Program-made: the position numbers and the translations under genes
The notes under the pieces: model-generated
The model's database searches: none
What the model was told of the DNA's origin: nothing
Seen by the model: the letters and a program-made list of their open reading frames with translations, nothing else
Virus record (IMG/VR): IMGVR_UViG_3300009314_000007
Span: 1 to 64,000 of that record
Origin: a virus
Length of the DNA stretch: 64,000 nt
Direction: 5' to 3' (one strand)
Shown: in pieces, positions 1 through 64,000 of the stretch
How positions within the stretch are numbered: the stretch's first letter is position 1
How the letters are laid out: each line of letters begins with the position of its first letter

Positions 1-375
1 GTCACGATTGCCGGGTCGGACCCCGAAGTCGAAGTCGGCACGACAGTTGACGCCACCCTTGGCACGGTCACAATTGCCGGACTCGCGGTTGTAGTCGAGT
101 CTACGATTGGCGCCACGACGGGCACTCTGGTGATCGCCGGGTTCGACGTGTCAATTGCGATTGATACGGACATCTCGGCCACACTCGGCACGGTCACAAT
201 TGCCGGATCGGACCCCGAAGTTGAAGTCGGTACAACAGTTTCGGCTACACTTGGCACAGTCACGATTGCCGGGTTCAGTTCCGAAGTTTTGGCAAACACC
301 GAGGTTTCGGCCGCGCTTGGCACAGTCGTGATCGCGGGGCTGGCAGCCACGGTGGAGCACCCCGTCGTGCTGCCA
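1..375 (+). repeat. In-frame tandem repeats of 60-66 bp
   Basis: Units begin near positions 1 (partial), 61, 121, 187, 253 and 319, each opening with GGCACGGTCACAATTGCCGG or a close variant. Units at 121, 187 and 253 are exactly 66 bp and the one at 61 is 60 bp. They encode G-T-V-T-I-A-G modules of the fibre protein, and more copies may lie upstream of the window. The in-frame period and the absence of spacers rule out a CRISPR array. Confidence 0.85.
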
Positions 376-1923
376 GAAAGTCTTGCAGCAATCGCGGTCA
401 ATCAGCCTACGGGTGGTGGTAGTGATTACCCACTGGTTCGCACCAACGCTATCAATGCGCTGCTTGCTGATATTTACTTAGCGTATGTGGACGATGACTA
501 TGACTACGAACTACCCTTCCAGATTCGCTGGATGTGTGGTTTCGGATCAAACCCTGTTGCTCCCCCGTTTGCGCCGGTTCACCTGTTCGACATGCTCATT
601 GAGGATGCCAGCGGGCGAGTTGTTTTCGATTCCCGCCTCGGTGACGCTCCTACGCATGAGTTCTGGAGTGCGGATCGGCTCATTATCCAGTGGCAGCATG
701 GGGACAACACCTTACGCGCGGTACGGTATCAGCTACAGATTGCCGACTTCGACACTTACTTTGAGCCAATCGACGCCGTGCTTGACAACCGGGTGGTGCA
801 GCAGGTGCCGTTGCGCGTTCGCTCACTGCGTCTGGATGTTGGGGGCGCGCACCAGGAGGACATTACACTTTCCGGCGGCTTCAACACGGATTTGGAGATC
901 CTCGACGCGACTCGGGTCGATGGTACTCGTTTCGAGACGGAGATACGGCTATCCGCTTCGCCTGGCGGGGGTGATGGTCGTTTTGGCCCCGCTTGTGGGG
1001 ACGAGACTTTGCGGAGCATTCGCTCGATTTCCGCAGTGCCACCGGATAGTCACGGCAACTGGAACCTCGACGCGGATGGCTGCTTTCGACTCGAACGACC
1101 GGTTTCCGCGGTGCTGAACTCCGGACCTCCTCGTGAGTTACGACTCACCGACCACACGCTTCAACTCTTTGGCGATTGCGGAATTCGCTGCGAGTGCGAG
1201 GATTTCATGGCCGTGTACGAGGGCATTCGCCGCATGCGGAACAGATACGCTGACATGATCGAGCGGACGCAAGTGGCTCGGGACCTGTTCCAGTCCATGG
1301 TGGAGCGCTTCGCGGCTCGCGCCGCTTGCACTCAGGGGGCCATTGTCCGGGCCTCCGTCGCCAAGATCGGCAGCGGCAGGCTGTCGTTCTCCGTTGGCTA
1401 CACGAACAACGGGCAGTACAATGGCTGTCTGCAAAATGTTGTGGTCCCGATCAGCTTCCAGTACCTGGACACGACCGGAAACATGGAACCGGGCAGTAAC
1501 CCGCCCGTGCCGCTGTCCGCGGTCACGACGTATGGCGGCGCTCCGGTTCTCGACACGGTTACCGTTGTCCGTGAGGGCAACTTCGTGGTCAGTCACGACG
1601 GTCGCACGGGGCAGCCAGCCGCGAGGCACACGTATCAGCTTGGAGGTGCGTGGCCGCATTACTACGTCGTGTTTGGAGCGGTGAGCGTCGGCCACACCGC
1701 GAGCGTGTTTTTCCGCCTGGACTTCCCCGGGGCCACGGCCACCGATGTTGTGGAGCTTATCGTTGACGCCTACCGGGACGGCAATGCGGAAGACGATGGA
1801 GGCGGCATTCCCATAGATGGTTACACTCCCGGCAGCGGCCCGACTGGGGCCGCGGCCCAGTTGACACAAGTCGCACCGGCCGGGCCGCAAAAGACCGTTA
1901 CGGCGATCCTTGGTGCTCCTTAG
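1..1923 (+). CDS. Repeat-bearing fibre/tail-type structural protein (5' partial)
   Basis: The reading frame is open from base 1, so the true start lies upstream; 640 residues are visible. The first ~125 residues are six units of 20-22 residues built on the pattern G-T-V-T-I-A-G followed by a variable acidic/hydrophobic stretch and an S-A-T-L end, which suggests a beta-solenoid or stalk. The middle (about residues 140-400) has no recognised domain but includes a Cys-rich stretch (C-G-I-R-C-E-C) followed by a predicted helix. The C-terminal ~200 residues are rich in beta-type sequence. Its place before a run of similar large proteins and a collagen-like protein fits a tail fibre or baseplate component. 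That role is inferred from repeats and context; no family was recognised. Confidence 0.6.
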   Translation, partial: VTIAGSDPEVEVGTTVDATLGTVTIAGLAVVVESTIGATTGTLVIAGFDVSIAIDTDISATLGTVTIAGSDPEVEVGTTVSATLGTVTIAGFSSEVLANTEVSAALGTVVIAGLAATVEHPVVLPESLAAIAVNQPTGGGSDYPLVRTNAINALLADIYLAYVDDDYDYELPFQIRWMCGFGSNPVAPPFAPVHLFDMLIEDASGRVVFDSRLGDAPTHEFWSADRLIIQWQHGDNTLRAVRYQLQIADFDTYFEPIDAVLDNRVVQQVPLRVRSLRLDVGGAHQEDITLSGGFNTDLEILDATRVDGTRFETEIRLSASPGGGDGRFGPACGDETLRSIRSISAVPPDSHGNWNLDADGCFRLERPVSAVLNSGPPRELRLTDHTLQLFGDCGIRCECEDFMAVYEGIRRMRNRYADMIERTQVARDLFQSMVERFAARAACTQGAIVRASVAKIGSGRLSFSVGYTNNGQYNGCLQNVVVPISFQYLDTTGNMEPGSNPPVPLSAVTTYGGAPVLDTVTVVREGNFVVSHDGRTGQPAARHTYQLGGAWPHYYVVFGAVSVGHTASVFFRLDFPGATATDVVELIVDAYRDGNAEDDGGGIPIDGYTPGSGPTGAAAQLTQVAPAGPQKTVTAILGAP

Positions 1924-1937
1924 CAATAACGATAATG
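1924..1937. repeat. Dispersed palindrome copy, CAATAACGATAATG
   Basis: This differs from the exact palindrome at 46727 at two positions and ends on the ATG of the next gene, which has no visible Shine-Dalgarno site. It belongs to the set at 6173, 16411, 27473, 34873, 46727 and 57539. Confidence 0.45.
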
Positions 1938-4196
1938 GCAACTCGCAATCAAGACTGGTACGACTTGAACACCGGGAGATCCTACCCGGTCGCGGACGAC
2001 GCTACGCTCATCGACAGTGCCGGGGAGCGACTGCCCAGTCACATCATTTGCGATCTGCACATACTCTTCCCGGAGTTAGCCGGGGAGTATGCGTACCTGG
2101 GCGCCGTCACCGTGAGCGACAACCTGGTGTCCGTGATCGTCATGGCTTCCCCGGGAGTCGCGGGCGGGTCTACCGTGGCCCTGGCCTCCGTGAATCTCGT
2201 CAAGCCTGTCACGAAGTATCGACACTACCCCCTCGAAGCCCTCTATCCTGGCGCTGGTGGCTGGATCGTGTTTGGCGAGGGCATCGACGAGGATTATCAG
2301 GGCCGTTTTAGCCGGGCCTCGCAAAGCCGCCTGGTGGAGAAGGTCGCCCGCAAGTACCCCGAGTTTCCGATCCCGAATGTCGGTAAGGCAGGCAACAACT
2401 CGCCGCTCACCGGCTTGGTGTTACTGGAGGCCGGGAGCGACATGGAGATTGTCAGCGAGTGCCGCGAGGTCCCGGCGTACCCCGTGCCGTCGCACAGCCC
2501 GTACTACTGCGGTAACGACGAGCTGGGCACGCAGGTGCGGGATGTGATCGTGTTCCGACTGAAGTCCAACGCCACGGAGGAAGAGAACGTCTTCGACAAG
2601 TACAAGGGCCTATGCGGGGGCCGCCCGGAATCACTGTCGTGCGGCGATCCGCAGCCCGTTCAGTTCTTGGGGCCGGTCGCCCCGGATTGCTGTGGCAATA
2701 TCATCTTGGAGTTGCAGGGCTGCATGCTTGTCTCGCGGGTCACGCGAGAGGACGCGGACGTGGCCTGCGGCGTGGTCGTGGACTGCGATCTCGAAATGGA
2801 CGAGGCTTGTGTCGATGCCAAGTATCTTCCCGGGGACGACGGTAGGCTGCCTACCGAGTACGACGATCTATGCGCAAGCGTCTCGGAGGTCTCGGAGTCA
2901 CCTGAGAGTGACTCCGTCTGGTTGTCTGATTCGTTTCGATACACAGGTGCAACTTCCAATCTCGCCGGACGGGTTCTTGATGGCTACGGCTACCCGTTTG
3001 GTGAGGCGGGTGGCGGGGACCTATGGGACAGCAGCGTCCCTGCGAACTATCAGCAACACGCGAATGACTATGTGGAGGTCACAGGCGGCGGTGCGGGCGT
3101 TCCGGCCCTGGTGGACTTCGACATCCCCAGCGCCTCGGTGGTCGTTTCGATGGTGTTCCAGACGCAACTCTTCCAGAATACGTACATCGGTACCCCTATT
3201 GCGCTGGATAACAGCAACTTCTTGAAAGGCACGGTCACACGGCTGACGGCTGGCGTAGACGTGCTGCAACTCTGGAAAATGACCGCGGGGGTCTGGGCGC
3301 AAGTGGGCGGCGATACGCCACTGCCCGAAGAATTGGATGTCACCAACAGCAAGACCTACAGGATCACCACGTTCTACGACGCGACCAACGCGAGGATTCG
3401 TTTCTACGAGGTGGTGGCGGGGCAGGCTGACCGGCTTATCGAGACCAAGGACTCCGTTCACGGTGTAGATCTCACCACCTATAACAAGGTGGGCATCTAC
3501 GGCTGGACTGCCGGGGCCCTGCTTATCCTGCGGGTACACAGTTTCTACGCCGGGGAGCACGAAGCGGCGCTCGACGCTCAGCCCATTGCCGCCGATCCTA
3601 CTCTTCCCAAATCACCGGTGGTAGTTGGCGACTGGGCTATCCAGCAAGGACAGTTCACCTGGCTCGCAGGAGTCTTCACTTCTGAGTCCTTGGCGATGAC
3701 CAACCTGGCCACCTTCGAGCCCGCTGTACCTCCGGTTGGCACGATTGGGCGCTTTGCCGAAACCGAGTTCCAGATCCTGGAGGGTGATGCCGGTGATCAA
3801 CACCATGGGGGCGTGGTGATAAACTATCGTGAGACTTTCGTGGGTTCCGGCGTTTACCAGTTCTGGTTGGTGGATATTGACTGGGATGGAATCTTCACAG
3901 GATTCAAGTCGTTTCGCGTGGCTCGCTTCAGTGGGTATCAATGGGTTACCGAACAAGCTGTTGCCGTCCCGGGCCTGGCGCTGGACAATAGGTACCGCAT
4001 CACGGCCTCGGTGGAACAGAGCGACGACGGTGCTGTCTGGCTTACCGGGCAGCTCGAAGGTATCGACGGCCCGGCGCTCGACATTTCCATTGGCCCCGTG
4101 CGGCTCACTGACTACTTACCCGACGACGAGCTTTTTGGGATCATTGCCCAGCAATCCGCGACGGAATTTCAAACCTTTGTAGTGGACAACCTCTAA
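1935..4196 (+). CDS. Large structural protein with two LamG-like halves (putative tail protein)
   Basis: A 753-residue protein starting 11 nt after the preceding stop without a visible ribosome site. The N-terminus has the pattern W-Y-D-L-N-x-x-R-S-Y-P-V-x-D-x-A-T-L, shared with the genes at 5256 and 6093, so the three are probable paralogues. Residues ~60-320 are Cys-containing and unrecognised. Residues ~340-540 and ~560-753 are two beta-rich segments with the look of concanavalin/LamG-type carbohydrate-binding folds, including F-Y-D-A-T-N-A-R-I-R-F-Y and I-D-G-P-A-L-D-I. This suggests a virion protein that binds glycans. The call rests on composition and synteny. Confidence 0.5.
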   Translation: MATRNQDWYDLNTGRSYPVADDATLIDSAGERLPSHIICDLHILFPELAGEYAYLGAVTVSDNLVSVIVMASPGVAGGSTVALASVNLVKPVTKYRHYPLEALYPGAGGWIVFGEGIDEDYQGRFSRASQSRLVEKVARKYPEFPIPNVGKAGNNSPLTGLVLLEAGSDMEIVSECREVPAYPVPSHSPYYCGNDELGTQVRDVIVFRLKSNATEEENVFDKYKGLCGGRPESLSCGDPQPVQFLGPVAPDCCGNIILELQGCMLVSRVTREDADVACGVVVDCDLEMDEACVDAKYLPGDDGRLPTEYDDLCASVSEVSESPESDSVWLSDSFRYTGATSNLAGRVLDGYGYPFGEAGGGDLWDSSVPANYQQHANDYVEVTGGGAGVPALVDFDIPSASVVVSMVFQTQLFQNTYIGTPIALDNSNFLKGTVTRLTAGVDVLQLWKMTAGVWAQVGGDTPLPEELDVTNSKTYRITTFYDATNARIRFYEVVAGQADRLIETKDSVHGVDLTTYNKVGIYGWTAGALLILRVHSFYAGEHEAALDAQPIAADPTLPKSPVVVGDWAIQQGQFTWLAGVFTSESLAMTNLATFEPAVPPVGTIGRFAETEFQILEGDAGDQHHGGVVINYRETFVGSGVYQFWLVDIDWDGIFTGFKSFRVARFSGYQWVTEQAVAVPGLALDNRYRITASVEQSDDGAVWLTGQLEGIDGPALDISIGPVRLTDYLPDDELFGIIAQQSATEFQTFVVDNL

Positions 4197-4210
4197 CCGA
4201 AGGACAGACC

Positions 4211-5194
4211 ATGGCCGATCAACAACAACCCGCCGACATGCTTGACACGCTTCCCATCGGGGGCACCACGGAGCCTCGCCGCAAAACGAAGATCGTGAAA
4301 AAGAAGGTCAAGAAGAAGGTCAAGAAGAAGGTCAAGAAGCGGCCAGCGCCGGAACCCGCGGCAGAGCTGCCGACCGTTCCCGATGTCCTGGCCATGCCTG
4401 GCACTTCGGACGAACCTGCCGAGCCCTCGGACTGGGACGATCTCGCCAGTGACGAGACCGATGCCGACGAGAGCGATTACTTGCCGGAGGTGCCCGCTTT
4501 CCAGGAACACGAGGAGCAGGCCGAGTCGGGCCTGATCAACGAGGACACGAAGGCGGAACTTGCGGCCTTGGCGGGAAAGCCGGACGAGGAGGATCAACTG
4601 CATCTCCTCCGGCAGGGCCCGGATTCGGACGCGGATCAGTCGCCAGCCATCTTACCCACCCCGACAGGTGGGGAGTCGCTAGAGGCCCCAGAATCGTCCG
4701 TGGAGGCCTCGCAGCCCCGGGAGGGTCAGACGCTGCCCAACGCCTTGGAGACGATTCCTGGCACTCAGACGGAGCCAGTCGCCGCCATGGCGGTTGCTAC
4801 GCCCACGGAACCCGAGAAAGGCGTGGATCTGAAGTGGGATGAGTTCCTTATGAGTCTGTCTGATCAGACAAGGGTGGCAGTTTGGGAGCTTGGGGCAACC
4901 TCCGTTACCTGGTTCTCCACCAAGTCGCGAGGAGACCTGACACCCCCCAAGGGCAAGCTAACCAGCGGGCAGCTCTTGGAGATCGAGGGCTGGCTCAATA
5001 AGCATGGCATTTTCCTGGCCGAGAAGTCCGCGGTCAGTTCTGTGCTAGGAGGGCGAGGCAGCCGAGAAGGTACAATTCGACGTGGAGGTGTTCGCGTGTG
5101 CAGACAACCGCCCCGCGTGGTGCAGCAGTCCGGGCCGCAAACCGCGGGACAGAAACGCAATGCGAGGAGTGCTCGCCGTCGCTTCACGATGTGA
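4211..5194 (+). CDS. Lys/Val-repeat and acidic low-complexity protein
   Basis: 327 residues, start supported by AAGGA 7 nt upstream. Residues ~24-45 are a (KKKV)n tract like those at 61016 and 63101, followed by ~180 residues rich in Pro, Glu and Asp. Residues ~210-275 form a compact segment (D-L-K-W-D-E-F-L ... L-L-E-I-E-G-W-L-N-K-H-G-I-F) that may be the only folded part. The last ~50 residues are Arg-rich and unlike the rest; a competing +1 frame is open over about 5049-5210, so the 3' end may be frameshifted. Function unknown. It sits between structural genes, so it could be a virion or DNA-condensing protein. Confidence 0.6.
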   Translation: MADQQQPADMLDTLPIGGTTEPRRKTKIVKKKVKKKVKKKVKKRPAPEPAAELPTVPDVLAMPGTSDEPAEPSDWDDLASDETDADESDYLPEVPAFQEHEEQAESGLINEDTKAELAALAGKPDEEDQLHLLRQGPDSDADQSPAILPTPTGGESLEAPESSVEASQPREGQTLPNALETIPGTQTEPVAAMAVATPTEPEKGVDLKWDEFLMSLSDQTRVAVWELGATSVTWFSTKSRGDLTPPKGKLTSGQLLEIEGWLNKHGIFLAEKSAVSSVLGGRGSREGTIRRGGVRVCRQPPRVVQQSGPQTAGQKRNARSARRRFTM

Positions 5195-5239
5195 CGCATA
5201 TACTGCATGAAACGACTCCCAGTATCAAAGCGAACCGCA

Positions 5240-5253
5240 GAGTATATATACTC
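5240..5253. promoter_or_regulatory. Perfect 14-bp AT palindrome before a gene lacking an SD site
   Basis: GAGTATATATACTC is a perfect inverted repeat ending two bases before the ATG at 5256. That gene has no Shine-Dalgarno site. The TATACT within it resembles a -10 box, but no matching -35 was found. It may be an operator or an element for a near-leaderless transcript. Confidence 0.35.
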
Positions 5254-5255
5254 CA

Positions 5256-6080
5256 ATGAATCGACGTGTTTTACATCCCGAATGGCAGGAGTCGCACGAG
5301 CCGACGAGGTACCCCTTCGCCGATACGGCAACGCTGACTAACGGCTCCCAGTTCATCCCGGAGAACACGTTCCTCGACGCGGTTCTACATCCGATTGGTG
5401 GGCGCGAGCGATTGTATCTAACCAAGCTGACGCTCACGCATGAGAGCTGCACGATCTACATTGGGGATGCCGGGGACAAGGAACGGGCATCCGCTTCGTT
5501 TGAGTTGCTCGACCCGCCAGACGAGTTGTTGGTGGCGGATGCGTACGGCCGCCCGGCGGGGTTGCTGGTGTCGGAGGCCGCGCGGTTGGCTGTTTTCCAG
5601 TCGTGGCCTGTAGGCTCGCATGAGTTCGCGGTAACGCAGACCGAGTTCGTGGCAACCGTGTGCGTACCGACTCCCGAGGTGGGCTTTCGGGGCTTCGTAC
5701 TGGAGGATGGCAGTGTGTTCTCGGAAGACATCTGGATTGTGGCCGAGGATGGACTGGTGCTCACGCCGGAGTTCAATCCAACCACGGGTCCTGGCTGTGT
5801 CACAAGTCCCGCGGTGGAGCAGACGCCGCAGCTCCACGTGGTAGGCGACCCACTGTTTCGTCGCAGACTTTGTGCCGGACTCTTCGAGGCCCCCAGGTTC
5901 TTGCAGACGATCACTGTGCGAAATCGCGGGAATAGTTTCGTTTGTACTCCGAACGCGCAGGGGGATTTTAAGATCACCACTGGACACCAGGATGCGACTT
6001 CACCGGTACTAAGGATTCGCACTACCCCAGAGGGCCTGCTTATCGAAGCAGCGGGCAAGAAGTTGGAAGATGCGCAATAG
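5256..6080 (+). CDS. Paralogous structural protein (P-x-W ... R-Y-P-F-A-D-T-A-T-L N-terminus)
   Basis: 274 residues. The N-terminal ~70 residues match the start of the proteins at 1935 and 6093: a Trp, then R-Y-P-F-A-D-T-A-T-L, then a beta-rich block ending in an acidic loop. The rest has no recognised domain; its last ~50 residues (T-V-R-N-R-G-N-S-F-V) look beta-rich. Probably a tail-tip, baseplate or fibre-associated protein because of its neighbours. The 61-nt gap upstream holds the AT palindrome at 5240. Confidence 0.5.
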   Translation: MNRRVLHPEWQESHEPTRYPFADTATLTNGSQFIPENTFLDAVLHPIGGRERLYLTKLTLTHESCTIYIGDAGDKERASASFELLDPPDELLVADAYGRPAGLLVSEAARLAVFQSWPVGSHEFAVTQTEFVATVCVPTPEVGFRGFVLEDGSVFSEDIWIVAEDGLVLTPEFNPTTGPGCVTSPAVEQTPQLHVVGDPLFRRRLCAGLFEAPRFLQTITVRNRGNSFVCTPNAQGDFKITTGHQDATSPVLRIRTTPEGLLIEAAGKKLEDAQ

Positions 6081-6092
6081 GAGCGATCAACG

Positions 6093-7052
6093 ATGGCGAG
6101 ACCAGGATGGTACAACGACAACGCCAACCGTTACTACCCGTTTCTTGTCGGGCAAGGCGACGGCTTCGTTGCCAAAAACGTTATTGTAGACTGCGGCTTC
6201 ATTATGGGGCCCGGCTCAGGCTACGTCGCGGGTACGCATAGCGTGTGGTTGGGGGAGATCGCTCTTGATGGCGGCGATTTCTTGTTCTACTTCCACTCGG
6301 ACGCTCCGGGGCTGGTGGGTCACCCATTGGTGTTTACTCGGAGTCCATCCGACGGCGCTTATACGCACGAGCACGCCGACAACGAGGCCGGAGGAGGCAG
6401 TATCAGTGAGAGTTCAAGTGCTTCTTGCGAAGCAATACTGTGGTCCGGTTACCTGGTGACTGGCGACTTGTTGGGGCTCTCCGTTGGCAGCGCGCGGGCA
6501 ATCGTCGAACCTGCCAATGTTCGTAGCCTGGTGAATCATTACGCTCACTCCATCAATCTGGCCAATGGGGATCGAACTCGCTTCAGCGTGCCTGATGGTT
6601 GCAATCCTCAGTGTCACACTGTCCCGCCTCAGGATGTTTGGGTTCGGCAAGCGTGTCTACAAGGCCCGTTTCGATTCCAGGAGGGCAGTAACCTGGCGAT
6701 TCGCCACGACGGGGCTCGCAACGCCTTGATTTTCGACGCCGTCGTGGGTGGCGGTTCGGGAGAACCGTGCGAGCAGATCGTGGCTTACGCGGGGGAGGTG
6801 CCACCCGAGGGCGCGGTGACACTGGATGGAGCCCCGGGATGCGACGAAGTGTTTCGATCCGTTAATGGCAAGGCGGGGCCGAATATCAACGTTATTGGCG
6901 GCGACGGGGTGCGAGTGACGGCAGACCCGGCCAGTCACAAGCTGGTCGTGAACGTAGACATGAATACGCTCGCGGTGTGCTCGGGTTCGGACGATGACTT
7001 CGACTACCCGTCGATGTCTCTGAGCACCGCATGCGCTTGCGGCGAGGTATAA
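6093..7052 (+). CDS. Paralogous structural protein (P-G-W-Y-N-D-N ... R-Y-Y-P-F N-terminus)
   Basis: 319 residues with a good AGGAG site. It opens with the same W-Y-x-x-N-x-x-R-Y-Y-P-F motif as the genes at 1935 and 5256. Further on are H-S-I-N-L-A-N-G-D-R-T-R-F and a C-terminal stretch (V-N-G-K-A-G-P-N-I-N-V-I-G-G-D-G-V-R-V) of a kind common near the ends of phage fibre and adhesin proteins. A palindrome copy lies inside it at 6173. Role inferred as tail/fibre; family unrecognised. Confidence 0.5.
   Translation: MARPGWYNDNANRYYPFLVGQGDGFVAKNVIVDCGFIMGPGSGYVAGTHSVWLGEIALDGGDFLFYFHSDAPGLVGHPLVFTRSPSDGAYTHEHADNEAGGGSISESSSASCEAILWSGYLVTGDLLGLSVGSARAIVEPANVRSLVNHYAHSINLANGDRTRFSVPDGCNPQCHTVPPQDVWVRQACLQGPFRFQEGSNLAIRHDGARNALIFDAVVGGGSGEPCEQIVAYAGEVPPEGAVTLDGAPGCDEVFRSVNGKAGPNINVIGGDGVRVTADPASHKLVVNVDMNTLAVCSGSDDDFDYPSMSLSTACACGEV
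6173..6186. repeat. Dispersed palindrome copy, CAAAAACGTTATTG
   Basis: One mismatch from the exact palindrome CAATAACGTTATTG at 46727. It is intragenic in the 319-residue structural gene. A weaker three-mismatch match (TATCAACGTTATTG) follows at 6884-6897 in the same gene. Confidence 0.5.
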
Positions 7053-7058
7053 CCAGGG

Positions 7059-7616
7059 ATGGCTAAGAAAAACGATGGACGAGTATTCGACCCCGAACGG
7101 TGTACGCTGCCGTTCGTAGAGCCAATCCCCGCGATTCCGGATATTGAGGACTGTAGCCTTCCGGATGTTCCGGTTCCGATTATCGAAGGGCCGCGACTGC
7201 CATCTCCGATTCCAGGTCCGCCCGGGCCACCTGGAATTCAAGGACCTATTGGACCCGTGGGGCCCGCGGGACCGCCAGGGGAGGGCTTGGCTGGCGGGCA
7301 GTGTCCGGAGATCTCCGCGACGGCTACAATAGACTGCGGCGAGGTGAGCGTGGATGTGGATACCCTCGCTCCCTGCGTTTACCAGTTCAATTTCGCCATA
7401 CAGGCCTGTCAGGGTCCGCCGGGCTCGCAAGGTCCGCCAGGCCCGCCCGGAGCTTGTCAATGTCCGCAAGGGCATTGGGTTACAGTAGTGACCGACATTC
7501 GCGTGGACGGATACAGCATCCAAATCAAGAATCGAAGTATCAAGGTTCTCGACAAGGAGGATGAGAGCGACTGGATCACCATCCACACCGGTACTCAGTG
7601 CCAAGCACAGGCGTAG
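7059..7616 (+). CDS. Collagen-like virion protein
   Basis: 185 residues. Two blocks of Gly-X-Y triplets are visible: a longer one at about residues 50-75 (G-P-P-G-P-P-G-I-Q-G-P-I-G-P-V-G-P-A-G-P-P-G) and a shorter one near residues 115-130, separated by a Cys-containing segment. Collagen-like repeats are established trimerising stalks in phage tail fibres. Small flanking domains would form the base and tip. It is followed directly by the Cys-rich, sulfotransferase and glycosyltransferase genes, so it is a plausible substrate for surface modification; that link is inference. Confidence 0.75.
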   Translation: MAKKNDGRVFDPERCTLPFVEPIPAIPDIEDCSLPDVPVPIIEGPRLPSPIPGPPGPPGIQGPIGPVGPAGPPGEGLAGGQCPEISATATIDCGEVSVDVDTLAPCVYQFNFAIQACQGPPGSQGPPGPPGACQCPQGHWVTVVTDIRVDGYSIQIKNRSIKVLDKEDESDWITIHTGTQCQAQA

Positions 7617-7624
7617 GGGGTGCC

Positions 7625-8059
7625 ATGGGAATTCAGTTTTGGAGCGGAAAGATTCTGTTCGAGGATGGGCAGATCGCCATGGACCCTGATTGCTGCTGCG
7701 ATGAGGGTCCATGTTGTGAGAAAAGGGGTCAAGACTTAAAGCTCTCGATCACGAATTCCGACTGCCCGAATTATGGTAACGGCGATTACACCATGTTCTG
7801 GAACGCCAGCACGCAGTGCTGGCATGGTGGTCCTATATGTAGCGGAGAAGCGGACGAGACCTTCCTATGCTGTACCGGTGGCGGTGGGGGGACTTGGACA
7901 TTGAATGACGAGGATGGTTGTTTTTCGGAAGAGCCCGATTCTGTGAGTTGTGACCCGTTTTCTTTGTCAGGTAGTGTGTCATGGCCACCGGGGCCGCCGG
8001 GAGCGGATTGTTGTGGTTGTCAAGGAAAGTCATTCGATTGGGAAGTAACCGACTTATAG
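7625..8059 (+). CDS. Small Cys-rich protein, probably virion-associated
   Basis: 144 residues from the ATG at 7625, chosen because AGGGGG lies 4 nt upstream; an in-frame alternative exists at 7598. It is unusually rich in Cys (C-C-C-D-E, C-C-E-K, C-C-T-G, C-C-G-C) with a short G-P-P-G-A collagen-like remnant near the C-terminus. The cysteines suggest disulfides or metal binding. The collagen remnant links it to the preceding fibre gene. No family recognised. Confidence 0.55.
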   Translation: MGIQFWSGKILFEDGQIAMDPDCCCDEGPCCEKRGQDLKLSITNSDCPNYGNGDYTMFWNASTQCWHGGPICSGEADETFLCCTGGGGGTWTLNDEDGCFSEEPDSVSCDPFSLSGSVSWPPGPPGADCCGCQGKSFDWEVTDL

Positions 8060-8763
8060 AGTTGCCCACGGAGGCAGTTCGATTACCTGTGGTTTTCATT
8101 ACTGGGCCTCGTCACAGTGGCACGGCGGCCATCGGTCGTTTTCTGGCCAGGGTGACGGGAAGAGCGTACGTGGGCGAAGCTACATTCGGCGCGACCGATT
8201 ACGAACGGATGCAGCAGCGGGCGAGGCGAAAGGCTCCGTGCGTAGTGCAAGCTCCGGCCTTGGCCCCGCGGATATTGGAGCTGCCGGACAATTGGCTGAT
8301 CGTGATGGTGCGAAGGCCTTTGGAGGCGATTCTTCGCTCTGTCGAGGACGTGAATATGCCTAGCAGGTCGGGGGACCTCACTAAGCAGTACCGCGAACTA
8401 TTTCCGCATTGCGACTGCTCCGCGGATGCTTCGGACGCCGAGATGATCTATCAGATCTGGGAGGAAGAGCAAGAACCGTTGCTGAGTTACCCTTTCGAGG
8501 TGTCATACGAGGCGGCAGTTGCTCATCCCGGGATTGTTCTCGACGATCACCGGGCAGAGCGCGCTGCCAGGCGGGTTGCGGTAGCTCCGGTGGTGTCCAG
8601 CGCGGAGGCTCGCAAGTGCGAACCATGTAGCTGCTCCGAGCCCGGATATTGCGATAGGCACAAACGACAAAAAACTCCACACTTGTGGAAGCTATGTCAG
8701 ACAAGACCCGAATATCGAGCACTATGGGATAAACAATGCCTCGACCCAGCAAGTTCGTCATAG
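7981..8763 (+). CDS. Sulfotransferase-like protein
   Basis: 260 residues if the ATG at 7981 is used; a TTG at 8062 would remove 27 residues and the overlap with the previous gene. The signature of PAPS-dependent sulfotransferases is visible: a 5'-phosphosulfate loop V-F-I-T-G-P-R-H-S-G-T-A-A-I near residues 38-51, a 3'-phosphate segment V-M-V-R-R-P-L-E-A-I-L-R-S, and a later V-S-Y-E-A-A-V-A-H-P motif like the family's Y-E-D-L-x-x-x-P. The C-terminus has a Cys cluster. Such enzymes transfer sulfate from PAPS to sugars or tyrosine. Its position between fibre genes and a glycosyltransferase suggests sulfation of a virion or host-surface glycan. The family is judged from motifs only; a P-loop kinase is the main alternative. 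Confidence 0.6.
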   Translation: MATGAAGSGLLWLSRKVIRLGSNRLIELPTEAVRLPVVFITGPRHSGTAAIGRFLARVTGRAYVGEATFGATDYERMQQRARRKAPCVVQAPALAPRILELPDNWLIVMVRRPLEAILRSVEDVNMPSRSGDLTKQYRELFPHCDCSADASDAEMIYQIWEEEQEPLLSYPFEVSYEAAVAHPGIVLDDHRAERAARRVAVAPVVSSAEARKCEPCSCSEPGYCDRHKRQKTPHLWKLCQTRPEYRALWDKQCLDPASSS

Positions 8764-10730
8764 AATTCAAGCGAGCCCCCGGAGACTGTTTGTTATTGAC
8801 AGCACTCGTCCGCGATCTCAAGACGACGTACGGTAATCGCTATCAGGTGGACGTTCGCACACAGTTTCCCGCAATCTGGCGGCACAACGATCATCTTACC
8901 AAATTAGATCAGTATGATCCAGAGGTCATGTGGATGAACTTTGGTGATCGGAAAAACGCGGTGGACATCACCGGGTTGGAAAGCAGTCAGAAAGGTGTTC
9001 GGCGGCACTACCTGACCTACTTCCACCAGGAGTTCGAGCGGAGAACCGGCATCCACGTACCGGTGCTGCATCCGCGAGCGGATCTCTACTTGAGCGAGGA
9101 GGAGAAAGCTCACCCGCGTATTTCCGGTCGATACTGGGTCATCGTTCCCGGCGGCAAGACCGACATCTCCAACAAGTGGTGGCACCATCATCGGTATCAG
9201 GAGGTCGTGGATCAGCTTCGACTCTGGGGCGTACGCTTCGTGCAGGAGGGGGCGACCAAGAATCTTTGCCACCATCCCGCCTTGGACAACTCTCTGAGCA
9301 TGGTGGGCTTGACCAGCATCCGTGATATGATCGTTAATATCCACCATGCGGAGGGCGTGGTCTGCGGAGTGACGTTCCAGATGCACATCGCCGGGGCCCT
9401 GGAAAAGCCCTGCGTCGTGATTGGAGGCGGCCGAGAAGAGCCCTGGTACGAGGAGTATTCCAACGCCTTCAACAACTTCGGCGACAAGGCCTCTCCAGTC
9501 AACGTGCCCCACCGATTCCTGCACACACTTGGAATGCTGGGTTGCTGCAAGAAACGAGGATGCTGGAAGAGAAGAGTGCAGCGAATTGGTGATGGTCGTG
9601 GCGATTACGACAAGAGCCTGTGCAGTCTGCCTTGCAAGGGAGAAGAAGGGCAAGCGGCCGTACCCACGTGCCTGGACATGATCACGACGGACCACGTAAC
9701 TGAAGCCCTGATGAGCTATTACGAGGACAGGACATTGAAACCCATTGGCACTCCTACTGGCAAGTACCGGCAGCCACCGCCGACCGCTGTTACGGAGATC
9801 GTTCCGACCGTAGCTACTCCGGTTGAACGAGAAGCTCTGTACAATCCGCCCGCACAGCGTCCCGTTGCAGAGCCTGAGGTTATTCGGCCTACCGAGCGGA
9901 TCTCGACGGGGCAGGCTGATCCGCCAGGAGGTAATGGTCGCCGACCGACACCGGCCGCAAAGAATCCCACGGTCATCCCGACCGATGCCTGGGATAGTCC
10001 CTCGGTGGGCGGCAGGATCACTCTTGGTCTTTTGATGTTCGGTGACGATCACAAACTCCATCGGAGGTTGTTCCATTCTGTCTGTCGGACGGTCTCTCCG
10101 GACCGAGTGGAGTTGCGCATCGCGTGCAACCAGGTGCCGCTCGACACGACCAATATGCTTAACACGTTCCCGACTCGCAAGATCTACAAGGACAGCGGTC
10201 AGCGGCGCAAGGCCCAGGCGATGCGGGACATTTTCTACGATCAGGATGATCCCATCGACACGCGGTGGGTGGTGTGGCTCGACGACATCGCGTTTGCAAA
10301 AGACCCTACCTGGCTTAACTGCTTGGTGGAGGCCATCTCCAATCAGAAGCCCGGCGACGACGTGGGGCTGGTTGGATTGAAGGTGCGGTACGAGCTGGCT
10401 GGTCGTCGTGGTCGGGACCCTCGGGACTGGTTTGGAAGGGCCGCATGGTTTGCAGGCAAGGACTTCCGGAACAAGCTCGGCCGGAACGCGCCCAATGGCG
10501 ATCAAATTCACCTGGTCCACGGCAATTTCTTTGCGATCAGTCGTCGGTTGCTTCAGGCAACCACAATTCCCGACGAGCGGATCAGCCAGAGTGGCACCGC
10601 AATTTGTATCGGGGAGCAGGCTCATCAGCTTGGCTTCCGCACGAAGCAGTTCAACACGGACTATCAGTATGTCCAGGTGACGCACACCAAAGTCAAGAGG
10701 GGCTTACACGAGAAGTACCCTTGGGAGTAG
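8736..10730 (+). CDS. Two-domain glycosyltransferase, GT9-like fused to GT2-like
   Basis: 664 residues. The N-terminal half (~1-330) resembles ADP-heptose:LPS heptosyltransferases (GT9): G-D-C-L-L-L-T-A-L-V near the start, V-I-V-P-G-G-K ... K-W-W in the middle, and V-C-G-V-T-F-Q-M-H-I-A-G-A-L-E-K-P-C-V-V-I-G-G, matching the nucleotide-sugar site. A Cys-rich linker and a Pro-rich segment (~340-425) follow. The C-terminal ~235 residues resemble a GT2/GT-A domain: an N-terminal strand, then W-V-V-W-L-D-D-I-A-F with the paired Asp, and H-G-N-F-F-A-I-S-R. It overlaps the sulfotransferase gene by 28 nt, so the two are probably co-translated. Likely role: building a glycan on a phage structural protein or altering a host surface sugar. 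Substrates cannot be told from sequence. Confidence 0.65.
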   Translation: MPRPSKFVIEFKRAPGDCLLLTALVRDLKTTYGNRYQVDVRTQFPAIWRHNDHLTKLDQYDPEVMWMNFGDRKNAVDITGLESSQKGVRRHYLTYFHQEFERRTGIHVPVLHPRADLYLSEEEKAHPRISGRYWVIVPGGKTDISNKWWHHHRYQEVVDQLRLWGVRFVQEGATKNLCHHPALDNSLSMVGLTSIRDMIVNIHHAEGVVCGVTFQMHIAGALEKPCVVIGGGREEPWYEEYSNAFNNFGDKASPVNVPHRFLHTLGMLGCCKKRGCWKRRVQRIGDGRGDYDKSLCSLPCKGEEGQAAVPTCLDMITTDHVTEALMSYYEDRTLKPIGTPTGKYRQPPPTAVTEIVPTVATPVEREALYNPPAQRPVAEPEVIRPTERISTGQADPPGGNGRRPTPAAKNPTVIPTDAWDSPSVGGRITLGLLMFGDDHKLHRRLFHSVCRTVSPDRVELRIACNQVPLDTTNMLNTFPTRKIYKDSGQRRKAQAMRDIFYDQDDPIDTRWVVWLDDIAFAKDPTWLNCLVEAISNQKPGDDVGLVGLKVRYELAGRRGRDPRDWFGRAAWFAGKDFRNKLGRNAPNGDQIHLVHGNFFAISRRLLQATTIPDERISQSGTAICIGEQAHQLGFRTKQFNTDYQYVQVTHTKVKRGLHEKYPWE

Positions 10731-10768
10731 AGGCAAAGCTGGGGTAGGCTCTGGCCGGGTTTGCGCGG

Positions 10769-10774
10769 TATTAT
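10769..10774 (+). promoter_or_regulatory. Possible -10 box (TATTAT) in a 94-nt intergenic gap
   Basis: The gap 10731-10824 contains TATTAT 51 nt before the next start but no convincing -35 hexamer at 16-18 nt. It is recorded as a weak candidate for a promoter starting a new transcription unit after the glycosyltransferase gene. Confidence 0.2.
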
Positions 10775-10824
10775 AGAGCAAGTGAGGCGAGCAGGAATCT
10801 GCGATTCGAGCAAGGAGGCGCACG

Positions 10825-11271
10825 ATGGCCCGAGGTATTTCAATAACACGAGACTCGCAATTGCGAGCCTTCGTGCAGAACCGCGGTGATGCGTTCCGGC
10901 TTCGAGTGACGGCACATGACGCCGAAACAATGCCGGTCCAGATCTTCGTCCACGAAAAGCGGCTAATCAATCCCTACACGGGGGACACCGTTGACGATTT
11001 CACGCACATCGCGTCACCGCTTGATCTGCTGCTGTACCCGGTTGGCGCGCCGGATGCTACACAGTTCCCAGCCTTTTTCCGGAAAGCGGTTGTGGATTTT
11101 CTGGTTCCGAGCCAAGCCGCCGCCGCGTATTCCTGGGAAGCGATCCAAGAACAAGTGTGTTTACTGGTAGACGCCCTAGACGCTTTGGACGTACTCAGCG
11201 AGATTGAGACCACTCGGTGCGGGGGCGATCTGGAGGAGTCAGAATCCGCAAGTGAATCGGAGTCAGCGTAA
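10825..11271 (+). CDS. Hypothetical protein with Ser/Glu tail
   Basis: 148 residues with an AAGGAGG ribosome site 6 nt upstream. The body is mixed alpha/beta with a conserved-looking P-Y-T-G-D-T-V-D-D-F-T-H-I segment. It ends in an acidic E-E-S-E-S-A-S-E-S-E-S-A tail. It overlaps the next gene at the stop/start junction (TAATG). The position and size would suit a small tail-completion or head-tail connector protein, but no homology is recognised. Confidence 0.6.
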   Translation: MARGISITRDSQLRAFVQNRGDAFRLRVTAHDAETMPVQIFVHEKRLINPYTGDTVDDFTHIASPLDLLLYPVGAPDATQFPAFFRKAVVDFLVPSQAAAAYSWEAIQEQVCLLVDALDALDVLSEIETTRCGGDLEESESASESESA

Positions 11272-11618
11272 TGCCGCAGCCTAAACGAAAAGTTGTTCGA
11301 CGCCCGGCACAGAAAGTACCGGTTGGCGAGGTGGAGATCAACGACAATACTATTCGCATGATGCTTCACGACTCGCGGTTTCTCAACAACTTCCCTTTCT
11401 TGAGGCATGCCAAGCAACAGGCCGCCACTCGCAGAAAATGCGGCGGGTGCGGCGGCGCCCGGATGAAGGTGACTGGGCCCAACATCGCGACAATTCGGCG
11501 CAACTTGGCCAACATGCCCGCGGTCAAGAAGTTGAAGCTGAAGGCGCTGCTCGGGGCCAAGCAGGTTAAGATCAGATACATGAAACCTGTGGGCGGAGCC
11601 ATCGTGAAACGGTTCTAA
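11271..11618 (+). CDS. Small basic protein with a Cys knuckle
   Basis: 115 residues, pI clearly basic (many Lys/Arg). A C-G-G-C-G-G motif at about residues 58-63 could be half of a zinc or metal site. The C-terminus (K-L-K-L-K-A-L-L-G-A-K-Q-V-K-I-R-Y-M-K-P-V-G-G) looks like a nucleic-acid-binding strand. Translationally coupled to the preceding gene. Function unknown. Confidence 0.55.
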   Translation: MPQPKRKVVRRPAQKVPVGEVEINDNTIRMMLHDSRFLNNFPFLRHAKQQAATRRKCGGCGGARMKVTGPNIATIRRNLANMPAVKKLKLKALLGAKQVKIRYMKPVGGAIVKRF

Positions 11619-11662
11619 ATGATGCGGCTTCTCGTGTCATAAAAACTTGCAAGGTATTAGGT

Positions 11663-11677
11663 ACGGGACGAACCCGT
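11663..11677 (+). terminator. Weak hairpin in the 99-nt intergenic gap
   Basis: ACGGG-ACGAA-CCCGT forms a 5-bp stem followed by a loosely T-rich stretch (TTGTTTCCCTCGTTCTT). It is a possible weak terminator or leader hairpin before the gene at 11718. Confidence 0.25.
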
Positions 11678-11717
11678 GTCGCCTTGTTTCCCTCGTTCTT
11701 ACGAAAGGAGTGTTTCT

Positions 11718-12095
11718 ATGCCCGATCAACAGAGTATACTGGATGGGCCACTGGGCGATGTGCTTCGGCGACTACTGGGTTCTGAGCCTGATATACCGTG
11801 CGGCGATTCGGATTGTCCGGCTTGTGGCGCCGAGTCGGCCATCCGGACAGGTCAGATGGCTCGGCGAGCGCTGGAACTCAGCTACCCGGAACTGGCCAAA
11901 AAGCTCAGGTACAATGGAAGGTGGGCCGGGCTCTCCCTTGTCTCGCCGCTCGACGAAGGCGAGCGGTACCGCGTTCTCGTTACGACCGGCAAGGTCGCGA
12001 AGACAACGAGGAGATCTCCGTGCCGCTCGCGCAGGTGGCGATGGTTGTGGCGGCTCTGCTCGCCCCGTCCGGGAAGCCACTTGCGGTTCGGGTGA
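11718..12095 (+). CDS. Hypothetical protein, possible frameshift partner of the next ORF
   Basis: 125 residues, start fixed by AAAGGAG 7 nt upstream. Residues ~1-90 look like genuine protein and carry C-G-D-S-D-C-P-A-C, a possible zinc site. The last ~35 residues (T-T-R-R-S-P-C-R-S-R-R-W-R-W) look like out-of-frame translation. The neighbouring frame, one base back (-1), carries normal protein from about 12000 onward. Either this gene is simply short and overlaps the next, or the two are joined by -1 slippage near 11990-12005 (reading ...T-T-G-K-V then R-E-D-N-E-E-I-S-V). Confidence 0.5.
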   Translation: MPDQQSILDGPLGDVLRRLLGSEPDIPCGDSDCPACGAESAIRTGQMARRALELSYPELAKKLRYNGRWAGLSLVSPLDEGERYRVLVTTGKVAKTTRRSPCRSRRWRWLWRLCSPRPGSHLRFG

Positions 12096-12526
12096 GCTAT
12101 CCCAGCGCCGAGTGGGTGCGGATTTCCAGCAATCTGGAACTCCAGCCAGTGGGTATGCTGAACCTGGAGACCGCGAAGGCGGCCGACAAGCTGTCCGAAG
12201 GCATGAAGAATTTCGCGCTGACCGTGCTCGAAATCCCGGGGGTGGAACGGGCGGTGTTCGAGCGATACACCGTGTCGATGTGTGTTGCCTCTTTCCGCGC
12301 CCCGAAGGATGTGGGGCGGGAGCTACTCCGGATAATCGGCACGAAGCTCGACCGCAACATCCAAGTGCAGGTGGATGATGATCCCCCTGCCGCTTCGGCG
12401 GAAACCGCCGCGGAGCCGCACAACGAGGAAACGGACGAAGAGGAGCTGGAACACGACTCCGATGCGGAGGGCGAGAGTAAGGCGGCAGGGGAACCCGCGA
12501 CTCGCGCCGAGGCGCCGCTCCCCTAG
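12020..12526 (+). CDS. Hypothetical protein with acidic C-terminus
   Basis: 168 residues if started at the GTG at 12020, which has GAGGAG 6-7 nt upstream; the frame is open further 5' and may instead be reached by frameshifting from the ORF at 11718. A compact alpha/beta body (S-Y-P-S-A-E-W-V-R-I-S-S-N ... V-L-E-I-P-G-V-E-R-A-V) is followed by ~45 acidic/Ala-rich residues. A strong terminator follows. Function unknown. Confidence 0.55.
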   Translation: MPLAQVAMVVAALLAPSGKPLAVRVSYPSAEWVRISSNLELQPVGMLNLETAKAADKLSEGMKNFALTVLEIPGVERAVFERYTVSMCVASFRAPKDVGRELLRIIGTKLDRNIQVQVDDDPPAASAETAAEPHNEETDEEELEHDSDAEGESKAAGEPATRAEAPLP

Positions 12527-12554
12527 TCTTTTCTCCGATGTTCTTTCACACGAG

Positions 12555-12595
12555 CCCCGGCTGGGTAACCCCCAGTCGGGGTTTTTTCGTTTTTT
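12555..12595 (+). terminator. Strong rho-independent terminator
   Basis: CCCCGGCTGGG pairs with CCCAGTCGGGG (one G-U) over a short loop and runs into TTTTTTCGTTTTTT. It ends the transcription unit that covers 10825-12526. Confidence 0.9.
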
Positions 12596-12597
12596 GA

Positions 12598-12619
12598 TGA
12601 AAGGCACGTTGGCCTTTCA
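12598..12619 (+). promoter_or_regulatory. Perfect hairpin TGAAAGGC-ACGTTG-GCCTTTCA
   Basis: An 8-bp perfect stem with a 6-nt loop lies directly after the terminator T-tract and 8 nt before the AAAGGAGGAG ribosome site of the next gene. Without a T-tract it is more likely a 5' leader or RNA-processing element than a second terminator. Confidence 0.45.
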
Positions 12620-12640
12620 CGTATAGAAAGGAGGAGACCG

Positions 12641-12952
12641 TTGACTGGGGCGCAAATCTGGGGGACCCTTTTCCGGGAAGCCCCCGGCTACAACATGGAT
12701 AGTGACTACCTCGTCGAGCAGGGCTGCCTGCTGGGGCTTGACGACGAGAATAGGCTCTCGCAGCTATGGAAAATTTGCGAAGAGCATGCGGAATCCGTAT
12801 TCGATCTCTTTGAAGCGTTCGAGTTCGGTGTGATCAATCGACAGCAGGTCGAGGAGGTGCTTACCGGTAGGCTTCCAATCGAAAGAGTTCGGCTCTTTTT
12901 GACCCAGTACCGGCAACAAACGGCTGATGCGTTGGAGACATCGGCTACTTAA
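12641..12952 (+). CDS. Small helical hypothetical protein (TTG start)
   Basis: 103 residues. TTG is chosen because AAAGGAGGAG ends about 4 nt upstream and the frame has no ATG before residue 18. The protein is largely helical with acidic patches (D-D-E-N-R-L-S-Q-L-W-K-I-C-E-E-H-A). First gene after the strong terminator. Function unknown. Confidence 0.6.
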   Translation: MTGAQIWGTLFREAPGYNMDSDYLVEQGCLLGLDDENRLSQLWKICEEHAESVFDLFEAFEFGVINRQQVEEVLTGRLPIERVRLFLTQYRQQTADALETSAT

Positions 12953-12983
12953 CCTCGTTCTAACACGGAAGGACCCTCCCGCG

Positions 12984-13199
12984 ATGACCCCCCAACAATT
13001 ACAGCAGCAAGTTGCAATTCAGACCGGCGAAGACCTCGATTTTGTTCGAGGCCAGGGTTTTGATCTGCTCAAACCCGACCAGCCGCTCCCCTCGGCCGAG
13101 TCGCTGATCGCCAGTTGGAAGGAAAAAGAGTGGGGACCGCCACCCGAAGAGTCCGTATCGGCTCTTCCTGAAAAGCGACCTTCTTTGGTCCTGATTTGA
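12984..13199 (+). CDS. Small hypothetical protein
   Basis: 71 residues from the ATG with GGAAGGA about 9 nt upstream. It starts with a Gln-rich helix (P-Q-Q-L-Q-Q-Q-V) and ends Pro-rich. No recognised motif. Confidence 0.5.
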   Translation: MTPQQLQQQVAIQTGEDLDFVRGQGFDLLKPDQPLPSAESLIASWKEKEWGPPPEESVSALPEKRPSLVLI

Positions 13200-13228
13200 G
13201 CTAAATCGAGGCAATTTCTGCGTCACAA

Positions 13229-13260
13229 TATGATGCTGGACAAGTCTATCATCCAGTATC
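13229..13260 (+). promoter_or_regulatory. TATGAT box overlapping a GATGCTGG...CCAGTATC hairpin
   Basis: TATGAT (13229-13234) overlaps an 8-bp inverted repeat (one G-U) at 13232-13260. The same TATGATGCTGG...CAGTATC arrangement recurs at 33902-33926 behind a better promoter. It may be a promoter with a built-in operator, or a weak terminator because TCGTTTTCTCGTTC follows. Confidence 0.4.
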
Positions 13261-13303
13261 TCGTTTTCTCGTTCCCATCGTCCTCAAAAATGAAGGAGAA
13301 GTC

Positions 13304-13789
13304 ATGTCCGAAGGTGCTGTAGATGCCGGAGATTTGGCCGCGGCCTCGACCCCGTTAGTGTCTACCAGCGAGCAAGAAGCGCCTGTCGAAAACAGGCGTT
13401 CGTTGGTCAGTTCCGCGAGAATCTGGGCCCACTCGCAGTGGAAATCCCGCGTTAGCCCCGTCGCGAGACGGCAGCGGGAGGTCGCGAGCAGGCATTTCGC
13501 TCGGGGCCGCAACTGGTCCCGGAGGCTCACCCTCTGGGTCCCTGGCGCCGCCATGGCCGCCGTGCTGACGGCCAGCGGCTTTTTGTTCGAGGGTTGGGAG
13601 TTGATGGCGCTCCTCGGTTTCTTGGTTAGCTTGATTGGCTGGTCGGGGATTGGGGGCGGCCTGATGATCCTGGCTCTCACCAGCGTGCTGCTTCGCCACA
13701 CATCCCAGTCTCGCCGCTCGCGGCAGGCCAGGGACGAAGGCATCAGCTACGAGGAGCCCGAAGACAGCGACGGTGAGGGCTACTGGTAG
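13304..13789 (+). CDS. Membrane protein with two transmembrane segments
   Basis: 161 residues, good AAGGAG site. A basic N-terminal half (R-Q-R-E-V-A-S-R-H-F-A-R-G-R-N-W) is followed by two hydrophobic segments at about residues 78-95 and 100-128 separated by a short turn, then a cytoplasmic acidic tail. The topology would suit a holin or inner-membrane accessory protein, but no lysis gene is adjacent. Confidence 0.6.
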   Translation: MSEGAVDAGDLAAASTPLVSTSEQEAPVENRRSLVSSARIWAHSQWKSRVSPVARRQREVASRHFARGRNWSRRLTLWVPGAAMAAVLTASGFLFEGWELMALLGFLVSLIGWSGIGGGLMILALTSVLLRHTSQSRRSRQARDEGISYEEPEDSDGEGYW

Positions 13790-14353
13790 TGCGCTCGAAA
13801 CAGAACGAGGGGAAGTGCCCGGTTCCGTGCCGATCTTTGGCATCTTCACGGCATGGAACCGGGCCAACCTCTCACACACCAGGGCGCAATCCCGATGATA
13901 GTGATTTCAAGGGTGAGGCCAAGAGTACGGGTAGTGCATGGAATGCGGGGCGAGAAGGGTCCCGCCGTACTGCTTTCTTGGTTTTTCTGACACGAAGGCG
14001 GTCCGAACGGAATGTGACGGGTCGCTGCTTTCTCAAGGTTTTTATAGCCTGGGGGCCTCTCCCCCGTTGTACCATCGAACTCCAGTCGAATGTCTCTCTC
14101 CCGGAAAGGAGGACAACTCCCATACGGGAGGAAGTTTACAGGGAGAATACGAGACCGTTCGAGAGTAACCGACGAAGTACGACAGTCAACCCATACATTA
14201 CTACTATCGGGTTTGCGCCCCGGACACTCGCCCATTGGCGAGGACCAAAGCGCGGTAGTTCATAGAACTACCGTGCTGGTCCTTGCCAATGGGTTCTTAC
14301 TTCCCTTTTGTTTAGGCCCTGGGGAACTTAGCTTTAGCTATTGGGAGAAACAC
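13790..14353 (+). ncRNA. 564-nt non-coding region with multiple hairpins (candidate structured RNA)
   Basis: Open frames here (e.g. 13789-14265) look unlike the surrounding proteins and lack ribosome sites. Visible structures include GTACG/CGTAC enclosing GCGGG/CCCGC (13925-13970), GGGGG-CCTCT-CCCCC (14051-14065), CTCCC-ATAC-GGGAG (14117-14130) and the long hairpin at 14231-14293. Strong ribosome-site-like purine tracts (GGAAAGGAGG at 14103) are present with no start codon after them. It may be a structured ncRNA, a long leader of the gene at 14354, or a replication or packaging element. Confidence 0.4.
14231..14313 (+). terminator. Very long hairpin (63 nt) followed by a T-rich tract
   Basis: CCCATTGGCGAGGACCA (14231-14247) pairs with 14277-14293 over 17 bp with one G-U. 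An AA bulge follows, then 12 more pairs (14250-14261 with 14265-14276, one G-U) close on an ATA triloop. TTCTTACTTCCCTTTTGTTT follows. A simple terminator would not need 29 bp, so RNase III processing, a cruciform or an RNA with its own function are alternatives. Confidence 0.6.
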
Positions 14354-14869
14354 ATGACTCGGAAACAGAGAGAAGACCAGCTCGTGATCGGCGATAGCCC
14401 TTCCGGGATGCCGCCACCTAATCACCTCGTGCCACTGGATGAGTACGATGACGAGGAGCTGGGACTGCATTTGAAGTGGCCCTTGGCCTCTCTTCTGCAC
14501 GACAGCGTCGATCACGGGCAGGAGCTGGGCGTGTTCGTGGACACCGCGAAGCATAAGACCGGGGGGCGGTACGAGTGGCAGGATCACCCGCCGACCTGGA
14601 TGGACCCGCATGTCTTTGCCGACATGGTCATGGCCGACGAGCGAGTTCAGAAGATCTTGCGAGTGGCAATGAAGAAGGACGATCCGAATGCCTGGAAGAG
14701 AATCCTGGGGCTGATTGACGACATTTTCGATTCGCAGTACCTGCCGTACGTGATGAAGAAGTTCGAGAAGGCGGCGCCGCTGCTGTCGCGCTGGGTGCTG
14801 CTCTGTCATGCGTACCGAGAAACTGACCCAGGTAAGAAGTCGAAGAAGAAGACTAGGCGAACAAGGTAG
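14354..14869 (+). CDS. Hypothetical helical protein with Lys/Arg tail
   Basis: 171 residues from the ATG with GGGAG upstream; the frame extends further 5' through the non-coding region but without protein-like sequence. The body is helical (E-R-V-Q-K-I-L-R-V-A-M-K-K-D-D-P-N-A-W-K) and ends in K-K-S-K-K-K-T-R-R-T-R. Size and position are compatible with a small head or scaffold-type protein; no homology recognised. Confidence 0.6.
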   Translation: MTRKQREDQLVIGDSPSGMPPPNHLVPLDEYDDEELGLHLKWPLASLLHDSVDHGQELGVFVDTAKHKTGGRYEWQDHPPTWMDPHVFADMVMADERVQKILRVAMKKDDPNAWKRILGLIDDIFDSQYLPYVMKKFEKAAPLLSRWVLLCHAYRETDPGKKSKKKTRRTR

Positions 14870-14885
14870 TCCCTGTTAGACTAGC

Positions 14886-14903
14886 GGAACGTAACCACGT
14901 TCC
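14886..14903 (+). promoter_or_regulatory. Perfect hairpin GGAACGT-AACC-ACGTTCC in a leader
   Basis: A 7-bp perfect stem with a tetraloop in the 59-nt gap between genes, 25 nt before the next ATG. No T-tract follows, so it is a possible 5' leader element or mRNA-stabilising hairpin. Confidence 0.4.
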
Positions 14904-14928
14904 TCTATTCTGCAAGGGAGAAACCCCG

Positions 14929-15234
14929 ATGGCTTTGGCAGTTGTAGGCATGGAGAATATCAGCGGAAAGGCCACTGTCGTTGTCGAGAGTGACAAGGAT
15001 GGTAAGACCGCGCAAACCTCGTTTAGTCTGGCAATCACGGAATTGCAAGGCGCAGAGGCTCGCAATATGGCCGTTCAGTACGCCACTCAGACTGGCGGCG
15101 TTTCCAACGCGAGAGTGGAGTTCCCAGGGGCTCCATACCCCGTTGATGACAAAGGCAACACGATTGGCGACCCGCAGGGTCAAACGATCCATCGCTATCG
15201 TGTAGACATTCCCGTTACGCAAGGACTTCGTTAG
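14929..15234 (+). CDS. Small beta-rich hypothetical protein
   Basis: 101 residues with AAGGGAG 7 nt upstream. It alternates strands and loops and contains T-Q-T-G-G-V-S-N-A-R-V-E-F-P-G-A-P-Y. The size and fold impression would fit a tail or decoration protein. It overlaps the GTG of the next gene at its stop codon. Confidence 0.55.
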   Translation: MALAVVGMENISGKATVVVESDKDGKTAQTSFSLAITELQGAEARNMAVQYATQTGGVSNARVEFPGAPYPVDDKGNTIGDPQGQTIHRYRVDIPVTQGLR

Positions 15235-15764
15235 TGCCCTTACTACCGCCGTTTACTTTTGAGAACGTCGTGGCGGCTCTGAATTATCCGCCCGATGAGG
15301 GTCGTATGATCCTTCGAGAAGTCTGTGGTGTGTCCAAGCCGGACGGCGCCACGTTAGGAGAAATGGAGATTGTGCTCCTGGCCTTGTATCTGTTCGTCCT
15401 GAGGAAGGTGACGCCCGAGTCGCTCACCGCGTTTCGGATTTGCCAGCAAGTGCGGCAATCCGGCGATCTGGTGAAGCGACTACGTGCAATCAGGGTCGCG
15501 TACGAGAAAGGCCAGGGAAACGCCAAGATACACGATGCGCTGGTGCTTGTTTACGAGGACCGCTTTGCTAGGTGGTTCGGCGGTGACAAGTTCTACGATC
15601 TCGCAACAGGGGAGATGGTGGGAACTCTTGAGCAGCCGCCCGCGCACTACGTAGCTTGGGACGCCGCAACCATGTTGGTGCGGATTCTTCGAGCTATGGA
15701 GGAAGGAGCGAAGCAGGATGCCAAGCCGACAGCAACGAGTTCGAGATCTCCTGACCAGTCGTGA
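15234..15764 (+). CDS. Hypothetical protein (GTG start, coupled)
   Basis: 176 residues, starting at a GTG that overlaps the previous TAG. Helical, with a hydrophobic helix E-M-E-I-V-L-L-A-L-Y-L-F-V-L and a downstream R-L-R-A-I-R-V-A-Y segment. It overlaps the next gene by 47 nt. With the two neighbours it forms a tight three-gene operon. Function unknown. Confidence 0.55.
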   Translation: MPLLPPFTFENVVAALNYPPDEGRMILREVCGVSKPDGATLGEMEIVLLALYLFVLRKVTPESLTAFRICQQVRQSGDLVKRLRAIRVAYEKGQGNAKIHDALVLVYEDRFARWFGGDKFYDLATGEMVGTLEQPPAHYVAWDAATMLVRILRAMEEGAKQDAKPTATSSRSPDQS

Positions 15765-16404
15765 CACGTTCGCCACGACGATGCTGGTCTTGGTGATCGA
15801 CAAGTACGGCACGGAAGCCTTGCAATGGGCTCCGGAGACGATCAAGTTGGAACTGGAGGACGACTTCGCCATCGACGAGCTGTCGAAGGAGAGCTTTGAT
15901 CGCTTGATGGCCGCGATTCAGGTTGTCACGAGCGACGACTTTTACAAGCGCTTGCCGACGTTCATCTTCCTGTGCAATGTTTTGGCGGGCTCCAGTCCGG
16001 ATGCTTTCGATCCGGCCGATGCTCGTGAATGCGCCTGGGCGATGACCGAGGCCATGTTGTTGTCGCCGCCCGAGGAGAACGACGAGAACCCGTACGCGGA
16101 AGAGATTCGTTACTACCTGGGGGCTATTCTGGATGACGAAGGAATCCGAGATCCCCCGGATCTCTTGCGACTGGCTATTCGGGACACAAGTACGGGGCAT
16201 GCCGATTTCTCCGACATGTCGCTCGACGAGCCAAGCATGTTTTCCGCCGAGTTCCAGATGCAGGCGGACAAGTCTCGCGAAATCAAGGAGATGCTCCAAA
16301 CGCTACTTCGCGAACTGTTCGACCAACTCGAAGCCATCGAGCTGGTCAACGGCGATAGCAGTGAGCTACTCAAGCGTGTACAGGGAAACCTGAACGCAGC
16401 TTGA
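15718..16404 (+). CDS. Hypothetical acidic helical protein
   Basis: 228 residues with an AAGGAG site inside the preceding gene. Rich in Asp/Glu and predicted mostly helical, with S-P-P-E-E-N-D-E-N-P-Y-A-E-E-I-R-Y-Y near the middle. Last gene of a three-gene unit that ends at the terminator at 16433. Confidence 0.55.
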   Translation: MPSRQQRVRDLLTSRDTFATTMLVLVIDKYGTEALQWAPETIKLELEDDFAIDELSKESFDRLMAAIQVVTSDDFYKRLPTFIFLCNVLAGSSPDAFDPADARECAWAMTEAMLLSPPEENDENPYAEEIRYYLGAILDDEGIRDPPDLLRLAIRDTSTGHADFSDMSLDEPSMFSAEFQMQADKSREIKEMLQTLLRELFDQLEAIELVNGDSSELLKRVQGNLNAA

Positions 16405-16410
16405 CCTCGC

Positions 16411-16424
16411 CAATAACGTTAGTG
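16411..16424. repeat. Dispersed palindrome copy, CAATAACGTTAGTG
   Basis: One mismatch from CAATAACGTTATTG. It is intergenic, between a stop codon and a terminator, and is followed by CTAAC, as is the exact copy at 46727. Confidence 0.6.
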
Positions 16425-16432
16425 CTAACCCC

Positions 16433-16460
16433 AGCCCGGTCCGTTGCCGGGCTTTTTCTT
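16433..16460 (+). terminator. Rho-independent terminator
   Basis: AGCCCGG-TCCGTTG-CCGGGCT followed by TTTTCTTT, directly before the ribosome site of the next gene. Confidence 0.85.
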
Positions 16461-16475
16461 TGGAGGAGCAAACGC

Positions 16476-17465
16476 ATGCAGTTTGGGCAGTACAAGTCCG
16501 CGTACATGCGAGAGAGAAAGAACTTTCCCGGCGAAGACGTAATCACGTTCTACGACACGTTGTTGCACCAAGTGCAGGAGCGAAGTGGCTCTGGGCAAAT
16601 GTCCTGGCATCACCAATCCACGGCGATTGGTGAGTGCGCTTGGCATCTTTGCGAGTCGGTCTACTACCGTATTTGGCCTGCGTACTGGGATATTCTATCC
16701 AATATCAACCTGGCGATTCCGGGCAAACATTTCCGGCTACCGTTCGCCGGGTTCGTAATTCACCTACCCGAAGGGATACTGGAAAATGCGGGTCGCCGTG
16801 CCCGGGCGATTCTGATTGCAGATCGGATCGCGGCATTCAATATGATTTGTAAAGCGGACGGGCAGCCCTTGGCAGAGGACGAGTGGCCTCGCCAGATGGT
16901 TGTTACTACGCAGTGGGACGACGACAAAGATTCGTCGCTGCTTTTGCGGTACGACAAAGAGAAGACCCTGGAGGCAACGCTACAGGGTTCTCGGCAACAC
17001 AGGTCGGAAAAAAAGGAGCTTTCTGAGGTAGAGCTGAAAGAACGATGGGGAATCAACGAAACGATCTTCCGGGTGTGCGTGGCTACGGCGTGCTTGGCTG
17101 TTGGGCAGGATAAAGTAATCAAGCCCGACGTACTGAAGAAAGATCAGGCCAAGTTCGAGAAAGCCGTTGCGGATAAAGACGAGGAGAAGCAGCAGAAATT
17201 TTGGAACAAGGCTACTCGTCGGCGAGGTCAAAAAGGATTTACGGTTGGACGAGACGCCCGTATTTCTCTTCTTCCGCGAGTTGAGAAGAACCGCAATTCC
17301 AGTGATCCCACAGGGAGGGAGTTGCAGTTTCAACACCAGCGGTGCGGTCACCTGCATGGATACCATACTAATGATGGTTACAAGATCAAGTGGATTAACC
17401 AGCTTACGGTTCGCGCGGATCTGCCGCTCGATTCTCGTGAGCGAGGATATGAAGTAAGGAGCTAA
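16476..17465 (+). CDS. Hypothetical protein, basic C-terminal half
   Basis: 329 residues from the ATG with TTTGGAGGAG upstream. The N-terminal half is aromatic-rich (S-V-Y-Y-R-I-W-P-A-Y-W-D-I-L), and a probable helix (L-P-E-G-I-L-E-N-A-G-R-R-A-R-A-I-L-I-A-D-R) follows. The C-terminal half has a charged coiled-coil-like stretch (K-D-Q-A-K-F-E-K-A-V-A-D-K-D-E-E-K-Q) and ends with a His/Cys-containing segment (F-Q-H-Q-R-C-G-H-L-H-G-Y-H). The last part might bind metal. Unrecognised. Confidence 0.55.
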   Translation: MQFGQYKSAYMRERKNFPGEDVITFYDTLLHQVQERSGSGQMSWHHQSTAIGECAWHLCESVYYRIWPAYWDILSNINLAIPGKHFRLPFAGFVIHLPEGILENAGRRARAILIADRIAAFNMICKADGQPLAEDEWPRQMVVTTQWDDDKDSSLLLRYDKEKTLEATLQGSRQHRSEKKELSEVELKERWGINETIFRVCVATACLAVGQDKVIKPDVLKKDQAKFEKAVADKDEEKQQKFWNKATRRRGQKGFTVGRDARISLLPRVEKNRNSSDPTGRELQFQHQRCGHLHGYHTNDGYKIKWINQLTVRADLPLDSRERGYEVRS

Positions 17466-17466
17466 C

Positions 17467-17997
17467 ATGCCCCGAGTACATTTCGTGAAGAAGGCCCGGA
17501 AGAACAATCCCGTGGCCGCCAAGGGTGAGAGCTATCACTGGTGGTGGGGACCCAAACCGTTCGGCTACGGCCGCGGCGTTAAAAAGTTCAGCAAGGCGTT
17601 CCCCAAGCCCAGTCAGCTCACAGTGAGCGAGTACATGAGCCAGTTCTACGCTCTGGAGGAAGAGTTCGCTCAACTTTCTGCTGATGATCCCCCGGAGGAT
17701 GTGGCAGACGCGCTGGACGAACTGGCTTCGCAAATGCAGGAGCTGGGTGAAGAGCAGCGGGAGAAATTCGACAACATGCCCGAGGGGTTGCAGCAGGGTG
17801 ACACCGGGCAGCTCCTGGAAGAACGGGCCAGTGCCTGCGAACAGGTGGCAAGCGAGATCGAGACGGCTGCCGAGGAGATCCACGAACTCGCACAGCGCGG
17901 GGCCTTGGACGAGGACGAGGAAGATCATTTGGAAGAGTCCACGGAGGACTGTATTCAAAACCAGCTCGCCAGTATTAGCTGGGACTCGGGAGGATAA
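17467..17997 (+). CDS. Coiled-coil acidic protein
   Basis: 176 residues with AAGGAG 5 nt upstream. A basic, aromatic N-terminus (residues 1-45, Y-H-W-W-W-G-P-K-P-F-G-Y-G-R) precedes ~120 residues of Glu/Gln-rich heptad-like helix (L-A-S-Q-M-Q-E-L-G-E-E-Q-R-E-K-F). Probably a dimeric scaffold-like or regulatory protein. It is the first gene in the long run of small accessory genes. Confidence 0.6.
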   Translation: MPRVHFVKKARKNNPVAAKGESYHWWWGPKPFGYGRGVKKFSKAFPKPSQLTVSEYMSQFYALEEEFAQLSADDPPEDVADALDELASQMQELGEEQREKFDNMPEGLQQGDTGQLLEERASACEQVASEIETAAEEIHELAQRGALDEDEEDHLEESTEDCIQNQLASISWDSGG

Positions 17998-17998
17998 A

Positions 17999-18547
17999 AT
18001 GAATAATCTATGCTGGCCCAAGGTTGGGGAGCGAGTCGCGTACAAGGCGACAAACGATAAGCGGAGCAAGTGGCGGCATGGGAAGATCGTGGAGATAGGG
18101 ATCAAGAGCAAGCACGGGCACCCGCTGAACATTCGCGTTCAATGGGATTCTGGGAGGGTCAAGGTGATTTCTTCTGTCGCCTCCTACAACCCCCGCGTGC
18201 TGATCTTCGTGGCGAAAGAGAACTTGCCGCCCGAGGTCCGGGAGTGGTGCGAGGAGCAAGGCACTCTCGCGGTGCGGTACGTTCCGACGACTATGGAGAT
18301 GTACACCTTCGTGGAGGGCAGCGAGCCGTACCACGAGGTCGTAATCCGGGAGCGGTCCTCGTCGCTGGCGACTTTACGATACCTGCCCGCTGTGGATCTG
18401 CCGGACGATGTCGCTGCGAAGGATTCGGATGGCACGGAGGGCGGTTTCTGGTCCAACGACAGATTCGAGCAGGTCGATTGCGAGGTTGGTATGGGCGCTG
18501 GTGATGACGCCATCGACATGCCCGAAAACTACGAACCGGAGTGGTGA
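17999..18547 (+). CDS. Hypothetical protein with an SH3-like N-terminal segment
   Basis: 182 residues; ATG chosen for GGGAGG 5 nt upstream. Residues ~5-60 (V-G-E-R-V-A-Y-K-A-T-N-D-K-R-S-K-W-R-H-G-K-I ... V-Q-W-D-S-G-R-V-K) look like a small beta-barrel of the SH3/Tudor/KOW type. The remainder is alpha/beta and ends acidic. Stop and next ATG overlap. Function unknown. Confidence 0.5.
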   Translation: MNNLCWPKVGERVAYKATNDKRSKWRHGKIVEIGIKSKHGHPLNIRVQWDSGRVKVISSVASYNPRVLIFVAKENLPPEVREWCEEQGTLAVRYVPTTMEMYTFVEGSEPYHEVVIRERSSSLATLRYLPAVDLPDDVAAKDSDGTEGGFWSNDRFEQVDCEVGMGAGDDAIDMPENYEPEW

Positions 18548-18999
18548 TGAAAGTACAGGTACTACTGGTAGCGGAGATGGAGTTTTCGGGTGAGCCGGTT
18601 GAAGGCAGCCCGGAACTAGACAGCCTCGTACAGGAAAGGCTCGATGCTTTCCGCGAGGCGGTGCAGCTCGACGAGCACGGTATGACGCTCGCGAGGGCCA
18701 CGGAGGTCACGTTGATGCGGCACGGGCCGCACGGGCCAGGTCAGGGGCTTACGAGCTTCACTTTGCCACTCGTGATGAACGATGTGTTCGCAGTGCATGA
18801 GCGCTTCAACGGGTTTGAGTTGGAGCATTTGCCGTCAGGGGACACCCACTGGCTCAGTGATGGCGTGGACTGTATCTTCGACGAGAACGACAAGGCAATC
18901 TCGCCCGGGACCCCGGGTTTCGTGGAACTGTGGACGCACCACATGAACACTGATCCCGAGGTCATGGAGGCGTATTTCCCGCAATGGTTGGGGGACTAA
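18547..18999 (+). CDS. Hypothetical protein
   Basis: 150 residues from the ATG overlapping the previous TGA (ATGA). Alpha/beta, with a D-S-L-V-Q-E-R-L-D-A-F-R-E-A-V helix and a C-terminal F-V-E-L-W-T-H-H-M-N. No recognised family. Confidence 0.5.
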   Translation: MKVQVLLVAEMEFSGEPVEGSPELDSLVQERLDAFREAVQLDEHGMTLARATEVTLMRHGPHGPGQGLTSFTLPLVMNDVFAVHERFNGFELEHLPSGDTHWLSDGVDCIFDENDKAISPGTPGFVELWTHHMNTDPEVMEAYFPQWLGD

Positions 19000-19394
19000 T
19001 GGCAACTATCAAAGGCAAGAGGATCTTGGAGATCCACATCGAGCATAGTGGCATCGCGAGCGAGGTCTTGACCTCGCTACTGGGTGATTGTGCTATGAAG
19101 GTGAAAACCATGCTGCAAGAGGCCGAAGAGAGTATCGACTTGGAGCTACGCGAATTCACCTACTCGATCCTCGGTGACGGGGAAGAAGAGCAGGCGGTTG
19201 CGTCTGCGGAGATTTGGGGTATCCAGAACGAGGAGCTGGACGATCTCATGCACGACGTGGCAGCCGGTCACGCCAGCGCGATCAACAATGGCAGCGTGGA
19301 GGACCAGGTTCGCTTTCTGTGCCGCCAGCTCGGTGGCGTAGGCGTAATCAAGGCCCTCAAAGAAATCACGGAGAAACGAAAAGATGACCATTGA
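18999..19394 (+). CDS. Hypothetical protein
   Basis: 131 residues; its ATG overlaps the preceding stop (TAATG) and GGGGGA lies just upstream. Mostly helical (L-Q-E-A-E-E-S-I-D-L-E-L-R-E-F). It overlaps the next gene by 11 nt. No recognised family. Confidence 0.5.
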   Translation: MATIKGKRILEIHIEHSGIASEVLTSLLGDCAMKVKTMLQEAEESIDLELREFTYSILGDGEEEQAVASAEIWGIQNEELDDLMHDVAAGHASAINNGSVEDQVRFLCRQLGGVGVIKALKEITEKRKDDH

Positions 19395-20019
19395 ATTCCC
19401 GCCTCCCGATGCGACCGGAGTGGAGGGGTTCGCCCTGCACGTGGCATGGATGCCCAACAAGGACGGCCTTGTGGGCATGACCGTGGCCGACAAGGAGAAT
19501 CCGCCGACACTTGCGGCGCTGCGTTGCGGTTGTGAGTTTCTCATGTCGATTGTGGCCAAGCAGAGCAATGCCGGGTTCGAGGCGGCTCTGGATGACTTGG
19601 TCGCGGGCGCCATACGATGTCGAACAGTTGGCGAGCCCCCGGAAGAGCTGAAGCCCAAGGATCTGCGGGACTTTCACTTTGTCGTACAGCGAGATGGTGA
19701 GAGCACGTTTTGCATCGTGCGAGCGCAGACCAAGGACCAGATCGAGTCGGAAGGGCAGTTGCTGGAGGCGATCCAGCGGGCGGTGACGGATTGGATCGAC
19801 AATACCGAGGAGGGCAAGGCCGCGTTCCGCGAGAGAGGCTGGGGTCTGAACGTCGGCGATCTTGCCTCGTATCTGGGCGACGATTACCTGAAGGCGGCAC
19901 TCAAGGATCGTGGCGTCGAATACTTGAAGATGGAGACCCAGTTTGGCACCGAGCTGGAGGGGTGCTGGGACTTCGACACATACCTGTACGGTGTTGGAGG
20001 CTTTCCAGATGAGGATTAA
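19384..20019 (+). CDS. Hypothetical alpha/beta protein
   Basis: 211 residues with GGAG inside the preceding gene. N-terminal Pro-rich segment, then an alpha/beta region (L-R-C-G-C-E-F-L-M-S-I-V-A-K) and a helical C-terminal part. Overlaps the next gene by 11 nt. Unrecognised. Confidence 0.5.
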   Translation: MTIEFPPPDATGVEGFALHVAWMPNKDGLVGMTVADKENPPTLAALRCGCEFLMSIVAKQSNAGFEAALDDLVAGAIRCRTVGEPPEELKPKDLRDFHFVVQRDGESTFCIVRAQTKDQIESEGQLLEAIQRAVTDWIDNTEEGKAAFRERGWGLNVGDLASYLGDDYLKAALKDRGVEYLKMETQFGTELEGCWDFDTYLYGVGGFPDED

Positions 20020-20860
20020 CGCCGAACTCGGTACGAGCGGGGAGTTTGTGGACTTCGAGCTGACCGACGACGCTGCGGCCGACGTGGCCGCCGCTGTCGA
20101 AAAGGAGCATCCCGGCGAGGACTACACTTCGAGTTGCGACATCTGCGCTGCGATGAAGGCGGGCTTTCCGTTCTCCGCAGCGCACTTGCTGCTGGGGGCG
20201 ACCGAGACTCCGCTGCTGGATGCGGTGACCAAGCATCACCACGACGCGATGTATGCGGAGGAGAAGAGCTGGCCCAGGGACTGGGACGAGTGGACCGCAC
20301 ACTTCGCGAAGACTCGCAGGCCGTGTATTTGCGGAGCCTACGTGGACAAAGAGTGTGAGAGCTGTAGCAATTGCCTGGCGAAGTTGGTGCCCATCACGAT
20401 GGATGCCGACAAGGCGATTCAGCCCAACGACACGGAGGTGTATCCGTGTCTCAAGCTCAACGTGCCGCAGTGGTACGAGCGAAAGGACTTCCAGAAGTGG
20501 CTCAACGACTTCGTGGACCCGCACGAGGGCAGGCGGCACGCCACCTGGCACCAGTTTGGGGAGCCTGGAGAGTACAGTGACATCTTTGTCACTTACGATC
20601 ACGGGGAGGGCTCGGACTTCGAGGAGATGCCCGGGGATTGCTGGGAGGACATCACGCGGGTCTGCAAGGAACAAGGGCTGGAGTACGCGGTGGTCTGGCT
20701 CACGAACCTGCCCACGGAGGCCCCGAAGCTGCCGGTGTACAAGCAGTACGAGGATGGACTTTGTCCCGACTGCCACGAAGAGATTCCGCTAGACGCGAAA
20801 GATGGCCACGAGTGCTCGAACTGCGGGCACGTTTTCTGGAGCAGTGAAGAAGATGGCTAA
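20009..20860 (+). CDS. Multi-zinc-ribbon hypothetical protein
   Basis: 283 residues. Three Cys pairs or clusters are visible: C-D-I-C near residue 44, a C-I-C ... C-E-S-C-S-N-C cluster near residues 108-126, and a C-terminal ribbon C-P-D-C ... C-S-N-C. The order suggests a metal-stabilised protein that binds nucleic acid or protein. It lies in the accessory block and overlaps both neighbours by a few bases. Confidence 0.5.
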   Translation: MRINAELGTSGEFVDFELTDDAAADVAAAVEKEHPGEDYTSSCDICAAMKAGFPFSAAHLLLGATETPLLDAVTKHHHDAMYAEEKSWPRDWDEWTAHFAKTRRPCICGAYVDKECESCSNCLAKLVPITMDADKAIQPNDTEVYPCLKLNVPQWYERKDFQKWLNDFVDPHEGRRHATWHQFGEPGEYSDIFVTYDHGEGSDFEEMPGDCWEDITRVCKEQGLEYAVVWLTNLPTEAPKLPVYKQYEDGLCPDCHEEIPLDAKDGHECSNCGHVFWSSEEDG

Positions 20861-21104
20861 GAGCGAGCACTCGCGAGAGCAGTTAGACAATTGGGAGCGG
20901 TGCGGCCGAGAGGTCGAAGCGATTCTGGAGGCCCTGGAAAGGCTAGAGCGATCCGGACACGTTGTGTGGGAGTCGATGGAACAACCCCGCAAGGTTGTGG
21001 CCGCGCTATACGATATAGACCTCGTGGCCCTGGACAAAGAGCGCCGCGAGGTACTGCGGCAAGCCCGGCAGCTACATGAAGAGACGGCGGGTGCCGATGG
21101 CTAA
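20853..21104 (+). CDS. Small charged helical protein
   Basis: 83 residues beginning inside the 3' end of the previous gene. Almost entirely helix-forming and charged (E-V-E-A-I-L-E-A-L-E-R-L-E-R-S), possibly a coiled coil. Function unknown. Confidence 0.5.
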   Translation: MAKSEHSREQLDNWERCGREVEAILEALERLERSGHVVWESMEQPRKVVAALYDIDLVALDKERREVLRQARQLHEETAGADG

Positions 21105-21390
21105 AAAGAAACCCGCCAAGATCAAGAGTGTGTGGGACAAGTCTTCGTGGCCCTGGTACGTGATGCTCCAGGTCAACGACACGACGCTACAAGGATTGTG
21201 GTTTAACAAGAGCCACGGAGGGCGAGGAGTTGGAATAGGTAGCTCGTCGTATTATACGAGCGACACGTTCAGCAACCAGTACGATTCGATGGCCGAGGCC
21301 AAGGAGCACACCATGCAGTTAGCCAGGGAGGGCTATTGGGGTGAGGTGATCCGAGAGGCTGTAACAGGAGAAACCAATGAAGATTCCTGA
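21097..21390 (+). CDS. Small hypothetical protein
   Basis: 97 residues. The ATG overlaps the previous gene by 8 nt. N-terminal Lys-rich segment then S-S-W-P-W-Y-V-M-L-Q-V-N-D, followed by a Gly/Ser/Tyr-rich turn region. No family recognised. Confidence 0.5.
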   Translation: MAKKKPAKIKSVWDKSSWPWYVMLQVNDTTLQGLWFNKSHGGRGVGIGSSSYYTSDTFSNQYDSMAEAKEHTMQLAREGYWGEVIREAVTGETNEDS

Positions 21391-21886
21391 TGAGGATTGG
21401 GTAGAGAAGCAGGTCATGGAGCGCCTGGCCCTGGTTGGAATGGGAGAGCCATTTACTTGGCGGCTCTGGCCCTTCGACGATCCGGAAACTTGCCCGCCGG
21501 ATAAGCTGAGCTGGTGTGTGGACATCTACGAACTCCCCACGGAATTTGTCGGCGGGAAGGACGATGGCGCGGAAGTCTATTCCGGGTTTACGACAGAGTT
21601 GACGACACTGATTGCGGCCATGAAACCGGAAGAAGACTCTGAACACGTTGAAGTGGGTTTGCACTGCGATGTTAGTGGCACCGATACGCCATTCGTGTGC
21701 ATCGGTGGCATTCTCGATGGAGTTCGCGTCTACGTGCAGGTGCATACTGCGCCCTCGCCGGAACTCAAAGCAGGACGGCAGATGTACGAAGACCATAGCT
21801 TCTCGTACATCGACCCCGACGCTGCGGACGAAGACAGTGACGATGACGAGGAGGAGGACCCGGAGATTCCGAATGAAACCGTTTGA
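21377..21886 (+). CDS. Hypothetical protein with acidic tail
   Basis: 169 residues with AGGAG 7 nt upstream. Beta-rich middle (V-G-L-H-C-D-V-S-G-T-D-T-P-F-V) and a highly acidic end (D-E-D-S-D-D-D-E-E-E-D-P-E). The acidic tail could mimic DNA or bind a basic partner; that is speculation. Confidence 0.5.
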   Translation: MKIPDEDWVEKQVMERLALVGMGEPFTWRLWPFDDPETCPPDKLSWCVDIYELPTEFVGGKDDGAEVYSGFTTELTTLIAAMKPEEDSEHVEVGLHCDVSGTDTPFVCIGGILDGVRVYVQVHTAPSPELKAGRQMYEDHSFSYIDPDAADEDSDDDEEEDPEIPNETV

Positions 21887-22175
21887 CCTATGGCCCAAAT
21901 GGGCCGCCAACAAGGCAATGGAGGAAGGCTGGATTCTCACGAACGATTCCAGCGGAAGGGTTACGATCTCCCGGCTCGACGCGCCGGGAGACGTGGAAGG
22001 GCTTGGTTTCACCGAACCCAAGTTCAAAGACGATGCGGCAGCCAATCACCATGTGGCATCGTACGCGGCTGGGGGGAGTTTCCTGCACCTACTCGCGATT
22101 TGGTTGCAGGGGTACAGAGTGGACGACGAGACGGAGGTGTTGCCTCCGCATGTCTGGCGCGTACAGCAGATGTGA
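21873..22175 (+). CDS. Small hypothetical protein
   Basis: 100 residues overlapping the acidic tail of the previous gene by 14 nt. Contains H-H-V-A-S-Y-A-A-G-G-S-F-L-H-L-L-A-I-W-L, a probable helix. Function unknown. Confidence 0.45.
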   Translation: MKPFDLWPKWAANKAMEEGWILTNDSSGRVTISRLDAPGDVEGLGFTEPKFKDDAAANHHVASYAAGGSFLHLLAIWLQGYRVDDETEVLPPHVWRVQQM

Positions 22176-22232
22176 GGCTGAAAGATACGGGGAAGACATC
22201 AGAACATTGGAGGCCTAAGAAAGTGAGTCCCC

Positions 22233-22916
22233 TTGATTCAAAATGGCAATCAGAAACTGGGTAAGTTGATTTGGGGCTGGAGCATTCCGCCCGACATCAC
22301 CTGCCCTGGCGCGTCGCCTACCTGCAAGGAGCTTTGCTACGGTTGCGAGGGTCGTTACTATCTCCCGCGAGTGCAGCAAGCCCTGGCCAGAAATCTGAAG
22401 GCGAGCAAGGAAAAAGAGTTCGTTCCGTGGATGGTCCACGAGATACGCGAGAACTTCGTTCGGGTCTTTCGCCCGCACGTGGTTGGTGACTTCTACAACG
22501 AACGCTACGTTCGGAAGTGGATCAGGATCGTCAAACGCAGTCGAGAGACCGAGTTCTTCACGTACACGCGGACGTGGGCCGTCCCCGACTACTTCGACGC
22601 TATCGTCGAGCTTGGACGGCAGCCCAACATGCAATTGTGGCTGAGCTTTGATCGGGACATGGCGGTCCCACCGAGGCTCAAGGGTTTTAGGCGGTGCTAT
22701 CTGGCCGCTGACGACGAAGATCATCCGCCGCAGAAAGTGGATCTGGTCTTCCGAGATTATCGGCGCACGGTAATGAAACGAGCGAAGTATCGTGTGCTCG
22801 TTTGCCCGTACGATAACGGGGTAACCAATACGACCTGTTCCAAGTGTGGAATCTGTTGGAGGAAAGCAGATGAGTGCAAGTGTAAAACAGCCTCGCGCCA
22901 AGTCGCCCGAGGCTAA
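22233..22916 (+). CDS. Gp88-like Cys-rich phage protein
   Basis: 227 residues from a TTG; a TGA 7 nt upstream in frame leaves no other start. The N-terminus N-G-N-Q-K-L-G-K-L-I-W-G-W-S-I-P-P followed by T-C-P-G and C-K-E-L-C-Y-G-C-E-G is the hallmark arrangement of the phage gene product 88 family. The C-terminus has a second Cys set (V-C-P-Y, C-S-K-C-G-I-C-W, C-K-C). The cysteines probably hold metal or an Fe-S cluster. The family's biochemical role is not established to my knowledge. A GGAGG lies 20 nt upstream, too far to be ideal. Confidence 0.6.
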   Translation: MIQNGNQKLGKLIWGWSIPPDITCPGASPTCKELCYGCEGRYYLPRVQQALARNLKASKEKEFVPWMVHEIRENFVRVFRPHVVGDFYNERYVRKWIRIVKRSRETEFFTYTRTWAVPDYFDAIVELGRQPNMQLWLSFDRDMAVPPRLKGFRRCYLAADDEDHPPQKVDLVFRDYRRTVMKRAKYRVLVCPYDNGVTNTTCSKCGICWRKADECKCKTASRQVARG

Positions 22917-23079
22917 ACGAGCTGCCAAGATCCGTCGTCAGGGCTTCGACAAGTCTTACGTGACGGAGGATGGCTACGTTCGTGTCTGGTGCAGTCAATG
23001 TGAAGCGCTGGTTATCAATGGGCAGCCCTCTCACGAACTCGGTTGTCCAAATGCGAGGAAGACAGCATGTCAAATCTGA
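22870..23079 (+). CDS. Small zinc-binding-like protein
   Basis: 69 residues with GGAGGA upstream, overlapping the end of the Gp88-like gene by 47 nt. Basic N-terminus (K-S-P-E-A-K-R-A-A-K-I-R-R) and a C-S-Q-C pair with later Cys/His (H-E-L-G-C) that could form one zinc site. Confidence 0.5.
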   Translation: MSASVKQPRAKSPEAKRAAKIRRQGFDKSYVTEDGYVRVWCSQCEALVINGQPSHELGCPNARKTACQI

Positions 23080-23438
23080 TCGGAACCGACGTAAGCATAG
23101 CCGAGTGTCGCAAGTCCGGATACGTGGTGCTTGATCGCCAGGGACTGGTGGATCGGAAAGGAGTGCTCGATAAGGACAAGCTGGTTCACGTCACCATTTC
23201 CAATCCCATGTTTTGGGACTGTAACGGCCACAACGAACCGGGGGTCTCCAAACAAGATCTGTACGTTTACGACAACTGGACCAGCTTCAGCGCCGTGCTG
23301 GCGCAATTCAGGGACGCTGGAGAGTCCATCAAGAGCTTTTGCGACTGGGAGAACTGCCCTATCGAACTTGAAAACCCGACCCCGTGGGACATGGCCCATC
23401 TGATTCAGACGGTTCATGCTCACAGTGGTCTCGAATAA
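23067..23438 (+). CDS. Hypothetical protein
   Basis: 123 residues from the ATG with GAGGA 7 nt upstream. Alpha/beta; contains V-S-K-Q-D-L-Y-V-Y-D-N-W-T-S-F. Overlaps its predecessor by 13 nt. Unrecognised. Confidence 0.5.
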   Translation: MSNLIGTDVSIAECRKSGYVVLDRQGLVDRKGVLDKDKLVHVTISNPMFWDCNGHNEPGVSKQDLYVYDNWTSFSAVLAQFRDAGESIKSFCDWENCPIELENPTPWDMAHLIQTVHAHSGLE

Positions 23439-23449
23439 CGGAGGACAGC

Positions 23450-23854
23450 GTGGCAATAATCACGTACGCCCAGATACGGGAGAAGATGAACGGTGAGTCC
23501 TTTCCAATGACGCTCGTCGATAAGGACGAGGTTGCGGCCGTGGCAGAGGCGGTAAACCAGGGCATCGACTCGCACCTGGAGATCTGCAACTCCCCGGAGC
23601 GGGGAGACAGCTACGGACCCGTGGACACGATGGTTGGCGGCAAGGTGTTTGCTCGCAAGCTGGGCTGCGTCGTGTCGAAAGAGAGCTTCCCGACGCTGCT
23701 GCGGCGTCTTTGCGAGCTGAGAGACAAGGATAACGATGCCGCCGACTCGCTGTTGAGCAGCATCCTGGACTCCTTGGACTTCACGGAAGAAGAGACGTGT
23801 TGTGGTTGCTTTGACATCATTTCACCGGTAGACGAAGAGGAGAGCGATGTTTGA
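23450..23854 (+). CDS. Hypothetical protein (GTG start)
   Basis: 134 residues from a GTG with GGAGG 5 nt upstream. Helical with a C-terminal T-C-C-G-C motif and acidic end. It overlaps the alpha-CTD-like gene by 8 nt, so the two are probably translated together. Confidence 0.55.
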   Translation: MAIITYAQIREKMNGESFPMTLVDKDEVAAVAEAVNQGIDSHLEICNSPERGDSYGPVDTMVGGKVFARKLGCVVSKESFPTLLRRLCELRDKDNDAADSLLSSILDSLDFTEEETCCGCFDIISPVDEEESDV

Positions 23855-24302
23855 ATCCGATATGTTTGAATCCGATGAGGTCCTCGACCAATCAGTCAAG
23901 GAGTTGGGGTTGGGCTGCCGAGCAAGAAAGGCTCTGGTTCGACTTGGCATAGGAACCGTTCGGGAGCTGGTCGAACAGTCCGAGGAAGCGTTTGATTATT
24001 GTCGGAACTTCGGCAAGGTTTCTCTCAACGAAATTCGTGAGAGGCTTGGAGAGCGCGGATTGCACTTGAAGGGGGAGGAGATCTGCTTGCCTGGAGCCGC
24101 GGACTTGTCATCGCTCGCGACTTGGTGTCGTATCGCGGTTCACATGGACCCCGCTCAAGAGCTTGCTCGGAAACTGCAAGCCCTGGGAGTGACGGAGCCG
24201 CAGTTGCATGAAGCGCTCAAGGGGGAGGATCTTGGTACGATTCCTGAGCCTTTCAAGACGACCCTGTTCAACCACTTTCGAGATCTCACGAGAAAGAAGT
24301 AA
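23847..24302 (+). CDS. RNA polymerase alpha-CTD-like protein (first copy)
   Basis: 151 residues with GAGGAG upstream. Residues ~16-75 align without gaps to the helix-hairpin-helix C-terminal domain of bacterial RNA polymerase alpha: L-G-x-x-x-R-A-R-K-A-L-V-R-L-G-I-G-T-V-R-E-L-V then R-N-F-G-K-V-S-L-N-E-I-R-E-R-L-x-x-R-G-L. Of the E. coli residues that contact UP-element DNA, R265, L270, G296, S299 and E302 correspond to R25, L30, G56, S59 and E62; N268 is Lys and K298 is Val. There is no alpha N-terminal domain, and the C-terminal ~70 residues are a separate helical segment. It probably binds DNA or a partner of host alpha and alters promoter choice. The fold call is strong; the role is inference. 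Confidence 0.75.
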   Translation: MFESDMFESDEVLDQSVKELGLGCRARKALVRLGIGTVRELVEQSEEAFDYCRNFGKVSLNEIRERLGERGLHLKGEEICLPGAADLSSLATWCRIAVHMDPAQELARKLQALGVTEPQLHEALKGEDLGTIPEPFKTTLFNHFRDLTRKK

Positions 24303-24321
24303 GTATGGCAAAGGAGGACAC

Positions 24322-24591
24322 ATGAAGCGGTTTCGTCAGCTAATTTTCAGCAGAACGTATACGACCTCGGGCGAGAAGCGCGAGTTGGATTCTACGCTTC
24401 GTGCTTCTTTGCTTGGTGGCACAAGCAGCAAAGTGGGAGAGCCGGATGAGTTTTTCGCTACCGATATTGTCGAATTGGAGACACACGATGCGGTAGACGA
24501 CGAGCCCGACCGCGTAATAGTAGAATTGGAAGATTTGAGAGAGATTGTTCGTCGGGCCGATGCGCAGCTTAAACTAAAGGAGGACACATGA
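24322..24591 (+). CDS. Small acidic hypothetical protein
   Basis: 89 residues with a perfect AAAGGAGGACACATG leader that is nearly duplicated at the next gene. Basic N-terminus, acidic centre (D-I-V-E-L-E-T-H-D-A-V-D-D-E-P-D) and charged helix at the end. Function unknown. Confidence 0.5.
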   Translation: MKRFRQLIFSRTYTTSGEKRELDSTLRASLLGGTSSKVGEPDEFFATDIVELETHDAVDDEPDRVIVELEDLREIVRRADAQLKLKEDT

Positions 24592-25589
24592 AACTAACAG
24601 CTCAAGATTGTTCCGACGTGCGGAGACTTATTGATACTGTCAATCGAGCGCATGCGGACTCCCGCGCGTTCGCTGGGGGTCTTCAAACGTTTGCTTGGCT
24701 AGTGGAGCAACGACTCGCTGAGATTGCTGCTTCTTCGGAAATGCGAGAGCGGTTCCAGGATAAGAGGCTGCTTGCGGCTTTGTGGGAGAAGTGCCAGCAG
24801 ACCGGGGGATTTTCTCTGGAAGAGGTGCTCAAGGCGGCACGGGAAGAGCCGCCGGAGACCGGTGACCTGCGATCTGATTTGGGACTGACCGCGGATGGTC
24901 ATGTGCCCTACGAGCTGCCCGGGGCGCCCAACACGTCCGAGGTGATAGTCACTCTCAGTGTGGACCAGGGCCCGATCGCGCCGCACAAGGACTGCGATGG
25001 GATGTGGACGCCGTATTCGTTTAACACGAATCACAACAACTTCAAGCACCCGAATGACCCGTACTTACTGATTAGCCAGGACGGCACTTCGGGCTACCCG
25101 GGACTGAAACTGAAGCTCGACGAAGGGCTGGCATTCGTGCTGGGTTACTACGAGCATGGCCAGTGTCGCTGGTTTGTCACTGGCGAGGGGCCGCCCGGAT
25201 CGGACTGTCCTTGGGACGGTGTTTCTGTGGCAGGTGTGCTCATCTGGGAGCACGACGCCGACGATATGGGCGCCAAGACCTACGAGGACCGGAAGAAGGA
25301 CGCCGCGAGGTTCCTGGAGATCTACACGGACTGGTGTAACGGCTCGGTGTACTGCATCGCCGTGAAGAAAGACGGCGAGGAGGTCGATGGCTGTTGTGGT
25401 ATCTTCGACTCCGAGCTGGATTATTACATGAAGGAGATGGTTCATCCGCACACGAGGGGAGTGGACCCGGACAACGTAACCGTGGAGGGAGATGCAAATT
25501 GGTTAGCACAGTATCACGAGGTAACGCCCGAGATACCAGCGACGGCGGGAAGAGGCGAGCCCGCGAATGTGAGCAGAATACCCCGTTAG
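24588..25589 (+). CDS. Two-part hypothetical protein
   Basis: 333 residues, ATG overlapping the previous TGA. Residues 1-~90 are helical (V-E-Q-R-L-A-E-I-A-A-S-S-E-M-R-E-R). Residues ~110-290 are a beta-rich Trp/Cys-containing domain with E-I-Y-T-D-W-C-N-G-S-V-Y-C-I-A-V and D-G-C-C-G-I-F-D, the look of a conserved phage domain of unknown function. The last ~45 residues overlap the next ORF. Confidence 0.5.
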   Translation: MKLTAQDCSDVRRLIDTVNRAHADSRAFAGGLQTFAWLVEQRLAEIAASSEMRERFQDKRLLAALWEKCQQTGGFSLEEVLKAAREEPPETGDLRSDLGLTADGHVPYELPGAPNTSEVIVTLSVDQGPIAPHKDCDGMWTPYSFNTNHNNFKHPNDPYLLISQDGTSGYPGLKLKLDEGLAFVLGYYEHGQCRWFVTGEGPPGSDCPWDGVSVAGVLIWEHDADDMGAKTYEDRKKDAARFLEIYTDWCNGSVYCIAVKKDGEEVDGCCGIFDSELDYYMKEMVHPHTRGVDPDNVTVEGDANWLAQYHEVTPEIPATAGRGEPANVSRIPR

Positions 25590-25846
25590 TCAAGCTCCGC
25601 AAGGACGCGACGGGGCCGGACGACTGGGGCGAGCCCCGGGACGTTCGGTTGCAACTACGGGCGAAGGATTCGGAGACCGGGCGGACCATCAACTTCGAGG
25701 AGTTGGGTGATGGCGATTGGGGTACGTATCTGGGCAAGCACGGCGGCAAGCACGTCGTGATGCTGCTCAGTGTGTTGTTTAATGTGCTGGGCGTTGCCGA
25801 GTACGACACTGTGGAGGACATGAAACATGAGTGGTGCCTCGACTAA
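25499..25846 (+). CDS. Hypothetical protein (TTG start, 90-nt overlap)
   Basis: 115 residues if the TTG with GGAGG 10 nt upstream is used. The upstream ~35 codons overlap the 3' end of the preceding gene and look less protein-like than the rest (L-R-K-D-A-T-G-P-D-D-W-G-E-P-R-D-V ... V-M-L-L-S-V-L-F-N-V-L-G). A later unseen start is possible. Confidence 0.4.
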   Translation: MVSTVSRGNARDTSDGGKRRARECEQNTPLVKLRKDATGPDDWGEPRDVRLQLRAKDSETGRTINFEELGDGDWGTYLGKHGGKHVVMLLSVLFNVLGVAEYDTVEDMKHEWCLD

Positions 25847-26078
25847 GAAAAAAGAATTCTACCGTACGGTAGTTGAAGTAGAGATCCTCAGCCGCGGTCC
25901 GTACGACCCGGACACACTGGAGGAGGTTAGCCACGACATCACGAAAGGTGATTGTTCCGGCAGTTGGGCGATTAAAACTAGCGAAGAAGTGCCCGAAGAG
26001 GAAATGGCCGAGTTGTTAGTGGAGCAGGGAAGCGACCCGGCATTCTTGTTTGGTATGGATGAAGACGATGAGCAGTAA
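25827..26078 (+). CDS. Small hypothetical protein
   Basis: 83 residues, ribosome site GGAGGA. A short alpha/beta protein (R-T-V-V-E-V-E-I-L-S-R-G-P-Y) with an acidic end. Overlaps both neighbours by 10-20 nt. Confidence 0.5.
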   Translation: MSGASTKKKEFYRTVVEVEILSRGPYDPDTLEEVSHDITKGDCSGSWAIKTSEEVPEEEMAELLVEQGSDPAFLFGMDEDDEQ

Positions 26079-26469
26079 ATCCGCTAAACCCGGCTGGGAA
26101 AAGGCTCGACCGAAGGGCGGCCACCTGATTCACGCGAAAGTGAAGGATCGGTGGCATGCCATGTGCGGCTTTACTCCTTCGGCTCCGAAAGCCTTCCTGA
26201 TGAAGGATCGGAGCGGGTGGCGGCGACCTGATAATCAGGAAGACTACAAAGTGACATGCCAGGAGTGCCTCAAGCAGCTCCAGGTGGAAAAAGAATCGCG
26301 GCAACAAATGGCGGCCGAGCGGCGAAAAGCCGTGAAGCTCTTACGTGACACCAAGATCCTTCTAGGGAAGATCCCATGTGCGAAGAAGAAACCAAAAAAG
26401 GAGTATCCCAGGCGTACATTGTCGCGGAGACGCTCGCAGAGGAGTTCGCTGAGCGCACCGCAGGAATGA
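26068..26469 (+). CDS. Small basic protein with Cys pairs
   Basis: 133 residues. Contains H-A-M-C-G-F and C-Q-E-C, a plausible zinc site, then a charged helix (E-K-E-S-R-Q-Q-M-A-A-E-R-R-K-A-V-K) and a Lys/Arg/Ser-rich tail that overlaps the next ORF by 94 nt. The tail may be a read-through of out-of-frame DNA. Confidence 0.45.
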   Translation: MSSKSAKPGWEKARPKGGHLIHAKVKDRWHAMCGFTPSAPKAFLMKDRSGWRRPDNQEDYKVTCQECLKQLQVEKESRQQMAAERRKAVKLLRDTKILLGKIPCAKKKPKKEYPRRTLSRRRSQRSSLSAPQE

Positions 26470-26726
26470 CGAGGGAGGAGATCTGGGAAGTAGCGGACGT
26501 GCTGCTCTCGCACTGTGTGGGGGTGCAGGAGTTGCTCGACGACGGGGAAACTGAGGAACACATACTCGCCGACCCCGCGTATGGCGAGCCAGTATGGAGT
26601 GCGAGGTCTCCGCCCTCCTCTCTCAAGGTGCAGGGACTGGAAACGAGGCGCTTTTCTTGCAAGCACCCCAACAAGACGAATATAAGCAAGCAACGTACGG
26701 AGGACAATCCGCGTGACCAAGGATAA
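26376..26726 (+). CDS. Small acidic/helical protein
   Basis: 116 residues with AGGGAAG upstream. Residues ~1-70 are helical and acidic (A-E-T-L-A-E-E-F-A-E-R-T-A-G-M-T-R-E-E); the C-terminal third is low quality and overlaps the GTG of the next gene. Unrecognised. Confidence 0.45.
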   Translation: MCEEETKKGVSQAYIVAETLAEEFAERTAGMTREEIWEVADVLLSHCVGVQELLDDGETEEHILADPAYGEPVWSARSPPSSLKVQGLETRRFSCKHPNKTNISKQRTEDNPRDQG

Positions 26727-27339
26727 GATCCCGATGGGGAGAGTTCAGAAGTTTAGCCAGTGCTTCGTGGTGCTGGCTAGGGCAAACAAGCCCAATCGTA
26801 ACGGGGACATCTTCACGGAAGAAGCGCTAAGAACCATGGCATGGGACAACCGTGACAGTGGGCTCCTCTATTTTGAACACAAGCAGGAGTTGGTATGTCG
26901 TCAACACAAACTGCCGGAATCGCTGCTAAAAGAGTTGGGCCTTTCCGTGGAGTCGCCTTTGACCGCATCATTGCGTTCGACACGGAAAGACCGGGCCAAG
27001 AAGCGAGGCAGGAGCCGGGGGAAGGCGAAGCCAAAGCCCGAACCGAAACTGGAGTCGGAGCTGGAATTGGAGCCGGAAGAAAAGCTGGAGGAGAAGCCGG
27101 AGGAGAAGCCGGAGGAGAAGCCGGAGGAGAAGCCGGAGGAGAAGCCGGAGGAGAAGCCGGAGAAGAAGTCGAAAATGAAGGCGGAGATCGCCGCGGAATC
27201 GGCCAACGCGAAACAGAAGGCCAAGGACTTCCAGGCTCGGCTGGACGCGATGGGGGTGAAGGAATCCGGCGATTCCGAGTCGTCACCTACCAAGCCTACG
27301 ACGCCTGCGGACTTGTCGGAACCGAGCACAACGGCGTAG
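26713..27339 (+). CDS. Protein with (EKPE)n tract, 5' part of a two-frame locus
   Basis: 208 residues from a GTG with GGAGG upstream. Residues ~8-60 contain V-L-A-R-A-N-K-P-N-R-N-G-D-I-F-T-E-E-A-L-R, a pattern also seen at the start of prohead-protease and related phage proteins. Residues ~120-155 are Glu/Lys/Pro repeats. Codon third positions are typical of this genome up to about 27300. The genome-like codon pattern then passes to the -1 frame, described in the next entry. Confidence 0.5.
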   Translation: MTKDKIPMGRVQKFSQCFVVLARANKPNRNGDIFTEEALRTMAWDNRDSGLLYFEHKQELVCRQHKLPESLLKELGLSVESPLTASLRSTRKDRAKKRGRSRGKAKPKPEPKLESELELEPEEKLEEKPEEKPEEKPEEKPEEKPEEKPEKKSKMKAEIAAESANAKQKAKDFQARLDAMGVKESGDSESSPTKPTTPADLSEPSTTA

Positions 27340-27515
27340 CGATCCTCGACGAGGACAATGCGCAAGTCCTCTGCGACGACATCGCCCGCGTGGATAGCGG
27401 TTGGTACGGGATCAAACCCGCGCAGACCAAGGAGGCGGAACGAATCTGCCGGATGACCTGGGAGGAGTTTCGCAATAACGTTAATGGAAACCCGAGAGCG
27501 AGACAGGAGATATGA
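26895..27515 (+). CDS. Overlapping -1 frame ORF; 3' end looks like genuine protein
   Basis: 206 residues from an ATG with AGGAG at good spacing. Its first ~130 residues are Gly/Glu/Ala repeats that mirror the EKPE tract. From about 27283 to the stop the sequence (V-V-T-Y-Q-A-Y-D-A-C-G-L-V-G, then A-I-L-D-E-D-N-A-Q-V) has normal protein character and GC-rich third positions, while the other frame stops at 27339. No in-frame start lies in the last third. Either two genes overlap or a -1 frameshift makes one product. Confidence 0.4.
   Translation: MSSTQTAGIAAKRVGPFRGVAFDRIIAFDTERPGQEARQEPGEGEAKARTETGVGAGIGAGRKAGGEAGGEAGGEAGGEAGGEAGGEAGEEVENEGGDRRGIGQRETEGQGLPGSAGRDGGEGIRRFRVVTYQAYDACGLVGTEHNGVAILDEDNAQVLCDDIARVDSGWYGIKPAQTKEAERICRMTWEEFRNNVNGNPRARQEI
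27091..27162 (+). repeat. Six perfect 12-bp tandem repeats (GAGAAGCCGGAG)
   Basis: They encode EKPE in the 26713 frame and GEAG in the 26895 frame. A repeat like this can change copy number by slippage without breaking either frame. Confidence 0.95.
27473..27486. repeat. Dispersed palindrome copy, CAATAACGTTAATG
   Basis: One mismatch from CAATAACGTTATTG, located inside the 3' end of the -1 frame ORF, 25 nt before the next start codon. Confidence 0.5.
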
Positions 27516-27970
27516 CATCACCAACGACGATAAAGGCGGGCGATCTCTTTGTCACTCGCAACTTGACCGAGGTGGGGAACACCTCGCCCGGTTATTGGAA
27601 CCACGTGGCCATCTACGCTGGTGATGGTATTGTGGTAGAGGCCCAGACCGCTCCAGACATGGTCATTGGAGCTGATTTGGAGGAGTTCTGGAATCGCTAC
27701 CCGCAGATCCGTGTCGTGCGGGGACCCGGTACGCCAGCGCAACAGGAGGCTCTGGCAGCCAAGGCCCTGGAACAGCGAGGCACCCCGTATCGGCGGGTGG
27801 GGAGCCTGCACTGGTTCTTCACACGAAGAAAGAGCCGCGGCGAGAATTGCGTAAGCACCGCCCGCCGGGCGTTCAAGACCGCGATGGGCTACGACCCGAG
27901 ATGGCGCAAGCCTGACGACGTGGCCCGGGACAGGCGGCTTGTGTTGGTCACTGCCAAGGACCCGGGTTAG
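27512..27970 (+). CDS. NlpC/P60-like (YiiX-type) cysteine peptidase or hydrolase
   Basis: 152 residues with AGGAG just before the ATG. A permuted papain-like arrangement is visible: G-D-L-F-V-T-R near residue 10, W-N-H-V-A-I-Y-A-G near residues 29-37 supplying the His, and E-N-C-V-S-T-A near residue 112 supplying the catalytic Cys. This matches the YiiX/YebB and poxvirus G6-like group of the NlpC/P60 superfamily. It may cleave peptidoglycan stem peptides during entry or lysis, or act on an amide bond elsewhere. It converges with the minus-strand gene at its 3' end (4-nt overlap). Confidence 0.65.
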   Translation: MTSPTTIKAGDLFVTRNLTEVGNTSPGYWNHVAIYAGDGIVVEAQTAPDMVIGADLEEFWNRYPQIRVVRGPGTPAQQEALAAKALEQRGTPYRRVGSLHWFFTRRKSRGENCVSTARRAFKTAMGYDPRWRKPDDVARDRRLVLVTAKDPG

Positions 27971-29220
27971 GCTCCGATGAGTCGAGACCCAGTAACACCT
28001 GTCGGCTCCGCGGTGGTAACACCGTCCCGCGGTGGCGGCAATTTCTGGAGGAATGCGTAGGTCTTGGCGAGCTTTTCCGCGTCATCCTCAGTCACCCCGC
28101 GAGCCGTCGCGTCCTTTCGGAAGGGCGGCTGCCCGGCTTCAAGCATAAGCCGGTCCAGGGTCTGGGCATCGGGAACTGGCAGGGTGGAGGCCACCTCCGC
28201 CATCTTTTCCGGATCTATGCGAAGACCTGTTGTCACCGCCTGCGCGATTTCGCTACCTAGCACTTCGCGTACGGCGGTCGGCGACAGGGAACCGAACTGG
28301 TCTCGGTCGTAAATAGAGCCAGTCACCATGCAGCAGGCGTTCTTGACGAAGTCCTCGGCGGCCTTGAGTGTGCCTCCGAAGATCACGTCTTCGGGACGCG
28401 GGATCGCCTTGGCGTACTTGCCAACCACCCCGTGTTCACGGTCGAACTGGTCCACGGTGGTGCAGAGCTGAATGGAGCTGGGCAGATCCTCGGCCAGCAT
28501 CGGGTTCGTCTCGATCTCCGAGGCTAGCTTGAGCATGCCCTCGGCGACTGCGGGTTTGACCTTGTGTCCGACTTTCACGCGATCCCGGAGCATCTGGGCG
28601 ACCTTGCCGGGGTCGTACACACCTCGACCCGCGATCTTCTCCAGCATGTCCTCCAGGTCCTCTCCGACCCCGGCCCCGAATTGCGCGGCCTTGTCGAGGA
28701 TCTTCTGGGCGATCCGCTGCCGGTCTGCGTAGTAGAGCTGGTCTCGGTACTGGCCGAGCCAGTGTGCTGCGGCCTTGACCTCCATGGTGTTGCGAAGCGG
28801 GTATCGACGTTCTTTTTGTCCACCCCCGGCCATCACCCAGGCGAAGGCAGAGTCGGGAAGCCCCGCGGTGCTGTCTGCGTGCAGTGAGGCGTGTTTCTCC
28901 TTGAGCGCCACCACGTCGGGCCGGATGCCCCAGTGATCGGCGTACATGTCGAGGCGCTTGCCGATCCACCCGGCGATTTTCGGGTGGATCTCCGCACATT
29001 TCTCGATGAAAAACAGGCATGAGACCAGCGTAGCCGCCTTGGTGTGGCAAGGAAACTTGCGGGTCCGCACGTCGCCGTAGGCGTTGGAGGGCAGCCCTTG
29101 TGGGTTGCACACTTGCTCCGTGTCCGCGGTTTTGACATACTCTGGGAGAGGATAGAGCTTTGCGAACATGTGAAAGTCGCAGTGACTCTGGTCGTCAACC
29201 TGATCCAAAATGGTAGCCAT
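27967..29220 (-). CDS. Unrecognised 417-residue protein beside the terminase
   Basis: Start at 29220, with GAGGGAG on the minus strand 5-9 nt upstream; the longer frame to 29274 has no ribosome site. Largely helical. Contains a Cys-containing segment (P-C-H-T-K-A-A-T-L-V-S-C-L-F-F) and G-R-G-V-Y-D-P-G-K-V-A-Q-M-L-R near residue 210. It is one of only two minus-strand genes, the other being the large terminase. That suggests a packaging or head-related role, but no family was recognised. Its ATG overlaps the plus-strand ATG at 29219 within a GCCATGGC palindrome. Confidence 0.6.
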   Translation of the reverse strand: MATILDQVDDQSHCDFHMFAKLYPLPEYVKTADTEQVCNPQGLPSNAYGDVRTRKFPCHTKAATLVSCLFFIEKCAEIHPKIAGWIGKRLDMYADHWGIRPDVVALKEKHASLHADSTAGLPDSAFAWVMAGGGQKERRYPLRNTMEVKAAAHWLGQYRDQLYYADRQRIAQKILDKAAQFGAGVGEDLEDMLEKIAGRGVYDPGKVAQMLRDRVKVGHKVKPAVAEGMLKLASEIETNPMLAEDLPSSIQLCTTVDQFDREHGVVGKYAKAIPRPEDVIFGGTLKAAEDFVKNACCMVTGSIYDRDQFGSLSPTAVREVLGSEIAQAVTTGLRIDPEKMAEVASTLPVPDAQTLDRLMLEAGQPPFRKDATARGVTEDDAEKLAKTYAFLQKLPPPRDGVTTAEPTGVTGSRLIGA

Positions 29221-31966
29221 GGCACTCCCTCGCTGTACTGTGAATGCGTCCTTACAATGGAACCAAGTTTTCAAGACGCTTGGAATCCGTTACTCCGCCG
29301 ATATTCTCCCTGCGCGGGCCGCGTGCCCTTTCTGTCGTCAGAATCGAATGTTGGTATTCGAGGATCATGTCAGCAAGGGCCAGTGGTTTTCCTGTCAACA
29401 CTGTTTGCAATCGGGCGACATAGTGCAACTGGTGGCGAGGCACTGGGAGCTTTCGGAGGAATCGGCCATCGTCAAGTTGTCGAAGATGGGTTTCTCCATC
29501 GACCCTGCCGAAAGCAATCTCCAGCGGTATCACGCTGTCACCAGTCGCTGTAACCGTTTTGCCGAGTTCTGGCAGCAGGTCCGTCAGAACCTCATTCATG
29601 GTAGCACATCCGCGATCAGTCTGGTACACGACCTGAAATTAGCGTGCGGCGTCTCGCAAGATCGGTGGAATCGGGGCCTCGGGCAACTTCTGGGCGGGGT
29701 CTCGCATAAAGAGGCAGAACAGGCCTACCATCCGCATTCCGAGAACCAGACCCGCAATTCCTCTGAACACCGGCTTTTCCGGGGAGGGAAATGGGGCGAC
29801 GTGCTCGTTTTTCCGTACTGGCAGTTGCCGGGAAAGCTCTCGGGGTTTCTATTTGTGGGTCGGGAGGGGGACCCGGAGAAAGACTTCGTATTTCGAGCCA
29901 TTCACCACAACGGATCGTCGGCCTCGTCGTCGTTCGGCAACGAGGCCGGGCTGCTTCTGCACCCCCAGGTCCCGCAAGTCGCGGTCAGCTACGGCAACCA
30001 TGTGGTGGCTATCGACGACCCGGTGCTGTCCATTCGGATGCAGGCCCGGAACTTCGAGGCGTCCGGCTGGCCGTTGCCCCTGGTGTGCTGCCATGCGGAA
30101 GACAATCGCCGGGAGCGAGCGCAGACGCTGCATGGCTGGAAGCAGTTCATGGGCATTCGCCCGGTGATCTGGATGCCGCGCTACGACCGCACGCTTGTCG
30201 AGCAGGCGATTGTCGCTGGAGCCAGGATCTCTCTCATGCGGCCCGAAGACACGTCCGACGCGGGTCTCTGGCGGTACATCACCAACTACCCGCCGCAAGA
30301 GCTGCTTCGCCGGATCATTCGGCACTCCAAGCCCTGGCCACAGGCCATGACACAACTGGTCCAGGAGCTGGACGATGGGGCTATTGAAGACCTGTTCTAC
30401 TATTTGGAGATGGATAAGCTGGAGCCCGCTCGCGTGCTAGAGCGCTGCGATCCAAAAGTCCGCAAGCACTTTCGGACCTTGTCGGCCAGCAGGCCCGTTC
30501 GTCGCGTTGTCCCTCTTTCCCCGACAGTGCTCGTTGCCGAGATCGACGACTCCTGGTTCCTGGAGGCCCGCCAAGGGCACTCGCCACTCGTGTCGGATGC
30601 GATCATCCGAATCCGCGATACCATTCATCAGAAGACGACGGGCTACACGTACTATCGTGGCGAGATCCTGCATCAGGGCAAGGCTTTCGAGTTCTGCGAA
30701 TCGAAAGAGGCGCTAAAGAAGGACACCTGGAACTGGCTGGAGGACTTCCTGGACGCGAGGGGGCATGTCCTACGAGGAAACTCCCGGCATAGCAAGGACC
30801 TGATCGACATTGCGATCCAGCTCCACTGCCCTGAGCACAGCTACGGCGTGGACTCGGTAGGCTGGGATCTCCGCAACAGTCGATTGCTGCTTCCAAACTA
30901 CTATCTTACAGCGGGCGGCGATGTTCATTCGTACGACGCACAGATACCGACGCCCGACACGCCCGGCCGGAACTTGCTCCGCCCCTGCGATTTGTCCCCT
31001 GCGGAACTGGATGCTACCGCGGAAGATCCAGACATGGCGGGCCCCTTGTGGGCTTGTTTCATTGCCGCCATGGCCAACATCGTGGCTCCTGCGTATCGAC
31101 AACCCACCTCGGGCATAGGTCTGGTGGGCGCCGGGGCGGAGCTGGCCGGGCAGGGTATCGCGGATGCTATGGGCTGCACGAACTACCAGTTCTCCGGTCG
31201 GTATGGAAAAGACCAGGCGACCGAAGCCGAGCGTCGGCACGGCTGGCCCATCTTCGTGCAGTTGCCCACGGCTTCGATTCATAAGAAGGCCATGAACGAG
31301 TGGTTGAATATCGGCGGGACGCATCGCCACAACTGCTTGGTGTCGCTCCCCTGGTTCGTGTCCCGAGCGAAGATCCTTTTTGGTGGTTGGCATATCGTTC
31401 GGGCAGATCAGCCGATTATCTTCTCGGAGACGACCGTTGATGCGTTCAGCAAGCTCACGTCTGCGTACCTGGCCGATCTGGCCAAGCGTCACTTCAAGTT
31501 GTCGCACTGGGGGTCCGGCAGGAATCCGCCCTGGCTGATCTCCGTGGCGAAAGACATTCGCCAGTTTGTTGAACCGCAACTGCCGGGCTGGTTGGATACG
31601 GTTTCTCCCAAACAATGGATCGCTCACGAGACCCGCAAGGTGACAGCGGACCCGCTGGGCTCCATGCTGGGTCATCTGGCTTCTGAGGGCAAACTCTTGG
31701 TTGGGTCCGCCCGCAGCGACGTGCGGCGACCCTCGCTGCTGCCGCTGGATGAGGGGATGTTGTTGGACAAGCTCGATCTACTCAAGCTGCTCGATAAGGA
31801 GAAGGTGACTCTCATCAATCCCGCGAGAATCACGTCGGCCCTGGCTAACTCCGGCGCATTGGTGGGCGTTCACGACCGGGGTTGGATCTTGCAGCCCGCG
31901 TGGTGGGACAAGCAGCTCGCGAAGTTCACAGCCAGGGAGCAGCACCGGTTGAAGATTGTTCGTTAG
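29219..31966 (+). CDS. Large CHC2-type zinc-finger protein with helicase-like C-terminal half
   Basis: 915 residues from the ATG at 29219 (29210 is an alternative; neither has an SD site). Residues ~35-65 carry C-P-F-C and C-Q-H-C, the CHC2-type zinc-binding arrangement of primases. A TOPRIM-like region follows (V-F-P-Y-W-Q-L-P-G-K-L-S-G-F-L-F-V-G, later V-V-A-I-D-D-P-V-L-S). Near residue 635, T-S-G-I-G-L-V-G-A-G-A-E-L-A-G-Q sits where a DUF927-type helicase would have a P-loop, but the invariant Lys is missing. It may be an ancient primase-helicase that lost ATPase activity, or a specialised DNA-binding protein. It lies between two minus-strand genes and overlaps the terminase stop by 4 nt. 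Confidence 0.55.
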   Translation: MALPRCTVNASLQWNQVFKTLGIRYSADILPARAACPFCRQNRMLVFEDHVSKGQWFSCQHCLQSGDIVQLVARHWELSEESAIVKLSKMGFSIDPAESNLQRYHAVTSRCNRFAEFWQQVRQNLIHGSTSAISLVHDLKLACGVSQDRWNRGLGQLLGGVSHKEAEQAYHPHSENQTRNSSEHRLFRGGKWGDVLVFPYWQLPGKLSGFLFVGREGDPEKDFVFRAIHHNGSSASSSFGNEAGLLLHPQVPQVAVSYGNHVVAIDDPVLSIRMQARNFEASGWPLPLVCCHAEDNRRERAQTLHGWKQFMGIRPVIWMPRYDRTLVEQAIVAGARISLMRPEDTSDAGLWRYITNYPPQELLRRIIRHSKPWPQAMTQLVQELDDGAIEDLFYYLEMDKLEPARVLERCDPKVRKHFRTLSASRPVRRVVPLSPTVLVAEIDDSWFLEARQGHSPLVSDAIIRIRDTIHQKTTGYTYYRGEILHQGKAFEFCESKEALKKDTWNWLEDFLDARGHVLRGNSRHSKDLIDIAIQLHCPEHSYGVDSVGWDLRNSRLLLPNYYLTAGGDVHSYDAQIPTPDTPGRNLLRPCDLSPAELDATAEDPDMAGPLWACFIAAMANIVAPAYRQPTSGIGLVGAGAELAGQGIADAMGCTNYQFSGRYGKDQATEAERRHGWPIFVQLPTASIHKKAMNEWLNIGGTHRHNCLVSLPWFVSRAKILFGGWHIVRADQPIIFSETTVDAFSKLTSAYLADLAKRHFKLSHWGSGRNPPWLISVAKDIRQFVEPQLPGWLDTVSPKQWIAHETRKVTADPLGSMLGHLASEGKLLVGSARSDVRRPSLLPLDEGMLLDKLDLLKLLDKEKVTLINPARITSALANSGALVGVHDRGWILQPAWWDKQLAKFTAREQHRLKIVR

Positions 31967-33858
31967 CCCCAGGCATCCCAGTTGATTTCGGAGGGGTTGA
32001 GCATTCGCAGGATCTCCGGATGCAGTGCGAGCCTCGCTAACTCCGCCATATTCGGCCAGTGGTCAACTCGCCAGAACAGGGCGCAGGCCCCCATGTTGAC
32101 CGAGTGAGCGAAGTCGTCCGGGCCTGCTTGTTCGTCGCGAATGATCGTGTACACGTCGGAGCCAAGCCGACTGTCCACCATGTCCTCGGTGAGGGACAGG
32201 AAGTCGGAGATGATCGGCGCATCCGTGGCTCCGTCCCAACGGAAGAACTTGATTTTGCCGTAACGAATCAGGTTGCAGCACTGTACCAGGCTTCGAGCCT
32301 TATCAAGCTGGTAGTGCATTCGCTCGCCCGTTCTCGGGTTGTAGTTTTTTCGACGCATGAGTGGGCCGTGGCCAGCTCGCAGGTAGACCATTGGGATGAC
32401 CCGCCGCGAGGGGTAACCGGCGTTGACGATAATGGTCTCTCGGGCATCCCCGGCTCCGTTGTAGTCGTGGACCAGGTGCGTGCAGTGCCAGGCGGCCATG
32501 ATGCGGAAGATCTCGCGGCACTCGGCGTTGTGATCGTGTGGCGTGCGACTCCTCCAGGCGTAGAGCACGTCGATGTCCCCGTTGGCTTTCATGCCCAGTA
32601 CGGACGCGACGGTGAACGAGGTCTCTTTCTGTCCACCGCCACCCCAGTCCACAGAGACCATACGGTGAATGTAGTCGCCGATGTGTCCGGCGGCGTAGCT
32701 CAGGTCGTTCGGACGATCAGCACAGGCTCGCTTCAATTCGGTTTGCGTGATCAGCCGAGCGCCTTCATCGTAGCTTTCTCCGCACACCTCGTTCCAGTAC
32801 GCTGCATCGGTGATCAAGCCGAAGCCCGCTCGCTTGCCAAGCAACACGCCCCATTTTTCGGGGTCGGCGTAGTGCATCGGCATGATCTGCTGAGGCACGT
32901 GGTAGCCCTCGGCGATATTCAGCAACTCTTCGTTGTGATGAAACCAGCGCCCGTCTCTCGGGTAAATCGGCTTGCCGCAGCGAGGCCTGGCGCACACCAG
33001 GGCAGGGTGGGCTTCCGAGATCTCGCGGTCCACGTGGTCCGGACCCGTCATCCGCGTGAGATCATGTTCGAGCGATGGAATGTTTTCGTAACCACACGCC
33101 CGGCAGAAAATGTGCCACTCGGCTTGGGAGGAATCCAGCCAGAGCTTTTCCAGCGTTCCATTCAGCGTCTTCGGGGTTCCAGTATGCTGCTCGATCCCGC
33201 CGTACTTCGAGCCGGACATTGTCTCGTTGATAATCGGGATGAAGGATGGGTCGAGATCCTGCACTTCGTCGAATGAGTTCTTGGACGTGTTTAATCCACG
33301 AGTACGGTCGCAGTTCTGGAACGCGAACGAGAAAAACATCTTCGACTCGTTCTTGAAGCCGCGCTGCAACACGTTCTGCGTGGTGTGGCTGTCCACCATG
33401 AGTCGCTTGATTGGCGACTCACGAATGAAGCCAGCCACGTAGTTCGAGGAGAACCGGCGAATCATTTCAAACAGCGGGGTCACGTACAACGTGTTGAAGT
33501 ACGGGATGCAGTTGCTGCTGATAATTCCCTGGGTGGCCAGCGACGTGGACTTGGATACCTGCCGAGCGCATTTGAGCACTATCCGGTGGATCATTCGAGT
33601 CTTGAAGAAGGGCTCGAACGGAAAGTGATCGTCGAGCGTGTACGGCTCCCCGTTCAGATTGAGCATGATTGGGAGCAGGTATTTGAGGTTCGGGAGCCTG
33701 CCGTCCTGGATGGCCCAGGCGGCTGCTTTCAAGTGGTCCTCTATGTCGAGTTTCAGCTTCCGCTGCTGGGCGATTCTGGTCTCGACCGAATCCCGGTGGC
33801 TGGAGTGGCTGCCCTTTGTGAAGACGCCCGTGTGACTCTTCCGAATTGCTATGGACAT
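31963..33858 (-). CDS. terL: Terminase large subunit (GpA-like DNA-packaging ATPase/nuclease)
   Basis: 631 residues, minus strand, with GGAGG before the ATG. The ATPase has an adenine/Walker A region C-A-R-Q-V-S-K-S-T at residues 97-105 (Ser in place of the usual Gly before Lys) and Walker B S-F-D-E-V-Q-D at 195-201. Two Cys pairs (C-R-A-C at 252-255, C-x4-C at 289-294) form a zinc site as in GpA-type terminases. The RNase H-like nuclease begins with V-S-V-D-W-G-G-G-G near residue 403. It cuts and translocates DNA into proheads. It is transcribed opposite to almost all other genes. No small terminase or portal was recognised here. Confidence 0.9.
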   Translation of the reverse strand: MSIAIRKSHTGVFTKGSHSSHRDSVETRIAQQRKLKLDIEDHLKAAAWAIQDGRLPNLKYLLPIMLNLNGEPYTLDDHFPFEPFFKTRMIHRIVLKCARQVSKSTSLATQGIISSNCIPYFNTLYVTPLFEMIRRFSSNYVAGFIRESPIKRLMVDSHTTQNVLQRGFKNESKMFFSFAFQNCDRTRGLNTSKNSFDEVQDLDPSFIPIINETMSGSKYGGIEQHTGTPKTLNGTLEKLWLDSSQAEWHIFCRACGYENIPSLEHDLTRMTGPDHVDREISEAHPALVCARPRCGKPIYPRDGRWFHHNEELLNIAEGYHVPQQIMPMHYADPEKWGVLLGKRAGFGLITDAAYWNEVCGESYDEGARLITQTELKRACADRPNDLSYAAGHIGDYIHRMVSVDWGGGGQKETSFTVASVLGMKANGDIDVLYAWRSRTPHDHNAECREIFRIMAAWHCTHLVHDYNGAGDARETIIVNAGYPSRRVIPMVYLRAGHGPLMRRKNYNPRTGERMHYQLDKARSLVQCCNLIRYGKIKFFRWDGATDAPIISDFLSLTEDMVDSRLGSDVYTIIRDEQAGPDDFAHSVNMGACALFWRVDHWPNMAELARLALHPEILRMLNPSEINWDAWG

Positions 33859-33878
33859 GTTCGATCCTCCATGACAGG

Positions 33879-33907
33879 TTGGAACCAGCTACTCAATGGA
33901 GTATGAT
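33879..33907 (+). promoter_or_regulatory. Sigma70-type promoter TTGGAA-N17-TATGAT
   Basis: The -35 matches 4/6 and the -10 5/6 of the consensus with a 17-nt spacer. It lies in the divergent gap after the terminase start and would drive the gene at 33967 and those downstream. Confidence 0.55.
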
Positions 33908-33926
33908 GCTGGAAGGATTCAGTATC
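33905..33926 (+). promoter_or_regulatory. Inverted repeat GATGCTG...CAGTATC overlapping the -10 box
   Basis: A 7-bp stem (one G-U) starts inside the TATGAT box. The same element occurs at 13229-13260. It may be an operator that couples the two promoters. Confidence 0.4.
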
Positions 33927-33966
33927 GGGTTGCAACGATTGCATTAGTAGTGTAGAGGAAGTTACG

Positions 33967-34215
33967 ATGACGCTCAAGGTCGCGGGCAGTGCCAAGGTCT
34001 TTTTGGAGCGACTCGGGATCTTGCGGGCCAACCGCAATCCCGAGCCGCGTATCCAACCCGGGCATTTCCGGGTCCACGAGATCCCACTGACCCCGCCGCT
34101 TCCGCTACCGGAGTTACAGGGGCACTTCAGCGGGGAACCGCCGCCGGACCAGGGACAGACCCTGCACTGGCCGCATCCCGACCTGGAACGTGCCGCTGAA
34201 GAAGCAGGAGTGTAG
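33967..34215 (+). CDS. Small Pro-rich hypothetical protein
   Basis: 82 residues with GAGGAAG upstream; first gene after the promoter at 33879. N-terminal segment T-L-K-V-A-G-S-A-K-V-F-L-E-R-L-G, then Pro-rich. Function unknown. Confidence 0.5.
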   Translation: MTLKVAGSAKVFLERLGILRANRNPEPRIQPGHFRVHEIPLTPPLPLPELQGHFSGEPPPDQGQTLHWPHPDLERAAEEAGV

Positions 34216-34217
34216 CG

Positions 34218-34448
34218 ATGTCAAGTTTTGGATCTGGAGGTTTGTGGGTGGCAATCGCGGTGGGTCACGTCATCGCAGTACCCTTTGTCGGCTTTTGGAC
34301 GGCCGCGTGTTCAGCAGCTCTTGTCTGCATCATTGGCGGGCTGGCTTTGACCGGCGCCAACGACATGTATCACTCGGACGGAACTCGCCGACCGCACCAC
34401 CCCACGAGAAATCCGCATGGACCGAGGAACCATAGACGGAGACGATGA
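34218..34448 (+). CDS. Small membrane protein (holin-like topology)
   Basis: 76 residues with GGAG upstream. One or two hydrophobic segments (residues ~8-30 and ~32-50) followed by a His/Arg-rich tail. Holin-like in size; no lysis partner is adjacent except the membrane protein that follows. Confidence 0.5.
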   Translation: MSSFGSGGLWVAIAVGHVIAVPFVGFWTAACSAALVCIIGGLALTGANDMYHSDGTRRPHHPTRNPHGPRNHRRRR

Positions 34449-34864
34449 TGGATAGCACTATCGGACTTTCCACTATCGTGATTCTCGGCCTGGCGGTAAG
34501 CCAAGTCGTCGAGGTGATGCGTCACTCGAAGTTGACGCTATCGTTTCGTACACGGGCCCTGAGCGCCGTCTCAGGAGGCGGGCTTCGTGGCTTCGTCGCC
34601 CAGATTCTGACTTGCCCGTTCTGCTTGGCCCACTGGGTTGCCGGTGGGCTCACCCTGCTGCTATTCGTGTCGATGTGGGCATTCTGGCCTGCTCAATTTC
34701 TGGCTGTCGTGTTCGCTGCGACTCGCGTAGCGAATCTAAGCAACGATATTTTCTACAACAGCATTCGCACATTCAAATACGAAATCGAGGAAGTGGAGGA
34801 TCTGGAAGATAATGACGGAGACCCCGACGAACCCAACGAACCCGGCGAGGGCACTTCAGTTTGA
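34445..34864 (+). CDS. DUF1360-like membrane protein with C-P-F-C motif
   Basis: 139 residues, overlapping the previous stop (ATGATG). N-terminal hydrophobic helix, a basic loop, then I-L-T-C-P-F-C-L-A-H-W-V-A-G-G, as in DUF1360 proteins, a second hydrophobic segment, and a long acidic tail. DUF1360 has no established function. Membrane location is supported by the two hydrophobic segments. Confidence 0.5.
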   Translation: MMDSTIGLSTIVILGLAVSQVVEVMRHSKLTLSFRTRALSAVSGGGLRGFVAQILTCPFCLAHWVAGGLTLLLFVSMWAFWPAQFLAVVFAATRVANLSNDIFYNSIRTFKYEIEEVEDLEDNDGDPDEPNEPGEGTSV

Positions 34865-35351
34865 CGAAAAAGCAATAACGTTAGTGGAAGATCTGCTCAA
34901 ACAGGTCTTTTCTCGGATTCCGGAGTTGCGGAGCGCCATTGTCATCTTCGATTGGCAGGGATCGCTCAACGAAGTGGCCAAACCAATGGTTTGGGTCAAA
35001 GAGAGCGGCAAGTCCGTTCAATCTGCGGACCTGGCGGAACTGAGTGGTGGCACCAAGCACACCCTCGCACTGCTTGATAGGCAGTTCCACGCCCTGGACC
35101 AAAACGCCAAAGCAGCTTGGGTCATTGCGGAAAGGAAACATCGTGAAGCGTCCGAAGCTAGTGCCCAGGCCTCGCCGCCCAGTACCGGCGAGCGAGGATC
35201 AGTGTTCCCAGGAGGACAGCGAGAGGGAAGCGGAAGCGATGCAGCTTCAGACCCTCAAGCAGCGGAAGAGTGCGAAGAACAAGCGACTCAAGGAGGCGCT
35301 GGAAGGAGTTCGGACGATTCCGGATCTGCTTCGACTGTTCAGGATTCGTGA
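34812..35351 (+). CDS. Hypothetical protein with low-quality C-terminus
   Basis: 179 residues; ATG within the preceding acidic tail. Residues ~1-110 look like a folded alpha/beta protein (D-L-L-K-Q-V-F-S-R-I-P-E-L-R-S-A-I-V-I-F-D-W). From about residue 112 the sequence is Ser/Gly/Gln/Ala-rich and third positions become AT-richer, while the +1 frame becomes the RNase HI gene. The tail may be overprinted, or a +1 frameshift may fuse the two. The palindrome at 34873 lies inside. Confidence 0.5.
   Translation: MTETPTNPTNPARALQFDEKAITLVEDLLKQVFSRIPELRSAIVIFDWQGSLNEVAKPMVWVKESGKSVQSADLAELSGGTKHTLALLDRQFHALDQNAKAAWVIAERKHREASEASAQASPPSTGERGSVFPGGQREGSGSDAASDPQAAEECEEQATQGGAGRSSDDSGSASTVQDS
34873..34886. 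repeat. Dispersed palindrome copy, CAATAACGTTAGTG
   Basis: Identical to the copy at 16411 and the reverse complement of the copy at 57539. It is intragenic in the 34812 gene. Confidence 0.6.
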
Positions 35352-35856
35352 GTGCGACTACGTGCTCATTGGAGACGGTTCTTGCACGGGCAACTGGAAT
35401 TACCAGGCAGGCTGGGCCTGCGTGGCAATCAACGTGCAGAACAATGAGCGACAGGAGGTCTATGGGGGTGCTAACATGGGCACCAACATCCTGTCGGAGA
35501 TGATGGCCTACATCTACGCATTTCACTGGCTGTCCCGCAAGAAGGAAAGCTCGACGATGTACGTAGACGTGTTCACAGATTGTGAATACGTAGTGCAGGC
35601 GGCGGAAAACTCGCATCGGCGAAAAGCCTACCGCGAAGTCTGGCACATGGTTGATGCCTACAAGCGAAGTGGCATGATCATTCGGTGGCACTGGATTCCA
35701 CGAGACACGCTCGATCTGAATCAGCTCTCGCACAACCTGGCCAATCTCGCCCGGGTGGCGATGAAGGAGCTGGGGGCGCAAGCAATATCGAGCATGGACG
35801 TGGAGTCGATCAACGATCTTACACCCAACCGTAACGAGGAGGTCGAAACACAATGA
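35143..35856 (+). CDS. rnhA: RNase HI-family nuclease
   Basis: 237 residues from a GTG with AAGGA 6 nt upstream (an ATG at 35239 would give 205). Basic N-terminal extension, then the RNase H fold: I-G-D-G-S-C with the first Asp, N-I-L-S-E-M-M-A-Y with Glu, V-F-T-D-C-E-Y-V-V with Asp, and a late region (L-S-H-N-L-A-N-L-A) where the last acidic residue would lie. It would remove RNA from RNA-DNA hybrids, including primers. It overlaps the previous ORF by 209 nt in another frame. Confidence 0.8.
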   Translation: MKRPKLVPRPRRPVPASEDQCSQEDSEREAEAMQLQTLKQRKSAKNKRLKEALEGVRTIPDLLRLFRIRECDYVLIGDGSCTGNWNYQAGWACVAINVQNNERQEVYGGANMGTNILSEMMAYIYAFHWLSRKKESSTMYVDVFTDCEYVVQAAENSHRRKAYREVWHMVDAYKRSGMIIRWHWIPRDTLDLNQLSHNLANLARVAMKELGAQAISSMDVESINDLTPNRNEEVETQ

Positions 35857-36056
35857 GCGCGCAGCCCCCGCAAGTCATGCGGCCGTTGACCGCCGAGGAG
35901 ATCCAGCGGCTACAGCAAGACCCGTGCCTATTGGCAAAGCGATCGCGCCCGGTCAACCCGAAGTACCCGGAACTGTGGAGAGGGTTGGTGGACTTCCGAG
36001 CCGGGGGTCAAGCTCCCGAACGCGATAACCCAGATCCAGATCCAGAGCAGGAGTGA
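35853..36056 (+). CDS. Small Pro-rich protein
   Basis: 67 residues with GGAGG upstream; ATG overlaps the RNase H stop. Helical N-terminus (T-A-E-E-I-Q-R-L-Q-Q-D) and a P-D-P-D-P-E-Q-E end. No recognised motif. Confidence 0.45.
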   Translation: MSAQPPQVMRPLTAEEIQRLQQDPCLLAKRSRPVNPKYPELWRGLVDFRAGGQAPERDNPDPDPEQE

Positions 36057-36059
36057 TCA

Positions 36060-36317
36060 ATGCCACGCGCCCTATGTAAAGTTGACGGATGTTTGGTCAT
36101 CGCAGAGTTCACTCGCTGCGAGCCAGGAACAACGGGCAAGTGTCCGCAGTGCCACCCGCCGCACAGGATGCCGCGACGTGGTGACCACGGTAAGTCACTC
36201 GTCGAGCGAGATGGCTGGCTCGAATGCACGACTGACGAGTGCGATTTTGCAATTCTCGCCTCGGACTACGAGCGGGTGATGATCGAACCGCTGCCATTTA
36301 TCGGCATGGGAATCTAG
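36060..36317 (+). CDS. Small zinc-ribbon-like protein
   Basis: 85 residues with CAGGAG upstream. Cys pairs (C-K-V-D-G-C; C-P-Q-C; C-T-T-D-E-C) suggest one or two zinc sites. Probably a nucleic-acid- or protein-binding accessory protein. Confidence 0.5.
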   Translation: MPRALCKVDGCLVIAEFTRCEPGTTGKCPQCHPPHRMPRRGDHGKSLVERDGWLECTTDECDFAILASDYERVMIEPLPFIGMGI

Positions 36318-36343
36318 TGGATAACTCGAACCAGGAATGAAGT

Positions 36344-36910
36344 ATGAGCGACCTAACCCGCTGGACGCAGCGCAAACACGAGAAGACCGGCGACTCGTAC
36401 ATGACGCCGGAAGAGCATGGTTGCTGGACGAATTACAGCGAGGCCGACGAAAAGATCGAGCGGCTCAAAGAAGCCCTACGAGTACGTGGTGGCTGCCGAA
36501 TGCTCAGCGAGGGCGACAAGTGCGATTGCGGTCTCTGCAAGCGAGACAACGAGATTGCTCGGCTTCAGGAGATCGAGCGGTTCGCCAGTCACGCGGGCAT
36601 TCTCAAGGCCCAGGAAGACCATAATCGGATGATGAGCGAGATGGCAGCCAAGATTGAGCGTCTGGAGGCCGATATTGCCAAGCATCACGAAGACTACCAG
36701 ACACAGAACGATGAGATAGTCCGGTGTCACGCTAAGATCAAGCTGCTCACTCTTGCCGAGGCCTGTGCGAAGGCAGCTATCGAGTGCGTTCAAGTCACTG
36801 GCGTGCCGTACGCCATCCTGAGACCGGCACTTCGCTGGGAAGAAGTCGCAGAGAAAACCGATGAGGAGATCGCGCAAGGGCTGAACGAGCGTAGCCAAAG
36901 CGACACTTAA
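36344..36910 (+). CDS. Coiled-coil protein with Cys cluster
   Basis: 188 residues with AGGA upstream. A Cys cluster (C-R-M-L, C-D-C-G-L-C) separates two helical, heptad-like stretches (E-K-I-E-R-L-K-E-A-L and M-A-A-K-I-E-R-L-E-A-D-I-A-K). Likely an oligomer. Function unknown. Confidence 0.5.
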   Translation: MSDLTRWTQRKHEKTGDSYMTPEEHGCWTNYSEADEKIERLKEALRVRGGCRMLSEGDKCDCGLCKRDNEIARLQEIERFASHAGILKAQEDHNRMMSEMAAKIERLEADIAKHHEDYQTQNDEIVRCHAKIKLLTLAEACAKAAIECVQVTGVPYAILRPALRWEEVAEKTDEEIAQGLNERSQSDT

Positions 36911-36931
36911 CATCTAACCATAACGAGGAAC

Positions 36932-37345
36932 ATGGCTAAAAGGAGACCCGGTCGGCAAGCCCGATCAAACTTGGCGCAACCGAGATTCTTCTCTGTGATT
37001 ACTCCCGCAGAGGCTCGGCAGATTATTGAGCACCGTACCCAGGCATTCTATTTCGGGGATGGGCTGGTGGACCCCAACGAGAACAACGGGGCCGATCTCG
37101 CGAGGCTCACGGGTACGAAGTGGATTCGACGGGCCATGGCGATTGCAGCGTCCTTAGACCACGAGGACAGCCAGGACCAGTGGAAGGGCGGACTGCTGTC
37201 CACTGCGCTGGACAAGGCGATGAATTGGTGGCGATATAGGAAGAAAGCCAGGTGGGGCCTGAAGGTGCCAGTGATCTACAAGATCAATGACCGGGCGATG
37301 GGACTCCAGCTTGCCTGGGCCCGAGCACGCGGAGCGGACGTATGA
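36932..37345 (+). CDS. Hypothetical basic protein
   Basis: 137 residues with GAGGAAC upstream. Basic N-terminus, then a helical protein (T-P-A-E-A-R-Q-I-I-E-H-R-T). Overlaps the next gene by 4 nt. Unrecognised. Confidence 0.5.
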   Translation: MAKRRPGRQARSNLAQPRFFSVITPAEARQIIEHRTQAFYFGDGLVDPNENNGADLARLTGTKWIRRAMAIAASLDHEDSQDQWKGGLLSTALDKAMNWWRYRKKARWGLKVPVIYKINDRAMGLQLAWARARGADV

Positions 37346-37893
37346 GCGGGCAGCCCGAGCATGACCACGTCAGTGTGTCCTTCGGAGCGAGAAACGTGCC
37401 ATACGCCAACTGGTACTACATCAGTTTGACGTTTATCGACGCGAACGGGAACAGATCCGCCACGGCCCTGCACGCCAACTCGTCGGTCGGGGCCCGGGCG
37501 GAGATCGGGGTGAAGAAGATCGGAAAGAAAGTGGGGTTCGGGAAGCACACGGAAGAGACCGTGATTGGCTTCGAGGTTGTCGGTCCCACGTTCCGCAAAC
37601 ACCCGGACGGGATTGTAGTGAGAATCAAGCAGGACGCGGAAGCTCTACTGCGACGGCAGATCTTCGACGGGCAGCCTCCAACTCGGGGGCTTAGCCGCGA
37701 GGAGCAGCAATGCTGCGAGTTCTTTCGGCAGCGTGCTGGAAGGTCGTTCGACGTGATGCGAAACGAAGACGTGCCGCAGATGAGCACGTTACAATTCTGG
37801 AACACCATGCCCACCGATGACGCCTCGGCCGGGTTCTTCCTGCCGCGAGGTTTGTGCGAAGTGGTAGAAACACAGAAACAGGAGGCCGTATGA
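37342..37893 (+). CDS. Hypothetical protein
   Basis: 183 residues. N-terminal beta-type segment (V-S-V-S-F-G-A-R-N-V-P-Y-A-N-W-Y-Y-I-S-L) then basic/Gly-rich loops and a helical end. Overlaps both neighbours by 4 nt. Unrecognised. Confidence 0.5.
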   Translation: MSGQPEHDHVSVSFGARNVPYANWYYISLTFIDANGNRSATALHANSSVGARAEIGVKKIGKKVGFGKHTEETVIGFEVVGPTFRKHPDGIVVRIKQDAEALLRRQIFDGQPPTRGLSREEQQCCEFFRQRAGRSFDVMRNEDVPQMSTLQFWNTMPTDDASAGFFLPRGLCEVVETQKQEAV

Positions 37894-38645
37894 GCGTAGA
37901 AATGACCCGTGAGGCCGCAGCCTTGCTCGGGATTCCCGTTGAGCGGGAAGACCGAGAGGGCTGGGACGACGAGGCGAGGGAAGACTCGTACCAACAGGAT
38001 CGGTTCGAGCGGCAGCAGATTCGAGAGAGGTTGCGTCGGATGGCGCAAGTGAGAATGGGGATCTTGCAGGACGAGGCCTTGGCCCTGTACCTGCTGAGCA
38101 TCGACGCGGGCGCCATCAACAGTCACATTGGCTTGTTGCGGGGTGTAGCGAATCGAATGGATCGGAGTGCCAGCGACACAGTTCACGGACAGCTTCAGTC
38201 GTTCTTGGACGGGCAGTGCGACGAACTGGCGACGGACCGGGAGCGGTTCAACAACATTGTGAACAAGTACCTCGGCGACCGGCGGCGGAAGGAACTTGCT
38301 GGGCTGGAGGTGACGACGAACGTTAGCATGTACCAGACACTTCGACACGGAGAGCCGACCAACGTGGATGGTGAACCGCTGCAATACGATCACCAGAAGT
38401 TGCGCGAACTCATCGCGGACGTGCAGACCAAGGAAGCCTACGACGGCAGCAAGTGTCCGAATTGCGGCGCTGGGCACGTTCACGGCGAGGCCTTCGAGCC
38501 CTCCGGGGACTCCCTGGCCTATCGCAATTGCCACTGCGGCGCATGTGACGCGAGGTGGACCGAGGAGCTAGTCGTTCGAGGGTACGATCATCTGGAGGTG
38601 CCAGAGAAAGGAGAAACACCGGATGAAGAATCTGGTAAACACTGA
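37890..38645 (+). CDS. Protein with C-terminal zinc ribbon (paralogue of 39203)
   Basis: 251 residues with GGAGG upstream. Residues ~1-180 are helical and charged. Residues ~188-245 form a zinc ribbon C-P-N-C-G ... C-G-A-C-D-A-R-W-T-E-E followed by G-Y-D-H-L-E-V-P, matching the N-terminus of the protein at 39203. Ribbons of this kind usually bind nucleic acid. Function otherwise unknown. Confidence 0.55.
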   Translation: MSVEMTREAAALLGIPVEREDREGWDDEAREDSYQQDRFERQQIRERLRRMAQVRMGILQDEALALYLLSIDAGAINSHIGLLRGVANRMDRSASDTVHGQLQSFLDGQCDELATDRERFNNIVNKYLGDRRRKELAGLEVTTNVSMYQTLRHGEPTNVDGEPLQYDHQKLRELIADVQTKEAYDGSKCPNCGAGHVHGEAFEPSGDSLAYRNCHCGACDARWTEELVVRGYDHLEVPEKGETPDEESGKH

Positions 38646-39219
38646 GAACCGATCCGTGCTACAGGACTGGGTTCACGAGCTGCCGTTCATGCAGCAGTCC
38701 GTGCTCATCACGGCCTGCCGCGGACCGGATGGGCTGCCCAAGGATCACGTGGCGAAGCTGATCTGCCGCTGGTTGCGGCGGTGCTTCATGCTGTCTGCTT
38801 TTGAGGGCCGCGTGATCGACACCCCGGAGCATCCGGGGGGTGGAAGTTTCACGGGACCGTCGATCCCTAGAAGTCACCCGGAGGAGCCCGGCGACAAGCC
38901 GCTCAGCTTCCGCATGCGAGAGCACTTGCTGGCTAAGCTGGTTGGGGAGTACCTGCGACAGGTAGACGAGATGCCGCACCACTTCCAGTTGCACATCCTG
39001 CATGCGGCGGAGATCCTTGGCTACCACCACCCGAAACAGTGGATCAGGCGGTGGTGGCACGAGTTCTATTGCGAGCTGGTCGGCGACATGCACCTGTACT
39101 TGGAGCGGCAGAGCGACATGGACAGAAGGCTGTCCGATCAGAAGGAATTTTGGGAGGCCAGCGAACGCACCCCGGCGCGCCATCCCGGAGAGGAGAGGAC
39201 AGATGCCGACACCGAGTGA
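38623..39219 (+). CDS. Hypothetical helical protein
   Basis: 198 residues with AAAGGAG upstream. Helix-rich with aromatic pairs (W-I-R-R-W-W-H-E-F-Y) and a Pro/Gly loop near residue 65. Its 3' end overlaps the zinc-ribbon gene at 39203 by 17 nt. Confidence 0.5.
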   Translation: MKNLVNTENRSVLQDWVHELPFMQQSVLITACRGPDGLPKDHVAKLICRWLRRCFMLSAFEGRVIDTPEHPGGGSFTGPSIPRSHPEEPGDKPLSFRMREHLLAKLVGEYLRQVDEMPHHFQLHILHAAEILGYHHPKQWIRRWWHEFYCELVGDMHLYLERQSDMDRRLSDQKEFWEASERTPARHPGEERTDADTE

Positions 39220-39655
39220 AAATTATCGGGGAGACAAGTGTCCAGAGTGCGGGTCCACTGAGACTGAGGCGGGAGAAGATCCCAGGCTGCCTCGCGTAAA
39301 CGGCCGCGTGTTCGTGCGAGTCCGTTGCAAGAGCTGCGAGGCTCAGTGGGTTGAGAAGTACGAACTGGCCGGATACGGCGAGCTGGAAGTACCTGGGAAG
39401 GCCAAGGAGGCCAAGAGCAAGAAACTGCCCGTCTCGCACGTCGTGGTGTGGCGAGGCGGACAGGACAGTGATAACGTCCGCGTAGCTGATCGGAACATGG
39501 ATACCGAGTTTGGACGGCAGCGGACGAAGGCTCTTTGCGATTTCCGTGCTGGGAACGTCAACGACAAGCTGACCTTCTGGTACGTGCCACCCGACGGGGC
39601 TAAGGCAGCGACAAGGATCACGGACCCCGACGAGATCGACTGGTCCGGTCTCTAG
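39203..39655 (+). CDS. Protein with N-terminal zinc ribbon (paralogue of 37890)
   Basis: 150 residues with AGAGGA upstream. Residues ~12-65 form C-P-E-C-G ... C-K-S-C-E-A-Q-W-V-E-K then G-Y-G-E-L-E-V-P-G-K, the same ribbon as in the protein at 37890. The C-terminal ~85 residues are a second, alpha/beta part. Last gene before the 368-nt non-coding region. Confidence 0.55.
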   Translation: MPTPSENYRGDKCPECGSTETEAGEDPRLPRVNGRVFVRVRCKSCEAQWVEKYELAGYGELEVPGKAKEAKSKKLPVSHVVVWRGGQDSDNVRVADRNMDTEFGRQRTKALCDFRAGNVNDKLTFWYVPPDGAKAATRITDPDEIDWSGL

Positions 39656-40023
39656 CTCAGCATAGTCTGAGCGTCCCTGTGCTCCCTCTGAGCAGCCTCC
39701 CGAGCGAAAAAGGGACTCGGAGTCGCCTGAGGGGCCCAGAGGGCTCGCACGGCGGCTCTGGGCCCATCGGGGTTTTCTGGCAGCGAATTGGACAGCGACA
39801 GGCATTTGCGCAGCGAGTTGGTCTTTGATTTTTTCGTGACAGCGGAGGAGGAACCCCAGGAACGAAGTGGATGGGGTTTCCTCCGTGAGCTGTAATGGCG
39901 GTAGCCACCGGATACACGTCTTTTGATACTGGGGGGTTGCATTATCATCAAAAGATAAGGTAGACTGGAAATCCTGGTCGCTGTTTTCCCACTTAATGGG
40001 GTCGTTATTTTGGAGGTTGAAGC
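39656..40023 (+). other. 368-nt non-coding region with hairpin and AT-rich end
   Basis: No plausible gene on either strand; the long minus-strand frame across it lacks protein character. It contains a perfect 10-bp inverted repeat GGGCCCAGAG/CTCTGGGCCC (39732-39765), a second half that is relatively AT-rich for this genome (GCATTATCATCAAAAGATAA near 39939-39958), a possible weak promoter TTGCAT-N18-TAGACT, and GGAGG for the gene at 40024. Together with the Rep-like zinc motif in that gene, an origin is conceivable, but nothing directly shows one. Confidence 0.45.
39732..39776 (+). terminator. Hairpin with 10-bp perfect stem, short T-run
   Basis: GGGCCCAGAG pairs with CTCTGGGCCC over a 14-nt loop; TCGGGGTTTT follows. 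It probably terminates the unit ending at 39655. Confidence 0.5.
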
Positions 40024-40968
40024 ATGACATCGCTGGTGAAATCGGGCTTTCGGAAGATCGAATTGACCCGGGTGATGCAAGGTCCGGCCGCTTCGGCTTG
40101 TCGTTACGCTCTGGCCCCTCTTACTAGGGGGGTGGATGTGGAGGTTTCGGACGATAGCAAGGTGCGAGCCGCGTCCCTCGGGCTGATAAACACGTGGCGG
40201 GCCCGTCTGCTGGTTCTTCAGCAGGCAGGCTGGGAGAGTATTCGGGAGCCGGAGCAACTCAGTCGGCTGGGGAATTGCCCTCCGGCTGGTGTTGCGGAAA
40301 CGAAGGGCGGGACGTTCTCCTGTCGCAAGTATCGGATCTGCCCGTTTTGCTGGTGTCGGCAGTACGTGTTGGAGGTGTTCGCTCGGATCTATGCGATCTC
40401 GTCGCGGTTCGAGGCGACCCGCCAGCCATTTGACCTGGTGGAAGTTCGGACCGAGCGAAAGTACCCGATCAAGAGCTACTTGCTGGCGGCTCCGCTTGAC
40501 TGGATCAAGCACTGCAAGTCCGGCTACTATCGAGAGTACATGCCGGACGCTTACGGGGGTTTCGTGCTTTGCACCATCGAGCCCCCCGATTACTCCGCTA
40601 GGGATCGGAATTACCGGCTCTTGCAGCGAGTGCTGGCGCTTGTCCCCAAGCGAGCGCCGACGCCGCCTGTCGAGCTGGCTCGGATGGACAGCGACGAGCT
40701 TCAGCAGGAGTCTCGCAAGGTGCGTCGGACGAGCAATCCAGCCTTGGCGGCAATCACGGCCGCGGTAGGTCGGACGTGCATCTATCCCAAGCAGTTGATG
40801 CAGGGCAATGCCAAGGAGACGGTGGATATTCTGGATGCCCAGGCGATGACCTGGAAGTCGGAGTCGGAGGGGCGAGCGCGGAAGCAGTTCCCGGTCCGGA
40901 CGAGTGAGTTTTACGGAGTTTTACGTCAGCGGCGGGCGCCGACGATACCAGAGGACGGGATGCCCTAG
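40024..40968 (+). CDS. Unrecognised protein with C-P-F-C motif (possible Rep-like)
   Basis: 314 residues with GGAGG upstream. Near residues 98-112, T-F-S-C-R-K-Y-R-I-C-P-F-C-W-C-R-Q is reminiscent of the Cys motif in plasmid rolling-circle Rep proteins, but no HUH motif or catalytic Tyr pair was found, so this remains a resemblance only. The remainder is helical and ends basic. It starts a transcription unit that includes the second alpha-CTD-like gene. Confidence 0.45.
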   Translation: MTSLVKSGFRKIELTRVMQGPAASACRYALAPLTRGVDVEVSDDSKVRAASLGLINTWRARLLVLQQAGWESIREPEQLSRLGNCPPAGVAETKGGTFSCRKYRICPFCWCRQYVLEVFARIYAISSRFEATRQPFDLVEVRTERKYPIKSYLLAAPLDWIKHCKSGYYREYMPDAYGGFVLCTIEPPDYSARDRNYRLLQRVLALVPKRAPTPPVELARMDSDELQQESRKVRRTSNPALAAITAAVGRTCIYPKQLMQGNAKETVDILDAQAMTWKSESEGRARKQFPVRTSEFYGVLRQRRAPTIPEDGMP

Positions 40969-40984
40969 TCGAACGGAGGAGCGT

Positions 40985-41335
40985 ATGCTAACCGAGCGGA
41001 AACTGGCGGAGCTGATAAAGACCCCACTGGCCGATACGGCGTTGAGTCTGCGGACGGTCAATACCTTGGAGGATCATGGGATGCTTTATCTACATGAGCT
41101 GCTTCAATGTTGTGGGCGGCCCAGGAAGGCGTGCGACGATTGCAGGTGGTTCGTAGACGACCGTAGGACTTGCGGTCGAGAGACCAAGTTGATAGAGATT
41201 CCCAATTTTGGAACCAAGACGCTTGCCGAGGTGTTCAAGGTCCTGGAGGATCTGGGATTGCATCGCAGCAAGGAACACCCCACGCTGAAGAAGAAGAGAA
41301 GAAGGAGGAGAAAGAAACGTGTCCGACGCAAGTGA
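40985..41335 (+). CDS. RNA polymerase alpha-CTD-like protein with Cys-rich insertion (second copy)
   Basis: 116 residues with GGAGGAG upstream. Residues ~19-40 (L-S-L-R-T-V-N-T-L-E-D-H-G-M-L-Y-L-H-E-L-L) and ~69-92 (I-P-N-F-G-T-K-T-L-A-E-V-F-K-V-L-E-D-L-G-L) are the two halves of an alpha C-terminal domain. E. coli DNA-contact residues R265, N268, L270, G296, K298, S299 and E302 correspond to R23, N26, L28, G76, K78, T79 and E82, so the set is intact apart from Ser to Thr. Between the halves lie ~25 residues with C-C, C-x2-C and a further Cys, a probable zinc knuckle that host alpha lacks. The C-terminus is a Lys/Arg tail. It probably binds UP-element-like DNA or competes with host alpha. Confidence 0.8.
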   Translation: MLTERKLAELIKTPLADTALSLRTVNTLEDHGMLYLHELLQCCGRPRKACDDCRWFVDDRRTCGRETKLIEIPNFGTKTLAEVFKVLEDLGLHRSKEHPTLKKKRRRRRKKRVRRK

Positions 41336-41687
41336 GTCGCCGACCTATTACATCCTGGTCAAATTTGTTGGGCAGGGTAGGCGGAAGAAGCTGGAGTGGT
41401 ACAAGCCGCGAAACGCGATAGTGCCGCTCGTGTCTATCGAGGCGCATGTGGTACGCTTCGCGAGGATGTGTACCAAGATGCGATTGTACAAGCTCAGCGA
41501 GGACTTGCGGGACGCTGCACGGATTGGGGCGGGCGATGCCACGTTCCAGTATCCGCTAACGTTCCGGCTTACCCAGGCGCAGACTCGACTGGTGAAGCGA
41601 GCGCTGAAGTGTAAGGTGAGTCACTGGCTGAAACCTTCGCCGAAGGGCCTGGAGGGTCGTGGTGAACTACCAGGCGATGAGCACTGA
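41319..41687 (+). CDS. Small basic hypothetical protein (GTG start)
   Basis: 122 residues from a GTG preceded by AGGAGGAG. Basic, with Y-Y-I-L-V-K-F-V-G-Q-G-R-R-K-K-L-E-W-Y at the N-terminus. Overlaps the alpha-CTD-like gene by 17 nt, so the two products may act together. Confidence 0.5.
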   Translation: MSDASESPTYYILVKFVGQGRRKKLEWYKPRNAIVPLVSIEAHVVRFARMCTKMRLYKLSEDLRDAARIGAGDATFQYPLTFRLTQAQTRLVKRALKCKVSHWLKPSPKGLEGRGELPGDEH

Positions 41688-41937
41688 TGATTTGTGGGAT
41701 TACGTGGAGCAACACCCACAGGAGATGGAGGCGCGCTTTGCGCTTCTTGATCGGATGTCTGACGAGCACACGGATGAGGTGCAGCTTATTCGGCAGCACT
41801 TGCGATCAGGGAGGATAGCGCACGTGGACGCACTGCGGGTTGTTATGGATTTCGAGATCGACTGGGCCATGGTGACTGAGGCTCCGGATGAGCAAGCCAC
41901 TCGGGAGATTTTTCTAGCAGATATAGAGGAGGACTAG
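41662..41937 (+). CDS. Small acidic protein
   Basis: 91 residues (GTG with GGAGG 6 nt upstream; 41659 is also possible). Acidic and helical: L-W-D-Y-V-E-Q-H-P-Q-E-M-E-A-R-F-A-L. Directly abuts the next gene. Confidence 0.5.
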   Translation: MNYQAMSTDDLWDYVEQHPQEMEARFALLDRMSDEHTDEVQLIRQHLRSGRIAHVDALRVVMDFEIDWAMVTEAPDEQATREIFLADIEED

Positions 41938-42159
41938 ATGAGCGCTATTGAAGCGAGTCAACAGTGTGACACTATCGTCGAGCTGATCGACGAGGAGGTG
42001 CCGGAGGAGGCTTTCGACAAGGCGGGCGAGATGTTCGAGAGCATTCGCAAGGGGGCTGTCGATATGCAAGAGAAGATCCAAACTTGGGGATCGGTGACCG
42101 AGGGACAGCAGACGGCTCTCGATAACTGGGAGGAGAATGTGCGGAAGTGGATTCACTGA
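41938..42159 (+). CDS. Small acidic helical protein
   Basis: 73 residues starting right after the preceding stop; GAGGAGG precedes the ATG. Acidic with a helical Met/Gln-rich part (D-M-Q-E-K-I-Q-T-W-G). No recognised motif. Confidence 0.5.
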   Translation: MSAIEASQQCDTIVELIDEEVPEEAFDKAGEMFESIRKGAVDMQEKIQTWGSVTEGQQTALDNWEENVRKWIH

Positions 42160-42195
42160 TGAAGATCAACTTGCAACAACCTTAGGAGATCGAGT

Positions 42196-42816
42196 ATGGC
42201 GAGATACGCGGAGTCCTCCCGGGCCGCCTACAACATTCTGATGAACGGATTCTCACACGGGCAGCGAATCATTTCCGCGGCTCGGTTGGAGTGTTTACGG
42301 TTCGTGTTGGAGAACTATCAGCGGCATCCCTACAACGGCATGATCTGCCGGGGGGATATTGAGAAGGACTACGCTCGTTGGCGTCGGCAACACGACTCGC
42401 CGATTCCTGGGGCCTCGTCCGATCCCAATACGATTGCCCGCCGGTTGACCGACTGTGTCAACATTGGCGTGTGCGCGTACATCGGGAAGAAAGCGGGGAG
42501 AAGCGCGAGAAGCGTGGACGTGCAGGCCGCAGTGCCAACACGACTGATTACGCCGCTGCGATTGCCGCAGCACGGAGACGGTACGAAACCGCCTGAGTTC
42601 TTGCTGCTCGTGCAGCACGGCACGCCGCAGATCTTTGGGCCGTTCGGTACGCAACGGGCCCTCTACGAAAATGCAGTCTACTTCATGGACGAGATGGAGT
42701 ATCCTGATACTGCATTTCTCATGGTGATTCGCAAGTTCGAGAGCGGGTCATGGTCGTATTCACTGAAGAGACTACGGAGGAGGCAGAGGGATGGCGATTC
42801 GCAGAGGACGAGCTGA
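42196..42816 (+). CDS. Winged-helix-like hypothetical protein (paralogue of 42791)
   Basis: 206 residues with TTAGGAG upstream. The N-terminal half is helical with a possible wing (L-T-D-C-V-N-I-G-V-C-A-Y-I-G); the C-terminal third (L-L-L-V-Q-H-G-T-P-Q-I-F-G-P-F-G-T-Q) matches the layout of the end of the next protein: G-x-F-G, then a helix, then F-L-M-V-I and a Trp-Ser segment. Possibly DNA-binding. Confidence 0.5.
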   Translation: MARYAESSRAAYNILMNGFSHGQRIISAARLECLRFVLENYQRHPYNGMICRGDIEKDYARWRRQHDSPIPGASSDPNTIARRLTDCVNIGVCAYIGKKAGRSARSVDVQAAVPTRLITPLRLPQHGDGTKPPEFLLLVQHGTPQIFGPFGTQRALYENAVYFMDEMEYPDTAFLMVIRKFESGSWSYSLKRLRRRQRDGDSQRTS

Positions 42817-43321
42817 TACCCCCCGAGAGGCTTGGGACCATGTTCTGGCTTCTGGAGAGCTGAAGCCCGACGAGGGGGTGTGTGGTCGTTTCGCTTGGGA
42901 CAACTATTTTTGTCATGGTCGCGACGTGACTCGGGCAGAGATTGCGTTTCATTACCGGGATCGCGAGGGCAAACGCCAAAGGGCGAGGTCAATAGCCCGC
43001 AGACACGGGGAGCTAGTGCAGCGGGGTATCTGGCGAAAGACCGTGGAAAGGCCTCCGGATTACGACTCGAAGGCTGAGCCGTCTTGGGCGGCGGAGCCAA
43101 CGCGATTGGCGGTTGTTCGCCCGTTGCCGTCCGCCGAGAAAGGCCACTGGGTTGGGTGGCGAGACGCCGAGGGCGCTCACACGTATCCTGGGCGGTTCGG
43201 GGAATTAGCCGCAGCTCGGAGCTTCGCCGAACAGATGCGGCGAGAAGACGGGCATTCTCGTGGAAGTATGTTCATCCTGATCGTGCTACCCAACTGGGAG
43301 ATGCGGTCGATTCAGGTATAG
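42791..43321 (+). CDS. Winged-helix-like hypothetical protein (paralogue of 42196)
   Basis: 176 residues overlapping its paralogue by 26 nt. N-terminal helix-turn-helix-like segment (R-A-E-I-A-F-H-Y-R-D-R-E-G-K-R-Q-R-A-R-S-I) and a C-terminal G-R-F-G-E-L-A-A-A-R-S-F-A-E-Q-M ... F-I-L-I-V-L-P-N-W segment shared with the previous gene. The pair probably arose by tandem duplication. Confidence 0.5.
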   Translation: MAIRRGRADTPREAWDHVLASGELKPDEGVCGRFAWDNYFCHGRDVTRAEIAFHYRDREGKRQRARSIARRHGELVQRGIWRKTVERPPDYDSKAEPSWAAEPTRLAVVRPLPSAEKGHWVGWRDAEGAHTYPGRFGELAAARSFAEQMRREDGHSRGSMFILIVLPNWEMRSIQV

Positions 43322-43336
43322 CCAGGAGGTAACGGC

Positions 43337-43963
43337 GTGGCCCAGAAATCCGGATGCGTGTGTTCGGGTCACTGGGCACACAAGAAAGAACACTATGTCG
43401 TCACGCGGCGAGAAAAGGCCACGTCGCTGGACGGCAAGGAGGTGACGAGTAAATACTCAGAGATCAAGTGCATGCACTGCTACAGGAAGTGGCGCAGCAA
43501 CGCAGGGTACATAGCCAAGTTGCCGGATCACGTCGAACGGACGTGGGGGATGCTCACCGACGCGGATGTTCTCAAGCTGGTACGGGCAGGCCGTATCGAG
43601 GTGGACTTCGAGAAGGGCGTGATCTGGAAAGAAAGGCGGGCGGGCAAGACGTGGATGGGCTATATGATCAAGCTCACCGCTCGGACGAACCGCGGTGGCG
43701 AGCGGTGGGAGAGCGACAGGCCACGGGGAGATCCCTATAAGTTCGTGGTCGTGGTGAATAACGAGTGCCGTAAGGAGATCTCGGTGTCTCGATTGGTGTG
43801 GATGGCTTACCACGACCAGTTGATACCGGAAGGCTTTGACGTGGACCATTTCGATAGAAACAAGGAGAATAACGCCATCGACAATCTTCGCTTGCTGGAG
43901 GCGACTCACAACAGGAGTGATAATGGTGACGGCGAACGAGAGTGGGACGAAGACGACTTCTAA
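43337..43963 (+). CDS. HNH endonuclease (homing-type)
   Basis: 208 residues from a GTG with AGGAGG upstream. N-terminal zinc-like segment (C-V-C-S-G-H; C-M-H-C), then an HNH core near residue 170: F-D-V-D-H-F-D-R-N-K-E-N-N-A-I-D-N-L-R-L followed by T-H-N-R-S. This is the layout of free-standing phage homing endonucleases of the HNH_3 type. It cuts DNA, probably at a site in related phages. It overlaps the following nuclease gene by 41 nt. Confidence 0.8.
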   Translation: MAQKSGCVCSGHWAHKKEHYVVTRREKATSLDGKEVTSKYSEIKCMHCYRKWRSNAGYIAKLPDHVERTWGMLTDADVLKLVRAGRIEVDFEKGVIWKERRAGKTWMGYMIKLTARTNRGGERWESDRPRGDPYKFVVVVNNECRKEISVSRLVWMAYHDQLIPEGFDVDHFDRNKENNAIDNLRLLEATHNRSDNGDGEREWDEDDF

Positions 43964-44666
43964 GCGAACGGACCTGCCCCCGCCGAGGATTGAGAATCGC
44001 CAGCTCCAACTCTTCGAGACTCGCTTGTTGAACCACGGAGCCTGTCGCCACTTCGCTGGTGACTTCTATGAGCTGGCCACGGTGGCGCTGGTGGGTGGAC
44101 AGCGGTTGCGGACAAACAGCCAGTATGCGACGTGCCCCGACATTCAGTGGCGGGACGAGATCTGCTTCGAGTGCAAGAGTGTGGGTAATACCAACTCTGC
44201 TATCTTGTACGAGATTCGCGTTCAGCGGGACATTGAGTTCGTGCAGCGCGGGTATCAGCTCTACTACTGGTTCTGGCACCATCGGCACCAGGTGGCACAG
44301 TCCCAGTTGATCTCCGAGTTGAATCGCGGCTTGGCGGAGAACATTCGCGAGGTGGTCGTGATTCCCTTCGACGCCATGGCTCGCTGGCTGCGAGGGCGGC
44401 CGGTTAAGGTGATGAACACCGGGCAGGTTTCGAGTAGGGGGAAGAAAGTTGGTTGGGGCAGCAGAGGCTACGGAATGGGCTGGGGAGTGCCCGTGAGCGC
44501 AATGAAAGAGCTGACCACAACGAAGTGGTCGGTGCGGGGATTGAAAGCGGAGGGAGAGAAGTTCCCGGACTTTTCTTTGTTTGGAGACTCTAACATGGAG
44601 TTTCTTGCTTGCCCGCTGAGTGGCGCAGGCACCCGTACGTTTTCGAGAGATGAGACCACAGACTAA
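43923..44666 (+). CDS. PD-(D/E)xK-type nuclease-like protein
   Basis: 247 residues with AGGAG upstream (frame open further 5'). The core near residues 72-90 reads C-P-D-I-Q-W-R-D-E-I-C-F-E-C-K-S-V-G, fitting P-D-x(n)-E-x-K, and a helix follows (Y-E-I-R-V-Q-R-D-I-E-F-V-Q-R-G-Y). A catalytic role in DNA cleavage or junction resolution is likely; the exact subtype is not clear. It lies beside an HNH endonuclease and 2 kb before the SbcD/SbcC-like pair. Confidence 0.6.
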   Translation: MVTANESGTKTTSKRTDLPPPRIENRQLQLFETRLLNHGACRHFAGDFYELATVALVGGQRLRTNSQYATCPDIQWRDEICFECKSVGNTNSAILYEIRVQRDIEFVQRGYQLYYWFWHHRHQVAQSQLISELNRGLAENIREVVVIPFDAMARWLRGRPVKVMNTGQVSSRGKKVGWGSRGYGMGWGVPVSAMKELTTTKWSVRGLKAEGEKFPDFSLFGDSNMEFLACPLSGAGTRTFSRDETTD

Positions 44667-44700
44667 TCTAAGCAATCGTTTTTCAAATGGAGACGCACAG

Positions 44701-45111
44701 ATGGAGAAACCTATTCAATTCGCACTGTCCTCACCCTTCAATCTTTTCCCGGATGGACCCACGGCGACTCTCGTGGTCGGGGTGGGGCTTGCGGAGTACG
44801 CGGATGGCAAGGGCCGCGCCGTGTTCCTGATCTTCAAGAAAGAGAAGCCCGAGGACCAGAGCGGCGGCAAGCAGTTGAGTGTCAGCCTGCCGCAGCACGC
44901 GGGGCAGCTCGACGCGACTGCGGACGAGTTCTTCCTGAAGGACTGGGCCGACAACGAGCAGGCCGCCCAGGTCTGCTTGCGAGAAGGACTAATCGTGGAC
45001 ATCGGCAAAGCACCCGTGCAAGCTGGTGATCGGCAGGTGAAGGCATGCCGGATCGACCGCAGCAAGCTGCGAGAGATGACGCCCGCGGAGCTGGAACTGT
45101 ACAAGCCGTGA
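44701..45111 (+). CDS. Hypothetical beta-rich protein
   Basis: 136 residues from the ATG with GGAG upstream. N-terminal strands (F-P-D-G-P-T-A-T-L-V-V-G-V-G-L), acidic helix and a C-terminal T-P-A-E-L-E-L-Y-K-P. Overlaps the next GTG by 4 nt. Unrecognised. Confidence 0.5.
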   Translation: MEKPIQFALSSPFNLFPDGPTATLVVGVGLAEYADGKGRAVFLIFKKEKPEDQSGGKQLSVSLPQHAGQLDATADEFFLKDWADNEQAAQVCLREGLIVDIGKAPVQAGDRQVKACRIDRSKLREMTPAELELYKP

Positions 45112-45842
45112 GTGAAGCGAACAAGCTCTACGCTCGGTGGTATCGCAAACAGTGGTCTGCGGTTGGCGCCTACTTGCGGGAGCAGGACCGGGTGATTTTC
45201 GCGGAGCAGTCGAGGTTGATTCGAGCCGCTCAGAAGCGGCGACAACCTCGACGCCGGAAAAACTTCGATAAGCTGCCGGAGGATCTTCAAGAGGAGATTC
45301 ATCAGCAGCTACTGAAGCAGTTCGCCGATGTGATCCGGATTCGTGACGCGGTGAGAAAAGCACGGAGGGTTCGAGCGGCGAGGCTGCAAACACTGTGGCC
45401 GCGGGTGACCTTCGAGCCGCTTCCGAACATCTGGCAGCAGGTGGATTATTGCAGCTCAAACACCTACCGCTCGCAGGGATGGGGGAAGAACAAGTACGCC
45501 CGGGGTTCGCTGCTGATGTACGAGGAGCTGTTGAAGGAGCACGGGTACGACTGCGACGTGTATCGCGTGTTCGAGAGTCGCGTTGAAGGGCGGCACTATC
45601 CGGGGGCCGGGTACTTGCCGTCCGAGACGTATTATGGGTATGCGCTGTATGCCAACATTGAAGATTGGCGGTATCATGCTTTGATCCGCCGGGGGCTTTC
45701 GACGGAAGAAGAGATCGAGTTGCTGGAGAAACACGGCAGCTTGAACGTGATGGTGTACAACCCGTTTCTTAACCCCACCGAGGTCATGGAGTTGTGGGCG
45801 AAGATTCGCGAGAAGCGGCGGAAAGGAGTAGGACAGGCATGA
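45108..45842 (+). CDS. Hypothetical basic helical protein
   Basis: 244 residues (GTG overlapping the previous stop). Basic helical N-terminal half (K-L-Y-A-R-W-Y-R-K-Q-W-S-A-V-G-A-Y), then Tyr-rich (S-E-T-Y-Y-G-Y-A-L-Y-A-N) and a helical end. Unrecognised. Confidence 0.5.
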   Translation: MSEANKLYARWYRKQWSAVGAYLREQDRVIFAEQSRLIRAAQKRRQPRRRKNFDKLPEDLQEEIHQQLLKQFADVIRIRDAVRKARRVRAARLQTLWPRVTFEPLPNIWQQVDYCSSNTYRSQGWGKNKYARGSLLMYEELLKEHGYDCDVYRVFESRVEGRHYPGAGYLPSETYYGYALYANIEDWRYHALIRRGLSTEEEIELLEKHGSLNVMVYNPFLNPTEVMELWAKIREKRRKGVGQA

Positions 45843-46027
45843 AACCACTGCGACAGATCGTGAAGAGAGAGCGGTACTTCCCAATGTCAGCTCCCACCGG
45901 CACCGGGTCGGTGATGCTGACGTTGGAGTGCGGCCACGAGGTGCATTGCAAACAGAGCAAGGAGCCCAAGTACCGGGCGAGGTGCTGGTACTGTCCAGAC
46001 AGGGAGACGAATGATGGCGACGGTTAG
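45839..46027 (+). CDS. Small zinc-binding-like protein
   Basis: 62 residues. C-G-H-E-V-H-C and C-W-Y-C provide three Cys and two His, a typical small zinc site. Overlaps both neighbours. Confidence 0.5.
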   Translation: MKPLRQIVKRERYFPMSAPTGTGSVMLTLECGHEVHCKQSKEPKYRARCWYCPDRETNDGDG

Positions 46028-46472
46028 TCTATACACGTTTCAGGACCGCGAGGGCTGCGAGCAGACTTTCACCACTTTCAGCGCCAGGGAGGCGAAGGAA
46101 GTGGCGGAGAAGAACAACTGGCTCTGTTTCGACAACGAGTACGAATACTCGGATCGGAACGTAGCTTGGGATTGCACGGGTAATCACATCTTGTGGGCGG
46201 CGTGCGAATTGGGGTATATGGTTCAAGTGTTCAAGGGCGGCGAGGAGGAGCCGGAGCACGAGTATCGAGCTGGAAATAGCCCGCGGTGCTCGCAGCCCTA
46301 CGTGCCGCTGGAGGGTCGGCAGGTGTCCTTGGAACAGCTCCGCAGGTTTGCCGAGCAGACTGCGGTGGAGCTGGCACGGGAGTACCATGTGACTCCGTTG
46401 GAGAACATTCACGAGGACGCCGAGGTGCTTGAGCGATTGAAAGAGGAGCTTGGCATAGCAAGCGAAACGTGA
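46011..46472 (+). CDS. Hypothetical acidic protein
   Basis: 153 residues (GGGAGACGA before ATGATG). Alpha/beta with acidic middle and helical end (E-V-L-E-R-L-K-E-E-L-G). The promoter at 46450 begins inside its last codons. Confidence 0.5.
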   Translation: MMATVSLYTFQDREGCEQTFTTFSAREAKEVAEKNNWLCFDNEYEYSDRNVAWDCTGNHILWAACELGYMVQVFKGGEEEPEHEYRAGNSPRCSQPYVPLEGRQVSLEQLRRFAEQTAVELAREYHVTPLENIHEDAEVLERLKEELGIASET

Positions 46473-46478
46473 TATAAG
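46450..46478 (+). promoter_or_regulatory. Strong sigma70-type promoter TTGGCA-N17-TATAAG
   Basis: -35 matches 5/6 and -10 matches 5/6 with an ideal 17-nt spacer. The expected start near 46485 lies before the AAGGAGG of the gene at 46502. It probably drives the SbcD/SbcC-like and replication genes. Confidence 0.7.
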
Positions 46479-46501
46479 CCGACAGCAACAAGGAGGTTGC
46501 G

Positions 46502-46723
46502 ATGAAAGCGTCAGGACCCCGGGCGAAGCAGAAGTATGCCGATCTTCCGGATCACATCAAGCAGGTGGCCAGCGTTCCGGGCGTTGTCTCCTGCTTGAAG
46601 TGCCGGAAGTTGTTCAAGTCTCCGGACCGTATTCGGATTCGCCTTTGCGGGAAATGTGGCGACGAGAACCTGGACGAGTTTTGTAGCCGGTCAACACCTT
46701 TGACGGAGGGTACTCTTGAGTAA
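46502..46723 (+). CDS. Small zinc-ribbon protein
   Basis: 73 residues with AAGGAGG upstream. C-L-K-C-R-K-L-F and C-G-K-C-G-D-E form a four-Cys ribbon. First gene after a strong promoter. It may be a transcription- or replication-associated accessory protein; no family assigned. Confidence 0.55.
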   Translation: MKASGPRAKQKYADLPDHIKQVASVPGVVSCLKCRKLFKSPDRIRIRLCGKCGDENLDEFCSRSTPLTEGTLE

Positions 46724-46726
46724 CCA

Positions 46727-46740
46727 CAATAACGTTATTG
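46727..46740. repeat. Dispersed palindrome, exact copy CAATAACGTTATTG
   Basis: A perfect 14-bp inverted repeat in the short gap before the SbcD-like gene, followed by CTAAC, as at 16411. Taken as the reference for the set. Confidence 0.7.
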
Positions 46741-46761
46741 CTAACGAAGTGAGAGGAAAGC

Positions 46762-47934
46762 ATGGCGAACAATAAGCGGCTCGCGATGATCACGGCGGAT
46801 CTTCACCTGGACGATTACGCTTGGGCTGATCGACCGACACTGTCGGGAGATTCCCGGTGGTCGTTTCAGTGGATCTGCGATAAGGCGGAGAAGTTTGGCA
46901 ATCCCAGCGCGGCGAGTCCCAGCTTCTGCGTCATCGCGGCGGGGGATCTGGTCGAGAAGAAACGAAACGAGTCGGGTCCGGTCCACTTCATTCGGCGCAG
47001 GATGGAGCAATTGGAAAACGGCGATCCCAAGTCCGTGGGCTTCTACTACATTCAGGGGCAGCATGACATGCAGGATGAGCCGTGGTTCGGTTCAGCACAC
47101 CGCTGGCCGGAGCATATCCACGAGCCATCTGACGGTTATTGCTATGATCTGGGCGGGTACAAGCTGTGGGGAATCGACTGGACGCCCCCAGATCGCTTGC
47201 AGGAGGCCCTGGATAGGGTTCCCGAGGACACGGATATTCTGGTCATGCACCAGGTGTGTCACGAGTTCATGGGTTCCGTCGCGGCGCCCGAGTTGAGTTT
47301 CGACCGCATTCCGCATGCGAGGTTGCTGATCGTTGGCGACTACCACAAGCGAGTGAAGCTCGAAACACGGGGAGCCCACGGACAAAAGTTGACGGTGCTT
47401 TCTCCGGGCAGTACGAATCTGCGGGAGATCAGCGAGCAGCGGGACAAGGCGGTCTTCATGCTGTACGAGGATCTGAGTGTGAAGGTCGCGAAGATTCCCA
47501 CGAGGGCGGTGATCGAGACGCCGGACCTGCTCATGGAGGAGGCGGTCGAGGATCTCCTGGAGGAACTCGATACGTTAATCGACGCCGCGCAGGTTCGGGC
47601 GGTGAAAGCCGGTTTGCCCGTGGAATTGCACAGGCCGATCATCTACGTTCGGTATCATCGACGACTGGTCGGTACGGAGCCGCGGCTACTGAAGGCCATT
47701 GACCGGCGAGCCCACCTGTTCACCAAGGTGATCGGGGAGCTGGCGGAGGGTGAGGAGGGTGAGTCCGAGGAACTCGATCTGGGTGAGGAGGGTCTCACAC
47801 TTCTCGGGTGCTTGCCGGAGGAGGTGGACGAAGACCAGGAGCCGGGGGTGTTTGAAGGTCTCCAGCGACTGCTCAGCACGGACGAGCCCGCTGTGGAGTT
47901 GTCCAAGATGCGGGCGGAGCACTTGGATGCTTAG
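46762..47934 (+). CDS. sbcD: SbcD/Mre11-like metallophosphoesterase
   Basis: 390 residues with GAGGA upstream. Metallophosphoesterase motifs in order: T-A-D-L-H-L at residues 11-16, A-A-G-D-L-V-E near 59-65, G-Q-H-D in place of the usual G-N-H-D/E, V-M-H-Q, and G-D-Y-H-K in place of G-H-x-H. With SbcC (gene at 48473) it would form the end-processing nuclease equivalent to T4 gp47/gp46. The two changed motifs may alter metal use or activity. Confidence 0.85.
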   Translation: MANNKRLAMITADLHLDDYAWADRPTLSGDSRWSFQWICDKAEKFGNPSAASPSFCVIAAGDLVEKKRNESGPVHFIRRRMEQLENGDPKSVGFYYIQGQHDMQDEPWFGSAHRWPEHIHEPSDGYCYDLGGYKLWGIDWTPPDRLQEALDRVPEDTDILVMHQVCHEFMGSVAAPELSFDRIPHARLLIVGDYHKRVKLETRGAHGQKLTVLSPGSTNLREISEQRDKAVFMLYEDLSVKVAKIPTRAVIETPDLLMEEAVEDLLEELDTLIDAAQVRAVKAGLPVELHRPIIYVRYHRRLVGTEPRLLKAIDRRAHLFTKVIGELAEGEEGESEELDLGEEGLTLLGCLPEEVDEDQEPGVFEGLQRLLSTDEPAVELSKMRAEHLDA

Positions 47935-48157
47935 GTTCTATGCCGAGAGCGACGGCGACCCGGGGCGTATGTCTTACTACGTTGTGGACTCGTACGCCGA
48001 TCCCCTGGGTGATCATCGTCGCACCGATTGTGCAAGTCGCGGGGAGGCTCGCAAGCTGGCTCGCGAGTTTAATGCAAACCCCCCGTGGCCCGCTTGGGAC
48101 ACAATTCAAGAGGCTCGGGACAAGGAGAAAGTGGATGCCAAAGCAACCGATAAGTAG
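47927..48157 (+). CDS. Small hypothetical protein
   Basis: 76 residues overlapping the SbcD-like stop. Contains V-V-D-S-Y-A-D-P-L-G-D and a helix (G-E-A-R-K-L-A-R-E-F). It and the next small gene lie between the two subunits of the end-processing complex. Confidence 0.5.
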   Translation: MLRFYAESDGDPGRMSYYVVDSYADPLGDHRRTDCASRGEARKLAREFNANPPWPAWDTIQEARDKEKVDAKATDK

Positions 48158-48485
48158 AGGGAAGTTCGAGGAGCATACTGGCTTGGTGTTAGAGGCAGTT
48201 GTGGACGGAGCCATCGTGTTTCACGATAGCGCAGCGATGTTCGAGCAACTCGCTGAGGAGCAACGGAGTTGGTTCGTAGCGCATGCAAGTTTACGATTGC
48301 GGTACATGTATGCGAATAAGCCCCAGTTTCGCCAGCTACTAAGAGGTTCGGGAAATGGTGGGCGGGATAGGTGCTACACGTGGGTCGAGCACTGGCTCGA
48401 AGCGTACTTGCGGGACCCGCAGGTTTATCGGGAGAGACACTCATCTACGATGTTTGATGGGGAGGAGACAATATGCGGCTGTTGA
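48135..48485 (+). CDS. Small hypothetical protein
   Basis: 116 residues with AAGGAG upstream. Helical; W-F-V-A-H-A-S-L-R-L-R-Y-M-Y. Overlaps the SbcC-like gene by 13 nt. Unrecognised. Confidence 0.5.
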   Translation: MPKQPISRGKFEEHTGLVLEAVVDGAIVFHDSAAMFEQLAEEQRSWFVAHASLRLRYMYANKPQFRQLLRGSGNGGRDRCYTWVEHWLEAYLRDPQVYRERHSSTMFDGEETICGC

Positions 48486-50635
48486 GTTTGGAGTTGCGGC
48501 AGATATGCCAACACGAGTCGCTTAACTGGGATTTCCAGCCAGGACTGATCGGGATCTTTGGTCCCAACGGTTCCGGTAAGTCCACCGCGATCAATGCGGG
48601 GCCGTATTTGGCCCTGACGAACGATTACGCTCGGGTCGTGGGCGGCAAGGCGGGGGCGATCCGCCAGCAGGCGGAGGCTCACGAGCTGTCCTGGGTCAAG
48701 CTCTGCGCAGAGCACCAGGGCACTGAGTTCGAGGTAAGCCGGACGCTGCAACCCGGCAGCAAGCATCGACTGGTGTGTCCGGCGTTGGAGAAACCGCTCA
48801 CCAAGGCCAACGAGATTCGGGATTGGCTTGAGCGGACGCTTGGGATGGATCGCACGCTCACCGACGATTATCTGTTTGTCGGGCAGAGCGATCTCACCGC
48901 TCCATTCAACGAGTCTTCGACGGTGCGAGCTAAGAGTTTGGCCCGGCTGTGCCGGACCACGCACGGCGAGGCGTGTTGGGAGGCCCTGGGTAAGCAGATT
49001 GAAGCTGATCGGCCGCTTGCGGGCCAGGTGATCGACACCTCCGATGGGATTCGCAAGCGGGTCAGTGAGTACAAGGCCAAGCTGAAGCAGGCCAAGAAGG
49101 AGAAGTCCGCAGCCAGCAAGAGGCGGCTCAAGGCGCAGGACCGCAAGATTGCGCAGAATGCTTTGGATCGACGGGCGACTCGCGACCGCTTGCTCGAAGA
49201 GCGCGTCGGGGCAAAGTCAAAAGAGACTGGGCTGCTCGAAAAGACCAAGGCGGCTTTCAGGGCGGCCCGGGAGGCGGAGCACGCCGCGGCGGTGGCCCAG
49301 GAGAACCTGACGACTGCGGAGGGTTTGGAGCGGGATGCCGCGGAGCAGCTCAGGACGTATCGAGCCGACAAGAAGAGGTGGGAGCGGCGGCTCGCGAGGG
49401 AGACCGAGTACAACGAGCTGTCGCAGAGAGTCATACCGTCGCCGCAGAAGCCGGATCTCCCGGATGAGGACACTTTGAGAACCAACTGGTCCGAAGCGAA
49501 AGCGGATGTGACTCGGTGGTCCAAGTGGATCGAGACCGCCGAGGCGGGCCTGGCTGAGTGCCACGAGTGTGGTTCGGATCTGCGCGGGGACGCCGCGGCG
49601 GAGAGGCTGGCGACTATCAAGCGGGAGCTTCCGGCTCGCAAAAAGGAGGAAGAGGCTCGCCACGAGCAGCTCGCCGTGTGGCGGAGGTATAACGCGGCTC
49701 TGACCAAGGCCGCCGCCGAGACCACGGCGCACAACAAGCTACTGACCGCTGCACGTGTTGCGGCGGAAGAGTACAGCGAGGTCGAGGAGCCGGAGGAGAT
49801 CAACGAGGGTCACTTACAGGCCACCGTCAGCGCGGCGGTGGCTGCTCGCATACTGTTCAGCGGCGACCCGAACGACGAGGACGACGGGGGGCTCATTGGC
49901 GCGAGCCGAGAGGCTGACGAGAAGAAGAGCGAGTTGAAGGGCAAGCACCGTGCGGCCAAGGAGCGACTCGCCGAGATCGAGAAGCAGCTCCAGGAGAATG
50001 AGGTTGGTGACGAGGAGGTCGCCGAGGCTCAGCGTCTCCTCGACATTGATGCGGAAGCGAAGCAGCAGGTTGCTGTCGCGGAGAACTCGATTGCGGTTCA
50101 TCAGAACTCGATTGCGGAGCAAGAGGAAGAACTGGGGCGGGTACAGGCTTTGCTCTCCAGGAGCGGGCGGGCCCAGACTTGGTTGCGAAAACAGGAGAGA
50201 ATGCGAGAGGTATTGCACCGGGACAACTTGCCCCGACGAGTGCATCGACGAGCGCTACGTCGCATGGAAAGCGGCATAAACGAGACTTTGGAGCAGTTCG
50301 ATAGTCCCTTCTGGGTGCGAACAGATGAGGAGTTGCGCTTCATAGCGCATTTCCCAAATGGTACCGTGATGCCGGGAGAAGGCCTGTCGGGCGGGGAGCA
50401 ATCCGTGCTGGCGTTGGCTTACCGGTGGACTCTGAACTCCATGTTCGCGAGTCAAATTGGTATGCTGGTGTTGGACGAGCCTACGGCTTGGATCGACGCA
50501 AGAAACTTGGACTGTCTGGAAGCGGCTCTGACCAACCTACGGGGACTGGTGCGAGCCCAGGGATACCAAGTGATCATCATTACACACCACCAACAACTCC
50601 AGAGGGTGTTTGACCAGGTGATCACACTCGAATAA
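48473..50635 (+). CDS. sbcC: SbcC/Rad50-like ATPase
   Basis: 720 residues with GGGGAGGAG upstream. Walker A G-P-N-G-S-G-K-S-T at residues 30-38; long coiled-coil arms from about 180 to 580 broken by a zinc-hook C-H-E-C-G near residue 363; ABC signature L-S-G-G-E-Q near 638 and Walker B M-L-V-L-D-E-P-T-A near 665. This is the full SMC-type order. It is the ATPase partner of the SbcD-like protein, tethering and opening DNA ends for the nuclease in recombination-dependent replication. Confidence 0.9.
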   Translation: MRLLSLELRQICQHESLNWDFQPGLIGIFGPNGSGKSTAINAGPYLALTNDYARVVGGKAGAIRQQAEAHELSWVKLCAEHQGTEFEVSRTLQPGSKHRLVCPALEKPLTKANEIRDWLERTLGMDRTLTDDYLFVGQSDLTAPFNESSTVRAKSLARLCRTTHGEACWEALGKQIEADRPLAGQVIDTSDGIRKRVSEYKAKLKQAKKEKSAASKRRLKAQDRKIAQNALDRRATRDRLLEERVGAKSKETGLLEKTKAAFRAAREAEHAAAVAQENLTTAEGLERDAAEQLRTYRADKKRWERRLARETEYNELSQRVIPSPQKPDLPDEDTLRTNWSEAKADVTRWSKWIETAEAGLAECHECGSDLRGDAAAERLATIKRELPARKKEEEARHEQLAVWRRYNAALTKAAAETTAHNKLLTAARVAAEEYSEVEEPEEINEGHLQATVSAAVAARILFSGDPNDEDDGGLIGASREADEKKSELKGKHRAAKERLAEIEKQLQENEVGDEEVAEAQRLLDIDAEAKQQVAVAENSIAVHQNSIAEQEEELGRVQALLSRSGRAQTWLRKQERMREVLHRDNLPRRVHRRALRRMESGINETLEQFDSPFWVRTDEELRFIAHFPNGTVMPGEGLSGGEQSVLALAYRWTLNSMFASQIGMLVLDEPTAWIDARNLDCLEAALTNLRGLVRAQGYQVIIITHHQQLQRVFDQVITLE

Positions 50636-50644
50636 GGTAGCTTG

Positions 50645-51703
50645 ATGGATTCTGCTCAAAGAATCGACGAACTGCGATTGCACACCGCCGGTAAAGCGAT
50701 TTGGTTTAGCGAGCCGGGGCGAGACTCGTTTACGTCTCCGCTGTCTCCGGCTGAGTTTGTTCGACAGAAGGTGATTGCGGAGGCAGACTCCGTGCGCCTG
50801 CTGGGTTGCAGAGAGAACGCTCAACTGATCGTAGAGTTGCACTCACGGCGATGCGCGACGCGGAGACCTGTGAACGTGTTACTCGGGAATCCAAACTGGA
50901 GGCCGGGTAACGAAGATCGGACTGAAGATGTCTTTCACTGCATGATGGGACAAGAGGAGTCTCCGAGTGTTGGCGGATGGCATCAACTCACCGAGAAGGA
51001 TTATGTAACCTTCGCGCTCATCGCGGAGTTCGAGCAAGCAGGCGGCCAATGCACATCGCTGGTGGAGCGGTTTCTGCGCGTTCACCCGGCGTGGCCCGCC
51101 TTGTCTTTTCTGCCGGACCTGAGCAAGGTTGCGGCGTGTCGGTTGTTGACGGCGATTGTCGATCCGCGCTGGCATGTGGACCCGCACAAACCAGATCGCG
51201 ATGCGAGATTGCGGAGTTTCCTTGGGCTGGGTGGCAATGGTTTGGAAGTTGTGCAGAGTCTTCTTATGGGCGAGCCTAGTCTCGATTGGCCCCGCCGCGT
51301 AGCCCGGGCGAAGGATGTGCTCGACACATGGACTGGTGGTGACTACACGCCACCACCACAAGATGTGGTGGGCCCTTCGGGTTTTCTGTGGAGAGTGTAT
51401 TATGGCGTTGCGGAAGCCAAGGATGGCTATCGGGGGATGCTTCGCGCATGCCACGTGTTTTTGAGGTTCCTTCGCAGCGTCTGGTTGGATAGTCTGACGG
51501 CAACTCGGGTGTACGAGTCGGTTGTTCGACGTGTTGTTGATCGGCCGAGAGGCAAGCCGGATTGCCGAGAGAAGAGGCGACGGCTGTTGCCTTGCCGCGC
51601 GGGCTCTTCGACTTTGTTCTTGCCGGAGCATTTCTTTCGGTTGACGGCCGAGGTTGAGGCGTGGAGACAGCACTTGACTAGATGTCGAGGGAATACGGCT
51701 TAA
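50645..51703 (+). CDS. Hypothetical protein
   Basis: 352 residues; ATG chosen over the TTG directly before it, with AAGG upstream. Alpha/beta, no recognised motif. Contains V-N-V-L-L-G-N-P-N-W-R-P-G-N-E-D and a basic C-terminal Cys/Arg segment (C-R-E-K-R-R-R-L-L-P-C). Lies between the SbcC-like and helicase genes, so a replication or recombination accessory role is possible. Confidence 0.5.
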   Translation: MDSAQRIDELRLHTAGKAIWFSEPGRDSFTSPLSPAEFVRQKVIAEADSVRLLGCRENAQLIVELHSRRCATRRPVNVLLGNPNWRPGNEDRTEDVFHCMMGQEESPSVGGWHQLTEKDYVTFALIAEFEQAGGQCTSLVERFLRVHPAWPALSFLPDLSKVAACRLLTAIVDPRWHVDPHKPDRDARLRSFLGLGGNGLEVVQSLLMGEPSLDWPRRVARAKDVLDTWTGGDYTPPPQDVVGPSGFLWRVYYGVAEAKDGYRGMLRACHVFLRFLRSVWLDSLTATRVYESVVRRVVDRPRGKPDCREKRRRLLPCRAGSSTLFLPEHFFRLTAEVEAWRQHLTRCRGNTA

Positions 51704-51729
51704 CCGTTTGGTTGGGAGGGATGGCAGGG

Positions 51730-52284
51730 ATGCGCGAGCTGGGAGTTAGAATCAAGTTCATTTCAGCCTGCTTGGGTAACGTCAAGCGGGAGTGTTACGT
51801 GCGAGGTAGGAAACGCTCGCACTACTTGCTTCCGCGAAGTCCCAATGGGCAGGTGACGTTTTTGAATACCTGGTGGCAGGCGATTTTGAAGCGAGCCGCC
51901 GAGCTTCTGTGCAAGCACCACACAGAGGTGAAGAAAATCCGTTTCGCTTTGGAGGTGGAGGGATTGTCACACCCGCTGGAGGACGTGACCGAGGAGATTG
52001 ACGGCAAGAAGGTGACGACGTTACGAGGGCACTTTCATCGGTACTACAAGGCGGATCGCTTTGCCAAACACGAAGCGTTCTTTCCCGGTTCGGTGATTGA
52101 GCTTCGGTGTATCGTGCCGCAGAAGATCAGCGACGATGATTTTCGGCGGTTGTTGGAACTGGCTGGGAAGTATTGCGGGATCAGTCCTGCGTGTCCCAAT
52201 GAGTACGGGTTTTTCACCGTCGAGTCGATTCAGTCAACGGGACGTGGCAAGGAAAACAAAGAAAAAGAGCCGACGATCTCCTGA
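51730..52284 (+). CDS. Hypothetical phage protein
   Basis: 184 residues from the ATG with GGGAGGG about 9 nt upstream (51682 and 51721 are in-frame alternatives). Alpha/beta with basic N-terminal half and a C-terminal S-P-A-C-P-N-E-Y-G-F-F-T-V-E-S-I-Q, a kind of ending seen in several uncharacterised phage proteins. Its stop codon lies in the loop of the hairpin at 52267. Confidence 0.5.
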   Translation: MRELGVRIKFISACLGNVKRECYVRGRKRSHYLLPRSPNGQVTFLNTWWQAILKRAAELLCKHHTEVKKIRFALEVEGLSHPLEDVTEEIDGKKVTTLRGHFHRYYKADRFAKHEAFFPGSVIELRCIVPQKISDDDFRRLLELAGKYCGISPACPNEYGFFTVESIQSTGRGKENKEKEPTIS

Positions 52285-52303
52285 GCAAAGGAATCGTCGG
52301 CTC
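52267..52303 (-). terminator. 11-bp hairpin, rho-independent terminator on the minus strand
   Basis: GAGCCGACGAT pairs with ATCGTCGGCTC over a 15-nt loop. On the plus strand no T-run follows. On the minus strand TTTTTCTTTGTTTTCC follows, so it would stop antisense transcripts or act as a two-way barrier. Confidence 0.65.
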
Positions 52304-52408
52304 CGTGCGGCAAGTGCCGGACCGTGGTGTTTTTCCCCACACACACGGAAATTTTACGGTTCTTCGCTGTGCATGCAACCCCTGGTAGGGGATTTGGAGT
52401 ATGCGAAT

Positions 52409-53929
52409 ATGGCGAAAGTCTCGGTGAGGATAAGGAAGGATGGCGGCCTTCTCGCGATTGATAGTCCGAGCGAGACCGTTTTCGGCATTTTGACCGAAGC
52501 TCTTTCCTACACAAGAGTTGTGCAGCTTCGTGGCAAGGAGGCGAAGATGCACGGGAGTAACGTGAAGACGGTTCCGATTGCCTGTTACACCTACACACCC
52601 TCACGAGAGGGGTTTCAGGCTCGGCTTATTACGAGCAGCGGTTTTCTCTGGACCGTGGCCCGCGTGCTTCGCGAGCACGGTTACCGTCCGGTGGTTAAGG
52701 ACGAGCGGCCGGAGGACGCCAAGAAGTTCAAGCCCGCTTGGCAGCGCTTGCGGCGGGTGGACTGGCGATACAAGCAGCGATTCTGCATCGACCAGATGCT
52801 CAAGTATTCGTGCGGGCGGATTGACTGCCCGCCGGGGTACGGCAAGAGCTATTTGATGCGGCTGTTTTGCCAGTTACTGCCGGGTGCTACGACAGTGGTC
52901 TCCACCCACTCCACCGACGTGCTGGAGCAGATCCACGACGAGCTGTCCAAAAGCATTCCCCGGGTGGGGCTGATCTACGGCAAGCGGAAGATCGAGGGAG
53001 ATGGTATTCACGTGGTGTCGGGCAAGTCGCTGCATCGTGTGGATTGGCCGACAGATATTTTGTTGGTGGACGAGGTTCACGAGTGGGCCACGGACGATTA
53101 TCTGCGTCGTGTTGGCGCGAAGTCATTTCAGAACGCTCGCAAGTACGGGTTCAGTGCCAGCCAGGCGCATCGGATGGACCTGGCTCATTTCGAGTTGGAA
53201 GGTCCGTTTGGCCCAGTGATCGCGAAGGTCTCGTACCAGAAGGCCGTGGAGCACGGGTGTGTCGTGCCGATACAGATCTGGTGGCGAAGCGTGAACCTGC
53301 GCGGCAACCCGGCGGAGGGCGTGAAGAATCCGGTCGAGAGAGACCGGTGGGGCTTGTGGACTAATGGGGCCCGGAATCAGCTCATCGCGGAGGACGCTCG
53401 GCAGTTCGACGAGAACGATCAAGTGTTGATCGCCGTGGAGACTATCGAGCACGCGATGAATCTCAAACGATTCTTGCCGGAGTTTTCTGTTTGTCACAGT
53501 GAGCATGGGCTCTCGGACGAGGATCGTTTGTGGTACGTCACCAACGGGTTTATCCAGCCAAATGAGCCGCGTATGACTGCGGAGCGCCGGTACAAGCTCA
53601 AGAAAGCCTTTGAGGATGGACGGTTGAAGAAGGTGATTGCGAATAGCGTGTGGAAGCGCGGTGTGGACTTCAAGCAACTGGCGGTGCTGATTCGTGCTGA
53701 CGGGAAGAACAGCGCTATTTCTGACACACAGATTCCGGGACGGACTTCCAGGATCTGCGATGCAACCGGAAAGGAGTTCAGCGTCGTTGTTGACTACCTC
53801 GACGAGTTCGACGACCGTTTGCACGGGCGAGCGCTCGACAGGGCGTCGAACTACTGTGCGAATGGCTGGAAGCAAGTTCAGCCGAGAACGAGAGAAGACA
53901 GCAGACAGGGGCGACTGTTCAATGAATGA
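52409..53929 (+). CDS. Superfamily 2 DNA helicase (UvsW-like)
   Basis: 506 residues from the ATG with GGAG 9 nt upstream (52373 is an in-frame alternative). Residues 1-~110 form an N-terminal domain. Helicase motifs follow: I P-P-G-Y-G-K-S (141-147), II D-E-V-H (221-224), III G-F-S-A-S (247-251), and VI Q-I-P-G-R-T-S-R (441-448). The order is that of DEAD/DEAH-type SF2 helicases such as T4 UvsW, which remodel recombination and replication intermediates. It lies between the SbcC-like and replisome genes. Confidence 0.8.
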   Translation: MAKVSVRIRKDGGLLAIDSPSETVFGILTEALSYTRVVQLRGKEAKMHGSNVKTVPIACYTYTPSREGFQARLITSSGFLWTVARVLREHGYRPVVKDERPEDAKKFKPAWQRLRRVDWRYKQRFCIDQMLKYSCGRIDCPPGYGKSYLMRLFCQLLPGATTVVSTHSTDVLEQIHDELSKSIPRVGLIYGKRKIEGDGIHVVSGKSLHRVDWPTDILLVDEVHEWATDDYLRRVGAKSFQNARKYGFSASQAHRMDLAHFELEGPFGPVIAKVSYQKAVEHGCVVPIQIWWRSVNLRGNPAEGVKNPVERDRWGLWTNGARNQLIAEDARQFDENDQVLIAVETIEHAMNLKRFLPEFSVCHSEHGLSDEDRLWYVTNGFIQPNEPRMTAERRYKLKKAFEDGRLKKVIANSVWKRGVDFKQLAVLIRADGKNSAISDTQIPGRTSRICDATGKEFSVVVDYLDEFDDRLHGRALDRASNYCANGWKQVQPRTREDSRQGRLFNE

Positions 53930-54617
53930 GCCGCGGAGAAGAACTCGGAGGCCGCGTCAATCGCTGGTGGAGGATCTGGCCCAAGCGGTGCGGACTGAGT
54001 ACATCAACCAGCGGAGGATGTGGCGGTGTTTGTCCGGCAGCCGTCCGGATTACTTGCCGGGCAGGCAATGGGACGAGGGCAGGCGGCTGGAGAGTGGCAG
54101 GTACTCACTACCGGTCTGGCCGAAGATTGCCCAGTTCTTGCTCGACAACGAGATTGTGGACTACCCGGAGTTCATACGGAAGATCTTCGAGAACAGGGGG
54201 CCGCACCGGCCGGTTCCTCAGCCGAATCACCTGCATGGTCCGGCAGCCTTGAGAATTTGGAAGGAGGTAATACCCAAGAAAGAGTTGCGAGCCCGGGTGA
54301 GACAGGCCTGGGCGCAAGAGAAAAAGGCGTTTGCGATAGCGGCGCTCGATCAGCAGGCCTATTTCCCCGATGCTTCCGAGCACGAGTGCCTGCGGTCGGT
54401 AATTGTGGACGACACAGTGAGCCTCTCGCCGCTGTATCGTTATTGTGTGGCGATTGGTGAGGGCCTGCCCCGCCACGCATCGTTCTACAAGGAAATGGCC
54501 TTACGGCAATACTGTCTCGCACCGTCGCTCTACGACGAAGTGTGGGGCGGTTGGATTCCTGAGCAACTGAAAACAGAAGCCGAAGCGATGCGACTGTCGC
54601 TTCCGGAGGATCACTGA
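53922..54617 (+). CDS. Hypothetical protein upstream of the replicative helicase
   Basis: 231 residues; ATG overlaps the helicase stop. Basic N-terminus (R-R-R-T-R-R-P-R-Q), helical and aromatic-rich body (P-V-W-P-K-I-A-Q-F-L-L-D-N-E-I). It overlaps the DnaB-like gene by one base. The location suits a helicase loader, but there is no sequence evidence for that. Confidence 0.5.
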   Translation: MNEPRRRTRRPRQSLVEDLAQAVRTEYINQRRMWRCLSGSRPDYLPGRQWDEGRRLESGRYSLPVWPKIAQFLLDNEIVDYPEFIRKIFENRGPHRPVPQPNHLHGPAALRIWKEVIPKKELRARVRQAWAQEKKAFAIAALDQQAYFPDASEHECLRSVIVDDTVSLSPLYRYCVAIGEGLPRHASFYKEMALRQYCLAPSLYDEVWGGWIPEQLKTEAEAMRLSLPEDH

Positions 54618-56341
54618 TGCCAAAGAAACGTGAGGTACAGAAGACACGGGTTCCCCTCAAAGCCGGGGAGAAATCTGTTTTGTTTGCTACGCTCATTCGA
54701 CAGCCGGAGGCGTTCGAGGCGGCGCAGTCGATACTGAGTTACGAGCAGATCGCCGAGGTTGATCGGATGTACGCCGTCGTGTGGCAGGTAGTCTGCGACT
54801 ACTACGCTGAGAACGATAGGCTGCCGGAAGAGCACTACGTGCAGACCGGGCTTTCGAGGTTCCTGGCGGAAGACCCGGACGTGCTGACTGACAAGGAGCA
54901 GACAAAGCTGGCCGCCTTCTTGGGGTTTGCTTTCGATACTCCGGTGGAATCGCTTAGACCCAGGATGGGCGAGAGGTATCTGTCGAAGTACATGGAGGAT
55001 CGGCTTGCGGACGAGATGCGGTCACGGCTGACGGGTTACACGCCTGTCAACATCTACGAGCTATTTCAGGACGCGGTGGCTCGAACGGAAGATCTGACCG
55101 TGGTGGGCTCCGCGACCCTTCCGGATGCGTTCGAGGACGACTGGCTGGAGGAGAACGAGTTCCTTGATCTTCGGGACACCGGGATAGACTTCATCAACCG
55201 ATTTCTGGGTGGGGATGATGAGGACGAGGCGGAGTTGGTGGGATTCGGGCATGGCTGCACAGAATCCTTTGGACTGCTCGGTCCGTATGGTGGTGGAAAG
55301 ACGACCACTGGGGTAATGCTCAGCACTATGGGCGCCAAGCTGGCTTATAACGCCTGGGAGCAAAGCGGTGGGACAGGCCCGCTGCGGTTGTCGTACCACT
55401 TCACATGGGAAGAGCCTAAACCGTCCTTACGCTTGCGGGCGCTGGCGTTCCTGGCGGAGGTGCCGCACAAGCGGATCAAGCTGGCGGTCAAGCAGAAGGA
55501 TCTCCAGGGCGTGCTTAGTAACAGCGACACCCTGCTGGACTACGAGCAGACGAGATACGCTCACAAGATCCGGGCGGGGGAGGCTGTGGGGGGCGAATAC
55601 GAGAGGGTCCGGCGGGCTATTGAATTGCTGAATGCGTGTTGGAGGGTGGTCGATCTAACTGGCAGCGACAAGTCGTTGGGGCTTCGAGGGACGAACCTGG
55701 TTGACGAAGTGGCAGCCGTTATCCGTAAGGACCAGCGGAAAGTTCGTCATGCCCACAGTGATTTTCCGACTGGCGTGCAGATGGTGGTCGCAGATTACGT
55801 GGGCGCCGCGGCGGAAAAGCACCTCGATGCAAACGGGATGGACCACGGTTCAAACCTGCGGCACATTATCAACCGCTGGCCGCTGCACATGAAGACCAAA
55901 GTCGCCGTGCCGTTTTTCTGTCCTGTGTGGTCGCTACACCAGTTGAGCACGCAGGCGAACACACTGATGGCGGGGAGCGTTCCCAAGTACACCGACTCGG
56001 CAGAGGGTAAAGCGTTTGCCGAGAACCTGGACTTTTGTGTGATGTACGGGATGAAGGACAGTGACGACCGGATGGTGTGTACTTGCAACAAGGCTCGGCG
56101 GGAAGCGGCCATGCCGCCGATCATTGTGCGGCTGCGGGGCGCCCAGCAGAGAGTTGTGGACGACTCGTCGAATTACACACTCAAGAGTCGTAGGATTACG
56201 TCTCGCACACTTGCGGAGACTGTGCAGGGAGGGGCCTCGCCTGCGGCGCCGACAGATGATGAGGGGCAATCGCCCAACGAGATTCAGCGGCAGAACCAGG
56301 ATGTAAGGGGTCGCCGCGCAAGAGGAGCGCGTACTATATGA
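54617..56341 (+). CDS. DnaB-like replicative helicase
   Basis: 574 residues. N-terminal domain like the DnaB N-domain (L-F-A-T-L-I-R-Q-P-E-A-F-E-A-A ... V-W-Q-V-V-C-D-Y-Y-A). RecA-type core: Walker A G-P-Y-G-G-G-K-T-T near residues 222-230, a Walker B Asp in V-V-A-D-Y-V-G, and a late L-H-Q-L-S ... Y-T-D-S-A-E-G-K-A-F segment like DnaB motif H4. It unwinds DNA ahead of the fork. It overlaps the primase gene by 4 nt, so the two are probably made together. Confidence 0.75.
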   Translation: MPKKREVQKTRVPLKAGEKSVLFATLIRQPEAFEAAQSILSYEQIAEVDRMYAVVWQVVCDYYAENDRLPEEHYVQTGLSRFLAEDPDVLTDKEQTKLAAFLGFAFDTPVESLRPRMGERYLSKYMEDRLADEMRSRLTGYTPVNIYELFQDAVARTEDLTVVGSATLPDAFEDDWLEENEFLDLRDTGIDFINRFLGGDDEDEAELVGFGHGCTESFGLLGPYGGGKTTTGVMLSTMGAKLAYNAWEQSGGTGPLRLSYHFTWEEPKPSLRLRALAFLAEVPHKRIKLAVKQKDLQGVLSNSDTLLDYEQTRYAHKIRAGEAVGGEYERVRRAIELLNACWRVVDLTGSDKSLGLRGTNLVDEVAAVIRKDQRKVRHAHSDFPTGVQMVVADYVGAAAEKHLDANGMDHGSNLRHIINRWPLHMKTKVAVPFFCPVWSLHQLSTQANTLMAGSVPKYTDSAEGKAFAENLDFCVMYGMKDSDDRMVCTCNKARREAAMPPIIVRLRGAQQRVVDDSSNYTLKSRRITSRTLAETVQGGASPAAPTDDEGQSPNEIQRQNQDVRGRRARGARTI

Positions 56342-57468
56342 CAATTGAGGTGCTCAACCCGGCTCTTTACGGCGGGCTGGTCCGTCGTTATGGGCGGGAA
56401 TCTATTGAGATCGTCGCACCTGGCGAGCGCATCGAATGGTCGGTGCGTAAAACGCGGCCGGGCGAGGCGGGAGAGCTGAAGCGCGAGGTGGAGCATTCCG
56501 GTGAGGAGTATCGGATGCGGTGTCCGTTTTGTAAGGATCACCGTCCGAGACTCTATGTCAATCACCGGTTTGGTGTGGAGGACCCGCGAACGGGCTTGCT
56601 CAACTTGTGGCTCGCGCAGTGCTTTAACGAGCGGTGCTTTGAGGATTACGAGAACTGCGAGCTGTTTTGGGATTCCGTTTACTCGATTTCACGGGACATG
56701 GCGGGGACCATACGGATTGGAGAGGGGAAGAAGGCGTCGAGCGAGGTTCGGGAGGTGGCGCCACCAGGTCCAATGTGGCGACTTGACGAGTTGGCAAGAA
56801 ACCATCCAAACCACCACGCGGTGCAGTACCTGGCGGGCAGGCATTTCGATCCCGGTAAGATTGGGAGGCTTTGGGGTGCCGCGTACTGTCCGCGGGCCCA
56901 TGTGTACAACATGGCGTCCGACAAGATCATCATCCCGATTTACTGGCGGGGCGAGATGGTTGGCTGGCAGGCTCGATACATCGGAGATGACGTGAAGGGC
57001 GTGCCGTTCAATAAGGCAGGCGTGGCCAAGTATTGGTCGTCCCCGGGCTTCAAGCGGAGTCGGGTGGCTTACAATTTTTGGAGAGCAGTGCAACACCCCA
57101 CTGCGGTTATCGTGGAGGGCATGACCGATGTATGGAGCATGGGCATGCAGTCGATGGGTGTATTTGGAAAGACAATGAGTGCCCCGCTTCGGCGATTGTT
57201 GTTGCAGGAGATGTCGGATAGGCATCGGCCGGAGGAGGCGGTGATCGTCATCTTGCTGGACCCCAAGAAGGATAAGAAGGACAAGGTTCACCACATTGAG
57301 AGACTGTATGGACAGCTTGCGAATCAGGGAGCGGCTGTCCGCGTGCTGAAAGTGTATCTTCCCCCGGAAGTGGACCCGGGGAGTAGCGAGCGTGCGTGGT
57401 TGCGAGACTACATTCGCGAGAAAGCAGACGAGGTAGGTTACCCCGTCAGTTTTAGGAAACCGACATGA
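56338..57468 (+). CDS. DNA primase (CHC2 zinc finger plus TOPRIM)
   Basis: 376 residues. The zinc finger C-P-F-C near residues 62-65 with C-F-N-E-R-C at 93-98 is followed by the catalytic region. TOPRIM motifs: V-I-V-E-G-M-T-D-V near residue 258 and V-I-V-I-L-L-D-P-K near 302. It makes RNA primers. It is shorter than bacterial DnaG because the C-terminal helicase-interaction domain appears to be lacking, and it is gene-coupled to the helicase and polymerase. Confidence 0.85.
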   Translation: MTIEVLNPALYGGLVRRYGRESIEIVAPGERIEWSVRKTRPGEAGELKREVEHSGEEYRMRCPFCKDHRPRLYVNHRFGVEDPRTGLLNLWLAQCFNERCFEDYENCELFWDSVYSISRDMAGTIRIGEGKKASSEVREVAPPGPMWRLDELARNHPNHHAVQYLAGRHFDPGKIGRLWGAAYCPRAHVYNMASDKIIIPIYWRGEMVGWQARYIGDDVKGVPFNKAGVAKYWSSPGFKRSRVAYNFWRAVQHPTAVIVEGMTDVWSMGMQSMGVFGKTMSAPLRRLLLQEMSDRHRPEEAVIVILLDPKKDKKDKVHHIERLYGQLANQGAAVRVLKVYLPPEVDPGSSERAWLRDYIREKADEVGYPVSFRKPT

Positions 57469-60400
57469 CAAAAGAACGCAGAAAGCTGATTCGCAAAGGA
57501 GGCCCCGGGCTTGCCGCGAAGACGAAAGAGCCGGTCACCACTAACGTTATTGGAGAGGCTGACAAGAAGCCGAAGAAGAAAGCGGTGTTGGCGAAACGTA
57601 GGGACCAGCCAGCTCCGACGAGGTCCCGGCAACCCGCCGGAAATCTGTTTCCTTTGAACGCTCCGGGGATGCCGCTACCTGGCCCGGACTTGTTGGAGTA
57701 CGCCGCGGCGCTTGGCGGAACTCACGAGATAGTCGGGAAGAGCCGAAGCGCTCGCCTGACGCAGGCGGGTCAGACGCTGCCAGCCCTATTCAGGAAGATC
57801 CTTTATTCGTTTGGCGACATAGCCGTCCCGTTTAAGCACAAAGGTAAGCGTCACGACTTGTCGGTGGTAAGTGGCCACGTGTGGGGAGATCCGTTTGGAG
57901 AGTGCCGCGGGCCTCGTCAGGCGGACGTGATGGTGATCGCCAAGATGCTTGGTGACGAAGAGAACAATCAGGGAAGGAACATGATCGGCAACTCCGGGCA
58001 GTTATTTCTGGAGACCTGTCGAGAGCTGGGACTCCCTCGGATTTCTCGCTGGTACGTTACCAACCTGATGAAGACCCTGCATCCGGAGGCGGATTCCGGG
58101 GGCACGAGATTGACTGCGGCGATGATCAAGGAGTGGCTACCGTTTCTGCACCAGGAGATCCGTATCGTGCAGCCCAAGTACATTCTGTGCTTGGGGGCTG
58201 ATGCGAGCGCGGGTCTGTTGGAGTACGAGGGCGGGTTCAAGAGAAAGGACAAGTTCCGAGCCTCGATCAGTAACATGCAGGGCCGCATTGTCGAGTGGGA
58301 GTACCCGATCAGTCGCAAGGATGAGGGCAAGATCCAGTACAAGCAGGCACTGGTCATGTCCATCACGCATCCCGCCGCCGTGCTGCACGCCCCTGAGCAG
58401 GAGGACGTGTACGTCAACGGCGTAGCCAGGTTCGGGCAGATGATCAAGGGAATGCGGTGGGACAAGGAGGAGGAGGGTCTTGATCACAGGACGATTACTT
58501 CGCTCGTCGAGTTGAAAGAGCTGTACCACGAGATCAGAGCGGACTGCGAGGATAACTTGCTCGGGATCGACGCCGAGTGGCACGGGGATCACCCGCAGAA
58601 CAAGGGCAGCTACCTGCGCACTATACAGATTTCCTGGAAGCACAAGGCCGCGGTCTGCATCAGGCTACGTGCCCCAGGCGGTGCCTGGGCTTTCGCGGGG
58701 TGCGGCCGAAAGACTGTCGCGAAATGGGTTAAGAGGATTTGTAAGGGAAGGAGGCTCGCAGGGCACTTCTTCTCTGCCGACCTCGAATGGCTGATCGACT
58801 TCGGTATTGATCTTCGCGAGGAGTTCATGGTCCCGGACACTTGGACGGAGTACATGAAGCGGTGGCGGCGTAAGAAGGGTTGCGGGTTCGATACTGGTCT
58901 AGCCGCACACGGCATAGCAGAGACCGACGATTTCAGCCTAACATCACTCACGCTGCGACATACGACTGCTCCTCGTTACGATGTAGCGCTGGTGAAGTGG
59001 GTTGCGGATTACTGCAATGAGCACAAGCTGAAGAAGGAGGAGCTGGAGGGTTATGGGGAGTGTCCTGACGATGTGCTGATTCCCTACGGCATCTACGATG
59101 CCGACGTGACTCGGCGAATCGCGGTGAAGTTCGCTAGGAGGTTATTCAAGGATCGTTTCAACAACAACTGCTGGGAAGCGTTCTGGATGTCCATGCGGGC
59201 CCAACCGGCAGCTTTGGAGATGAATATGAGCGGCGTGCAGATCGACCGGGAGCGACTTGATCGTCTCACGGAGACCTACATGTCGGCCAAGGCCAAGCTG
59301 GAGAACACAGTGCGCACTTGGGCTCGGTGGCCCGATATGAATCTGAACTCGGTGTTTCATATTCGCGAGTTTCTCTACGGGGAGCGGTACAATGGGCACG
59401 AACACCCTGAGGGTACACCTCCCATTAGGAAGCGTCCGGCAGACGGCAGGTCCCTGAAGCTCAATCCGATCCTCACTACGGATAAGCGGCCCATGCGGTG
59501 GTCCGAGGTGGTGCAGAAGGGATTGGAAGACCAGAAGACGCCGAGCACGGACAAGATGTGCCTGGCCATCTTGGCGCAGGACAATCAGGCGGTCCGGAAA
59601 TGGCACCCTACGAAGCTGGATTACCGTACGTACGATTTCAGCAAGCAGGTCACCTGGGTTCGGGATTACCGGTTCATCAGTCAGGTGCTCAAGAGCATGC
59701 TGAGGACTCCGAAGATCGAGAAGCTGCCGGACAAGACCGAGGCGTTCTTGAAGAAAGACGACTACTACGTCTACCCTGGCGGGCTCCCCGCCGCGGTTTG
59801 CGACGATAGCCGGGTGCGAACCCACTTCTATCAAACCAAGGAGACCGGTCGATGGGCCTCGGCCCGTCCGCCGCTGCAAAACCTGACTAAGCGAAGGGAG
59901 GTGGATTACAAGCGGATTCTGGGTCCAGATTACAAGTGGGCACTTAGGACTATCATTACGGCTCGGCCGGGGCACTTGCTTCTGGAGGCGGATATTACCG
60001 GCGCCGAGCTGGCGGGCATGGCGATTATGTCTGGCGACAAGAGGATGATCGAGCACGCGCAGAGAAACGTGCTGGCGGAAGACGATCCCAATTACTACGA
60101 CATCCACAGCCACGTTGCCGTGCTGGCGTTCCGCTTGGACTGTGAGCCCACCAAGGGCGGTCTGGAATTGATTGGGATGAAGCACATGCGGCTCGTGGCC
60201 AAGAGTGTGATCTTCGGTATCGCTTACGGGCGGGGAGCCAAGGCCATCGCGTTGGCTGCGAAGGAGGAGGGAGTCAATATCACGGTCGAGGAAGCGCAGC
60301 GGGTGATCGACACGATCTTCCGGATGTACCCGAGACTGGTGCCGTTCTTCGAGGCTTGTCGTGCTCGCTCCAGAGATCCTCGGTGGATCTGTGGTTGTCT

Positions 60401-60914
60401 TGGTCGTTTTCGTCGTTTCCCGGTTGCCCGAGAATGGGTAGTCCAGGGCGACTTCGAGCGACAGGCGATGAACTTCCCGATGCAGAACATGGTGGCAGAT
60501 GTAATGAGCAGGGTTGTGGATCACCTGTATCATTATCGAGAAGAATACCCGGACGTGACCTATCGCATGGTGGCGCAGATTCACGACGCGGTGTTGTTGG
60601 AGGTTCCGTACGCGCATGTGTCGCGTGTGATCGACGAAGTGATTCCCGAGTGCATGGTCAATCGCGTACCGATCTACCCGTGTACGCTGGACGGAATGCC
60701 GACAGGTAAGGGCCCCTACTATTTCGGTGCGGACATCGACCCGTATCATCGGTGGGGGCAGGATATGGCTCCGGATGAGTGCATGAAAATTGGACTCGAT
60801 CCGAAGTACGCGCACTGGACGCAGACCGCGAATGGTTATCTGCATCCAGAGAAGAAAGACAAGATTTGGGTTGGGGACATCCATGGAGGAGAACTTGTGT
60901 CTCTGGCGCCCTAA
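57465..60914 (+). CDS. polA: Family A DNA polymerase fused to a UDG family 4-like domain
   Basis: 1149 residues. After a Lys-rich N-terminus, residues ~140-310 are uracil-DNA-glycosylase-family-4-like (M-I-G-N-S-G-Q-L-F ... I-T-H-P-A-A), as in the SPO1 polymerase. The Fe-S cysteines of active family 4 enzymes are not seen. The 3'-5' exonuclease has G-I-D-A-E-W (~364), H-F-F-S-A-D-L-E-W (~432) and Y-D-A-D (~543). The polymerase has motif A E-A-D-I-T-G-A-E-L (~840), motif B A-K-S-V-I-F-G-I-A-Y-G (~912) with Lys, Phe and Tyr at the positions of E. coli K758, F762 and Y766, and motif C Q-I-H-D-A-V-L-L-E-V (~1037). All catalytic Asp residues are present. It is the replicative polymerase. Confidence 0.92.
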   Translation: MTKERRKLIRKGGPGLAAKTKEPVTTNVIGEADKKPKKKAVLAKRRDQPAPTRSRQPAGNLFPLNAPGMPLPGPDLLEYAAALGGTHEIVGKSRSARLTQAGQTLPALFRKILYSFGDIAVPFKHKGKRHDLSVVSGHVWGDPFGECRGPRQADVMVIAKMLGDEENNQGRNMIGNSGQLFLETCRELGLPRISRWYVTNLMKTLHPEADSGGTRLTAAMIKEWLPFLHQEIRIVQPKYILCLGADASAGLLEYEGGFKRKDKFRASISNMQGRIVEWEYPISRKDEGKIQYKQALVMSITHPAAVLHAPEQEDVYVNGVARFGQMIKGMRWDKEEEGLDHRTITSLVELKELYHEIRADCEDNLLGIDAEWHGDHPQNKGSYLRTIQISWKHKAAVCIRLRAPGGAWAFAGCGRKTVAKWVKRICKGRRLAGHFFSADLEWLIDFGIDLREEFMVPDTWTEYMKRWRRKKGCGFDTGLAAHGIAETDDFSLTSLTLRHTTAPRYDVALVKWVADYCNEHKLKKEELEGYGECPDDVLIPYGIYDADVTRRIAVKFARRLFKDRFNNNCWEAFWMSMRAQPAALEMNMSGVQIDRERLDRLTETYMSAKAKLENTVRTWARWPDMNLNSVFHIREFLYGERYNGHEHPEGTPPIRKRPADGRSLKLNPILTTDKRPMRWSEVVQKGLEDQKTPSTDKMCLAILAQDNQAVRKWHPTKLDYRTYDFSKQVTWVRDYRFISQVLKSMLRTPKIEKLPDKTEAFLKKDDYYVYPGGLPAAVCDDSRVRTHFYQTKETGRWASARPPLQNLTKRREVDYKRILGPDYKWALRTIITARPGHLLLEADITGAELAGMAIMSGDKRMIEHAQRNVLAEDDPNYYDIHSHVAVLAFRLDCEPTKGGLELIGMKHMRLVAKSVIFGIAYGRGAKAIALAAKEEGVNITVEEAQRVIDTIFRMYPRLVPFFEACRARSRDPRWICGCLGRFRRFPVAREWVVQGDFERQAMNFPMQNMVADVMSRVVDHLYHYREEYPDVTYRMVAQIHDAVLLEVPYAHVSRVIDEVIPECMVNRVPIYPCTLDGMPTGKGPYYFGADIDPYHRWGQDMAPDECMKIGLDPKYAHWTQTANGYLHPEKKDKIWVGDIHGGELVSLAP
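57539..57552. repeat. Dispersed palindrome copy, CACTAACGTTATTG
   Basis: Reverse complement of the copies at 16411 and 34873, inside the polymerase gene near its start. Confidence 0.55.
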
Positions 60915-60934
60915 TCTCTCAACATCTTGTACCG

Positions 60935-60962
60935 TTGACTTCCCGGTGTGCAGTAGTACACT
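60935..60962 (+). promoter_or_regulatory. Sigma70-type promoter TTGACT-N16-TACACT
   Basis: -35 matches 5/6, -10 matches 4/6, spacer 16. It lies in the gap after the polymerase gene and would start transcription near 60969, about 47 nt before the GTG at 61016. Confidence 0.65.
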
Positions 60963-61015
60963 GGGGATGGTCGGTAAACCTGATTTTGTTTCAACCCATT
61001 GGAGGTCTGTTTATT

Positions 61016-63004
61016 GTGAGTAAGAAGAAAACGACGAAGAAGAAAGTAGCCAAGGCAGCCGTGAAGACGCGAGTGCCCGGGGCTCCCAAGGCAAGGAAGC
61101 GGACCAGGGACGCGCAGAAGGGCATGACGGCGCCGACGCTCGCCCCGCCGGACGACCGCACGCTGATGCGTGCAGGAGGGCGGTTGCCGCATGGTGGCAC
61201 GGTGCCGGAGGTGCAACTGTTGCGGCCCTCCTGGAAGGATGGGCACATGATCGTGCGGCCCTTGCCGACGTGGAATCCCATGAAGCCCGGCGAGGAGCTG
61301 GACCCGATTCGGAAGAGCGCCGAGCCGAATGGTTTCCGCGATTGGATTCGGGAAGTCACGGCTGTGTCCTATTGGGGCTCGGACGACGATGCGGTCACCT
61401 TCCTGTTGTACGACAAGGAGAACAGCACGCCGGACGAGTGGAGGGTCAATCCGGCCGTCGTGTTGTTTAGGGCGGTCAACGCGATAGCGAATCCGCAGAA
61501 GCCCACTTCGCAGTCGAAGTACATCGCGAAGTGGGCGAAGCTGATTGTGGGCAGCAAGAGGCTCATCAGCCCGCCCACGTCGTTGCTGTTCATGGGTGGC
61601 CTGGTGTTCAAGCGGGGCAACGACGTGTACTTCGGCAAGGACGCCCTGCGCGTGCCGGTGGGTTTGGCAGACGACGACGCCCCGCCGATCATCCAGCTCA
61701 AGGGCTCGCCTCGTTTCAAGGGTTCCTTGGTGTATCGTGTCAAGGAGGCCCTCAACGCACTCAATCCCGAGTGGGAGGGGGACCTGAGCGACTGGGAGAA
61801 CTCGATGCTCCATGGCGACGTGGTGGCTCCGGAGCACGGGCGATTCCTGACCATTTACAACCCGAAGGCCGAGGGTTTTCTGGCGAAGTCCGACGGGGAC
61901 GACGACGATGACGACGGCGAATTCGGTGTGGGTGGTCAGGGTGATGGTTCGCGAGGCAAGAAGGACGACGCCGAGGATATTCAGGGCTACCAGGTTCGTG
62001 TGGACAGGCACCTCCACCGCAACGGCAAGCTGCTGAAGAAGACGGCGACACTGGAGGACTCGTCCAAGGGTCCGTTCTTGACCACGGCGAAGCGGCAGAT
62101 CGTTTTCCTGGACGATATTCTGTACTTCCCGAGTGTCGAGGAGCAGTGCTTGCTGATCGCCAGGGCCCTGCGGCATTATCGGGAGCTGGTCGAACTTGGT
62201 TGGCAGCGACACCCGGAGTTTCTCACCGACGAGGTGCGGGCGGTGTTGGCCGACGCTACGCAGGCTGCGGTTGGTGGGGACGTTCCGGAAGACGAGGAGG
62301 GCGACGACGAGGCGTTGGACGAAAGCCTGACTCCGGGTAGCCGCGAGCGCCGACGTTCTGCCGGGGTCCCCGCGGCTGAAGTCGAAGAGGCCGAAGCCGA
62401 GGAGGGCGACGACGAGTACGAGACGGTCGAAGAGATCGACGCCGAGGGCGAAGACGAGGCCGAAGTCGCCGAGGGTGAGGAGGGCGACGAGCTTGAAGAG
62501 GACGAAGAGTACGAGGTGGTGGAAGTCGAGGAGGAGGTCGAAGTCGCCGAGGGTGAGGAGGGCGACGACGAGGAGGGCGAGGAGGCTGAAGCCGAAGACG
62601 AGGAGGTCGAAGCCGAGGCTGAGGAAGGCGACGACGAGTACGAGTTCGAGGAGGTCGAAGTCGATGAGGAGGACGAGGCTGCGGAGGAGGGAGAGGACGC
62701 TTCCGACGAATACGAGGACCCCTCTGATGTAGACGACGAGGAGTACGAGGAGGTGTCGGAAGAGGAGCCCGAAGCGGAGGCTGAGGAGCCCGATCCGGAC
62801 GAAGAGAACTTCCAGGAGCTTGCTGAGCAGGCGGAAGCGAGATCGGCTGCTCGTAAGGCCCCGGCGGCGAAGAAAAAGGGCGCGCCGAAGAAGAAGAAGG
62901 CCGCATCGAAGGCCACATCGGAGGCCGCACCGAAAAAGAAGGTGGTCAAGAAGAAGGTGGTCAAGAAGGCTCCTCCGAGCCGCAAGAAGAAGAAGAGCAG
63001 CTAG
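61016..63004 (+). CDS. Large acidic-tailed protein, candidate ssDNA-binding protein
   Basis: 662 residues from a GTG with GGAGG 10 nt upstream; an open frame to 60779 lies within the polymerase gene and lacks a ribosome site. The Lys-rich N-terminus (S-K-K-K-T-T-K-K-K-V-A-K) is followed by an alpha/beta domain (~60-480), about 120 Glu/Asp-rich residues, and a final (KKKVV)n basic tail. Position between polymerase and recombinase, a long acidic segment and its own promoter suit a single-stranded DNA-binding protein made in quantity. The fold itself was not recognised. Confidence 0.5.
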   Translation: MSKKKTTKKKVAKAAVKTRVPGAPKARKRTRDAQKGMTAPTLAPPDDRTLMRAGGRLPHGGTVPEVQLLRPSWKDGHMIVRPLPTWNPMKPGEELDPIRKSAEPNGFRDWIREVTAVSYWGSDDDAVTFLLYDKENSTPDEWRVNPAVVLFRAVNAIANPQKPTSQSKYIAKWAKLIVGSKRLISPPTSLLFMGGLVFKRGNDVYFGKDALRVPVGLADDDAPPIIQLKGSPRFKGSLVYRVKEALNALNPEWEGDLSDWENSMLHGDVVAPEHGRFLTIYNPKAEGFLAKSDGDDDDDDGEFGVGGQGDGSRGKKDDAEDIQGYQVRVDRHLHRNGKLLKKTATLEDSSKGPFLTTAKRQIVFLDDILYFPSVEEQCLLIARALRHYRELVELGWQRHPEFLTDEVRAVLADATQAAVGGDVPEDEEGDDEALDESLTPGSRERRRSAGVPAAEVEEAEAEEGDDEYETVEEIDAEGEDEAEVAEGEEGDELEEDEEYEVVEVEEEVEVAEGEEGDDEEGEEAEAEDEEVEAEAEEGDDEYEFEEVEVDEEDEAAEEGEDASDEYEDPSDVDDEEYEEVSEEEPEAEAEEPDPDEENFQELAEQAEARSAARKAPAAKKKGAPKKKKAASKATSEAAPKKKVVKKKVVKKAPPSRKKKKSS

Positions 63005-63050
63005 AGGAAGCGCAGCTAGAGTTACTATCCCGCTTGGTTGTCCGCTCCAC

Positions 63051-63088
63051 GCCCGCCCCGGTCACACGGGGCGGGCTGGGGTCTTTTC
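63051..63088 (+). terminator. Rho-independent terminator-like hairpin
   Basis: GCCCGCCCCG-GTCACA-CGGGGCGGGC is a perfect 10-bp stem followed by TGGGGTCTTTT. The hairpin is strong and the T-run short, so it may attenuate rather than fully stop read-through to the recombinase gene. Confidence 0.6.
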
Positions 63089-63100
63089 CAGGAGATGCAC

Positions 63101-64000
63101 ATGGCTAAAGCTAGAGAAGCGCCGAAGGCACGACCTCGACGCGAACCCGCGGCCGATTCCCCCGGGGAGGCACCACGGCCCCCGGCCGCTGTGAAGAAGA
63201 AGGTGGTGAAGAAGAAGGTGGTTCGTAAGGTTGCCAAGAAAAAGAAGAGAAAGACCAAGGCCCAGGTGTTCAAGGAGGCCTGGCAGCCCGAGCGGGTTGA
63301 GCAAAGCGCTGGCGCCTACGTCGATGCGATCATGGATCGGCTACAGAAGGAGAAGGGCGACCCGGACATCGTGATGGTCGGTAGCGACGACACCGTGGAC
63401 GTGGGCATTCCATTTCCCTCGTTCTGTCTGGAGTATCTGTTTGGCATATCCGTGTATCCTTTGGGGCGCATAGTGATGGTGGTAGGTCCCGAGGCGTCCT
63501 TGAAGAGCGGGTTCGTGTTCGAGATCACGAGGTGGTTCAAGGAAAGTTCTGGGCACGCCTTTACACTGGAACACGAGTCCAAGTTCTCGAAGACGCACGC
63601 GCAGTCCATTATTGGGCACGAGTACAAGCGAGCTACCGGTCTCGTGTGGTGCGACTCCATTGATGACTGGCAAGACAACATGCAGGCGATCTTTTCCGAC
63701 ATCAAGCTCAAGATGATCGGGACCAAGACCAATAGGGGTTCAGGTATGGTCTTCCCGGTTCACATGACCGTGGACTCGATCATGGGCAAGTCCCTGAGGG
63801 AGTCGCAGGATCGAATTGAGAAGAAAGGGCACGCTGGGCGGGATCACCCTGTTGAGGCTCAGAGCATCACCAAGTTCATGCGAAAGATCCCGCAAGATAT
63901 TCGTCGGTGGCCTTTCGCGATCACCATGGTGAATCATCTCAAGGCGAAAAAGACTGAGCAGGGTTTTCTGATTCGCGACAAGGCAGGTGGTAAGGGTCTG
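63101..64000 (+). CDS. RecA/UvsX-like recombinase (3' partial)
   Basis: 300 residues visible, running off the window. AGGAGA 5 nt before the ATG. The first ~55 residues are a Lys/Arg/Pro/Val-rich extension that includes (KKKVV)n. The core follows: Walker A V-G-P-E-A-S-L-K-S near residues 129-136 with Leu where RecA has Gly, the same kind of replacement as in T4 UvsX (G-P-S-K-S-F-K-S). Then come T-L-E-H-E-S-K-F-S and further core strands (W-P-F-A-I-T-M-V-N-H-L-K). It would form filaments on ssDNA and exchange strands. Confidence 0.8.
   Translation, partial: MAKAREAPKARPRREPAADSPGEAPRPPAAVKKKVVKKKVVRKVAKKKKRKTKAQVFKEAWQPERVEQSAGAYVDAIMDRLQKEKGDPDIVMVGSDDTVDVGIPFPSFCLEYLFGISVYPLGRIVMVVGPEASLKSGFVFEITRWFKESSGHAFTLEHESKFSKTHAQSIIGHEYKRATGLVWCDSIDDWQDNMQAIFSDIKLKMIGTKTNRGSGMVFPVHMTVDSIMGKSLRESQDRIEKKGHAGRDHPVEAQSITKFMRKIPQDIRRWPFAITMVNHLKAKKTEQGFLIRDKAGGKGL

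What the first reader, a model, noticed from the sequence alone, without database searches (positions are those of the whole stretch)
40985..41335. Stand-alone alpha-CTD-like protein with an intact DNA-contact set and a Cys-rich insertion
The two halves align to the alpha C-terminal domain. E. coli R265, N268, G296, K298 and E302 are all matched and S299 is Thr. About 25 residues with four to five Cys are inserted between the halves, and a Lys/Arg tail follows. Host alpha lacks this insertion. A phage protein built this way could bind UP-element DNA and attract or block host RNA polymerase.
Basis: partly seen in the sequence, partly recalled or inferred. Interest (0 to 1): 0.85.

Follow-up and report, generated by a model that had tools for sequence, protein, structure and literature searches.

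The report
Phage stand-alone alpha-CTD with cysteine insert
A bacterial virus, probably infecting planctomycetes, carries a small free-standing copy of the DNA-gripping tail domain of RNA polymerase with an unusual cysteine-rich loop inserted in it; free-standing copies turn out to be fairly common in viruses, but this loop was found nowhere else we looked.

Summary
The 116-aa ORF at 40985-41335 is a stand-alone RNA polymerase alpha-CTD: Pfam RNA_pol_A_CTD, E 3e-8, above cut-off; PDB sequence matches are all alpha subunits, and the 50 listed Foldseek matches are alpha subunits or RNA polymerase complexes. R265, N268, N294, G296, K298 and E302 are matched; S299 is Thr. Twenty-four residues with five Cys replace E. 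coli R284-T285 (net +22); 14 of the last 20 residues are Lys/Arg. Stand-alone alpha-CTDs are widespread: a strict signature found about 80 viral contigs, none with this insert. The gene is syntenic, beside an unnamed 'CPFC' gene, in a collinear phage record that lacks the insert; the pair recurs on a Gimesia contig. All six confirmed relatives among 84,980 prokaryote genomes are Planctomycetota. A second alpha-CTD lies at 23847-24302. Most likely it is a minor-groove-binding transcription accessory factor of a planctomycete phage, its activator-contact surface rebuilt by a probable metal-binding knuckle. DNA binding, metal binding and effect on polymerase are untested. New variant of a known kind; interest moderate.

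The parts
40985..41335 (+). Stand-alone alpha-CTD-like protein, 116 aa (stop codon included in coordinates)
   Evidence: ORF; Pfam RNA_pol_A_CTD E 3e-8; AF2 core pLDDT above 90 in most of residues 11-40 and 71-90; listed Foldseek matches are alpha subunits or RNA polymerase complexes
40975..40981 (+). Ribosome-binding-like sequence GGAGGAG
   Evidence: sequence
40985..41107 (+). First part of the alpha-CTD (residues 1-41; R23=R265, N26=N268, D17=D259)
   Evidence: alignments
41108..41179 (+). Cys-rich insert, residues 42-65, CCGRPRKACDDCRWFVDDRRTCGR; replaces E. coli R284-T285 beside the 287 determinant
   Evidence: profile break; absent from about 80 viral alpha-CTDs and from planctomycete RpoA; low pLDDT
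41180..41263 (+). Second part of the alpha-CTD (residues 66-93; N74, G76, K78, T79, E82)
41288..41332 (+). Lys/Arg-rich C-terminal tail (residues 102-116)
   Evidence: sequence; composition
40024..40968 (+). Neighbour gene, 314 aa, 'CPFC' family: conserved NCP...C-x5-CP(F/W)C-x2-R; no Pfam or NCBIfam match, no PHROG match better than E 0.38
   Evidence: homologues beside alpha-CTD genes in G003 and on a Gimesia contig, and in the same slot of G002 without an alpha-CTD
41319..41687 (+). Downstream ORF overlapping the end of the alpha-CTD gene; no family
23847..24302 (+). Second stand-alone alpha-CTD-like protein of the same phage, 151 aa, no insert
   Evidence: Pfam RNA_pol_A_CTD 55.2 bits; groups with the second CTD of planctomycete two-CTD proteins

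Best explanation
This is a phage-encoded, free-standing alpha-CTD of a planctomycete-associated subfamily. It cannot assemble into RNA polymerase because it has no alpha-NTD. It most likely binds A/T-rich minor groove near promoters with the conserved alpha-CTD contact set, helped by the Lys/Arg tail, and so helps the phage steer host transcription by competing with or adding to the host alpha-CTD. The Cys insert probably folds as a small metal-stabilised knuckle (likely zinc) and replaces the surface by which alpha-CTD normally meets activators, giving it a different protein partner or an extra DNA contact. Shown: family, fold, residues, insert position, synteny, relatives. Inferred: DNA binding, metal binding, partner, effect on transcription and its direction.
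For: Family and fold; the subfamily profile finds PDB alpha-CTDs at 3.8e-17. Contact set matched. The gene is syntenic in a collinear phage record, G003, beside a CPFC homologue, so it is kept. In G003 it lies after three sigma-70 region-4-like genes and a dCTP deaminase gene, a transcription-linked setting; the window's own record encodes a region-4 protein at 77951-78706. Beyond the window no predicted ORF exceeds 540 aa, so no beta- or beta-prime-sized subunit is seen there, consistent with use of host polymerase. Planctomycete link: six of six confirmed genome relatives, clade support 0.999. The insert is coding-like (third-position GC 0.67 against a gene mean of 0.71) and has no copy elsewhere in the record.
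Against: No DNA-binding, metal or RNA polymerase data. Acidic sigma-contact positions 258 and 261 are Ala; only 259 is kept. The syntenic homologue in G003 has Arg-Ala at positions 298-299, so the full contact set is not conserved along the lineage. The collinear phage G002 has the CPFC gene without a neighbouring alpha-CTD, so the factor is dispensable for some relatives. The insert is low-confidence in the model, no relative conserves its Cys, and Cys clusters occur in 7 of 137 genes of this record. The planctomycete host is inferred from a domain of about 75 columns.
Confidence: 0.5

Rival explanations
1. It is a DNA-binding partner of the CPFC protein in replication or another non-transcription process; the alpha-CTD fold is used only as a minor-groove reader.
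For: The adjacency of alpha-CTD and CPFC genes recurs in G000, G003 and a Gimesia contig that shares no other gene with these phages at the threshold used. The CPFC protein has a conserved C-x5-CP(F/W)C site, by recollection similar to zinc sites of rolling-circle Rep proteins (lead only).
Against: The CPFC protein has no Pfam or PDB relative and its model is poor. In G003 the pair follows three sigma-region-4-like genes. G002 keeps CPFC without an adjacent alpha-CTD.
Confidence: 0.2
2. Non-specific nucleic-acid binder: the basic tail dominates and the alpha-CTD has drifted to a generic HhH role.
For: Most basic tail in the record; basic C-terminal ends also on the Gimesia and G003 relatives.
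Against: Residues that matter for alpha-CTD DNA contacts are all kept here; no other HhH family is matched.
Confidence: 0.15
3. Decoy: it soaks up host activators or sigma that normally grip alpha-CTD, without needing DNA.
For: Resemblance to host alpha-CTD.
Against: The insert sits at the 287 activator-contact determinant and acidic positions 258 and 261 are lost, while the DNA face is intact: the reverse of what a protein decoy would keep.
Confidence: 0.1
4. The insert is an assembly or sequence artefact.
For: Seen in a single metagenomic contig.
Against: In frame, no stop, third-position GC like the genes around it, no copy elsewhere in the record.
Confidence: 0.05

Closest known systems
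RNA polymerase alpha subunit C-terminal domain (Pfam PF03118; E. coli RpoA about 250-329)
   Same: Fold, domain order, R265/N268/N294/G296/K298/E302
   Different: No alpha-NTD; 24-residue Cys-rich insert in place of R284-T285; Lys/Arg tail; acidic 258 and 261 lost
Stand-alone alpha-CTD proteins of Pirellula and related planctomycetes (L131, L133-L136)
   Same: Small stand-alone proteins; K298-T299; Glu at 259 without acid at 261; same clade
   Different: No insert; cellular contigs; no CPFC homologue detected in the fetched flanks
Syntenic stand-alone alpha-CTD of related phage IMGVR_UViG_3300047160_017115 (L008:1399-1752)
   Same: Collinear position, CPFC neighbour, LRxVNTLE motif
   Different: No insert; Arg-Ala at 298-299; basic region at the N-terminus; three sigma-region-4-like genes nearby
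Planctomycete two-CTD proteins (about 430-530 aa)
   Same: Carry alpha-CTDs outside RpoA; the phage's second alpha-CTD (23847-24302) groups with their second domain
   Different: Two CTDs in a larger protein; position 298 mostly Thr

Membership tests
RNA_pol_A_CTD domain family (PF03118) | Profile match above the curated cut-off | tested here: met
   33.7 bits against 23.8
RNA_pol_A_CTD domain family (PF03118) | alpha-CTD fold | tested here: met
   AF2 core high confidence; the 50 listed Foldseek matches are alpha subunits or polymerase complexes, TM normalised to target up to 0.87, E-values only 0.003-0.3; the model used an alignment of alpha-CTDs, so it is not independent of the sequence match
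RNA_pol_A_CTD domain family (PF03118) | Minor-groove and backbone contact residues | tested here: met
   R265, N268, N294, G296, K298, E302 identical; S299 is Thr
RNA_pol_A_CTD domain family (PF03118) | Contiguous domain without insert (usual, not strictly defining) | tested here: not met
   24 residues replace two; none of the surveyed viral or planctomycete alpha-CTDs has this
RNA polymerase alpha subunit (RpoA equivalog) | alpha-NTD and equivalog score | tested here: not met
   116 aa; TIGR02027 24.5 bits against cut-off 227.8
UP-element-binding protein | Binds A/T-rich UP DNA | not testable with these tools
   needs EMSA or footprinting
Phage factor acting on host RNA polymerase | Contacts or alters host RNA polymerase | not testable with these tools
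   only genomic context
Zinc knuckle | Four metal ligands conserved among relatives | tested here: inconclusive
   five Cys, C-C-x6-C-x2-C-x9-C; no relative with the insert found

The most novel reading that the evidence does not exclude
A phage has turned the polymerase's own alpha-CTD into a metal-bearing, free-standing promoter-binding factor whose knuckle replaces the activator-contact surface, letting a phage partner (the CPFC protein or a sigma-region-4-like protein) bridge it to host RNA polymerase: a split, trans-acting alpha-CTD.
Probability: 0.15. Interest if true: 0.8.

Novelty: new variant of a known kind. Interest (0 to 1): 0.45.

Why it matters
If it works as proposed, phages use detached copies of the polymerase alpha-CTD as trans-acting promoter factors. 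The roughly 80 viral contigs with such genes suggest a general and largely undescribed strategy, and the insert would show how the activator-contact surface can be exchanged. It also gives a host clue (Planctomycetota) for a phage lineage without close isolated relatives in the collections searched.

Tried and rejected
Single-sequence search for close relatives in IMG/VR found none and the phage collection gave only weak hits. Subfamily searches of IMG/VR gave only L129 and the known G003 locus, neither with the insert. A search of 392 planctomycete genomes with the whole protein gave two marginal hits with in-frame stops, not used. A structure for CPFC failed (mean pLDDT 44), so it was not compared with libraries; profile searches of Pfam and PDB with CPFC were empty or at chance level. 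A first gene comparison used the wrong sequence for the window by mistake and was repeated. No paper on stand-alone phage alpha-CTDs was found in the open-access library; that library is incomplete. K298 in the viral survey is forced by the search pattern and was not used as evidence. Considered and rejected: unrelated HhH protein (no other HhH family matched); full-length RpoA (no alpha-NTD).

Full report
OBSERVATION. The ORF at 40985-41335 is real: ATG start, GGAGGAG ribosome-binding-like sequence, close spacing after the CPFC gene and overlap with the next gene. Its only Pfam match is RNA_pol_A_CTD, 33.7 bits, E 3e-8, in two stretches. phmmer against PDB finds only RNA polymerase alpha chains, with the two parts at residues about 16-41 and 66-93. 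A profile built from other phage alpha-CTDs, leaving this one out, finds it with one clean break. E. coli Q283 corresponds to Q41 and E286 to E66, so residues 42-65 replace R284-T285: 24 residues, net +22, with Cys at 42, 43, 50, 53 and 63. The tail has 14 Lys/Arg in the last 20 residues, the most basic C-terminus of the record.

FOLD. AlphaFold2 with 37 related sequences gives a confident core and a low-confidence insert and tail. The 50 listed Foldseek matches are alpha subunits or RNA polymerase complexes; E-values are modest (0.003 to 0.3), probably because of the insert and tail, but TM-scores normalised to isolated alpha-CTDs reach 0.87. The model was helped by an alignment of alpha-CTDs and is not fully independent of the sequence match. 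A profile of the subfamily finds PDB alpha-CTDs at 3.8e-17.

HOW UNUSUAL IS IT. One strict DNA signature for PN(F/L)GxK(S/T) found 82 stretches of viral DNA, nearly all in ORFs of about 66-265 aa, shorter than RpoA. The distance from R265 to P293 is 28-31 residues in most and about 40 at most (L069, L121, extra residues after the first helix), against 50 in the window protein. Free-standing alpha-CTDs in viruses are therefore a common kind; this insert was not seen again. PHROGs has no alpha-CTD family for them (two members matched one unrelated family weakly), they are rare in isolated phages (e.g. Ruegeria phage vB_RpoS-V16 and Morganella phage Mecenats66), and no paper on them was found in the open-access library searched.

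SYNTENY. The window lies in a 107-kb viral record. Terminase and polymerase searches gave three related IMG/VR contigs. Records G000, G002 and G003 are collinear over many genes. In G003 the homologous alpha-CTD (blastp E 8e-11) lies in the same slot, beside a homologue of the window's neighbour 40024-40968 (E 2e-14), here called CPFC after its conserved motif. The order of the two genes is swapped. G002 has CPFC in that slot without an adjacent alpha-CTD; its only alpha-CTD-like match is weak and far away. The pair also occurs on a Gimesia MAG contig that shares no other gene with these phages at the threshold used; there the alpha-CTD frame has no evident ATG/GTG/TTG start upstream of the domain, so it may be decayed. 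CPFC is otherwise rare in planctomycetes (2 of 294 genomes, one of them that Gimesia genome).

HOST AND ORIGIN. A search of 84,980 species genomes with motifs shared by the two phage proteins confirmed six relatives, all Planctomycetota. In a tree of 75 columns the window protein, G003, L129, the Gimesia protein and the Pirellula-type stand-alone proteins form one clade, support 0.999, apart from planctomycete RpoA and from the other phage alpha-CTDs. The phage's second alpha-CTD (23847-24302) instead groups with the second CTD of a two-CTD protein found alongside RpoA in most planctomycete genomes sampled. Position 298 is Thr in nearly all planctomycete RpoA and two-CTD domains but Lys in the window protein and the Pirellula-type proteins. 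A planctomycete host is the best reading; the tree is short and the host is inferred.

MECHANISM. Without the alpha-NTD the protein cannot enter polymerase (established knowledge of RNA polymerase assembly). The DNA face is intact, the sigma-facing acidic patch is reduced (Ala, Asp, Ala at 258, 259, 261) and the insert sits at the 287 determinant, the surface by which E. coli alpha-CTD meets CRP (PMC12531629, describes that determinant and notes that it is fully conserved only in Gammaproteobacteria). This pattern fits a promoter-DNA binder with an altered protein contact better than a decoy. The setting in G003, after three sigma-region-4-like genes, points to transcription; the window's record has one region-4 protein 37 kb away. 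A metal-binding knuckle is plausible from five Cys in C-C-x6-C-x2-C-x9-C, but no relative with the insert was found to test conservation, and 7 of 137 genes of this record have equally dense Cys. Whether transcription is raised or lowered is unknown.

VERDICT. Observation confirmed; interpretation partly supported; a new variant (Cys-rich insert, basic tail) of a known and, in viruses, commoner-than-expected kind.

Noticed in passing
window 23847-24302: Second stand-alone alpha-CTD in the same phage, 55 bits, with N268 to Lys and K298 to Val; groups with the second CTD of planctomycete two-CTD proteins.
   Followed up: partly
L021:6645-9443 (G003 26645-29443): Three consecutive sigma-70 region-4-like genes (282, 300, 337 aa) just before a dCTP deaminase gene and the alpha-CTD gene.
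   Followed up: partly
L137-L166 (Planctomycetota genomes): Most sampled planctomycete genomes have three alpha-CTD matches: one in RpoA and two in a separate protein of about 430-530 aa; RpoA there mostly has Thr at position 298.
   Followed up: partly
window 40024-40968; L008:1962-2735; L027:10218-11087; L132:5716-6489: CPFC family: conserved NCP...C-x5-CP(F/W)C-x2-R protein without any Pfam or PDB match, in the same slot of three collinear phages and on a Gimesia contig.
   Followed up: partly
window 57465-60914: Uracil-DNA glycosylase domain fused to a family A DNA polymerase in one 1149-aa protein.
   Followed up: no
loci L047-L126: About 80 viral contigs with small stand-alone alpha-CTD ORFs, a largely unnamed phage protein kind.
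   Followed up: partly
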